The translations under genes and the position numbers were made by a program. Source: a virus. From it: 33,346 nt of DNA. Numbering within the stretch: the first letter of the stretch is position 1; every line of letters begins with the position of its first letter. Location of the stretch: positions 1 through 33,346 of the IMG/VR virus record IMGVR_UViG_3300032607_000642; one strand, 5' to 3'. A model generated the notes under the pieces. It was given only the letters and a program-made list of their open reading frames with translations. It was not told the DNA's origin and did not search any database. Shown here piece by piece: positions 1 through 33,346 of the stretch.

Positions 1-8
1 GAGTTAAT

Positions 9-506
9 ATGAAAAATTCAGATGAAATTGCTAAAATATTAGTTACCCTTTTTGCCATAGCTATAATATTATTGTTATGCTCGTGTGGTGCTCGAAAAGT
101 GGAAAAATCAGTTATCAAGGAATCCTCGACAACTGAAATTAATTCACAGCTTGAAAATAAAATTGAAAAATCAACTGAAACGTTTAAAAAAGTGGATGAT
201 GAAACAAACGAAATCGAGATAACACCCATCGACACGGCAAAAGTTTTAGTTATAAACGGTAAAATCTACAAGAACGCAAAGGTTAAAATTTCAAATCGAA
301 AAGTTAAAACGGATATAGTAGCAAAGGAATCTTTTACCGATAAAAGCAAGGTAAAAACGAAGGCAGTAAGCACAGCTAAAAAGCAAACGAAGGCAAAAGA
401 TACAGAAAGAAAACCGAACCCATTTGCGCCCTTATTTTGGATTTTGCTTCCAGCTATAATCTACACAATTTGGAAGTACAAACATAAAATTATTGGATTA
501 TGGTAA
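9..506 (+). CDS. Lipoprotein with C-terminal membrane segment, candidate unimolecular spanin
   Basis: 165 aa. Residues 7-23 form a hydrophobic signal segment that ends in a lipobox-like L-C-S-C with Cys26 as the possible lipidated residue. A charged Lys/Glu-rich middle (27-135) follows, then a second hydrophobic segment at about 137-157 and a basic tail. A lipoprotein signal at one end and a transmembrane segment at the other is the architecture of unimolecular spanins such as T1 gp11, which join outer and inner membrane and fuse them at lysis. The family link is inferred from topology only. Cys at -2 of the lipobox is unusual. The gene overlaps the next by 7 bases. The endolysin lies at the other end of the window, which fits a circular or permuted phage map. 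It could instead be a lipoprotein with another role. Confidence 0.5.
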   Translation: MKNSDEIAKILVTLFAIAIILLLCSCGARKVEKSVIKESSTTEINSQLENKIEKSTETFKKVDDETNEIEITPIDTAKVLVINGKIYKNAKVKISNRKVKTDIVAKESFTDKSKVKTKAVSTAKKQTKAKDTERKPNPFAPLFWILLPAIIYTIWKYKHKIIGLW

Positions 507-784
507 AAGAACCGAAACACTACGACAATACCAACGGGTCACTTTATCAGTTTTGCGAGGAACAAGGCATTAATTCGTATGAATTTGATATAATTAAGCG
601 TGTAATGAGATGCAGAAAGAAAGGCAACTTTTTGGAAGATTTAGAAAAAACAAAGTTTCTAATTGACCTATATATTAAAGAGCAAACGAAAATAAAATCT
701 ATAATTTCAGAAATCCCACAAAGGCAGAATACAACCATCACGCATCCTTATTTTGAAATAAAAAGCGCAAACCAAACCTACTAA
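500..784 (+). CDS. DUF3310-like small phage protein
   Basis: 94 aa. The N-terminal half has the pattern of the phage DUF3310 family: a P-K-H-Y start, a middle helix, a R-x-x-R-C-x-x-K-G turn (residues 34-41), then E-D-L-x-K-x-K-x-x-I-D-L-Y. The family is common in tailed phages and has sometimes been labelled nucleotide kinase, but its role is not established. The C-terminal 30 residues are polar and look disordered. Its start overlaps the end of the candidate spanin gene by 7 bases and the metallophosphoesterase follows 2 bases after its stop, so all three are probably co-transcribed. Confidence 0.6.
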   Translation: MVKEPKHYDNTNGSLYQFCEEQGINSYEFDIIKRVMRCRKKGNFLEDLEKTKFLIDLYIKEQTKIKSIISEIPQRQNTTITHPYFEIKSANQTY

Positions 785-786
785 TT

Positions 787-1917
787 ATGGCTTACAATAA
801 ATGGGGTGATTATACGAATATTATTTTAAAAGCTTTATCCGAGCAAAGCAATAATAAAATAGCTAAACAAATCTATCCAAACGGTGACCATTTAGAATTA
901 GATAGTTTGCGAAAGTATATTGGTAAAATCAGAAATAATCAAGGGGTTGCAAATGCTTGCAGTAATTTGGGTGTAGATGCTTCAACAACTCCGATGTTGT
1001 GGTTGAAAAGCAAGAACGAAAGTATCAGGGTAACAAATCCGTTATTTATAAAGCCTGAAGAAAAGCAATTTTCAGACCTAACCGAAACACTAATAGCTGA
1101 CCTACAAGATTACGCACCTAAATTTATTGAATTAAAAAGAGTAAAGAATAAAGATAGTTATTTATTAGTTTTAGATCCTGCAGATATTCACATCGGTAAA
1201 TTATGCAGTTCGTTTGAATCAGGCGAAACTTATAATAATCAGATTGCAGTACAACGTGTTTTAGAAGGTGTAAGAGGTATATTAAGTAAGGTTAGTTCAT
1301 TCCATATTGATAAAATTTTATTCATCGGTGGAAACGATATTTTACACATCGATAATCCAAGTAGAACAACCACAAGCGGAACACCGCAGGACACGGATGG
1401 AATGTGGCATAGTAATTTTTTAATAGCTAAACAATTATATGTAGATGTTTTAGAGATGCTTTTAACAGTTGCGGATGTTCATTTTACTTTTAATCCAAGT
1501 AATCACGATTATACAAACGGTTTCTTTCTTTCGCAAGTGATTGAAACCTACTTTAAAAACTGTAAAAATATTACGTTTGACTGCGGAATAGCACACAGAA
1601 AAGCGTTTCAATATTATACAAATTTAATAGGAACAACGCACGGGGATGGAGCAAAACAAATGGATCTTCCTTTATTAATGGCGGTTGAATTTAGCAAGGA
1701 ATGGGCGCAAACTAAACATAGATATGTTTATACGCATCACGTACATCATAAAACAAGTAAGGATTACGCAGGTATTACGGTTGAAAGTTTAAGAAGTCCA
1801 AGCGGAATAGATAGCTGGCATCATAGAAACGGATACCAACACGCACCAAAGGCAGTTGAAGGGTTTTTACATTGCAAAGAGAATGGGCAGATTGCAAGAA
1901 TTACACACGTTTTTTAA
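787..1917 (+). CDS. Calcineurin-like metallophosphoesterase
   Basis: 376 aa. Metal-binding motifs of the metallophosphoesterase fold appear in order: D133-x-H135, G-G-N183-D184, a later S-N-H-D, then G-T-x-H-G-D and T-H-H-x-H-H near the C-terminus. These residues normally hold two metal ions that cleave phosphoesters. The first 120 residues look like an added DNA- or RNA-binding region, with a helix that may be HTH-like. Related phage enzymes are often annotated as DNA repair exonuclease or phosphatase; the substrate cannot be read from sequence. It sits in a compact group with the DUF3310 and spanin genes. The start is ATG two bases after the previous stop. Confidence 0.75.
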   Translation: MAYNKWGDYTNIILKALSEQSNNKIAKQIYPNGDHLELDSLRKYIGKIRNNQGVANACSNLGVDASTTPMLWLKSKNESIRVTNPLFIKPEEKQFSDLTETLIADLQDYAPKFIELKRVKNKDSYLLVLDPADIHIGKLCSSFESGETYNNQIAVQRVLEGVRGILSKVSSFHIDKILFIGGNDILHIDNPSRTTTSGTPQDTDGMWHSNFLIAKQLYVDVLEMLLTVADVHFTFNPSNHDYTNGFFLSQVIETYFKNCKNITFDCGIAHRKAFQYYTNLIGTTHGDGAKQMDLPLLMAVEFSKEWAQTKHRYVYTHHVHHKTSKDYAGITVESLRSPSGIDSWHHRNGYQHAPKAVEGFLHCKENGQIARITHVF

Positions 1918-1978
1918 ACCTATAAAACGGCAGTAAAACAAATAAATTGCCAATAATTAGCATATAATAACAAATATT

Positions 1979-2182
1979 ATGGCAGATATAACAAAATGTG
2001 TAGGTACTGATTGTCCTGTAAAAGAAACGTGTTACAGATTCACAGCACCAGTAACTGATTTTCAACAGTCTTGGTTTTGTAATTGTCCATTAAAGGATAG
2101 TAAGTGTGATATGTATTGGGGCGAAAATGCACAAAGTATTTATAGTCAATTACAAGATATAATACAACCTAATAATAATTAG
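1979..2182 (+). CDS. Small Cys-rich protein
   Basis: 67 aa. It has seven Cys, including C-V-G-x-x-C near residues 7-12, a Cys at about 18, then W-F-C-N-C-x-x-x-x-x-x-C and a conserved-looking Trp/Tyr pair. The spacing suggests a small metal-binding (zinc or iron) protein, though the fold is not recognised. It starts 61 bases after the metallophosphoesterase and is the last rightward gene before the terminator at 2266-2312, so it closes the late operon. Function unknown. Confidence 0.6.
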   Translation: MADITKCVGTDCPVKETCYRFTAPVTDFQQSWFCNCPLKDSKCDMYWGENAQSIYSQLQDIIQPNNN

Positions 2183-2215
2183 TTAAGTTTTTTCATAATT
2201 CTTTTTTTAGTTTGG

Positions 2216-2246
2216 GAGTGGGGTGTCCCCGCTCGAAATTCAGGGG
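2216..2246 (+). promoter_or_regulatory. Two mutually exclusive hairpins before the terminator
   Basis: GAGTGGGG (2216-2223) can pair with CCCCGCTC (2227-2234) across a three-base loop. The same CCCC (2227-2230) can instead pair with GGGG at 2243-2246. Neither arm is followed by a T run. It lies between the Cys-rich gene and the terminator. It may be a 3' end stabiliser or part of a folded tail, and no known family is recognised. Confidence 0.35.
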
Positions 2247-2265
2247 TGGTTTCCTGATTAATTGT

Positions 2266-2312
2266 ACCCGTGATGCTTACCATAAGAACAGCACACGGGT
2301 CTTTTTTTATTT
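2266..2312 (+). terminator. Intrinsic terminator of the late operon
   Basis: ACCCGTG (2266-2272) and CACGGGT (2294-2300) form a perfect 7-bp stem with a 21-base loop, followed directly by CTTTTTTTATTT. It lies after the Cys-rich gene and abuts the 3' end of the convergent integrase gene. It therefore separates late rightward transcription from the lysogeny region. Confidence 0.75.
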
Positions 2313-3462
2313 AAAAATCCGTACCCTTTTCTAAAATTTCTTTTCTGTTGATTTCTTGTAAATTCGTGATGTAAATTTGCGTAGTTACTTCTGAACTATG
2401 ACCGAATAATTCCCGTAAGGCATTAACAGATAATCCCGCTAATATCTTTTCGTTTGCCCCGTGCTTCTTGATTGCATACAAAGTCATATCTATCCCTAAT
2501 TTCGTTTTAATTTCCTCCAACCATAAATGGGAAGCTGTCCAACTTCTTAACTGATTTGGAGCGGGGGTAAAATCTAAATGAGAGTTTGTTTTCTTTTTAT
2601 ATTTTTGGTCGTGTGACCCGAAAAGAAAATAATCTTTGGGTAAATCTTCAAAATTCAAACTTTGCAGTAATGGTTTCAGATACTCGTTTATAGGGGTTAT
2701 ACGGGCGATTCCCATTTTGGTTATATCTTTAGCCATATAGATAGAATTGTTCTTTAAATCTACCATATTGAGCCGTACCCTTAGCAATTCGTTTCGTCTT
2801 ATGCCCGTGTGAAACATCGTAGCCCAAAAAATGAAAAAATGCGGGTGATTTTCTTTTAGATGGGTTTTTATTTTGTCAATATCGGTTTGGGATGCTGGTA
2901 AGTGTGCAACCTTTTTTTCGATTTTTTTCTTTTTTACCTTTAACGTGAAACTGTTTTTCAATATCTTCAATTCAACCAAAGAATTAAGCACCGCTGAAAG
3001 TTCGACCATATGCCGATTGTAAGCGTTATTCGTCAAACTGTACATCTCTAAAGTTTTATCTAAAATCGTTTCGTAATCGCTGCTTTTTAAGTTTACAACT
3101 AATGTATTTTCAACTCCCATCGAAAAAATAGCGGATTTGATTCTTTTAATTTTATAAACGTGATTTAGGTAGGTTGCATTTTTTACTCGTTCCTTTCTAT
3201 TTTTTAAAGTAAGGTCGAAAGCTTCAATAACTGTTAAAGTACTTTTTTGCTTTTTTATAATTGGTTCAGATGGATTCCAGCCGTTCTCTAAATCCTTTAA
3301 GACAAATTTCGCTAAAATATTAAATTCGACTTCCCTAACTTTTAAATCTTTGATCCGGTTCAAATCATTTTTTTTTCGGTACTGTTTGCCGTTAATTCTA
3401 AAGTGAATATACCAAGAATCACCCGATTTTGAAAGCTTTGGAATTGTGTACGAAATAGCCAT
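2311..3462 (-). CDS. int: Phage tyrosine recombinase (integrase)
   Basis: 383 aa from the ATG at 3462. The N-terminus (about 1-60) resembles an arm-binding domain, followed by an SAM-like core-binding region and a C-terminal catalytic domain. Visible active-site elements are H-T-G-I-R-R-N-E-L-L (Arg I), a Lys in the beta-hairpin region, box II as Y-x-x-K instead of the usual H-x-x-R, G-H-S-S (box III) and the nucleophile Tyr in T-T-Q-I-Y. The Tyr/Lys variant of box II also occurs in Bacteroidetes integrases as I recall them, so the protein is probably active. A longer reading from a TTG at 3519 exists, but it would run through a palindrome and tandem repeats that look regulatory. The enzyme would integrate the phage at a host site and, with a helper, excise it. 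Confidence 0.9.
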   Translation of the reverse strand: MAISYTIPKLSKSGDSWYIHFRINGKQYRKKNDLNRIKDLKVREVEFNILAKFVLKDLENGWNPSEPIIKKQKSTLTVIEAFDLTLKNRKERVKNATYLNHVYKIKRIKSAIFSMGVENTLVVNLKSSDYETILDKTLEMYSLTNNAYNRHMVELSAVLNSLVELKILKNSFTLKVKKKKIEKKVAHLPASQTDIDKIKTHLKENHPHFFIFWATMFHTGIRRNELLRVRLNMVDLKNNSIYMAKDITKMGIARITPINEYLKPLLQSLNFEDLPKDYFLFGSHDQKYKKKTNSHLDFTPAPNQLRSWTASHLWLEEIKTKLGIDMTLYAIKKHGANEKILAGLSVNALRELFGHSSEVTTQIYITNLQEINRKEILEKGTDF

Positions 3463-3486
3463 TTGTGTACTGTTTGTGTACTGTTT
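3462..3486. repeat. 25-base direct repeat, copy 1 (two 11-base units)
   Basis: Two tandem copies of GTGTACTGTTT (3465-3475, 3476-3486) preceded by TTT. The whole 25 bases recur without mismatch at 3623-3647. Copy 1 touches the integrase start codon, so a protein bound here could control integrase expression. Likely arm-type integrase sites or operators. Confidence 0.85.
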
Positions 3487-3497
3487 GAAAAAATGTT

Positions 3498-3511
3498 CCC
3501 TATTAATAGGG
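3498..3511. promoter_or_regulatory. Perfect palindrome CCCTATTAATAGGG, operator-like
   Basis: All 14 bases match their own reverse complement. It lies 36 bases upstream of the integrase ATG on the minus strand, where a dimeric repressor would cover the promoter region. No protein can be assigned to it from the sequence. Confidence 0.5.
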
Positions 3512-3622
3512 GTTAACAAAGGAAAATCCCGTCTTCAAGAGAACGGTATTGCGGTTTTTTAAAGAGAGAAACCCAGTATTTATTGGACTTTATCATTGGG
3601 GAAATGTGCGTTTTTGAGGTGT

Positions 3623-3647
3623 TTTGTGTACTGTTTGTGTACTGTTT
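3623..3647. repeat. 25-base direct repeat, copy 2
   Basis: Identical over 25 bases to 3462-3486, again two GTGTACTGTTT units (3626-3636, 3637-3647). It is 161 bases from copy 1 and 33 bases from the end of the neighbouring HTH gene. Confidence 0.85.
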
Positions 3648-3679
3648 TACCAATAAATAATTGGCCTTAACCCTTATAT

Positions 3680-3946
3680 TTAAAAGGTTGCTTTTAAAAC
3701 TTGTTTCGTGGTGAACAATTTTATATTAGGCGTTTTAAAGTCGAAAATCCAATTCGCATTAATATTATAGGACAAAACTATATTTTGGATGTGTACGGGC
3801 GTAAAATGGTTTCTACCATTTCGGATAGCTGGCATTACTTGTTCGGTAATTCCAGCACGGTCGCAAAAGTCACGAGTGAAACGGCAAAGTCCGTAAGATT
3901 TTAAAAGTTCTATAAGTTCAAATATTCTATCGTCAATCTCTTTCAT
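3680..3946 (-). CDS. Small HTH regulator or excisionase-like protein
   Basis: 88 aa. An N-terminal helix-rich region (F-E-L-I-E-L-L-K-S-Y-G, then R-x-F-C-D-R-A-G-I-T-E-Q-V-M-P-A-I-R-N-G-R) looks like a helix-turn-helix. It is followed by I-x-x-I-x-x-x-Y-N-I-N-A-N-W-I-F, the pattern seen at the end of many Bacteroidetes phage repressor-type HTH domains. It lies between repressor and integrase on the same strand, and its end is next to the candidate attP. It could be a second repressor or a recombination directionality factor. No clear promoter of its own was found, so it may be read from the repressor transcript. Confidence 0.6.
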   Translation of the reverse strand: MKEIDDRIFELIELLKSYGLCRFTRDFCDRAGITEQVMPAIRNGRNHFTPVHIQNIVLSYNINANWIFDFKTPNIKLFTTKQVLKATF

Positions 3947-3984
3947 AATTTAGATATTAATTTTATCAAAATGCTTGACTACAC

Positions 3985-4014
3985 TTGGAATAATTCTTTA
4001 TTTATGTATTTTTG
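3985..4014 (+). promoter_or_regulatory. Rightward promoter facing the repressor gene (antisense)
   Basis: TTG (3985-3987), 19 bases, then TATTTTTG (4007-4014): a full match to the Bacteroidetes consensus. No rightward gene follows. Transcription would run into the 3' end of the minus-strand repressor (4094-4456). In so AT-rich a genome a chance match is possible. Confidence 0.4.
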
Positions 4015-4093
4015 TAATGCCCTAAACAAGTCTTAAAAAAAATCCTACAAATGTTATTGACCCTACTTTTTGTTAATTTTAAATTGAAAATTA

Positions 4094-4456
4094 CTATTTA
4101 CTTTTTAAAATCTCTAACAGCGATTTTACATTCTCTTGTAAAAATGAAACTGTATTTTTAAGTTCAATATTTTCATTTGTTAAAATTGAAATTATATTTT
4201 TTGGATTTACCTCACCGTTTTCTGTTGGGGATTTTTCTTTAGATACTATAGTTGTATCGTTATCCATTTTAAACCCTTTTTTGAACTTATCAATAAACTT
4301 TTTGGTAGGTGTGCGTTTACCGTTCATAATTTCCGACACAGAACCTTTAGAAACTCCCGTTTTATCTACTATTTCGGTGTTACTTGGCACTATAGGCAAT
4401 GATTTCAACAACTTGTCAAATTCTTCAGGTCCGCTAAATCTTTTAATTATAGTCAT
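4094..4456 (-). CDS. Phage repressor with N-terminal HTH and C-terminal coiled coil
   Basis: 120 aa. Residues about 26-65 form an XRE/CI-type helix-turn-helix (N-T-E-I-V-D-K-T-G-V-S-K-G-S-V-S-E-I-M-N-G-K-R). A polar linker follows, then a Leu-rich heptad region at about 88-118 that could make dimers. There is no LexA-type protease domain, so induction would not follow RecA self-cleavage. It diverges from the cro-like gene over a 135-base operator-promoter region, which supports the repressor role. The 3' end faces a candidate antisense promoter. Confidence 0.75.
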   Translation of the reverse strand: MTIIKRFSGPEEFDKLLKSLPIVPSNTEIVDKTGVSKGSVSEIMNGKRTPTKKFIDKFKKGFKMDNDTTIVSKEKSPTENGEVNPKNIISILTNENIELKNTVSFLQENVKSLLEILKSK

Positions 4457-4477
4457 TTAAAAATATTATTAAAAATA

Positions 4478-4541
4478 AGTTCCGATTAGTTCGTTTGTTC
4501 CATTCTGTTTGGCTATTTTTGACGAATCAAATTGAATATTC
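4478..4541 (+). promoter_or_regulatory. Early promoter-operator, copy A
   Basis: TATTTTTG at 4514-4521 gives the -7 element of a rightward promoter for the cro-like gene. The block contains GTTCC twice, 18 bases apart (4479-4483 and 4497-4501). It matches 4991-5054 without gaps at about 48 of 64 positions. It lies between the divergent repressor and cro-like genes, where the operators are expected. Confidence 0.65.
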
Positions 4542-4591
4542 GGCTATTAAAATAAAGATAACAATATAATAACGTAACATCCTAATTTATA

Positions 4592-4804
4592 ATGATAAAA
4601 AAAGAAATTTTAATGAAAATAGTTAGAGATAACTTATTGATGGATAAGATATTTTCCAAATTTAAGTACCGCCAAGCCACAATGTCGCAGTCTTTTAAGC
4701 GAAGTTTGGAGAGTAATAAAATTAGTGGTAAGTCGCACAATCCCGAGGTTTTAAAGGTTATTTGTAGACATTTAAAATTAACATTGAATCAATTATTAGA
4801 CTAA
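4592..4804 (+). CDS. Cro-like small HTH protein
   Basis: 70 aa, basic. It is probably all-helical, with a putative recognition region around residues 23-45 and a C-terminal H-L-K-L-T-L-N-Q-L-L-D as seen at the end of XRE-type domains. It is the first rightward gene opposite the repressor, the position of cro in lambdoid maps, and is preceded by promoter copy A. The stop overlaps the next start by one base (TAATG), so the two are translationally linked. The HTH match is weak by eye and the call rests largely on context. Confidence 0.6.
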   Translation: MIKKEILMKIVRDNLLMDKIFSKFKYRQATMSQSFKRSLESNKISGKSHNPEVLKVICRHLKLTLNQLLD

Positions 4805-4992
4805 TGATTAGCAACGACCAAAAAATAAAATTGTTTTTGGAATTGTTCCAAGTTGATACTAATGTAGAAGTGCCGACAATTAGCAAAAAAAAGGAAACAG
4901 TTAAAGAACAGCACAGAAGGATTTATTTAGATAATAAAAAACGTAATGAATTCAAGGCTTTAAAGGATATTAAAAAAAATTTGCAAAAATAG
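4804..4992 (+). CDS. Small basic early protein, unknown
   Basis: 62 aa, Lys/Glu-rich, with a C-terminal half (30-62) expected to be one long charged helix. Its start overlaps the cro-like gene's stop by one base, and its end overlaps the first two bases of promoter copy B (4991-5054). No family is recognised. It is probably made with the cro-like protein early in infection. Confidence 0.55.
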   Translation: MISNDQKIKLFLELFQVDTNVEVPTISKKKETVKEQHRRIYLDNKKRNEFKALKDIKKNLQK

Positions 4993-5054
4993 TTCCAAAA
5001 TGTTTGGTAGTTCCAATCTGTTCAGCTACTTTTGGCACATAGATTTGAATATTC
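4991..5054 (+). promoter_or_regulatory. Early promoter-operator, copy B
   Basis: TTTG (5003-5006), 20 bases, then TACTTTTG (5027-5034). The block is colinear with 4478-4541, with the same GTTCC pair 18 bases apart. It would start the transcript for the early gene string from 5083. The shared sequence implies control by the same repressor or cro-like protein as copy A. Confidence 0.65.
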
Positions 5055-5082
5055 AAAACAACCACTTTAAAAAATAGAAATT

Positions 5083-5331
5083 ATGACTTTAACAAAAAAT
5101 GACCTTTTCAACTTGACTAACCCAATGGGGTTTTTCACACCCGATTCAATTAACGAAGTGACTTCATTCACGGGAGTTACAAGAACCGTTTACTCAAAAA
5201 AAGTAAACAACACAACATTTAGAAGCGGTTCTATCGATGAACTTGAAGTAATGGTAAGAAATCATAAGCCAATCAACAATGATGGTGCGAAATGGGATTA
5301 TAACAACGGTTCAAACTTCAACAACGATTAA
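5083..5331 (+). CDS. Hypothetical early protein
   Basis: 82 aa, acidic to neutral, rich in Asn and Thr, with an Asn-rich C-terminus that looks disordered. Residues about 14-50 (F-F-T-P-D-S-I-N-E-V-T-S-F-T-G) may form a small domain. It is the first gene behind promoter copy B, with an ATG after an A-rich leader. Function unknown. Confidence 0.6.
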   Translation: MTLTKNDLFNLTNPMGFFTPDSINEVTSFTGVTRTVYSKKVNNTTFRSGSIDELEVMVRNHKPINNDGAKWDYNNGSNFNND

Positions 5332-5333
5332 AG

Positions 5334-5438
5334 ATGAGTAATTGGACCAGCATAACACCAGGCGAAAGAAGAGCCGAAGCGTTAAAAGTATTAGCAAAAG
5401 CAAAAGAAATTGAAAACCAAAAAAAACTAAAAAAATGA
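5334..5438 (+). CDS. 34-aa basic peptide
   Basis: Begins two bases after the previous stop and ends with an ATGA overlap with the next gene. The tight packing argues that it is translated. The product has an S-I-T-P-G-E-R-R-A-E-A-L motif and a Lys-rich helical tail. No family is recognised. Confidence 0.5.
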   Translation: MSNWTSITPGERRAEALKVLAKAKEIENQKKLKK

Positions 5439-5629
5439 AAAATACAACCCTTGAAAATTTTATGAATGATGTAGTCTTTAACAAACTAATATCAAATCTA
5501 GGAATTGAACCAGCAACCAAACAAACCAATGTAGAGCGTTTCTATGAGTGGTTGCAAATGTGCGGAAATGTTCACTTAAACAACCACGAAGCATTAGTAA
5601 AAGGATTTAATAAAATACCAAATATATAA
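5435..5629 (+). CDS. Small early protein, unknown
   Basis: 64 aa. Predicted helical, with F-Y-E-W-L-Q-M-C in the middle. It starts in an ATGA overlap with the preceding 34-codon gene. No domain recognised. Its place in the early string suggests host takeover or a support role for recombination, but that is context only. Confidence 0.55.
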   Translation: MKNTTLENFMNDVVFNKLISNLGIEPATKQTNVERFYEWLQMCGNVHLNNHEALVKGFNKIPNI

Positions 5630-5642
5630 CCAAAAAAAGATT

Positions 5643-5807
5643 ATGAAAGAGTTACAAATTTTAATCGAATTAGTGGGCGAATTGAGAAGCGATAATCTAA
5701 CACTTAAAGAGAATTTAGAAAAGGCGAGTGAATCAACTTCATTTTGGTACAAGAAGTACAAGGAATTAGAGGAGGCTACGAAAGAAGTTGAACCAGCATT
5801 TATATAA
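5643..5807 (+). CDS. 54-aa coiled-coil peptide
   Basis: The product is almost all charged helix with a heptad-like Leu pattern (L-Q-I-L-I-E-L-V-G-E-L, later L-K-E-N-L). It sits 13 bases after one gene and 2 bases before the ERF gene, with an ATG after an A-rich leader. Such small coiled-coil proteins often accompany phage annealing proteins, but no family was recognised. Confidence 0.5.
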   Translation: MKELQILIELVGELRSDNLTLKENLEKASESTSFWYKKYKELEEATKEVEPAFI

Positions 5808-5809
5808 TT

Positions 5810-6349
5810 ATGAAAAATTTAGCAATCGCATTAGTAAAAGCTCAAAGCGAAATGAGCAATCCAAAGAAAGGGAACACCAACCCTTTCTTTAAAAATAAGT
5901 ATGCCGATTTAAACGCAATTCGGGAAGCTGTTTTATCAACTCTAAACGAAAACGGCATTGTAGTACTACAGCCGATGGTAAACGTTGATGGAAAAAACTT
6001 TGTAAAAACAATTCTACTTCACGAATCGGGCGAAATGATGGAATCTTTCACCGAAATCATATACAACAAAGTAAACGATGCACAAGCGCAAGGATCGGGC
6101 ATTACATACGCAAGAAGGTACGGTTTGCAATCCTTTGTATGTGTTGGTGCAGATGACGATGATGGAAACAAAGCGGTACAACCAGCGAAAATCCAATCGC
6201 TGACAAGTGAACAACTTGAAAAAGTTATTTCATCTGATGAGAAGGGAATGTTAGCTACTCTAAAAGCTATCAATGATGGCAAAATAACAGCTACACAAGT
6301 TCAAGTGTTAGCTATTGAAAATCAACTAAAATCTAAAATAGCAGCATAA
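5810..6349 (+). CDS. erf: ERF-family single-strand annealing protein
   Basis: 179 aa. The ERF signature is clear: N-P-F-F-K-N-K-Y-A-D-L near residues 24-34, then G-S-G-I-T-Y-A-R-R-Y at 95-104 followed by a D-D-D-D-G-N acidic run. ERF proteins coat single-stranded DNA and anneal complementary strands, which drives phage recombination and circularisation. The C-terminal 40 residues are a separate Gln/Lys-rich tail. The stop overlaps the next start by one base, and an SSB follows as partner. Its size is normal for the shorter members of the family. Confidence 0.9.
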   Translation: MKNLAIALVKAQSEMSNPKKGNTNPFFKNKYADLNAIREAVLSTLNENGIVVLQPMVNVDGKNFVKTILLHESGEMMESFTEIIYNKVNDAQAQGSGITYARRYGLQSFVCVGADDDDGNKAVQPAKIQSLTSEQLEKVISSDEKGMLATLKAINDGKITATQVQVLAIENQLKSKIAA

Positions 6350-6795
6350 TGGGAGCAACAAGCGAAATGCACTTACAGATGAGAGCTGATGAGATTGTAC
6401 AGATGTACGATTCAACTTTCACCAAAAAAGAAGCGGTTAAAACGGGCATCCAATTAGCCGAAAATGTATTCGAATCGGGTGAAGTTTTACCCGAAGAAGT
6501 TTTAGCCAACCTATCCCGCTTAAAATGGGTTGTTGATGCTGCTGAATCCACCCTACGGGGTGGTTTAGAAATCTACGACAAACGCACGGTATTAGGGTTA
6601 GAGTTCAATTATGTAAACGGTGGCAATACTATCAACTATGCAGATGATGAGATTTATACCGAGTTGAAAAGGTGTTTGGATGCACGAACGGAACAGTTAA
6701 AAATGGCGCAAAAACAAGACACGTTTGACGCCTACGGTAACCAAGTACCAAGAGTAAGCACAAGCCCGAGAAAATCAAGTATAACAATTAAATAA
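6349..6795 (+). CDS. Recombination-cassette protein, unknown
   Basis: 148 aa. The N-terminal half is helical and acidic; the middle has the pattern G-L-E-F-N-Y-V-N-G-G-N-T-I-N-Y, a Trp-free beta segment, and the end is basic and Ser-rich. Proteins of this pattern lie between the annealing protein and SSB in other Bacteroidetes phages as I recall them, with no known function. It overlaps erf by one base and is 10 bases from the SSB gene, so it probably works with them. Confidence 0.6.
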   Translation: MGATSEMHLQMRADEIVQMYDSTFTKKEAVKTGIQLAENVFESGEVLPEEVLANLSRLKWVVDAAESTLRGGLEIYDKRTVLGLEFNYVNGGNTINYADDEIYTELKRCLDARTEQLKMAQKQDTFDAYGNQVPRVSTSPRKSSITIK

Positions 6796-6805
6796 ATAAA
6801 TAAAA

Positions 6806-7168
6806 ATGGAAGTAGTAGGAAAAATTAAGGTTATCGGAACAGCTAACCAAGTGAGTGACAAGTTTACTAAACGTGATGTAGTGATTACAACAGACGAGCA
6901 ATATCCGCAAGATATTCAAATACAATTTGTTCAAGAAAAATGCGAGATTCTCGACAAATACACCGTAGGGCAAGAGGTTACAATAGGCATCAATTTAAGA
7001 GGTAGAGAATGGAATAATGCAAAAGGGGAAACGGTTTATTTCAATACGATTCAAGGTTGGAATATTAAAGAAACCGATAACTCAAAGCAAGTACCACAAG
7101 CTAATTCTCAAACATTTGCACCAGCCCCAGCACTTGCGATAGAGGACGACAGCGACCTGCCATTTTGA
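6806..7168 (+). CDS. DUF3127-type single-stranded DNA-binding protein
   Basis: 120 aa. The N-terminal 90 residues look like an OB-fold: M-E-V-V-G-K-I-K-V-I-G, then D-V-V-I-T-T-D-E-Q-Y-P-Q-D-I-Q-I-Q-F, and V-G-Q-E-V-T-I-G-I-N-L-R-G-R-E-W. This is the pattern of the Bacteroidetes DUF3127 family. A low-complexity Ala/Pro linker leads to D-D-S-D-L-P-F, the acidic tip used by SSB proteins to recruit partners. It should protect ssDNA and load the ERF protein in phage recombination. Confidence 0.85.
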   Translation: MEVVGKIKVIGTANQVSDKFTKRDVVITTDEQYPQDIQIQFVQEKCEILDKYTVGQEVTIGINLRGREWNNAKGETVYFNTIQGWNIKETDNSKQVPQANSQTFAPAPALAIEDDSDLPF

Positions 7169-7204
7169 GAAAATAAAGGATTGCAATTACTCATAAAAAC
7201 TTTT

Positions 7205-7247
7205 GATTTAACAACCTCCCGATGTATAGGTAAATCGGTTTAAAATC
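7205..7247 (+). promoter_or_regulatory. Leader hairpin before the methylase gene
   Basis: GATTT/AAATC, ACC/GGT and CGAT/ATCG pair in order around a loop at 7224-7233, with small internal bulges. It sits in a 90-base spacer, long for this compact operon, and ends 11 bases before the methylase ATG. It could tune translation of the methylase; there is no T run, so it is not a terminator. Confidence 0.4.
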
Positions 7248-7258
7248 TTAACCTAAAA

Positions 7259-8425
7259 ATGCAAATAAAAGAAGAGTTTAAAAAGTTGATCCCCGAATTG
7301 ACAAAAGAAGAATTTAAGCAATTAGAAGATAATTGTTTAGCCGAAGGAATAAGAGAGAAAATAATACTTTGGAATGGTTTTATAATCGACGGGCATAACC
7401 GTTTTGAAATTGCTACTCGTTGGGGTTTAGATTATCAAACAGAAACTAAAAAATTTGATAATGAAAATGATGTTAAAATTTGGATGGTTAACAATCAATT
7501 TGGCCGCAGAAATTTACAAGACTTTGTAAGAGGTGAATTAATGCAAATACTTGAAGAATTAACTAAAGAAAAGGGTGAAAAGGTTTATAAGGAAAAAGCA
7601 TTTTTTAAAGGCAATCAACATTCTGCTCCGTTGTCAATAGTTGACAACGAACCAAAACATAACACAAGAGAAATTATAGCTGAAAAGCTTGGATGGAGTA
7701 CAGGAAAAAAGGCTCAATTTGATGTAGTAGCTAAAAAAGCACCAGAAGAAGTAAAAGTACAATTAAGATCAGGCGAAGTTACTATAAACCAAGTTTATCA
7801 AGATATCAAGAAAGAGGAAAAGAAAGCCTTTAGAGTTGAATTAATTGAGCAACAGATAGAAGATATTGAACTTGGATTATTACCCGAATTGGAAGGCTTA
7901 TTTGATGTTATTTCGGTTGATCCACCTTGGCCATACGAAGGAGAAAACAAAAATATAACATCATTTGATTCAGTAGGCAGAAGGGTTGCAAATCCATACC
8001 CCGAAATGAGCATTGAAGATATAAAAAACATTGAAATGCCTTTGATGGATGATGCAGTTATTTTGCTTTGGACTACTCATAAATTTCTTCCAGATGCTTT
8101 TGAAATATTAAAAGATTGGGGAATGGATTACAAAGCTACACTCGTTTGGAATAAGGAAAAAATGGGTATGGGTGCTTGGTTTAGAATGCAATGTGAATTC
8201 TGTATAGTGGGAGTAAAAGGGAAACCATATTGGGAAAACACAACCTTTAGAGATATTCTAAACGAACCAAGAAGGGAACACTCAAGAAAGCCTGATTCGT
8301 TCTTTGAAATGATTGAAAAAATAACTCTTGGAAGAAGGTTAGAGTATTTCAGCAGAGAAAGAAGAGAAGGGTGGGAAGTTTTCGGAAATGATATAGAAAA
8401 ATTTGCTTATGAATTGGGAAGATAG
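7259..8425 (+). CDS. ParB-like domain fused to MT-A70 adenine methyltransferase
   Basis: 388 aa. Residues 1-80 are a ParB/Srx-like region with I-I-D-G-H-N-R at 42-48. The middle (about 85-200) is helical and may bind DNA. The C-terminal domain carries the MT-A70 motif D221-P-P-W224, the catalytic signature of N6-adenine methyltransferases, plus a C-terminal R-R-L-E-Y-F-S-R-E-R-R-E-G-W. Such phage enzymes methylate adenine in DNA, either to escape host restriction or as the modification half of a restriction pair. The next gene, read 17 bases inside this one, is a PD-(D/E)XK nuclease. The ParB-like head is recurrent in phage methylases and may guide site choice. Confidence 0.85.
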   Translation: MQIKEEFKKLIPELTKEEFKQLEDNCLAEGIREKIILWNGFIIDGHNRFEIATRWGLDYQTETKKFDNENDVKIWMVNNQFGRRNLQDFVRGELMQILEELTKEKGEKVYKEKAFFKGNQHSAPLSIVDNEPKHNTREIIAEKLGWSTGKKAQFDVVAKKAPEEVKVQLRSGEVTINQVYQDIKKEEKKAFRVELIEQQIEDIELGLLPELEGLFDVISVDPPWPYEGENKNITSFDSVGRRVANPYPEMSIEDIKNIEMPLMDDAVILLWTTHKFLPDAFEILKDWGMDYKATLVWNKEKMGMGAWFRMQCEFCIVGVKGKPYWENTTFRDILNEPRREHSRKPDSFFEMIEKITLGRRLEYFSRERREGWEVFGNDIEKFAYELGR

Positions 8426-8906
8426 AACAACTGTAAAGAAGGGAAACATAGGTGAAAAGTTAGTGAAGGAATCGTTAGAAAAAAGAGGTTATGTTATTTA
8501 TAAAGCACTTACAGAGAAAGCACACGCTTTTGATTTTTTAGCTGTAAAAGATAAAAAGGAATTTTTAATAGCTGAAGTAAAAAGCAAAGCCAAGTTTAAC
8601 AAGTTCGAAGCGACTGGAATTGATCTAAGGCATTTTAACGAGTATAAATATATTTTTCTAAAGCAGAATATTGATGTGATTTTATTTTTTGTTGATGAAC
8701 ACCCAAACGAAGAGCGTATTTACTGCCAAAAGTTAAGTGTATTAATGCAAGAAAAAACTATCGATAGAATAAAATTCCCCAATACAGATATATCAAAAGG
8801 TAAAATATTATTCAGTTTATCGGATATGAGAACGGTTTGTAAATTATCGGCTTTGGAATTATTAGACTTAAAAAAATATTCATCAAGAAATTATCAATAT
8901 CAATAA
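8409..8906 (+). CDS. PD-(D/E)XK nuclease-like protein
   Basis: 165 aa from the ATG at 8409; an upstream TTG at 8403 is less likely. The N-terminus G-N-I-G-E-K-L-V-K-E-S-L-E-K-R-G-Y is the usual first helix of the fold. It is followed by F-D42-F and A-E56-V-K58, giving D...E-x-K, the metal-dependent nuclease triad. The C-terminal 80 residues are not recognised and may contact DNA. It overlaps the MT-A70 gene by 17 bases. It could be the restriction partner of that methylase, or a Holliday-junction-type resolvase serving the recombination cluster. The sequence alone does not decide. Confidence 0.7.
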   Translation: MNWEDRTTVKKGNIGEKLVKESLEKRGYVIYKALTEKAHAFDFLAVKDKKEFLIAEVKSKAKFNKFEATGIDLRHFNEYKYIFLKQNIDVILFFVDEHPNEERIYCQKLSVLMQEKTIDRIKFPNTDISKGKILFSLSDMRTVCKLSALELLDLKKYSSRNYQYQ

Positions 8907-8915
8907 ATTAAAATT

Positions 8916-9095
8916 ATGAACTTAAATTATTTAACATCAAAACAAGTTGCCGAAATATTAGGATGCACACAAAGAAATATTTGTTTTTTAATAAGAGACA
9001 AGAAAATATCTCCAACTATCACACTAGAGAACGGACACTATTTATTTTTAAAAGAAGATATAGCTTTTGTTAAAGTGCGAAAATACAAAAAATAA
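8916..9095 (+). CDS. Small helix-turn-helix (excisionase-like) protein
   Basis: 59 aa. Residues 6-31 (L-T-S-K-Q-V-A-E-I-L-G-C-T, then a recognition helix ending R-D-K-K-I) follow the MerR/HTH_17 excisionase pattern, then a beta-wing-like H-Y-L-F-L-K-E-D-I-A. It could be a directionality factor for the integrase or a regulator. Its stop overlaps the NinB-like start by one base. It is far from the integrase, so the excision role is only one option. Confidence 0.65.
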   Translation: MNLNYLTSKQVAEILGCTQRNICFLIRDKKISPTITLENGHYLFLKEDIAFVKVRKYKK

Positions 9096-9532
9096 TGAAA
9101 AAAGTCGAAATAACAACATCGGTAAAAAACGGAAAATTTACACGCAATCGTACAATCGTTTTACAAGCCATTAATTCCTTTAATAATGCCGATGTTGTTT
9201 TGACTTTTGATAAGCCGAAAAAGAAAAGAAGCAACAATCAAAATTCTTTTTATTGGGGGGTATTAATCCCCTTAATGCAATCAGGAGCAAAGGATTTATG
9301 GGGCGAAGTTTGGAGCATCGATAAAGCACACAAACACCTTTCAAATCTATTCGTATTTCACGAGAGCGTAAATGAAAAAACGGGTGAAATCACCCAAACC
9401 CCAAAATCAACTACAGAATTAACTACAACGGGTTGGGAGGTATTTATGACTGAAATTAGAATTTACTTATTAGAAAATTTTGACATAAACGCACCCGAGC
9501 CAAACCAAATAACAACACTAAATTTTGACTAA
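9095..9532 (+). CDS. ninB: NinB-like recombination protein
   Basis: 145 aa. It has the K-x-K-R-S-N-N-Q-N-x-x-Y-W segment (about residues 43-54), and later W-E-V-F-M-T-E-I-R-I-Y-L, in keeping with the lambda NinB (Orf) family. Those proteins bind single-stranded DNA and can replace RecFOR functions in phage recombination. The neighbouring gene is NinG-like, as in the lambda nin region, which strengthens the call. It overlaps NinG by 8 bases. The match was made by eye and is moderate. Confidence 0.65.
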   Translation: MKKVEITTSVKNGKFTRNRTIVLQAINSFNNADVVLTFDKPKKKRSNNQNSFYWGVLIPLMQSGAKDLWGEVWSIDKAHKHLSNLFVFHESVNEKTGEITQTPKSTTELTTTGWEVFMTEIRIYLLENFDINAPEPNQITTLNFD

Positions 9533-10079
9533 AGAACCAAAGCCAAGGCGGTGCAAAGTTTGCGAAAATATTTTCATTCCTCAAAGATTTATGCAAACAA
9601 CTTGTGGTTACAAATGTGCCATCAAACACGCTCACACAATCAAAGCAAACAAGATTAAAGCCGATTGGCGAATCGAAAAGAAAGCTTTAACCGAAAAATT
9701 AAAAACTTTAGGACAATACGAAGCGGATGCTAAAAAATCCTTTCAAAAGTGGGTACGATTGCGGGATGCAGACCATAACTGTATAAGCTGCGGAGGAGTT
9801 GATAAGGATTTGTGGGATGGTGGACATTTTAAAAAAGCCGAAATCTATTCGGGGGTAATATTCAACCCCGCAAACTGCCACAAACAATGCCGAAAATGCA
9901 ACCGATTTATGAACGGAAATGAGTTGATGTATCGAGAAGGATTAATTGCAAGATACGGTTTAGAATATACCGAGAATATTGAAAGGTTAGCCAATGAAAC
10001 AAGGCAGCACAAGTTTAGTAAGGAGGAATTAATAGCAAAAAAATTACAATACGATTTATTGATTAAAGAATTTAAATGA
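9525..10079 (+). CDS. ninG: NinG-like zinc-binding recombination protein
   Basis: 184 aa from a TTG at 9525. The next Met would remove the first zinc site, so the TTG start is needed. Site one is C10-x-x-C13 with C27 and C31. Site two is H-N-C-I-S-C-G-G followed by W-D-G-G-H-F and N-C-H-K-Q-C-R-K-C-N-R-F. This is the NinG arrangement, related to HNH folds; lambda NinG (Rap) resolves branched recombination intermediates. It overlaps the NinB-like gene by 8 bases. Confidence 0.85.
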   Translation: MTKEPKPRRCKVCENIFIPQRFMQTTCGYKCAIKHAHTIKANKIKADWRIEKKALTEKLKTLGQYEADAKKSFQKWVRLRDADHNCISCGGVDKDLWDGGHFKKAEIYSGVIFNPANCHKQCRKCNRFMNGNELMYREGLIARYGLEYTENIERLANETRQHKFSKEELIAKKLQYDLLIKEFK

Positions 10080-10228
10080 AATACACCGAAAAGGAAAAAA
10101 ATTATTACAAGAATAAAAGAATGGGAGGAATTACCAAGTATGTATATCAAGTTCCCGTAACAATTGTAAAAGAATATTATTACATAATCGAATCAAAAAT
10201 AAACAACCCCAATGAAAACAATGATTAG
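10076..10228 (+). CDS. 50-aa basic peptide
   Basis: Starts in an ATGA overlap with the NinG stop and overlaps the next gene by 17 bases. The product is rich in Tyr, Lys and Asn. Start coupling argues for real translation; the double overlap makes it less certain. Function unknown. Confidence 0.4.
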   Translation: MKYTEKEKNYYKNKRMGGITKYVYQVPVTIVKEYYYIIESKINNPNENND

Positions 10229-10544
10229 ACCTAAAACAAGAGAAGTAGGAGAAGTGTTAAGAGCAAAAAAATTATTTCATCTCAAATTAAATAACGTAGA
10301 TGTGCGAAAATGGGATGAAAAGCAATTGCAGGAATGGCACACAATCATAGATAGTGATTATGTAGTAGATGTGCAAGAAAAAGAACCGCCTACACCTTCA
10401 CCGTGTGCCATTAAAGTAATGCGAATGGATGATGGAATAGTATTCAGTAGTATAACCGAGTGTATCAGAGTTGAAGGACTTCATAAAACCTTAATGTTAA
10501 ACCTACTTAACGAAGGAATCGAATACCAAAGAATTAATAAATAA
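10212..10544 (+). CDS. Hypothetical protein, possible NUMOD1-like C-terminus
   Basis: 110 aa. The N-terminal 55 residues are helical and charged. A Pro-rich linker (E-P-P-T-P-S-P) separates them from A-I-K-V-M-R-M-D-D-G-I-V-F-S-S-I-T-E-C-I-R-V-E-G, which resembles the beta-beta-alpha start of NUMOD1-type DNA-binding modules. That likeness is weak. It lies downstream of ninG in the same operon. Confidence 0.5.
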   Translation: MKTMIRPKTREVGEVLRAKKLFHLKLNNVDVRKWDEKQLQEWHTIIDSDYVVDVQEKEPPTPSPCAIKVMRMDDGIVFSSITECIRVEGLHKTLMLNLLNEGIEYQRINK

Positions 10545-10549
10545 AATAA

Positions 10550-10801
10550 ATGAACCCCAAAAAAAAACAAACCCAAATGCACAAGCTTTTTTGCCTATCA
10601 AGTTTACTGCTTGAAAACCTTGACGAACTCAAACCTACAACCCCCCGAATGGTACAATTAAAGGGTGATTTAATCGCCTTTTGCGAAGAGCTGAATAATA
10701 CGGTAGCGGATACGTACACCATTCAAAATTCGACTTATTTCAGCACGATAAGCAATAAGATTGATACGATTTTAAGAAAAGAATTTAACCCCGAAATGTA
10801 G
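10550..10801 (+). CDS. Small helical protein, unknown
   Basis: 83 aa, largely helical by composition, with L-S-S-L-L-L-E-N-L-D-E-L near the start. It follows the previous gene by 5 bases and precedes the next by 5, as expected for an operon member. No family recognised. Confidence 0.5.
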   Translation: MNPKKKQTQMHKLFCLSSLLLENLDELKPTTPRMVQLKGDLIAFCEELNNTVADTYTIQNSTYFSTISNKIDTILRKEFNPEM

Positions 10802-10806
10802 AAAAT

Positions 10807-11067
10807 ATGATACAAAAATCAATAGAGTCAAAACCTTTAAGAATGACAAAATCAGCAATAAAAGCAAGAGAATTAGTTTGCAAAATGTATGGATGTGAAA
10901 TAAATACAGATTTAGATGATATTTATCTTATTAATGGAGATGGTTATTTTTTAGCAAAAGACAGCGCATTAATAGCAGTTGACGAAATCATTGAATTTAT
11001 GAGAGCCAATAAAATATTTATAGACAGTTTTTGGTGGGATGTTAGAATAGAAATTCAAAAAATATAA
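10807..11067 (+). CDS. Small protein, unknown
   Basis: 86 aa. It has mixed alpha/beta composition with an acidic loop (N-T-D-L-D-D-I-Y) and an aromatic patch F-W-W-D-V near the end. It is the last gene of the early/recombination string; the promoter at 11092-11122 follows within 30 bases. No family recognised. Confidence 0.5.
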   Translation: MIQKSIESKPLRMTKSAIKARELVCKMYGCEINTDLDDIYLINGDGYFLAKDSALIAVDEIIEFMRANKIFIDSFWWDVRIEIQKI

Positions 11068-11091
11068 AAAATTGAAAAATATTAAAAAATT

Positions 11092-11122
11092 AACCAATGG
11101 TTTAGTTTTTTAGTTATATTTG
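11092..11122 (+). promoter_or_regulatory. AACCAWTG-type promoter 1 (replication operon)
   Basis: AACCAATG (11092-11099) and TATATTTG (11115-11122), with 23 bases from the first A of the box to the T of the -7 element. The same box and spacing occur at 16098-16128 and 25345-25375. No TTTG is found at -33. It drives the replication initiator operon. Confidence 0.65.
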
Positions 11123-11128
11123 TAATCA

Positions 11129-11197
11129 GTAATGAGGTGGAACGCATTACGAATTTAAAAGACATTACAAAAATCCTATCAAGGAGGCACGTTCCAC
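11129..11197 (+). ncRNA. Structured 5' leader with a possible pseudoknot
   Basis: GTAATG (11129-11134) pairs with CATTAC (11145-11150). The loop holds GTGGAACG (11137-11144), which is a perfect complement of CGTTCCAC (11190-11197). A small hairpin TCCT/AGGA (11174-11185) sits between and covers part of AAGGAGG (11181-11187), the best Shine-Dalgarno-like run noticed in the window. The expected transcription start is within a few bases of 11129. A match to a known riboswitch was not recognised. Confidence 0.5.
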
Positions 11198-11235
11198 AAC
11201 ATTGCCGATTTGATGGGATTTTAATTTTTAAAGAT

Positions 11236-11946
11236 ATGAATAGCTACGAATTATCAAGAAAATGGTTTGACTGGAGTTTTGAGAACCCAGAAAAAATAAG
11301 CCCTAATCATTCAGCATTATATTTTTTTGCTATTGAGCATTGTAACCGTTTAGGATGGAGAAAGAAATTTGGTTTTCCTACCGAGATGGCAAAGGATGCA
11401 ATTGGTATTAAATCATATAAAACATATATTAAAACTCTCAACGATTTAGTTGATTGGGGGTTTATAGAAATGGTTGAAAAAAGTAGAAATCAATACTCTG
11501 CAAACATAATCGCTTTGGTAGAATTTACCGAAGCACTAGACAAAGCACTAGACAAAGCAATGGTAAAGCACGTATCAAAGCAAGACCAAAGCACGTACCA
11601 AAGCAGTACTAGTATAGATAAACATATAACTATTAAACCAATAACCAATAAAGATGACCTTTCGGTCAATTGGGATGCGCTTTTAAATCAATTCAATACT
11701 ATCACGGGTAAACATCTAAAAGTTGTGGATGATAAAGTTAAACGGCAAGTAATGGCAAGATTAAAATCGGGGTATAGTAAAAACGACATCGTAACGGCTA
11801 TTACAAATTGTTTTAACGACCCGTACCACATAGAAAATCCAAAGTACTTAACATTGGAATTTATTAGCCGACCTGATAAAATGGCTACTTACTCTCAAAA
11901 TACCACCGCACCTAAAAAACTAATTAAACAAATGGATAGATTATGA
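11236..11946 (+). CDS. Replication initiator (O/DnaD-like)
   Basis: 236 aa from the ATG at 11236. The first 110 residues look like a winged-helix: N-H-S-A-L-Y-F-F-A-I-E-H-C-N-R-L-G-W, then I-K-S-Y-K-T-Y-I-K-T-L-N-D-L-V-D-W-G-F-I. A variable Lys/Gln/Ser linker follows (about 115-155). The C-terminal part (V-D-D-K-V-K-R-Q-V-M-A-R-L-K-S-G-Y-S-K-N-D-I) resembles the DnaD/DnaB2-type tail. Such proteins bind the phage origin and recruit helicase. The frame is open back to a GTG at 11137, but that stretch overlaps the pseudoknot leader and I recall homologues starting at the M-N-S-Y-E-L-S-R-K-W-F site. The origin may lie inside the linker-coding part. Confidence 0.75.
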   Translation: MNSYELSRKWFDWSFENPEKISPNHSALYFFAIEHCNRLGWRKKFGFPTEMAKDAIGIKSYKTYIKTLNDLVDWGFIEMVEKSRNQYSANIIALVEFTEALDKALDKAMVKHVSKQDQSTYQSSTSIDKHITIKPITNKDDLSVNWDALLNQFNTITGKHLKVVDDKVKRQVMARLKSGYSKNDIVTAITNCFNDPYHIENPKYLTLEFISRPDKMATYSQNTTAPKKLIKQMDRL

Positions 11947-12440
11947 GTTGGGCAACAGATAATGCAGTAAAAAGGATTTTTAACAGTTTTAAGCGATTAA
12001 AAAACCAAATCTATAGCGAAGATATAGAAGCACTTAAATTGTTGAATGAGGAGCTTCTAAACAATCAAAAAAACTATGTCAACGATAATATCCTCTTCGC
12101 AAAATTATTAATCCATTGTTTAAGAAATGATTTTAAACATTATGGCAGTATTAAAATGGCAATTAAAACCATAGATGGTATTTTAAAAACCCCGATTTCA
12201 CACCATACAGAATTGCTGCGGATGGATTTAAACCACAAGGATTTTCTTGATTATGCTGAAAGTTTGGGATTAGAAATGGACCATCTAAACCACAAAGCAA
12301 ACAACAACGATGCAATACTAAACGAGAATCAAAAAGAGATTCAAGATAAATTGTTAAAGTTTTGGAACTACGAAAAGGTAGAAAAATCATTTTACAACAG
12401 CGCAAACGAATTACTACAAGATATTAATAACTATAACTAA
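11943..12440 (+). CDS. Replication-operon protein, unknown
   Basis: 165 aa, predicted all-helical. It overlaps the initiator by 4 bases (ATGA) and is followed by a 69-aa gene and the helicase. Position alone suggests a helicase loader or initiator partner; no Walker motif is present, so it is not an ATPase. Function unknown. Confidence 0.55.
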   Translation: MSWATDNAVKRIFNSFKRLKNQIYSEDIEALKLLNEELLNNQKNYVNDNILFAKLLIHCLRNDFKHYGSIKMAIKTIDGILKTPISHHTELLRMDLNHKDFLDYAESLGLEMDHLNHKANNNDAILNENQKEIQDKLLKFWNYEKVEKSFYNSANELLQDINNYN

Positions 12441-12446
12441 GAAATT

Positions 12447-12656
12447 ATGAAAACAGCAATGCAAGAATTATTTAGCCAATTAGAAATTGAGCATCCAAAT
12501 TTATTTAATGCAAATACTTTAGAAGGTAGAAAGTTTATAAATGATTATTATAAATTTTTTAAAATGGAAGAAAAACAGATAGTACAATCTTTTGATTCAG
12601 CTTGTGAAGATGAAAACAGAATAGGAAAAGAATATTACAACGAAACTTTTAAATAA
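12447..12656 (+). CDS. Small conserved phage protein
   Basis: 69 aa, acidic and helical, with an M-E-E-K-Q-I-V-Q-S-F-D segment and a C-terminal E-Y-Y-N-E-T-F. I recall similar short proteins in other Bacteroidetes phages, mostly without function. The next ATG begins right after its stop, so translation is probably coupled with the helicase. Confidence 0.6.
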   Translation: MKTAMQELFSQLEIEHPNLFNANTLEGRKFINDYYKFFKMEEKQIVQSFDSACEDENRIGKEYYNETFK

Positions 12657-13544
12657 ATGGATTTAGATTTTTCATTACTCGACAAAACAACACCTGAGTT
12701 AATACAAGTTGATTTTAGCAAAATGCTAAACGATTCTTATATTGACCCAGCCGAAGAAATTAAAAACCAACCCGTTGCCATCAGTATTGGAAGTTCAGAA
12801 TACAAAGGGCAGTTTTACCCAATCCCATTTGGAAGTTACGGAGATTTTTCTTGCATTGTTGGAGCATCAAAAAGTAGAAAAACTTTTTTCAAATCTATGA
12901 TTGAAGCGGGATATATCGGAGGGCGAAGCAACCTACTAAACCCAAGTATCAAAGGTCACGGCAGCAAAGACCGTTTGGTTATCTCGTTGGATACAGAACA
13001 AAGCAAATACCATACGCAAAGAGTGCAGCGTAGAGTTTTGGAGTTGGTGGGTGCAAACTATGATTTGTACAAAACATTCTCTTTACGTTCTTACAACCCG
13101 AAAGAAAGGTTTGAGTTCGTGGATTGGTTAGTATACGAAAGCGAATACAAGAACGATATAGGCTTAATGTCGATTGATGGATATGTTGACTTGGTTACTG
13201 ATTTTAACAGTTTAGAACAAGCTACGGGATTAACTGAAAAGCTATTGGCTTGGACTGCGATACCAACCAAAAAAGATTACCATCAAATGCACATTACGGG
13301 GATATTACACAAGAATTTTGGAACAGCTAAACCCGTTGGACACGTTGGCTCTTCAGTACTTAAAAAAGCGGAAACCGTTGTTTTTATAGAAAAGGAAGAT
13401 GATTTAACAATAGCTAAATGCGAGTATAGCAGAAACCTAGAATTTCAACCGATAACATTTTCGGTCAATAAAGATTGGTTACCGTATGAAGTTGATAATA
13501 TTCAAACGGATTTTAAAGCAATGGAGAATAAAGTTAGTTTTTAA
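12657..13544 (+). CDS. RecA/RepA-like replicative ATPase (probable helicase)
   Basis: 295 aa. Walker A is G69-A-S-K-S-R-K75-T76; a Walker B-like I-G-L-M-S-I-D-G lies about 90 residues later. The rest has the layout of the AAA_25/RepA family: R-L-V-I-S-L-D-T-E-Q after the first beta strand and a H-I-T-G-I-L-H-K-N-F-G segment near residue 220. RepA-like rings unwind DNA at phage or plasmid forks. It follows the initiator and two small partners, which fits a complete replication set. No primase domain is seen, so the host primase is probably used. Confidence 0.75.
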   Translation: MDLDFSLLDKTTPELIQVDFSKMLNDSYIDPAEEIKNQPVAISIGSSEYKGQFYPIPFGSYGDFSCIVGASKSRKTFFKSMIEAGYIGGRSNLLNPSIKGHGSKDRLVISLDTEQSKYHTQRVQRRVLELVGANYDLYKTFSLRSYNPKERFEFVDWLVYESEYKNDIGLMSIDGYVDLVTDFNSLEQATGLTEKLLAWTAIPTKKDYHQMHITGILHKNFGTAKPVGHVGSSVLKKAETVVFIEKEDDLTIAKCEYSRNLEFQPITFSVNKDWLPYEVDNIQTDFKAMENKVSF

Positions 13545-13572
13545 AAATAAATTGAAAGTTTCTTTGAAAAAG

Positions 13573-13603
13573 TTTGCATAATCAAAAAGATGTTGTATAT
13601 TTG
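13573..13603 (+). promoter_or_regulatory. Consensus Bacteroidetes promoter
   Basis: TTTG (13573-13576), exactly 19 bases, TATATTTG (13596-13603). A start near 13610 would give a leader of about 20 bases before the ATG at 13631. It is a textbook host-type promoter, unlike the AACCAWTG group. Confidence 0.75.
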
Positions 13604-13630
13604 TATAACAAAATAAAACAAATAGAAATT

Positions 13631-13918
13631 ATGAAAGCAATAATCGAAAACGGAACAACTTACAAAGTAACAGGAGAAAAAGGAGCATTTACTATTACAG
13701 AAGATGTTAAGGGTAAAATCAAAATGTTTCAAACTTCTACAATTGAAATCGTAGATGCTGAATTTGGAAAATTAAAATATGCAAACAAACCATCTGTTAA
13801 AAAATCAACTATGCAAAAAGAAATTGACTATAAAAATTCTGCAACTGCAAAAATGACAAATGACGAATGGGAAGCATACAGAAAAAATATTCAAAGAAAC
13901 GTAAAATCTGATAACTAA
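13631..13918 (+). CDS. Small protein with its own promoter, unknown
   Basis: 95 aa from ATG 13631; the frame extends upstream to 13574, but that part overlaps the promoter. The N-terminus (about 1-50) is beta-rich: K-A-I-I-E-N-G-T-T-Y-K-V-T-G-E-K-G-A-F-T-I-T-E-D-V. The C-terminal half is a Lys-rich helix with W-E-A-Y-R-K-N. A separate consensus promoter suggests it may be expressed outside the lytic programme. It is followed by the next gene one base later. No family recognised. Confidence 0.6.
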   Translation: MKAIIENGTTYKVTGEKGAFTITEDVKGKIKMFQTSTIEIVDAEFGKLKYANKPSVKKSTMQKEIDYKNSATAKMTNDEWEAYRKNIQRNVKSDN

Positions 13919-13919
13919 T

Positions 13920-14303
13920 ATGAAAACTGCAAAACAACTAAAAGAAGAAAAAAGACAGACTTTTCTAAAACCCAATCAAATCAATGTGAATTTGATTAAA
14001 AAACTTGATAAGTTACCGACTGGAGAAATTGTAATAGCAATTAACATCGAAAAAAAACATACTTGGATAGTTTGCGATTCAGGAAAGACTTATAAGTCTA
14101 CCCATAATATGATTAACAATGAAATGATTAGTTATATAGAGTTTGAAAACCGTGGAGGTAAACGTGAAAGTGCTGGAGCAAAGCCAAAATACAACGAGCC
14201 AACAAAAACAACTGCCTTTCGTATTCCTATATCTAAAATCGATGAAGTCAAAAAGTTAGTCATAGAATTTTTGGCAAGTTACGAGAGGGAAAATAACCTA
14301 TAA
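13920..14303 (+). CDS. Small protein with a GxKP-type basic tail
   Basis: 127 aa. The N-terminal 80 residues are a beta-rich domain (G-E-I-V-I-A-I-N-I-E-K-K-H-T-W-I-V-C). The tail carries G-G-K-R-E-S-A-G-A-K-P-K-Y, close to the GGxRxGAGRKPK motif found at the head of many small DNA-binding phage proteins, then T-T-A-F-R-I-P-I-S-K-I-D-E-V-K-K-L, which resembles a ribbon-helix-helix start. Probably a DNA-binding regulator paired with the preceding gene. The stop codon lies within the first attC-like arm. Confidence 0.55.
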   Translation: MKTAKQLKEEKRQTFLKPNQINVNLIKKLDKLPTGEIVIAINIEKKHTWIVCDSGKTYKSTHNMINNEMISYIEFENRGGKRESAGAKPKYNEPTKTTAFRIPISKIDEVKKLVIEFLASYERENNL

Positions 14304-14330
14304 CGTCCTGCCGCTTTGCTTAGTGCGGGA
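14297..14330 (+). other. attC-like left arm 1
   Basis: CTATAACGTC directly at the stop codon of the preceding gene, followed by TCCTGC (14306-14311) that can pair with GCGGGA (14325-14330). The matching right arm expected for a complete attC is missing, so this would be a truncated site. The remaining 36 bases to the next ATG are plain AT-rich leader. Confidence 0.35.
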
Positions 14331-14366
14331 TTTAGAACTACAAAATTTAATAATTAAAAACAAAAT

Positions 14367-14612
14367 ATGATGGAAAACGATAAAACACAAAAACCCGCAT
14401 TGAGCAAAACGGCTGTTATGCCTCGTTGTTCTACTTGCTACTTTTGGAATCAAAATTCTTTTTTTGATTATGAAAACGTGGTTAATTCGGGGACTTGTAG
14501 AGAGTTGAAAATGAAAATAGACTTTGTTTATTTCCCAGAACGAATTGATGGTTTTGTTGACAAAATAGAAACAGAAGGAGATTTCGGATGCGTATTACAT
14601 AAATCGATATAA
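14367..14612 (+). CDS. Small Cys-motif protein, candidate cassette gene
   Basis: 81 aa. C-S-T-C-Y-F-W near residues 21-27, G-T-C-R-E-L in the middle and D-F-G-C-V-L-H at the end give four Cys and a His, like a small metal-binding protein. I recall phage and plasmid proteins of this pattern with unknown function. Either of two adjacent ATG codons could start it. It is placed between two attC-like arms. Confidence 0.55.
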   Translation: MMENDKTQKPALSKTAVMPRCSTCYFWNQNSFFDYENVVNSGTCRELKMKIDFVYFPERIDGFVDKIETEGDFGCVLHKSI

Positions 14613-14614
14613 AT

Positions 14615-14857
14615 ATGGAATTTAAAACTAAAGAATACCCAGAAGGAGAAGAAGTTGTAATTAATGAAATTATGGTAAATTATTCTCAAATAAATGAAAC
14701 TGATAGCGATGAAGATAATCATTTAAAAATATCAATTTGTCATCAAGGAGCAGGATTTTATTACGTAATGGAAACCACAAGATGGTCTTTCAATGATATT
14801 GCAGAATTAGACCAACTTTTGGCAGATTTTAAAGCTAAAGCGAATATTTCTGAATGA
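14615..14857 (+). CDS. Small acidic protein, unknown
   Basis: 80 aa, strongly acidic, with a beta-rich middle (H-L-K-I-S-I-C-H-Q-G-A-G-F-Y-Y-V-M-E) and a helical C-terminus with a D-I-A-E-L-D-Q-L-L pattern. It follows the Cys-motif gene by 2 bases. An attC-like arm begins directly after its stop. Function unknown. Confidence 0.55.
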   Translation: MEFKTKEYPEGEEVVINEIMVNYSQINETDSDEDNHLKISICHQGAGFYYVMETTRWSFNDIAELDQLLADFKAKANISE

Positions 14858-14891
14858 GGCATAACGGTATCGCATTGTCGTCAGGTGGCGA
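14857..14891 (+). other. attC-like left arm 2
   Basis: GGCATAACGGTATCGC begins just after the stop codon at 14855-14857, then GTCG (14878-14881) can pair with CGAC (14889-14892). It shares ATAACG with arm 1 (14299-14304). No right arm is seen before the next gene. Confidence 0.35.
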
Positions 14892-14925
14892 CCAAATAAA
14901 TAACTAATTTTTAAATTAAAGACAG

Positions 14926-15381
14926 ATGAAACCAAGTACAAAACCAAAATTACCCAAAGCCAAAACCGCCACTTGCGACAATGCAGTGTTAGCAAATCGG
15001 TTTAACATAGATTTCTTCGAGTTCAGTTTTTTAGTTGAAGCCTGCATTCCTCCAAGACCAATTGCAAGAGCGATGTTTTGGGATGATGTGATAAATAAAC
15101 ATTATCATACTTTGACAACGAATGAACGTGAAAAACTATTTGAATGGGTAAATAGATGTTCAGGAATGGAACACGGACTTGAAATAAAAAATGAAGATTG
15201 TCTATTGTTTAATGCTCGTTTTGATAAAGAAAATCAATACGAAGTAGAAACAAAATATAATAGCATAACCGAAAATCATAGAGTTTTCAAATGGCAGGGT
15301 AAATATCATATTTCAAAAACTCAATCCGTTAACGAAGATTATATTGTCGAGGTAACGAAAGTTTCTGAAACTGTTTGCTAA
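14926..15381 (+). CDS. Conserved phage protein of unknown function
   Basis: 151 aa. Notable segments are F-L-V-E-A-C-I-P-P-R-P-I-A-R-A-M-F-W near residues 38-56, E-R-E-K-L-F-E-W-V-N, and N-A-R-F-D-K-E-N-Q-Y. These look conserved: I recall similar proteins in other flavobacterial phages, always next to replication or accessory genes. No catalytic motif is visible. Its stop codon lies inside the left arm of the complete attC-like site that follows. Confidence 0.6.
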   Translation: MKPSTKPKLPKAKTATCDNAVLANRFNIDFFEFSFLVEACIPPRPIARAMFWDDVINKHYHTLTTNEREKLFEWVNRCSGMEHGLEIKNEDCLLFNARFDKENQYEVETKYNSITENHRVFKWQGKYHISKTQSVNEDYIVEVTKVSETVC

Positions 15382-15507
15382 TGCCCGATGCTTTACGTCC
15401 GTTGTGGAAAAACAAGCCTAGTGATTCAGATTAACCAATACATAAAGACAAACCAAAACATTAAAAATTAACCCTAAACCCACAATGGCGTAAAACATTT
15501 GTTAGCC
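15377..15507 (+). other. Complete attC-like site
   Basis: Left arm 15377-15407 and right arm 15480-15506 are imperfect reverse complements: GCTAA/TTAGC, ATG/CAT, TTTACG/CGTAAA and TTGTGG/CCACAA pair in order with unpaired bases between them, around a 72-base AT-rich loop. GTTAGCC at 15501-15507 resembles the R' box of integron attC sites (GTTRRRY) except for one position. The arrangement of paired boxes, extra-helical bases and a variable loop, directly after a stop codon, is what an attC site looks like. It could also be a long imperfect hairpin of another kind. Confidence 0.45.
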
Positions 15508-15843
15508 GTTCGGTTTTTAAAATTACAATTATGTTTGAAATTGGAGAAAAAGTGATTTGTATTAATAATTCAATGCAACCACATACGATTGAAGAATTGA
15601 AAAAAGATATGCCTAATTGGCTTAAAAAATATGAAAAGTACACTATTAGAGGTTTTACTTCTAACAATGGAATAGTTGATGGTCTTTGGCTCGAAGAAAT
15701 TAAAAACGATTACAAATTTTTCAGGTTAATAGACAAATTTCAAGAACCAGCATTTGCTTTATGGCGTTTCAGAAAATTAGAACCTGCTGAAATTCAAATG
15801 GAAGTTGTCGAATATGCGAATGTTGCGTAAACTGACGGCTAAC
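15501..15843. repeat. Nine-base inverted repeat bounding one gene
   Basis: GTTAGCCGT at 15501-15509 and its exact reverse complement ACGGCTAAC at 15835-15843 flank the 99-aa gene at 15531-15830. Together they would be the two ends of a single cassette. Confidence 0.6.
15531..15830 (+). CDS. Small F-x-x-W-R-F-R-K-L protein, candidate cassette gene
   Basis: 99 aa. F-E-I-G-E-K-V-I-C-I-N-N at the start resembles the first strand of an SH3-like fold. It is followed by Y-T-I-R-G-F-T, G-L-W-L-E-E-I and F-A-L-W-R-F-R-K-L. I recall this pattern from many short phage and cassette proteins of unknown function. It is enclosed by the inverted repeats GTTAGCCGT/ACGGCTAAC, so it reads as one mobile unit. 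Confidence 0.6.
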   Translation: MFEIGEKVICINNSMQPHTIEELKKDMPNWLKKYEKYTIRGFTSNNGIVDGLWLEEIKNDYKFFRLIDKFQEPAFALWRFRKLEPAEIQMEVVEYANVA

Positions 15844-15857
15844 TCGTTGCTAATAGC
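15835..15857 (+). other. attC-like left arm 4
   Basis: ACGGCTAAC followed by TCG and TTGCTAAT (15847-15854); the latter repeats the TTGCTAAT at 15375-15382 at the start of the complete attC-like site. No right arm is found before the next gene. Confidence 0.35.
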
Positions 15858-15896
15858 ATAAAAAGTATTACTTTTACTTATTAACTATCTAAAAAT

Positions 15897-16079
15897 ATGA
15901 TAAAATATAGCAAAGTCAAAGTAATAAAAATTACGGAAGTTCAACATAAAACTTTGAAAAAATTAGATAGTTACCAAATCAATGTATCTCAATTTATTAG
16001 AGACGCAATTAACGAAAAGATACAACGAGAGTATAAAGACTTAATGCCAAAAGTTAAAAAAGAATATTGCCCGTTTTAA
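15897..16079 (+). CDS. Ribbon-helix-helix-like small protein
   Basis: 60 aa. K-V-I-K-I-T-E-V-Q-H-K-T-L-K-K-L then V-S-Q-F-I-R-D-A-I-N-E-K-I has the strand-helix-helix spacing of CopG/Arc-type DNA-binding proteins. It is the last gene before the packaging promoter at 16098, 18 bases from its stop, so it is a candidate regulator of that promoter or of itself. No partner toxin gene is seen. Confidence 0.6.
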   Translation: MIKYSKVKVIKITEVQHKTLKKLDSYQINVSQFIRDAINEKIQREYKDLMPKVKKEYCPF

Positions 16080-16097
16080 AAGTATGCAAATTAATTT

Positions 16098-16128
16098 AAC
16101 CATTGCGTTAGTTTTTTTCGTACTTTTG
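16098..16128 (+). promoter_or_regulatory. AACCAWTG-type promoter 2 (packaging and tail operon)
   Basis: AACCATTG (16098-16105) and TACTTTTG (16121-16128) with the same 23-base offset as at 11092 and 25345. The leader to the TTG start at 16161 is AT-rich and short. It would drive terminase through tape measure, up to the terminator at 25295-25317. Confidence 0.7.
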
Positions 16129-16160
16129 TTGTATTAATTAATTAAATTATATTAATTATT

Positions 16161-16436
16161 TTGAATGACAAACGAAAAGATAACGGAGGGCATAAAACAA
16201 ACGGAGGTAGAAAATCAAAAGCAGAAGAACAACAGCTTATTGAAAAACTTTCACCGTTAGAACCTTTAGCATTTAAAGCCTTGACCGATGCGTTAAAAGA
16301 GGGTAAGGATTGGGCGGTTAAATTATTCTTCCAATACAACTACGGTATGCCAAAACAGATAATTGAGCAAACGAATATAACACCAGTAACGGAAATAATT
16401 TTAACAGATGCAACAATTACAAATACCAACACTTAA
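16161..16436 (+). CDS. terS: Terminase small subunit
   Basis: 91 aa from a TTG; no ATG exists in frame upstream of the conserved part, and an ATG at 16165 is in another frame that stops after about 32 codons. N-G-G-H-K-T-N-G-G-R-K-S-K is the usual basic N-terminus of small Bacteroidetes terminase subunits. A-E-E-Q-Q-L-I-E-K-L-S-P-L-E and D-W-A-V-K-L-F-F-Q-Y-N-Y-G-M-P-K follow. It recognises the packaging site and activates the large subunit, which starts 29 bases inside this gene. It is unusually short, but this pattern is typical of the group. Confidence 0.75.
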   Translation: MNDKRKDNGGHKTNGGRKSKAEEQQLIEKLSPLEPLAFKALTDALKEGKDWAVKLFFQYNYGMPKQIIEQTNITPVTEIILTDATITNTNT

Positions 16437-17616
16437 ACACCAACGGGATTTTATCAACTCTCAATCGAAGCACACCGCATTGATTGGGGGTTTTGGTAGT
16501 GGTAAAAGCCATTGCGGAGTTGATAAGACGATTATAAAGAAGATGATGTTGCCAAATGTTAATTGTGCGTACTATCTTCCAACCTACGGCCTTATTCAAG
16601 ATGTTGCAATTCCTAAATTTTCAAGCCAACTAACAGCGCACGGTATAGATTACACTATTAACCGTTCGGATAATATCATTAAAACCAAGTACGGCAATAT
16701 TCTTTTAAGGAATATGAGCGACCCCGAAAGGATAATCGGTTATGAAGTTGGCTATTCGTTAATCGATGAAACGGATATACTCTCAAAGGATAAGATGAGC
16801 GAGGTTTTTATGAAAATAATAGGGCGGAATCGTTCGGTATTGCCATACGGTCACATCAATCAAACCGATGTTGTAGGTACACCCGAGGGTTTTAAATGGT
16901 TATACGATTTTTTTATTAAGAATTCAAGCGATAACAAAGCGGTAATCAAAGCGAAGACCTACGATAATCCTTTTTTGCCTGATGGATATATTCAAACGCT
17001 AAAAGAAACGTACACAGAATCCCAAGTAAATGCCTATTTAAACGGGGAATTTGTGAATCTAAACAGTTCAAGCGTTTACACTTCGTACAATCGTAAGGCG
17101 CACCGCACCGATGCAATGCCTTTACCAAACGAACAATTATTCGTGGGGTTAGATTTCAACATTACCAATATGAATGCGGTGGTACACGTTAAGCGAAACG
17201 CTAAACTTTATGCAGTTGGAGAAATAGCAGCTTGTTACGATACGCAAACGATTTGCGATTATCTAAAAGAAAATTATCAAGGGCATAAGATTACAATAAA
17301 CCCTGATGCAAGTGGTAATGCTCGTAGCACTTCGGGTGCTTCTGACTTTTCAATATTAAAATCAAACGGTTTTGAGGTTTCAGCACCCAAAAAGAATCCA
17401 GCAGTTACCGAGAGAGTGAACGCTGTTAACCTTGCCTTTCAGAATGATAATTATTACGTTAACGACAAGACTTGCCCGACTTATGCCGAAGCATTGGAGA
17501 ACCAAGCGTATAAAAACGGAATCCCCGATAAACAAAGCGGATTTGACCACATAACAGAAGCTGGAGGTTATTGTATATTTAAAAACCTATACGGAAGAAT
17601 TTCACAAATATTATAG
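16408..17616 (+). CDS. terL: Terminase large subunit
   Basis: 402 aa. Walker A is G28-F-G-S-G-K33-S34, Walker B S-L-I-D120-E121, and the coupling motif G-T-P-E-G follows. The nuclease domain begins around F-V-G-L-D-F-N and continues with N-P-D-A-S-G-N and a later acidic or His site near D-H-I-T-E-A. ATP-driven packaging and DNA cutting are performed by this protein, docked on the portal. It overlaps terS by 29 bases. Length is typical of the smaller terminases. Confidence 0.92.
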   Translation: MQQLQIPTLKHQRDFINSQSKHTALIGGFGSGKSHCGVDKTIIKKMMLPNVNCAYYLPTYGLIQDVAIPKFSSQLTAHGIDYTINRSDNIIKTKYGNILLRNMSDPERIIGYEVGYSLIDETDILSKDKMSEVFMKIIGRNRSVLPYGHINQTDVVGTPEGFKWLYDFFIKNSSDNKAVIKAKTYDNPFLPDGYIQTLKETYTESQVNAYLNGEFVNLNSSSVYTSYNRKAHRTDAMPLPNEQLFVGLDFNITNMNAVVHVKRNAKLYAVGEIAACYDTQTICDYLKENYQGHKITINPDASGNARSTSGASDFSILKSNGFEVSAPKKNPAVTERVNAVNLAFQNDNYYVNDKTCPTYAEALENQAYKNGIPDKQSGFDHITEAGGYCIFKNLYGRISQIL

Positions 17617-17618
17617 AT

Positions 17619-17816
17619 ATGAAAAAGAAAATCGAATTAGTAGATAATTCACACAAGGCAGAACATTTAAAAAACTTCCAACCCTTTTTGAAAGGAGAAT
17701 TTAGAACGGTTTTAAAATCGGAATTGGAAAATGAAGAAGTTTTAAAAGAATTGTTCGGGGAAGATGAAACAGAATTTTACAAACTATTAGCAGTTTATGA
17801 AATCCAAAACCTATAA
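17619..17816 (+). CDS. Small acidic protein, unknown
   Basis: 65 aa, helical and charged, with a C-terminal F-G-E-D-E-T-E-F-Y-K-L-L-A-V-Y-E. It begins two bases after the terL stop, and the next gene starts 20 bases inside it. In position it could be a tail-chaperone-type partner of the next product, but nothing in the sequence proves that. Confidence 0.5.
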   Translation: MKKKIELVDNSHKAEHLKNFQPFLKGEFRTVLKSELENEEVLKELFGEDETEFYKLLAVYEIQNL

Positions 17817-18423
17817 AGATAAAGGGGATATTTCCTATCTAACTTTCAAACACTTTTCAGAGGTGATTGAAGGGAATGATTCTGATAGTTTTATCGAAAG
17901 GCAAACGATGGAGTATTTTAACCCTGATTCAATAGCCGATTTTGCGTTAGCCTTACAAACTAATCCTAAAACAATTTCGTTGCCTTACACGATAGATTTA
18001 GAGTTTAAAACAGCTGGTAAGTTTATAGATTGCGATACGTTTCTAAAAGATGAAATGATAATCGAGGTTTTGGAATTGGTAGTTAAACCTAAATTCTTTT
18101 GGCAAAAGGTAAAAATAGAATCGTTGAGCATCGCACAAGTTGAAACTATAATTTCAATGTACCAAGAGAGGGTAGCACCGATTAAAGAAGCGCACGAATG
18201 GATTTATAACCCCCCTATTTTTGGGGGTAATAGCGAGATAACGCAAGGCACAGAGGAACGACAAGACTTTGCGGACCATTACGGGGGGTATATTGAAATG
18301 ACTTATTTGATTGCTGGTGGTAACGTTTCAAGATTTGAAGAAATTACGAATTGGAGTTTAGATAAGTTTTTATTTTTAGGGGAGTATTGTTTAAGGAAGA
18401 GAGTAGTAGAAAATTTAAAATAG
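17797..18423 (+). CDS. Structural or assembly protein, possible tail chaperone
   Basis: 208 aa, mostly helical. Segments include I-S-Y-L-T-F-K-H-F-S-E-V-I-E and a Gly-rich stretch P-P-I-F-G-G-N-S-E-I-T-Q-G-T. It overlaps the preceding small gene by 20 bases in another frame and leads into the tail genes. The overlapping pair resembles the arrangement of lambda G/GT-like tail assembly chaperones, but no slippery site is evident and no family was recognised. Confidence 0.45.
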   Translation: MKSKTYKDKGDISYLTFKHFSEVIEGNDSDSFIERQTMEYFNPDSIADFALALQTNPKTISLPYTIDLEFKTAGKFIDCDTFLKDEMIIEVLELVVKPKFFWQKVKIESLSIAQVETIISMYQERVAPIKEAHEWIYNPPIFGGNSEITQGTEERQDFADHYGGYIEMTYLIAGGNVSRFEEITNWSLDKFLFLGEYCLRKRVVENLK

Positions 18424-18427
18424 AAAT

Positions 18428-18514
18428 ATGGGAAAGATTATATTAAAATTAGTATTAGTTATATCAACGGGAGTTCTAATAGGGCAAATAATTGCTTACT
18501 TTATTATAAAATAA
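18428..18514 (+). CDS. 28-aa single-membrane-span peptide
   Basis: The product is one hydrophobic helix (L-K-L-V-L-V-I-S-T-G-V-L-I-G-Q-I-I-A-Y-F-I-I) with Lys at each end. It fits tightly, 4 bases after one gene and 2 before the next, so it is probably translated. It could modulate the membrane or lysis timing; role unknown. Confidence 0.5.
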   Translation: MGKIILKLVLVISTGVLIGQIIAYFIIK

Positions 18515-18516
18515 TT

Positions 18517-18969
18517 ATGAACGAAATACAAATAGTTTACGATTGGCTTATAAACCATTTTACCACAAATGATTTAGTGCATACGGTTTCGATATTGCCA
18601 ACGGGTGAACTTGATCAGAACAAAGAAAACATTTACCCTTTGGTTAATATCGACTTTATTAACAAGGAAACCGAAGAACAGGCGATAATAACAACGTTTA
18701 AAATAACGGTTATTCAGCAACGAGATACGCAACCGATACGAACAAACAACAAGCTGTTAAACGATACTAATTACTTGGATAACGTAAACGAAACCGCAAA
18801 CATTTGCACACGGTTTTACAACGTATTAGCAAGGCAGAACAACGAGTATAATATCGAGATGGTAGATATGACCAAAGAAAAACCTTTGCGCAATTGGGGC
18901 ATTAATACTTGCGATGGCTTTCAGTTTGAGGTTAACCTATCAATTCCAAATATGGGTAGTTCGTGTTAA
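18517..18969 (+). CDS. Probable tail terminator or tail completion protein
   Basis: 150 aa. V-Y-D-W-L at the start, Y-P-L-V-N-I-D-F in the first third and a C-terminal F-Q-F-E-V-N-L-S-I-P-N give the size and secondary-structure order of minor tail terminator proteins (lambda U-type). The neighbours (neck proteins, then tail protein and tape measure) fit. The assignment rests on size and order; sequence similarity is not evident. It overlaps the next gene by 7 bases. Confidence 0.45.
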   Translation: MNEIQIVYDWLINHFTTNDLVHTVSILPTGELDQNKENIYPLVNIDFINKETEEQAIITTFKITVIQQRDTQPIRTNNKLLNDTNYLDNVNETANICTRFYNVLARQNNEYNIEMVDMTKEKPLRNWGINTCDGFQFEVNLSIPNMGSSC

Positions 18970-19346
18970 CCGAAACCGAAATAAGAGCGATTGCTCAAAA
19001 GGTGGTTGACCAATCTAAAAGCACGGCAAGAGTTGACACGGGAGCATTAAGAAGGTCGATGGCTTTTACTTACATTCGGGGGGTTGTAACCTTTCGCCAA
19101 TTTGTTTACGGGCAGTATGGGAAAAATTCACAGTTAGAAAAGAACGCTATTCGATTAATGCCAAACGGCACGAATTGGCGAATAATCTATACAGAGTTCG
19201 GAGGTAATGAAGTAGAAAGCACACCAATAAAAAGGGGCAGAGCTTCACAAGGTAACGTGTTAAGTAATTTAGCAAAATCAACAACTTCAAAGATAAGAGC
19301 ATTAATAGCACAAAGAAAAAAGAAAGATGGCGAAGCGGAGAAGTAG
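18963..19346 (+). CDS. HK97 gp10-like neck protein, copy 1
   Basis: 127 aa from a GTG; an ATG farther on would remove the motif. R-V-D25-T26-G27-A-L-R-R-S is the signature of HK97 gp10/neck proteins, followed by V-T-F-R-Q-F-V-Y-G-Q-Y-G. Neck proteins join head and tail at the connector. It overlaps the next gene by 20 bases, and that gene carries the same motif pair. Confidence 0.6.
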   Translation: MLTETEIRAIAQKVVDQSKSTARVDTGALRRSMAFTYIRGVVTFRQFVYGQYGKNSQLEKNAIRLMPNGTNWRIIYTEFGGNEVESTPIKRGRASQGNVLSNLAKSTTSKIRALIAQRKKKDGEAEK

Positions 19347-19653
19347 GGAGCAAATCGATGCCGATAAAATCATTAAAAAGCATCTTAACGAATTGGGGGA
19401 GATAGTTTACCAACAAGCGACCAACACCAGCCGAAGAGATACGGGGAGATTGCAAGACGAACAGAATTATAAGGTACAACCCGATACAGTATTAACCTTT
19501 GGACAGTTATTTTACGGTGAGTATAACTACCCAAAAGGGGTTGAGAGCGGAGAAAAGAACGCTTTACTAATCGCAATCAATGATAATTTAGAAGATGCAA
19601 CGGCAATTATAATTCAAGATATTAGAGACCAAATTTTACAAGATTTCAAATAA
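19327..19653 (+). CDS. HK97 gp10-like neck protein, copy 2
   Basis: 108 aa. R-R-D38-T39-G40-R-L-Q-D then V-L-T-F-G-Q-L-F-Y-G-E-Y-N echoes copy 1 in order and spacing. Copy 2 is shorter and lacks the basic tail of copy 1. The pair therefore looks like an old tandem duplication, or two related connector subunits. The 36-base gap that follows contains a small GTGTAT/ATACAC hairpin (19661-19678). Confidence 0.55.
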   Translation: MAKRRSREQIDADKIIKKHLNELGEIVYQQATNTSRRDTGRLQDEQNYKVQPDTVLTFGQLFYGEYNYPKGVESGEKNALLIAINDNLEDATAIIIQDIRDQILQDFK

Positions 19654-19689
19654 CAAAATAGTGTATGAAGCTATACACAACCCTAACAA

Positions 19690-20880
19690 ATGGCAGCACC
19701 AAATTTAGAAGTTTTAGACCGTACCAATATATCTACGGCTAGTAAAATAACCTTTGCAAATAGCCCCATCCATTTACGGATTCAAAACGTAGCTAAAACA
19801 AACACAATACAATCGGTAGTAGTTTATTTATGGATTTGGAACGGAAACCAAAACAAAGTACTTGGCACACCGAACGCAACCTATACCAAAAGCAAAATAA
19901 GCGCATCTGATGACTATATTAATATTGAGGTTGCCGATGTTATCAAAGCCTATTTAATTAATCCTCTAAACGCTTTAAATACCAACCAGCCTACTTTTGC
20001 TTATAATGAATTAACTAATCCAGCTATCACGGGGCAAGGTGTATTTTGGCAAGTTATCGCAGATGTGACTTCAACAGCTGGAATTGAAAGAATTGTAAAC
20101 CCTACAAGGTTTGCAACCCTTGGTTATCGTTGGAACTACGAACAAAATCTTTATGCCAATAACGGAAACAATCCAAACGGAGCAAGTGGATTCGTTGAAG
20201 GGGTTAATAAATGGTACAACCCATCTATACACAACTACATAAGCCAATCTTTCAACCTATCCACAACGGTTGCAACCGCTACGAGTGCGAACCTTGTAAC
20301 GGTTAGCGATGTTATACCTACTTCGCAATGGTCAAGATGCAGCCGTGAACCTATCTTAATTGTGTTTCTCAATAAATTGGGTTTATGGGAAATGTTTACT
20401 TCACACGGAAAAGTAACGGTTAAAAATAAAGTTGAAGCAGTTACGGGTAGGCGGTCGTTTCGTGATCCATCTAAAATAGATAACAGTTACAGCCATTCAA
20501 AACTTCGGGAAGTTTCAGAAGTAGTGCAATCATATTCCATCAATACGGGCGCATTAACCGAAGATATGAACTCAACTATTGAGCAAATTATTTATTCGCC
20601 TAAAGTGTTCCTAATTAAGTTTAAGGGGGATAAGCAAACGAGCAACACAATAGGCATCACGATTGATAGCACGTACAAAACTATTGATGATACCAATATA
20701 ACTATCGATAGTCAAACAGTAACGGCAAACGGTAACGGATTTTTTAAAACACACCAACAAATCCCCGTGGTAGTTACAGATTCAGATTTTGGAAGAAAGA
20801 CCAGATTGAACGATAAAAACCAAATCGATTATACAATCAACTTCGAAGAAACTACTAACAAGATTTTAAGCGTAAGATAA
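19690..20880 (+). CDS. Tail structural protein, unknown
   Basis: 396 aa, beta-rich and Asn/Thr-rich with no clear membrane segment, typical of virion parts. Distinct segments are H-L-R-I-Q-N-V-A near residue 28 and a C-terminal F-K-T-H-Q-Q-I-P-V-V-V-T-D-S-D-F-G-R. It lies between the neck genes and the large tail protein, and overlaps the latter by one base. It might be a tail fibre or distal tail component; no family is recognised. Confidence 0.5.
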   Translation: MAAPNLEVLDRTNISTASKITFANSPIHLRIQNVAKTNTIQSVVVYLWIWNGNQNKVLGTPNATYTKSKISASDDYINIEVADVIKAYLINPLNALNTNQPTFAYNELTNPAITGQGVFWQVIADVTSTAGIERIVNPTRFATLGYRWNYEQNLYANNGNNPNGASGFVEGVNKWYNPSIHNYISQSFNLSTTVATATSANLVTVSDVIPTSQWSRCSREPILIVFLNKLGLWEMFTSHGKVTVKNKVEAVTGRRSFRDPSKIDNSYSHSKLREVSEVVQSYSINTGALTEDMNSTIEQIIYSPKVFLIKFKGDKQTSNTIGITIDSTYKTIDDTNITIDSQTVTANGNGFFKTHQQIPVVVTDSDFGRKTRLNDKNQIDYTINFEETTNKILSVR

Positions 20881-23123
20881 TGACAGAAGTATTCGTTTCA
20901 ATTGATAATTTAGAGTTTACCAAGTTAGACCTTTCGAAAGATGAGAGTATTTTAATGAAGTACACCCAAAAGGATTTGCAAGATATTTCAAAAATCTTTG
21001 CGCCATATTCTCAAAACTTTAATTTTCCTGCAACCCCGAAAAACAGAATGGCTTTTGGATTTTTCGGAGATACTGAAATCGTAAAGGTAAACAAGGAAAA
21101 GAAATATTTTTGCAAAATTTATACGGATGGGATTTTGAACCTTTCGGGATTCATCGTATTATCAGAGTTGAGTTACGAAAATAACAGACCCGAAACATTT
21201 ACGGGCAATTTCACAACTTCAATGTTGAACTTAAAGGATAGGATAGGCGAAGATAGTATTCGGGATTTAGCACCCGAAGGCTTGAGCGTGGATTGGACGT
21301 ACAAAAACGTATTTTCTCTTCTTAAAGGGATTCAAAACAAGGCTACAAGCGCAATAAATACTTCTTTCTTTGTTCCTCTAATCTCAAATACCCGAGTTTG
21401 GGCATACAATCAAAACGATAGCACGGATTTACTTGATAATATCGCTTATAAATTTACTAATTTATCATCTTCACCTAATTTAATTCAATCTACTGAATTA
21501 AGACCTGCCGTATCGTTTTCCTCCATCATCGATTTGATGATAAAAAAGTACGGTTTATTAGTTACCTGCCCGCTATTCTCAAGAAAAGAATACAAAGATT
21601 TGTATGTATGGTGTAATAATGAGAATATATACAGCGCAAAACAAACCAAACTAACCATAAAACAAGCCTTTGGAGGTTTATTTTATGCTGATGCTAAAAA
21701 CGAGGGCGGAATACCCGATCCAAAAAAATACACGGTTACAACAGATGTGCCAAACGGTATTTTTAAGGTAATAAAAAGAGCGTTACCGTTTACGAATTCG
21801 GGAGAATATATTGAGAAGGGTTTCAATTTTAAAATCTATTTATCTGGAGTTTCAGTTACGGGGGGTTCAGCTACAACCAAGGCAACCGTAACGCTTAAAA
21901 GAAAAACTACTTTAGATGTTATCACAACGAAAGAGTTTGATTTAACGGGTTCAATTTTTGACTGTACTATTCCAGTTAGCGATAATTTATTTATCGGTAA
22001 TGAAATGGATTTTGAAGCGCATATATCTTTCAATCAGCCATTGAGTTGGGGGTATGCAGATTATACAATTAACTTTAGGTATTACGATGGAAAAACGGGA
22101 TTGTTTAGCGGTAAAGAATATGCAACCTATTTTTATCAATCCAAGTTTAACAATAATAGCGCAGATGTTTCAAGTACCAATATCGATTTATTTAAATCTT
22201 TGCCCGAAATGAAATGCGTTGATTTTTTAAGTTCATTTTTCAAGGCTTTTAATATTTCAGTATTCGACACATCACCCAACAATGAAAATTTATTTTGGTT
22301 AACACCTTCCGACATTCAAACGGTTGGACAAACCTATTCAAAAGCGGTAGTAGATTATACTCCTTATGTGGATATTTCAAGTTATAAAAAATCAGTTCCG
22401 AGCGATTACAACTACTATAATTTCAAACACGCAAAAAGCAAGTACAAATCCAATGCTGATTATTTAAGTGCCACGACTTTAGAATACGGACAGGCCTTAA
22501 ACCCTGCAATCAAACCAACCAACGCAAAAGAGTTTAAAGTTGAAACTAACTTTAGTTTAATTGTTCCCGTTACGATTACAGGTACGGCAGGAATACTAAC
22601 GCACTATGGATTTACAAGCGATAACCCCGAGATATTAGAAACGGGTGAAACAAGATACACCCCCAACTTTGAAGACCTAACCGTTTTTTATTCGCACGGA
22701 AACCAACCCTTGCCAAATCCGTTTGGGTTTAAAAGTACTAATCCTTATGGATCAAATATGAACGAAAAATTAGATAGTCACATAAAAGTTGCCCCGTGGA
22801 ATATTGAGAATGATTCTTTCTCCTTTAGTGTTTTAGTAGATGATAATTTACAAAACTATCCTTATAGTTTATATTTAAAAGGGTACGATTCTCAAACCGC
22901 AAGGTTACTTGATGTAAACGTTTTAAGCCACGAATATACTTTTAACCTACCAAGTAATGAAATATACTTAAACGAAGCTACAACGATACAAGGAGGGGGA
23001 AACACACCCGCTGGATTTAGATTGCAAAACGATATCATCGTAGGCGAAACCCTCTACACCATATTAGATGCGAGTATTGATATAACAACGGGAAAAACAC
23101 AACTAACACTTTTAAATAAATAA
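20880..23123 (+). CDS. Large tail/baseplate structural protein
   Basis: 747 aa. The N-terminus carries L-D-L-S-K-D-E then K-D-L-Q-D-I-S-K-I-F-A-P-Y-S-Q-N-F-N-F-P-A-T, a pattern I recall from large tail proteins of Bacteroidetes phages. The rest is long beta-rich structure. It starts by a TAATG overlap with the preceding gene, and the tape measure follows one base after its stop. It is likely a distal-tail or baseplate hub protein, although it lies upstream of the tape measure where most siphoviruses have it downstream. Confidence 0.6.
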   Translation: MTEVFVSIDNLEFTKLDLSKDESILMKYTQKDLQDISKIFAPYSQNFNFPATPKNRMAFGFFGDTEIVKVNKEKKYFCKIYTDGILNLSGFIVLSELSYENNRPETFTGNFTTSMLNLKDRIGEDSIRDLAPEGLSVDWTYKNVFSLLKGIQNKATSAINTSFFVPLISNTRVWAYNQNDSTDLLDNIAYKFTNLSSSPNLIQSTELRPAVSFSSIIDLMIKKYGLLVTCPLFSRKEYKDLYVWCNNENIYSAKQTKLTIKQAFGGLFYADAKNEGGIPDPKKYTVTTDVPNGIFKVIKRALPFTNSGEYIEKGFNFKIYLSGVSVTGGSATTKATVTLKRKTTLDVITTKEFDLTGSIFDCTIPVSDNLFIGNEMDFEAHISFNQPLSWGYADYTINFRYYDGKTGLFSGKEYATYFYQSKFNNNSADVSSTNIDLFKSLPEMKCVDFLSSFFKAFNISVFDTSPNNENLFWLTPSDIQTVGQTYSKAVVDYTPYVDISSYKKSVPSDYNYYNFKHAKSKYKSNADYLSATTLEYGQALNPAIKPTNAKEFKVETNFSLIVPVTITGTAGILTHYGFTSDNPEILETGETRYTPNFEDLTVFYSHGNQPLPNPFGFKSTNPYGSNMNEKLDSHIKVAPWNIENDSFSFSVLVDDNLQNYPYSLYLKGYDSQTARLLDVNVLSHEYTFNLPSNEIYLNEATTIQGGGNTPAGFRLQNDIIVGETLYTILDASIDITTGKTQLTLLNK

Positions 23124-23124
23124 A

Positions 23125-25062
23125 ATGGCAGACATCGAACAGAAGATAAAATTATCGTTTGAGAACAACGCAGAGGAGAACGCACAAGAGGTTAATAAAT
23201 TAACGGCATCGATTGATAAAACAACCGATGCAACCAATGAAAACAAATCATCTGTTGGACAAAGCGATGCTGCCTACAAAAGTTTTAAAACACAACTCCG
23301 AGAAGCTAACGCTGAACTTCAAAAATCGATTCAGTTGTACGGTGAAACTGCAAAGGAAACAGTTGAAGCAGCGAAGCAAGTTGCCAACTTAAAAGACCAA
23401 ATGGGTTTTGCCAAGGATTTAACGGATAAGTTTAACCCCGACCAAAAAATGAAGGCTCTTGGAGCAGCGACACAAGTTGCGGGAACGGGTTTGCAAGGTG
23501 TAACCGCTGGAATGGCTTTGTTTGGTGCAGAGGGTGAGGATACGCAAAAGCAGTTATTAAAAGTTCAAGCTGCAATGGCTTTTTCTGATGCTATATCCAA
23601 CCTATCCAACCTTGGTGACCAATGGCAACTTTTAAAAGCTACTATTGCATCAAGTTCATTAGCCACAAAAGCGAATGCAGCAGCCACGGGATTAGCTGCA
23701 ATGGTTCAAAACGTATTCACGGGTTCAGTTGCAACAACTACAACGGGATTCAAAGCGTTGAAATTCGCTATTGCTGCAACGGGAATAGGTTTGTTAGTAG
23801 TTGGATTGGTTGCGGTTTATCAAAATTTCGATAAAATTTCAAAGTTTGCCACAAATTTAGTACCCGCACTATCAAAAGTTGGAGATACTGTAATGTCAAT
23901 CGTTAATGCGGTAAGCGATTTTATAGGGGTAACGAGTGCAGCAGATAGGGCAGTTGATAAATTAAAGGCAAATGCAAAAGCATCAACGAGTTTAAACGAT
24001 AAATATTTAGCGGAACACGGTGACCAACTTGACAAATTTACAAAGCAAAAGATTGAAGCAAGAAACGCATATAATAAAGAAATCGAAGCGGGGAATTATG
24101 ATGCAATTGCTTTAGGTAAAAAATTAAACCGAGAATTAGCAGCAATAGAATACAGCAGAGGAGACGACCAAAGAAAAATACAAGCGGACAACGCACAGAA
24201 AGCCAAAGATGCGGCAGCAATAAGAAAACAAAAGGCGAAAGAAGATTCAATAAAAGCAACAGAAGAAGAAGCAAAAGCCGAAGCAGATTTTCAAATTTGG
24301 AAAAAAGATTTATTAGATAAATTAGATGATAGTATTTTCGCTGGTAAATTAGCAAAGGGAGAAGAAAATGCAGCCAAAGAAAAAGAAGAAAATACAGAAC
24401 GTGTTTTAGAAGAAGCTAGTGCAGTAGCAGATAAAGCAGAAGAGGATGGAAATAATAGAGTTATCCTTTTAGAGGATAAGAAAAGAACAGCAGAAGAAGA
24501 AGCACAATTCTTAATAGATAAGGACAATGCTATTGCAGCATCGCAACAAAATCTAAATAATATAATATCTAATTTAGAATCAGCGGGTTTAGCTAAATCA
24601 AAAGCGGGTCAAGCCGTTCAAAAAGCATTAGCTTTAACGCAGATAGGAATGGATACGGCAAGGGCATTCTCAACAGCGACCCCAATGGCTATAAAAGCTG
24701 GTGAGGAAGCTGCTAAAGTTGCTGGTCCTGCTGCTCCCGTTGTTGGACCAATTGTAACGGGTTTAAGTTATGCGAGTTCAGCAGCTACCATAATCGGAAA
24801 CATTGCAAGAGCGAAAAAATTATTATCGGGCGGGGGTGCTGGTTCATCAAGTAGTGCGGGAGGTGGTTCAAGTTCGGGCGCACCAAGTTCAGCAAGTGCA
24901 ACCCCACAAGTAAACTTTCAAGCCTCAAGCGAAAACCAAATCGGTAACACGATGGCAGGGAAGCTAAACGCTCAAGCACCGATAAGAGTTACGGTTTTAG
25001 AAAGTGATATCACTAAAACTCAAACAAGTGTACAAGCCAAAGTTGTGAGTAATAGTTTTTAA
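23125..25062 (+). CDS. Tail tape measure protein
   Basis: 645 aa. The N-terminal 110 residues are coiled-coil-like, Ala/Glu/Lys-rich and repetitive. Residues about 112-232 are hydrophobic and Ala/Gly-rich, including I-A-A-T-G-I-G-L-L-V-V-G-L-V-A-V. A second coiled-coil region (about 300-480) follows, then a Gly/Ser-rich linker and a short C-terminal domain. This is the tape measure layout. With the family rule of about 0.15 nm per residue, the tail would be near 95 nm. The large tail gene lies one base upstream. Confidence 0.85.
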   Translation: MADIEQKIKLSFENNAEENAQEVNKLTASIDKTTDATNENKSSVGQSDAAYKSFKTQLREANAELQKSIQLYGETAKETVEAAKQVANLKDQMGFAKDLTDKFNPDQKMKALGAATQVAGTGLQGVTAGMALFGAEGEDTQKQLLKVQAAMAFSDAISNLSNLGDQWQLLKATIASSSLATKANAAATGLAAMVQNVFTGSVATTTTGFKALKFAIAATGIGLLVVGLVAVYQNFDKISKFATNLVPALSKVGDTVMSIVNAVSDFIGVTSAADRAVDKLKANAKASTSLNDKYLAEHGDQLDKFTKQKIEARNAYNKEIEAGNYDAIALGKKLNRELAAIEYSRGDDQRKIQADNAQKAKDAAAIRKQKAKEDSIKATEEEAKAEADFQIWKKDLLDKLDDSIFAGKLAKGEENAAKEKEENTERVLEEASAVADKAEEDGNNRVILLEDKKRTAEEEAQFLIDKDNAIAASQQNLNNIISNLESAGLAKSKAGQAVQKALALTQIGMDTARAFSTATPMAIKAGEEAAKVAGPAAPVVGPIVTGLSYASSAATIIGNIARAKKLLSGGGAGSSSSAGGGSSSGAPSSASATPQVNFQASSENQIGNTMAGKLNAQAPIRVTVLESDITKTQTSVQAKVVSNSF

Positions 25063-25092
25063 TTGTATCTTTAAGGCTAAACCAAAAAGCCT

Positions 25093-25287
25093 ATGGATAA
25101 ATTAGATGAGATTGTAACGCATTTAAACAGCCTACAATCGAAAGAAGTATTTAAAAATGTATCTTGTGAACTACGATATAAGATTAGTTCACATTTAACC
25201 GTTATCACTTACCGAGATATTGACCGAATGATTCAAGCGTGTAATGAACACGTATATCGGGTAGAGAATAACATCACGTTTAAGTAA
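25093..25287 (+). CDS. Small protein after the tape measure, unknown
   Basis: 64 aa, helical, with L-K-S-like starts (L-N-S-L-Q-S-K-E-V-F) and a later D-I-D-R-M-I-Q-A-C-N-E-H. It is the last gene of the tail operon and sits 7 bases before a terminator stem. No family recognised. Confidence 0.5.
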   Translation: MDKLDEIVTHLNSLQSKEVFKNVSCELRYKISSHLTVITYRDIDRMIQACNEHVYRVENNITFK

Positions 25288-25294
25288 AAGAAAG

Positions 25295-25317
25295 CCCTAT
25301 TAAGTTAGGGTTTTTTT
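25295..25317 (+). terminator. Terminator closing the tail operon
   Basis: CCCTA (25295-25299) and TAGGG (25306-25310) form a 5-bp stem with a six-base loop, followed by seven T. It lies 8 bases after the 64-aa gene and 28 bases before the head promoter box. Confidence 0.7.
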
Positions 25318-25344
25318 ATGCCTAAAAATAAATAAAAAAAACTA

Positions 25345-25375
25345 AACCATTGTATTAAATAATTTCGTATCTTTG
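25345..25375 (+). promoter_or_regulatory. AACCAWTG-type promoter 3 (head operon)
   Basis: AACCATTG (25345-25352), TATCTTTG (25368-25375), with the same 23-base offset as the sites at 11092 and 16098. No TTTG occurs in the -33 position. The start would be near 25382, giving a leader of about 85 bases. Confidence 0.7.
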
Positions 25376-25381
25376 GTACTG

Positions 25382-25461
25382 CGATTAAACTATATGAAGA
25401 TGTATAGCACTAATTTAAAGAATACAAAAGCACTACTCATTAGTTTGGGTAGTGCTTTTTT
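25382..25461 (+). ncRNA. Candidate short RNA: promoter 3 leader to attenuator
   Basis: A transcript starting near 25382 and ending at the terminator (25426-25461) would be about 80 bases. It could be a free small RNA or merely an attenuated leader of the head operon. The same span contains a 27-codon reading frame. Confidence 0.4.
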
Positions 25462-25477
25462 GTTTATATGCCTATGA
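25394..25477 (+). CDS. 27-aa hydrophobic leader peptide (possible)
   Basis: ATG 25394 to TGA 25477. The product has a hydrophobic C-terminal half (A-L-L-I-S-L-G-S-A-F-L-F-I-C-L). Its codons pass through the attenuator hairpin, and its stop overlaps the ATG at 25474 of the protease gene as ATGA. Translation would break the hairpin and could let the polymerase continue. Whether it is translated cannot be decided here. Confidence 0.35.
   Translation: MKMYSTNLKNTKALLISLGSAFLFICL
25426..25461 (+). terminator. Attenuator in front of the head operon
   Basis: AAAAGCACTAC (25426-25436) pairs perfectly with GTAGTGCTTTT (25449-25459) across a 12-base loop; the arm runs into six T (25456-25461). It lies between promoter 3 and the first head gene, 7 to 13 bases before its start. 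Confidence 0.75.
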
Positions 25478-26409
25478 AAATTTACGAAATAACATTCGAA
25501 AAGGATTTTAAAGTTTCCTTAGTTAAGAATCCAGCCTTGGAATTAACCTTAGTTAAGTTCAGCGAGGAAATAGAAACACCTTTATACTTCGCCAATGAGG
25601 AAAAAAGAGAAATCTTTTCGGTTGCAATGTCACCTGATAAATTGATATATCGTAACAACGTACAAGGCGAACCTGCAAACGTATTCTACACGGCAGAAAC
25701 AATAGAAAAATTCCAACAAAACTACTTTAGAACCAACGCAAATAAAGGTACAAATATAGATCACGCAGAATTTAACACCGAAGGAGTGTTCCCTTTCGAA
25801 AGTTGGATCGTGGCAAACCCCGCTAATGATAAATCAAACGAACTTGGTTTAGTCACTAAAAAAGGCGATTTGGTGATGGGGTTCAAAGTAGATAATGATG
25901 AAGTTTGGCAGCAATGCAAAGAAGGTAATCTTGACGGGTTGAGCATTGAAGGCAAAGTAACATTTAGAGAAGTAAGTAACAATAATAATATACAAATGAA
26001 TAAAGAAAACAAAGAAAATCTTTTAACAAAGATAGTAGCCTTATTCTCCTACGATGAAAAGGACGAAAAAGTAAAGGAAGAAGAAATGGCAGTTGAGCCA
26101 AAAGAAGAAGATACAGCAGAAGCGGTAGCTGATAATGAACTTACTACACAAGAAGCAGTAGAAGTCGCAGCTACCCCCGATGCTACAGAATTACAAGAGA
26201 AATACGATGCAGTACTTGAAGAGAATGCAAAGTTAAAAGCGGATGTAGCTTCAATGTTAGCTGACAAAGTAAAAGCGGAAGAGGATTTAGTAGCAATGAG
26301 TAAACAAACACCAGCGGCAGAGCCTATCGTTGACCTTCCAAAAGAAGTGAAAAAATCATATTCAGAAATGAGTAACGTAGAAAAATTAAAGTTTAACAGA
26401 GAAAATTAA
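25468..26409 (+). CDS. Prohead protease (XkdF/S78_2-like) with scaffold tail
   Basis: 313 aa. The N-terminal 165 residues are protease-like: I-D-H99-A-E-F-N and D-G-L-S159-I-E-G match the His and Ser of the XkdF-type family. The rest is acidic and coiled-coil-like, as in scaffolds, with repeated E-E/K-E runs. So one polypeptide would both shape and trim the prohead. An in-frame Met (ATG 25996) could give a separate scaffold of about 137 aa. Two starts are possible (25468 or 25474); the second overlaps the leader peptide stop as ATGA and matches M-K-I-Y-E-I. The promoter and attenuator lie immediately upstream. Confidence 0.75.
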   Translation: MPMKIYEITFEKDFKVSLVKNPALELTLVKFSEEIETPLYFANEEKREIFSVAMSPDKLIYRNNVQGEPANVFYTAETIEKFQQNYFRTNANKGTNIDHAEFNTEGVFPFESWIVANPANDKSNELGLVTKKGDLVMGFKVDNDEVWQQCKEGNLDGLSIEGKVTFREVSNNNNIQMNKENKENLLTKIVALFSYDEKDEKVKEEEMAVEPKEEDTAEAVADNELTTQEAVEVAATPDATELQEKYDAVLEENAKLKADVASMLADKVKAEEDLVAMSKQTPAAEPIVDLPKEVKKSYSEMSNVEKLKFNREN

Positions 26410-26412
26410 AAA

Positions 26413-26640
26413 ATGGCAAACAAAAAAGAAAATACAGTATTTGTAAATCCATTGGAAACGGGAGTTTCTTATGTAGATTTTAAAAGTTCAATTCCAGAAG
26501 GTGTTACAATCAAAGAGCATTTAGAGGGGAAATTAACAGAAGAGGAAATACAATGGATTGAAGCAGAAATCGGTTTTTTCGATTTTAACAATCTAAAAGT
26601 TGAAGAAGTTGGAGAAGTTAAAGAAGTAGCAGAAAATTAA
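26413..26640 (+). CDS. Small acidic protein between scaffold and capsid
   Basis: 75 aa, acidic, with P-L-E-T-G-V-S-Y-V near residue 13 and a Glu/Val-rich end. It sits 3 bases after the protease and 26 before the capsid gene, a typical slot for a decoration or scaffold helper. No family recognised. Confidence 0.5.
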   Translation: MANKKENTVFVNPLETGVSYVDFKSSIPEGVTIKEHLEGKLTEEEIQWIEAEIGFFDFNNLKVEEVGEVKEVAEN

Positions 26641-26666
26641 AAACAAATAAATAAAAAAAATAAAAA

Positions 26667-27701
26667 ATGGCAGTATCATTTACAGGTGTAAAAACCGCAC
26701 AATCAGAATACCCAGAGATCATAACAGAGGTATACGCAGATTCACCAACCTTTAGAGGGGAAACAATTGAAGTAGTAGAAGGGCACAAATCGGGTATGGA
26801 CATATACGAAAGTTCAGCATCTGTAACCTTTTCAGCGGCTAACTACGGAGCAGTAACAGCCGATAACGTGGCTTTAGCTTCTCAAAAATCAACTGTAAAC
26901 CTTAAAACATTCAACGTTGAAGGTATTATAGATGAATCTTCTTTATTGGGTACAAAGTATCAAAAATCAATGAAAGCGGGTGCATTCGAAGTAGTTTCTG
27001 ATGAGTTCGACCAAAAGGTATTAATCCAAGTACAACCAGCAGTAGGCGCAAAGTTGGAAAATGGAGTATGGAACGGAGCAACAGCAGCTACTAAAACAGC
27101 TATCGCAGCTTTAACAGCAGGGGCGGCACAAGGTTCAATTTCAGCGGGTGCACAAACTTTAGTAGCAGCGATGCCAACTACTTTGTTTGATTCAATCCCA
27201 GCTACAATGTTGTATAATGATTCACAATCAAAAACGGTTGCGGGTGCAGGTTTAGGAGATTACAAAAAAGTACTTTCTATTGCAGCAGTAACAAGCGGAA
27301 CAATCGTTGCGGAATATGTTAAACTTTACAATGTTATCCCAGATGATATTTTGGTATTAACAGGTGATCAAGCACCAGTAATTTTTGCACCAAAAGGAGA
27401 TTACAAGTTAATCAAATCTGTGAATAGAGTACAAGGAGCAGCGCAGCAGGAAAACTTTGTTGGCACTTCATTCAATGATATGTACTTCAATGATATTAAA
27501 ATCATATTCGTTGACCTTATAGGTTTTAGAATTGCTGCACAAAAATTCAACTTAAAATTAGTAGTTGATTTACTTTCTGATTCTTCTCAATTGATTATCG
27601 AGAAAGAGGCTAACGCTTCAACTCGTAGAATCTTGAAAATCATCAATACGATGACTACTTGGGTAACAAGACAGAAGTATAATGTGCTTTACGCAGGATA
27701 A
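26667..27701 (+). CDS. Major capsid protein
   Basis: 344 aa, Ala/Val/Ser-rich with few Cys, as expected for a HK97-fold shell protein. Y-P-E-I-I-T-E-V-Y-A-D-S-P-T-F-R-G near the start, a long N-terminal arm, then F-D-Q-K-V-L-I-Q-V-Q near residue 115 and the C-terminal domain V-D-L-I-G-F-R-I-A-A-Q-K-F. The placement directly after protease/scaffold is decisive. Its codons are strongly biased to GCA/GCT and AAA, consistent with high expression. A loop-hairpin follows at 27714-27739. Confidence 0.8.
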   Translation: MAVSFTGVKTAQSEYPEIITEVYADSPTFRGETIEVVEGHKSGMDIYESSASVTFSAANYGAVTADNVALASQKSTVNLKTFNVEGIIDESSLLGTKYQKSMKAGAFEVVSDEFDQKVLIQVQPAVGAKLENGVWNGATAATKTAIAALTAGAAQGSISAGAQTLVAAMPTTLFDSIPATMLYNDSQSKTVAGAGLGDYKKVLSIAAVTSGTIVAEYVKLYNVIPDDILVLTGDQAPVIFAPKGDYKLIKSVNRVQGAAQQENFVGTSFNDMYFNDIKIIFVDLIGFRIAAQKFNLKLVVDLLSDSSQLIIEKEANASTRRILKIINTMTTWVTRQKYNVLYAG

Positions 27702-27713
27702 TAATCAGATAAC

Positions 27714-27739
27714 GGGGTGTGTGTTACGACCTGCACCCC
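27714..27739 (+). other. Intergenic hairpin after the capsid gene
   Basis: GGGGTG (27714-27719) and CACCCC (27734-27739) make a 6-bp G+C stem with a 14-base loop. No T run follows, so it is not a classical terminator. It may stabilise the capsid message. Confidence 0.4.
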
Positions 27740-27761
27740 TTATTATAAAAACATTTAATAT

Positions 27762-28310
27762 ATGTGTTTAACATTAACTAAAAGCAGAAAATTAGCTTGT
27801 ACTTCCAAGATTGCGGGAGTAGTTGCGATTGGTATTGCAAAGTACGATTCTTTGAATAGAGTTGTAACGACTGCAACGGGGGTTATTGCTTTGCCTACAC
27901 CGTACACCACGGGGACAATAGCACGATTAGAATTGAAAAATACCGCTACAAAATACGTTGAAAACGGAGTAAGCGGTGGAGATAATAGAAGCACGGGAGT
28001 AACGGGTACAATTCCTTGTACTTTCAATGTTGCTGCAGGTTCAGACATTAAAGATGCTTTAATGATTGAAGAATTGTTAAAAGGCGAAGTGGTTTTATTC
28101 ATCGAAAAGAAAGATGGAACTATCGTTGTTGCTGGTTCTCAATTAGGAGCGCAAGTAATAACTGCCGATGATGATACGGGTGGTACTATTGGAGATTTAA
28201 ACGGTTTTACTGTAACATTTCAAACAATGGAACCTGACTTTTCAAGAAAATACCTTTTAACGGGTGCTGGTTTAACTGCATACTCTACAGCTCTTATGCC
28301 ATACGTTTAA
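27762..28310 (+). CDS. Probable major tail tube protein
   Basis: 182 aa, beta-rich. M-C-L-T-L-T-K-S-R-K-L-A-C at the start and G-F-T-V-T-F-Q-T-M-E-P-D-F-S-R-K-Y-L-L at the end are patterns I associate with tail tube proteins of Bacteroidetes phages. Acidic and Gly-rich loops (D-D-D-T-G-G) fit a tube subunit. It is followed at once by a strong terminator, which fits a very highly expressed gene. A decoration protein is an alternative. Confidence 0.5.
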   Translation: MCLTLTKSRKLACTSKIAGVVAIGIAKYDSLNRVVTTATGVIALPTPYTTGTIARLELKNTATKYVENGVSGGDNRSTGVTGTIPCTFNVAAGSDIKDALMIEELLKGEVVLFIEKKDGTIVVAGSQLGAQVITADDDTGGTIGDLNGFTVTFQTMEPDFSRKYLLTGAGLTAYSTALMPYV

Positions 28311-28329
28311 TTTTTGTAGTTCATAATTG

Positions 28330-28359
28330 AAAAAAGGCGGTTTGATATCGCCTTTTTTT
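28330..28359 (+). terminator. Terminator between tube protein and portal block
   Basis: AAAAAAGGCG (28330-28339) and CGCCTTTTTT (28349-28358) pair perfectly across a nine-base loop; seven T (28353-28359) follow the G+C part, and A6 on the other side makes it bidirectional. It stands 15 bases before the next start codon, and no promoter is visible in that gap. Downstream genes would be reached only by read-through. Confidence 0.8.
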
Positions 28360-28374
28360 ATAAAATTTCAAAAA

Positions 28375-28704
28375 ATGAAAGTACTTTTTTTAGAAACAGC
28401 CTTAGAATTTAGCGTAATACCAAGAAAATATCCAAATATTTCAGATGTATTAACGCTCAATTTAAGGAACGAAAACACGGGTGAGGTTATAACGCCCGAA
28501 ATAACTTTTATTGTATCGCAAAAGTTAGATATAACGCTTACAAACCAACCTTTAGAATTTAAAACACAGAATAAATATGAGGTAACTATCTTAAATAATT
28601 CTGAAATTATCTACAAAGGAAAATTAATAGTTCTTGAATCAGGAACGGATGTACAAAATTATAACTATGGCAGCCAAAGCACAAGCAAATACAGTTTCAA
28701 ATAG
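28375..28704 (+). CDS. Small structural protein, unknown
   Basis: 109 aa from the ATG at 28375; an earlier frame start at 28327 lies inside the terminator. Beta-rich with repeated Thr/Leu pairs: L-T-L-N-L-R-N-E-N-T-G-E-V and I-T-L-T-N-Q-P-L-E-F. It overlaps the portal start by 38 bases, an unusually long overlap. Possibly a connector or capsid accessory protein. Confidence 0.5.
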   Translation: MKVLFLETALEFSVIPRKYPNISDVLTLNLRNENTGEVITPEITFIVSQKLDITLTNQPLEFKTQNKYEVTILNNSEIIYKGKLIVLESGTDVQNYNYGSQSTSKYSFK

Positions 28705-30010
28705 CTATCATTCGTTTGAAGGAGTAGAAAAGTTTTCAGCCTACCAACCTATCGACATTAAACCGTTATACGGTCGTAAATGGGTAACTAATGGATTGAA
28801 TAACGCAAATTTCAAAACGTACAAAGATGCCTACGATGATTCCCCTACAAACTCAAGTATTATAAATGCTTTTGTAAATTACGTATACGGTGAAGGAATG
28901 ATAGATAAGGCGGGAAAAGAGTATTGCTATATCAATGTGAAAAGTATTATTTCACAAGAAGATATTTTACTTATTTGCCAAGATTATAAAACTTACGGGG
29001 GTTATGCTGCGCAAGTAATTTGGAATGCGGCGATTAGACCAACCGACAGAAAGCCTTTGAAAATCGAATATATGCCGATTTACAAATTGGGTGTAAATTA
29101 CGATGGCGAAAATAAGGTAGATGGATATTGGTATTCTTACGATTGGGGAAACCGTGGAAGATACCAACCAAAATTATATCCAAAATTCAGCGGTAAAGAT
29201 AACGGCAACAATTTAGAAATCCTTTATGTAAGAAGACCAACGGCAGAACCATTTTTCCCAATTCCCGACTATTTGAGCGGGTTATTTTGGGCGAGTGTAG
29301 AGGGTGAATTAGCCAATAGCGCACTACATCACTACAAAAACGCAATCGAAGATATAACAGTTATCAATTACAACAACGGTAGACTTTCTGATGCAGTTGC
29401 AAAAATCGAAGCGGAAAAGGTGCGTAATAACGTAGTAGGTACAAACAACCGTAGTAGGGTAATTGTTTCTTTCAATGAAGAATCAGATGAGGCGGTTGTA
29501 GTGGATAGAATCAGCCCGCCAGAGTTGAACCAACAAAATGTATTCTACGCAGAGGAGGCCGAAAGAAAACTAATTGTAGCGCATTCAGCACCACCAGTAT
29601 TATTTAGCGGTTCAAATAGTGGTAGCGGTTTTTCTTCCAATGCTGACGAAATCGCAGTAGCAACCAAAGGACTTTACCGCAGGCATATTAACCCAATGCG
29701 GGAAATCATTTTGAACGGCCTGCAATCAGTTTTTGATTTAATCAATAATGAAATTGTTTTGGACTTTAAGGATTTCAAAGAAGAAACCGAATTAGAGAAT
29801 ACGGCAGAAGCGCCCGTAAATAAAGAAACTGCACAAGCACAAGCACAGCTAAAAGGAAGTGTTGGAGGGGTTCAGTCGTTACTTGAAGTTCAAGCATCAT
29901 ACGCACAAGGAACAACAACTTATGAAAGTGCAATTGCAATTTTAGATTTAATCTTTGGATTCAACAGAGAACAAGCCATTCGCTTATTAGGTAATCCACA
30001 AACAGTATAA
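28667..30010 (+). CDS. Portal protein
   Basis: 447 aa from the ATG at 28667; longer starts at 28634 (TTG) and 28649 are possible. F-K-T-Y-K-D-A-Y-D-D-S-P-T-N-S-S-I near residue 40, G-S-N-S-G-S-G-F-S-S-N-A-D-E-I in the C-terminal third, and H-I-N-P-M-R-E-I-I-L-N-G-L-Q-S-V-F-D-L-I give the fold order of portal proteins, including the crown-like helix. It forms the ring through which DNA enters and leaves. Unusually, it comes after the capsid gene. It is followed by a connector one base later. Confidence 0.75.
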   Translation: MAAKAQANTVSNSYHSFEGVEKFSAYQPIDIKPLYGRKWVTNGLNNANFKTYKDAYDDSPTNSSIINAFVNYVYGEGMIDKAGKEYCYINVKSIISQEDILLICQDYKTYGGYAAQVIWNAAIRPTDRKPLKIEYMPIYKLGVNYDGENKVDGYWYSYDWGNRGRYQPKLYPKFSGKDNGNNLEILYVRRPTAEPFFPIPDYLSGLFWASVEGELANSALHHYKNAIEDITVINYNNGRLSDAVAKIEAEKVRNNVVGTNNRSRVIVSFNEESDEAVVVDRISPPELNQQNVFYAEEAERKLIVAHSAPPVLFSGSNSGSGFSSNADEIAVATKGLYRRHINPMREIILNGLQSVFDLINNEIVLDFKDFKEETELENTAEAPVNKETAQAQAQLKGSVGGVQSLLEVQASYAQGTTTYESAIAILDLIFGFNREQAIRLLGNPQTV

Positions 30011-30011
30011 T

Positions 30012-30479
30012 ATGAAATTATTTCTAAAACCTAACGACATTTCAAGCTTAACGGGGTTCAATGGCAACATTGATAGTGACAGTATCAAGCCGTCAATAAA
30101 TACTGCGCAAACAACGCAAGTAAAGCGTGTTTTAGGCACGAAATTGTACAATAAGATATACAACGAATTGGATACTTTATCTGGCAATTACGAAACGATT
30201 TTCAACGACTACGTTATTTATATGACCGCCTTTTTTACGGCTAGTATTTATTTAAGTTTATCCGTGGACAAAGTGGCAAACGGTGGAGTATTTAAACTAA
30301 CTGCAGAAAATGCCACGAACACAAGCGATACGAAAATAAATACTTTATCAAAAAATTACGAAGCCATCGCAATAAGTTACGAAAATAATTTTAAAGAATT
30401 TATGGCAACGATTACTATTCCAGAATACGGAATTGAAGAAAAAGAAACTGAAACTACTAATTTTATTCCTTGGTATTAA
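30012..30479 (+). CDS. Head-tail connector protein
   Basis: 155 aa. S-I-K-P-S-I-N-T-A-Q-T-T-Q-V-K-R-V-L-G-T-K-L-Y-N-K-I-Y (residues about 25-50) is the helix pair typical of Bacteroidetes gp6-like connectors. A central hydrophobic helix and acidic C-terminus follow. It begins one base after the portal stop, as expected for an adaptor that sits under the portal ring. Confidence 0.65.
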   Translation: MKLFLKPNDISSLTGFNGNIDSDSIKPSINTAQTTQVKRVLGTKLYNKIYNELDTLSGNYETIFNDYVIYMTAFFTASIYLSLSVDKVANGGVFKLTAENATNTSDTKINTLSKNYEAIAISYENNFKEFMATITIPEYGIEEKETETTNFIPWY

Positions 30480-30480
30480 A

Positions 30481-31659
30481 ATGGCTCAAATAAATCACAA
30501 CATATCAAATCCTAACGACAATCTAGGTGACCAATTACGCACGAGTTTTGGAAATCAAAACGCAATGAATACCGAACTGTATACAACAAAGTTAGATAAA
30601 GTTACGGGCAAAGGATTAACTGAAAACGAGTTTACCAACGCTGAAAAGGCAAAACTTGCAGCAATCGCAGCAGGGGCAGAGGTAAACGTACAAGCGGATT
30701 GGGAACAAGAAGATAGCACGGCAGACGATTACATAAAAAACAAACCTGCTGATTTTGTTGTACCTGCTCCAACTTTACAAGAGGTAGCTGAAGTAGGTAG
30801 TACGTTTACACCAAGTGCGGGGCAAGACGGGATGTCTATAACAACTTTTACCGATACTGATAACGATGTATTAGCAAAAATTCCGCTAACTATACAGACA
30901 GATTATGTTGCTGGTTTAAAAGTAACTTCAAATCAAAATGCAATAGAAGTTTATGCTGGAAACAACGGAATTCTTATTGAAAATGCAGAAATTGGAGTTA
31001 ATGTTTTTGGTAATAGTATTGGACTTATTTCGAAAGCGCTTTATGGTATTGCTGGAATATTTAGAATCGCATCAACAAGCACGGCAAACATTGTTGAATT
31101 TCAAAAAGATGATTCAGTTCAAGCATCTATTACACACGATGGAAAAGTAAATGCAAACGCATTTACAAAAACGGGAGGACAACCAACCGAATACTTAATG
31201 GCTGACGGTAGCGTTAAAACATTTTCAAATACAGCACTACTTTTAGATAAAACAATCACTACGCATAACGCTGCCATCACGGGGATACAAACGATTAAAA
31301 CTTGGGTTATTCCTGCTAATACAATACCAGCAGATTGCATCTTGAAACTAACCATTAAAACGAGCCGACTTCTTGGAAGTGGTAACCCTTTTATGGGTAT
31401 TAGCATTAACGGAAGCACGGGATGGTTAAACGGGGTTAATAGTACAACCGCAAGAAGAAACATAATTATAAATAATACAAGTTTTGATTATCATCATACA
31501 TCAGGCTCATACGTAGATGATATTATTTCACCTATCGACTACGCAAACTTCCCAATAAATAGAGGTATTGCCAACACTTTAACTTTATCAATGAACTGTG
31601 ATGTTATAGGGAGTATTTTTAAGTTTTATTATATAATGATTGAAATCGTAAAAGCGTAA
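30481..31659 (+). CDS. Tail fibre / receptor-binding protein
   Basis: 392 aa from ATG 30481. The N-terminus L-D-K-V-T-G-K-G-L-T-E-N-E-F-T, then E-K-A-K-L-A-A-I-A-A-G-A-E-V-N-V-Q is a fibre-attachment motif; the same D-K-V-T-G-K stretch recurs in the truncated fibre at 32775. The C-terminal two thirds are beta-rich and Asn/Ser/Thr-rich, as in receptor-binding heads. No intramolecular chaperone motif is visible. It probably sets host range. Confidence 0.65.
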   Translation: MAQINHNISNPNDNLGDQLRTSFGNQNAMNTELYTTKLDKVTGKGLTENEFTNAEKAKLAAIAAGAEVNVQADWEQEDSTADDYIKNKPADFVVPAPTLQEVAEVGSTFTPSAGQDGMSITTFTDTDNDVLAKIPLTIQTDYVAGLKVTSNQNAIEVYAGNNGILIENAEIGVNVFGNSIGLISKALYGIAGIFRIASTSTANIVEFQKDDSVQASITHDGKVNANAFTKTGGQPTEYLMADGSVKTFSNTALLLDKTITTHNAAITGIQTIKTWVIPANTIPADCILKLTIKTSRLLGSGNPFMGISINGSTGWLNGVNSTTARRNIIINNTSFDYHHTSGSYVDDIISPIDYANFPINRGIANTLTLSMNCDVIGSIFKFYYIMIEIVKA

Positions 31660-31661
31660 TT

Positions 31662-32015
31662 ATGATACTATTCTTACTTGAAAATTGGCAGCAATTACTT
31701 ACTTCAATATTCATTCCCATAGCGTGGATTTTTGGCGGTAAGCAAAAGGCAAACGTTAGCCTAAAAAAAGAAAATGCAGATGCTACGGTAACTATTCAAG
31801 GAATGTATGAAACGTTTGCGCTCCAATATAAGCAACAATATGAAGCGGTGCTCTTGGATGTGCAAGGACTACGAAAAGAGGTTTTAGAGTTGAACGTAAG
31901 AAATGGAATAATTACAGAAGCATCCGAAAATTGGGAGAAGAAATTTAACGATTTGCAAAAGGAACACGATGCGCTTAAAAAGGCTTTTGATAACTTGAAA
32001 AAATCAATGAAATGA
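31662..32015 (+). CDS. Membrane-anchored coiled-coil protein (holin or inner-membrane spanin candidate)
   Basis: 117 aa. A hydrophobic segment at about residues 8-24 (L-L-T-S-I-F-I-P-I-A-W-I-F) is followed by a long charged coiled coil (50-115). One membrane span plus coiled coil is typical of inner-membrane spanins and some holin-like proteins. It overlaps the endolysin by 4 bases, so it belongs to the lysis group. Separate from the lipoprotein at 9-506, which might be its outer-membrane counterpart. Confidence 0.5.
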   Translation: MILFLLENWQQLLTSIFIPIAWIFGGKQKANVSLKKENADATVTIQGMYETFALQYKQQYEAVLLDVQGLRKEVLELNVRNGIITEASENWEKKFNDLQKEHDALKKAFDNLKKSMK

Positions 32016-32458
32016 GGTTAGACGATAAAGGATATAAGTTAATAACGGGTTTTGAAGGGTTGAAATTGAAACCGTATTTATGTAGTGCTAAAATTCCGAC
32101 TATCGGTTATGGTAACACCTATTATAAAGATGGGAAACGAGTAACGATGTTAGATGATGCCATTACCAAAGAAGAAGCGTTTGAAATGTTTAAAGAAATT
32201 GCAGATAGATTCGCTTTGGCAGTTAATCGCCAACTAAAAAAACCCGTTACCCAAAATCAATTTAATTCTTTGGTTTCTTTCGCCTACAACGTAGGAACGG
32301 GAGCATTTATAGGGTCAACTTTATTAAAGAAAGTAAACATTAACCCAAACGACCCAAGCATTAAAACCGAGTTTTTAAAATGGAACAAAGCAGGCGGGGT
32401 AGTTGTGAACGGTTTGACAATACGCAGAAATCAAGAACAAATAAATTATTATTTATGA
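32012..32458 (+). CDS. Endolysin, GH24 lysozyme with E-C-T triad
   Basis: 148 aa. E15-G-L-K-L-K-P-Y-L-C24-S-A-K-I-P-T30-I-G-Y-G gives the spacing E-8aa-(D/C)-5aa-T of T4-type lysozymes, with Cys in place of the usual Asp. N-Q-F-N-S-L-V-S-F-A-Y-N-V-G is the conserved second half. It cleaves the glycan strands of peptidoglycan. There is no signal or SAR segment, so export needs a holin; the preceding gene is the candidate. ATG lies in an ATGA overlap with it. Confidence 0.85.
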   Translation: MRLDDKGYKLITGFEGLKLKPYLCSAKIPTIGYGNTYYKDGKRVTMLDDAITKEEAFEMFKEIADRFALAVNRQLKKPVTQNQFNSLVSFAYNVGTGAFIGSTLLKKVNINPNDPSIKTEFLKWNKAGGVVVNGLTIRRNQEQINYYL

Positions 32459-32778
32459 GTACATATAATTTTCCAAATCACAAAAAAGGGGATACTTTCC
32501 GAGCAAGGCAGATAAACTTTGGATTCAATATCACGGGGGCGATAATCAAAATGCAATTCAGAATTGCGGGAGCATCAACAGTATCGTTTGAATGGTCAAC
32601 GGTTGATAATTCATTCAATGTAACCAATGCGACAACTGGATTAGTTACGATGAGTAAAAGAATTTTAGATTTCAAACCCGCAAATTACGTTTATGATTTA
32701 CAAATTACATATGCAAACGGAGATGTTACAACCTATTTTCAAGGCTCAATATTAATCACCCAAGATATTACACGATGA
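32455..32778 (+). CDS. Small fibre- or baseplate-associated protein
   Basis: 107 aa from ATG 32455 (ATGA overlap with the endolysin). Beta-rich: I-N-F-G-F-N-I-T-G-A-I-I-K-M-Q-F-R-I and a C-terminal D-V-T-T-Y-F-Q-G-S-I-L-I-T-Q. It resembles the N-terminal baseplate-binding domains of fibre proteins in shape, though not in clear sequence. It overlaps the next gene by 4 bases. Confidence 0.5.
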   Translation: MSTYNFPNHKKGDTFRARQINFGFNITGAIIKMQFRIAGASTVSFEWSTVDNSFNVTNATTGLVTMSKRILDFKPANYVYDLQITYANGDVTTYFQGSILITQDITR

Positions 32779-33346
32779 TAGCAATAACGGAAATAATTGA
32801 GAATATAGATTTAACCATTACCGAAGTTTCAACACCCGTAACTATTGAGGTTGCAGAGTTTGGGATACAAGGGCAAAAAGGGGATAAAGGAGATACGGGA
32901 TTGCAAGGCATTCAAGGGGTAAAAGGTGAAACGGGATTAACGGGAATACAAGGCATTCAAGGGTTAAAGGGTGATGTAGGTAATACGGGTATTCAAGGTA
33001 TTCAAGGAATAAAAGGCGATACGGGCGCAACGGGGGCAACGGGTAGCCAAGGTTTGAAAGGTGATACGGGTTTGAAAGGTGATACTGGCGCACAAGGCAT
33101 ACAAGGAGTAAACGGAGTAACGCAAGATATTAGCGGAAAAGTTGATAAAGTAACGGGTAAAAGCCTTGTTTTAGATGCAGAAATAATAAGATTATCGGGA
33201 GTTTCGAATGTTGATATAAGCGAAAAAGCAAATACAGATTCCCCAAGTTTTACGGGAACAGTTGTATCAACAAATTTAAGAATAGGCGATACTTATTTTA
33301 CAGACGGTTCAATAGATGTTTACAATAATAATCTTAGCTTTTATAC
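32775..33346 (+). CDS. Collagen-like tail fibre, partial at the right edge
   Basis: At least 190 codons, running off the window. Residues 1-29 are a short beta-rich head; residues 30-116 are 29 Gly-x-y triplets (nucleotides 32862-33122), mostly GIQ, GDT, GLK and GAT. The rest begins a structural domain with D-K-V-T-G-K-S-L-V-L-D and S-P-S-F-T-G-T-V, matching phage fibres. Collagen-like triplets form stiff triple helices. The start is an ATGA overlap with the previous gene. Confidence 0.75.
   Translation, partial: MIAITEIIENIDLTITEVSTPVTIEVAEFGIQGQKGDKGDTGLQGIQGVKGETGLTGIQGIQGLKGDVGNTGIQGIQGIKGDTGATGATGSQGLKGDTGLKGDTGAQGIQGVNGVTQDISGKVDKVTGKSLVLDAEIIRLSGVSNVDISEKANTDSPSFTGTVVSTNLRIGDTYFTDGSIDVYNNNLSFY
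32862..33122 (+). repeat. Gly-x-y coding repeat (29 triplets)
   Basis: A tandem 9-base pattern GGn-nnn-nnn over 261 bases, with recurring GGC/GGT/GGA-ATT-CAA and GGT-GAT-ACG blocks. It is a candidate for slippage or copy-number change between isolates. Confidence 0.85.

Follow-up and report, generated by a model that had tools for sequence, protein, structure and literature searches.

The DNA analysed here, a viral stretch of 33,346 nucleotides (IMG/VR record IMGVR_UViG_3300032607_000642, referred to below as the window), carries a run of small accessory genes separated by sequences that resemble the attC recombination sites of integrons, which raises the question whether these are remnants of captured cassettes or a mobile array, and by means of which enzyme the latter might be moved. 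The run is followed by a small gene, referred to as the anchor, and by the terminase genes of a phage of Bacteroidota, probably one infecting Flavobacteria. Comparison of this region with related phage and chromosomal sequences makes it highly likely that the locus is an integrase-less (CALIN-type) array of three mobile cassettes at a fixed acceptor, for which we propose a mechanism with a recombinase acting in trans. The positions of the features are collected in Table 1.

Table 1. Features of the window, given in window coordinates.
Feature	Start	End	Strand	Remarks
Phage-type tyrosine integrase, 402 aa	2311	3519	-	Pfam PF00589, 6e-10
Cassette unit 1 (attC 1, 81-aa and 80-aa ORFs)	14304	14864	+	boundaries inferred from TAA^C crossover
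attC-type site 1	14302	14417	+	cmsearch E 2e-5 (chromosomal-attC model); duplex -34 kcal/mol
81-aa cassette ORF	14367	14612	+	translation start within attC 1 loop
80-aa cassette ORF	14615	14857	+	ORF call
Cassette unit 2 (attC 2, 151-aa ORF)	14865	15381	+	boundaries inferred
attC-type site 2	14863	14990	+	cmsearch E 3.6e-6; duplex about -33 to -34 kcal/mol
151-aa cassette ORF	14926	15381	+	start codon within attC 2 loop
Cassette unit 3 (attC 3, 99-aa ORF)	15382	15842	+	boundaries inferred
attC-type site 3	15380	15503	+	cmsearch E 2.3e-4; duplex -25 kcal/mol; FCL-2 homology
99-aa cassette ORF	15531	15830	+	own start, 28 nt past right core
Acceptor (attI-like), TAAC-N21-GTATTAC	15840	15871	-	bounds array; no attC
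Anchor gene, 60 aa, PHROG 25647	15897	16079	+	weak matches to small DNA-binding/antitoxin families

A scan for long-loop stems that start with TAAC or TAAT and end in GTTA, together with direct reading of the DNA, identified three attC-type sites in the window, all of them complete. The original prediction had placed four left arms after gene stops and regarded three of them as single arms, in captured or decayed cassettes; their positions were right, but two of these three sites are in fact complete: their right arms fall within the following ORF and had been missed for that reason. In site 1 the left core TAACG begins at 14301 and the right arm (about 14395-14418) lies within the 81-aa ORF, in site 2 TAACG begins at 14862 and the right arm (about 14967-14991) lies within the 151-aa ORF, and in both the loop contains the start codon of the ORF concerned. 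The fourth arm (15835-15850) has no partner arm and is the acceptor site rather than an attC. The arms of site 3 (15377-15507) pair exactly as had been described, by GCTAA/TTAGC, ATG/CAT, TTTACG/CGTAAA and TTGTGG/CCACAA. Its left core reads TAAT (15379-15383) as compared to TAAC in the other window sites, a possibly inactivating C-to-T change, and site 3 may be inactive. Folded alone, it is not better than shuffled sequences (z -1.0); its homologue in Flavobacterium phage FCL-2 is (z -2.7).

In order to assess the attC-type identity of the sites, we employed a covariance model whose 33 training sites, all attC-like, come exclusively from Flavobacteriaceae chromosomes, in place of the IntegronFinder model that had been proposed for this purpose. 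This independent model ranks the three sites first in the window (E 3.6e-6 to 2.3e-4; next best 0.05); the sites exceed chance, in line with the identity first suggested for them. Across 37 phage loci, which had been chosen for arrays, acceptors or recombinase, the model gave 74 matches at E<=0.01, while 259 kb of array-free phage loci gave none at this threshold. A duplex scan of the + strand places the same three sites on top (-34, -34 and -25 kcal/mol; next best there -20), and in each of them paired R and L boxes form a single imperfect stem enclosing a variable loop. The stem of the model itself is 97% paired, and 13 of its 16 stem pairs show compensatory changes in the chromosomal set, a count that is partly circular as the chromosomal sites were selected by stem energy, whereas the test on the window is not circular. 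On the TAACG-to-GTTA strand of the chromosomal sites one G-T wobble never varies, which points to this strand as the one that would fold. Unpaired bases inside the stem favour neither arm consistently (24 and 21 sites, with 43 equal), and in 69 of 88 sites the longer spacer side is that of the TAACG arm; an early idea of inverted attC polarity, based on extra bases in the left arm, was dropped as the unpaired stem bases have no side bias.

To examine other genes at the same junctions had been suggested as a check, and related phages indeed carry different ones there. Over 150 nt, the element containing site 3 matches an intergenic element of phage FCL-2 at 73% identity, and it occurs in further viral contigs (pattern matches L036-L042) as well as in one Flavobacteriaceae MAG contig; the gene that follows it differs almost every time, and one FCL-2 gene located before the element there is found after the element in contig L037. 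The most similar phage comparable over the array region (L003, terminase 86% identical) has the same 60-aa anchor and acceptor type combined with other cassettes. The F. psychrophilum phages 6H, 2A, 23T, FPSV-D15, D17, D35 and F7 are near-identical past the anchor, and with the exception of D15 and D17 their arrays differ. As these arrays differ between otherwise near-identical phages, the exchange must be recent.

All these arrays end at a similar boundary. The spacing of the acceptor is conserved in about 20 phages, and the DNA to the left of its TAAC differs among them. It lies directly left of the anchor gene in the window, in L002 and L003, in several of L072-L081 and in the F. psychrophilum phages, while in FCL-2 the same acceptor site adjoins an unrelated gene. 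The anchor gene itself is conserved in L003, in the F. psychrophilum phages and in Polaribacter phage P12002S, where the homolog of the window's anchor lies beside an array whose sites are matched by the chromosomal model.

The attC sites had been assigned to the gene whose stop codon precedes them, and here the comparison of related phages reverses the assignment. Among all loci, 38 distinct ends of shared blocks fall at TAACG or TAACT where about 0.3 would be expected, many of the 38 stemming from one phage genus, that of the F. psychrophilum phages. The clearest pair consists of FPSV-D15 and D35, which are 100% identical over two blocks of about 11.8 kb in total and otherwise one unit apart: the extra unit of D35 (390 bp) consists of an attC and, downstream, a gene of 225 bp, its join adjoins the acceptor, and the only sequence common to the join is TAACGT. 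As shared blocks start and stop at TAAC, and the D15/D35 join lies there as well, the unit comprises an attC and the gene downstream of it. In these comparisons, gain and loss of units take place at the TAAC core, either beside the acceptor or between units.

The two ends of a unit offer a further view of its boundaries. In 53% of 60 units they are complementary over at least 7 nt (usually 8-9 nt), whereas this holds for the ends of a single site in 6.7% and for random controls in 3.4%. In the window this applies to unit 1 (GTTATGCCTC and GAGGCATAAC), unit 2 (TTAGCAAA and TTTGCTAA) and unit 3 (GTTAGCCGT and ACGGCTAAC), the last pair being the sequences that had already been seen to flank the 99-aa gene. 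Such complementarity would be needed for a circular cassette to contain a complete attC, and the units thus combine the complementary ends of gene cassettes with their G^TT-core boundary, TAA^C being G^TTA on the other strand.

Canonical attC sites start with TAACA and end with CG^TTA. Read on the minus strand, outward from the acceptor, the phage sites have this canonical polarity (R'' TAACA.., R' ..CG^TTA), so that the TAA^C crossover corresponds to the canonical G^TTA. A canonical cassette has its gene pointing away from the acceptor and its attC at the 3' end; in the phages the attC is at the 5' end. In the 17 phage loci with recombinase, genes directed toward the acceptor account for 58,800 coding bases and those directed away for 4,965; in Flavobacteriaceae chromosomal arrays the corresponding figures are 11,103 toward and 62,301 away. 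Judged by these orientations, it is the gene and not the attC site that is reversed. This bears on the possibility that the units are ordinary bacterial integron cassettes (gene, then attC) captured once from the host, and passive and decayed ever since. The match of the sites to the chromosomal Flavobacteriaceae model, a phage without integron integrase and the TAAT core of site 3 would all be compatible with such an origin; however, the units break before the attC and not after it, as the D15/D35 junction illustrates, the genes of the phage units run opposite to those of chromosomal cassettes, near-identical phages have exchanged units recently, and some phages carry a recombinase and acceptor of their own. 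We consider a single passive capture unlikely.

Some breaks lie elsewhere than at the left core. Two genuine shared-block ends are near the right core instead, and others fall within attC bodies, for example immediately after ..ATAATTTCGGCTGG in 6H, 2A, 23T and D15, which suggests that homologous recombination between attCs also contributes. The breaks within attC bodies are likewise what would be seen if all exchange went through homologous or illegitimate phage recombination via repeated attC DNA, with sites that are not recombinase substrates, but this is very improbable given the 38 block ends at the TAAC core, a D15/D35 join that has TAACGT alone in common, and an acceptor that lacks an attC body, yet is always the boundary. 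Hybrid attC bodies around ..ATAATTTCGGCTGG.. are seen in 6H, 2A, 23T and FPSV-D15 (L086-L090). A role of the stems as transcription terminators or hairpins of regulatory RNA, intergenic by position only, is hardly credible. Although they lie between genes on the strand that is transcribed, and two of them extend over translation starts, they have loops of about 70 nt and fixed TAAC/GTTA ends, a Rfam scan of the region returned no significant match, the complementarity links the ends of one cassette and not of one site, and the stems correlate with cassette exchange and with the recombinase. RF01765, considered as a possible attC family, was rejected as an unrelated RNA (srg1).

Start codons also occur within attC loops. 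Of 88 distinct sites, 32 have in their loop a start codon from which the frame stays open for at least 30 codons beyond the right core, compared to 13.7 in loop-shuffled controls. In the 151-aa ORF an attC-encoded leader (MKPSTKPK..) makes up residues 1-21, and the sequence past G^TTA begins with residue 22; for 16 of 18 relatives, homology to this ORF sets in between residues 20 and 24. Homologs outside of arrays mostly have the native start MSRFNIDFF or similar. In cassettes this start is absent: the gene begins with TTAGCAAATCGG (LANRFNIDFF), and the frame is opened by the ATG of the attC loop, with varying leaders. The loop start codons are probably in use, and in about a third of cassettes, where such a codon is in frame, the attC would thereby write the N-terminus of the gene. 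An early reading, in which the attC of one cassette provides the start codon to the next, was replaced, as D15 and D35 show attC and gene travelling together.

Regarding the enzyme, the view that the phage carries its cassette array without an integrase holds true, as no array recombinase is found in the window. Its phage-type integrase reaches 23.8 bits against TIGR02249 (cut-off 265) and does not belong to the array recombinase family, and a search of the window for the 267-aa recombinase introduced below gave no match at 1e-15. With three attC sites, where at least two define a CALIN, and no array recombinase, the window falls into this class; of the parts of a complete integron, acceptor and array are present and the recombinase is absent.

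A candidate for the missing enzyme is encoded in another contig (L038/L097), in which an array is followed by a gene for a 267-aa tyrosine recombinase. Relatives occur in 20 viral loci, with attC-like sites upstream wherever enough DNA is available there, and in all 19 loci examined (metagenomic phage) the recombinase start is preceded, at a distance of 46-55 nt, by the acceptor (c)TAACTACTATATGT or a sequence closely similar to it. Throughout the family the presumed catalytic arginine, histidine and tyrosine do not vary. The enzyme is closest to XerA/XerC-like enzymes, with PDB 4a8e, 5hxy and 1a0p as the nearest solved relatives. It scores 139.6 bits against TIGR02249, below the cut-off of 265 for an IntI, and at the position of the IntI-specific insertion it has about 32 aa compared to about 80 in IntI (2a3v), that is, about 50 aa fewer. 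No close relative (at least 60% identity) is found in 50,697 GenBank phages. An AlphaFold model of the recombinase was too poor (pLDDT 67.6, pTM 0.43) to serve as a basis for fold comparison. Relatives of the 151-aa family are cassettes in L054-L058, and in L056 and L102 the family occupies the cassette directly at the acceptor and recombinase, which ties the window array to the recombinase system. On the strength of this synteny, we infer that the 267-aa family moves the cassettes; it would presumably act in trans on the window array, with the folded strand as its probable substrate. Two viral contigs of about 362 kb (L113 and L116) also combine a recombinase of the 267-aa type, or a distant relative of it, with acceptor and attC sites, and the GenBank Polaribacter phages Freya_1 to Freya_10, isolates of one group that vary in length from 44 to 49 kb, encode a distantly related integrase.

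Homologs of the recombinase are frequent in host chromosomes, being present at E<=1e-25 in 212 of 299 Flavobacteriaceae genomes; the best matches among these enzymes of about 380 aa are about 40-48% identical to the phage enzyme. Attached 3' of the chromosomal recombinase gene, attC-like arrays were found in all of the first eight cases examined and in about 15 of 20 in a systematic sample, almost all sites pointing to the gene, whereas 19 control regions taken from these genomes together contained 14 sites. In many cases the stop codon of the recombinase gene is adjoined by a conserved acceptor of the (n)AACAATTGGATATAG type. Four chromosomal enzymes that were scanned pass the NCBI XerA/'integron integrase' model and fail TIGR02249. 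Searching the 299 genomes with TIGR02249 at 1e-60 gave no match, a weak negative since control genomes also gave none and since single chromosomal enzymes scored 3e-62 to 4e-60 in a direct scan, close to the threshold. Some Flavobacteriaceae chromosomes (L139-L166, e.g. L145 and L141) carry attC arrays of near-identical repeats beside XerA/IntI-like recombinases of about 380 aa, whose scores stay under the standard integron-integrase cut-off, and the genes of these arrays are oriented opposite to those of the phages.

As for the cargo, Pfam and PHROGs searches assigned no function to the cassette proteins of the window, the 81-aa protein having no match and the 80-aa protein no significant family match. 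Among 78 cassette proteins, in counts pooled over array loci (alignment A2), the recognisable families are mostly DNA modification enzymes (C5, N4/N6, MT-A70, Mom), others being RNA ligases and a PAPS-reductase-like protein. A counter-defence role of the cargo is plausible, and the predominance of DNA modification suggests that the arrays may serve to swap counter-defence genes. Outside of its array, the window encodes an MT-A70 adenine methyltransferase (7259-8425) and a NinG-like protein (9525-10079).

Taken together, we propose that the phage recombinase or a related host enzyme of about 380 aa acts in trans on the array, recognising the folded window-plus strand of the attC, which would correspond to the 'bottom strand' of integrons, and cutting at TAA^C (CG^TTA on the opposite strand), and that circular cassettes are thereby inserted at the acceptor or excised. 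Since the genes of phage cassettes have the opposite orientation to those of chromosomal cassettes, the attC lies at the 5' end of the gene. This would explain how Bacteroidota phages exchange accessory genes one at a time, by means of a fixed acceptor, attC-led cassettes and a recombinase kept in some phages only, and it predicts that a single attC acts as recombination site and translation start simultaneously. Going further, we lean towards the view that integrons driven by Xer-like enzymes form a class of their own, so far unrecognised and common to Bacteroidota and their phages, whose chromosomal form has its genes directed away from the acceptor and whose phage form is streamlined, with inverted cassettes and the attC as 5' leader and start codon, and that many phages may keep only acceptor and array and borrow the enzyme from a co-infecting phage or the host in order to trade counter-defence genes. 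The chromosomal Flavobacteriaceae arrays beside recombinases below the cut-off would in that case widen the known range of integrons.

Arrays of attC sites in phages have been described before. Qi 2023 (PMC9892861) reports CALINs in phages including Polaribacter phage P12002L, to which P12002S is related, and finds that class 1 IntI1 can recombine phage CALIN sites with a G|TT crossover. Its CALINs resemble the window in being attC arrays without integron integrase, in including one Bacteroidota phage and in carrying DNA methyltransferase cargo; it treats the attCs as conventional cassette sites, unlike the reading given here, and its main text reports no Bacteroidota phage recombinase, acceptor or attC-loop start codons. 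For Bacteroidetes, the IntegronFinder 2.0 paper lists In0 elements and a complete integron in Salinibacter. In the main texts of open-licence papers we found no description of a phage recombinase-acceptor module, inverted genes or loop start codons.

Compared with integrons such as class 1 and the Vibrio superintegron, the phage system likewise has a folding attC with R and L boxes and a G^TT core, an array growing from one acceptor, and an adjacent tyrosine recombinase gene transcribed away from the array. It differs in an enzyme that is Xer/XerA-like, without the IntI-specific insertion and below the TIGR02249 cut-off, and in cassette genes that point toward the acceptor. With Flavobacteriaceae chromosomal arrays it shares the attC family and a homologous recombinase, whereas the chromosomal array lies 3' of the recombinase gene, has genes pointing away and uses another acceptor sequence. 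Xer/XerA recombinases act on dif-type sites; the phage recombinase gene, in contrast, is tied to a cassette array. Phage CALINs as such are thus already published, while the recombinase-acceptor module, the reversed gene orientation and the starts in attC loops appear to be new.
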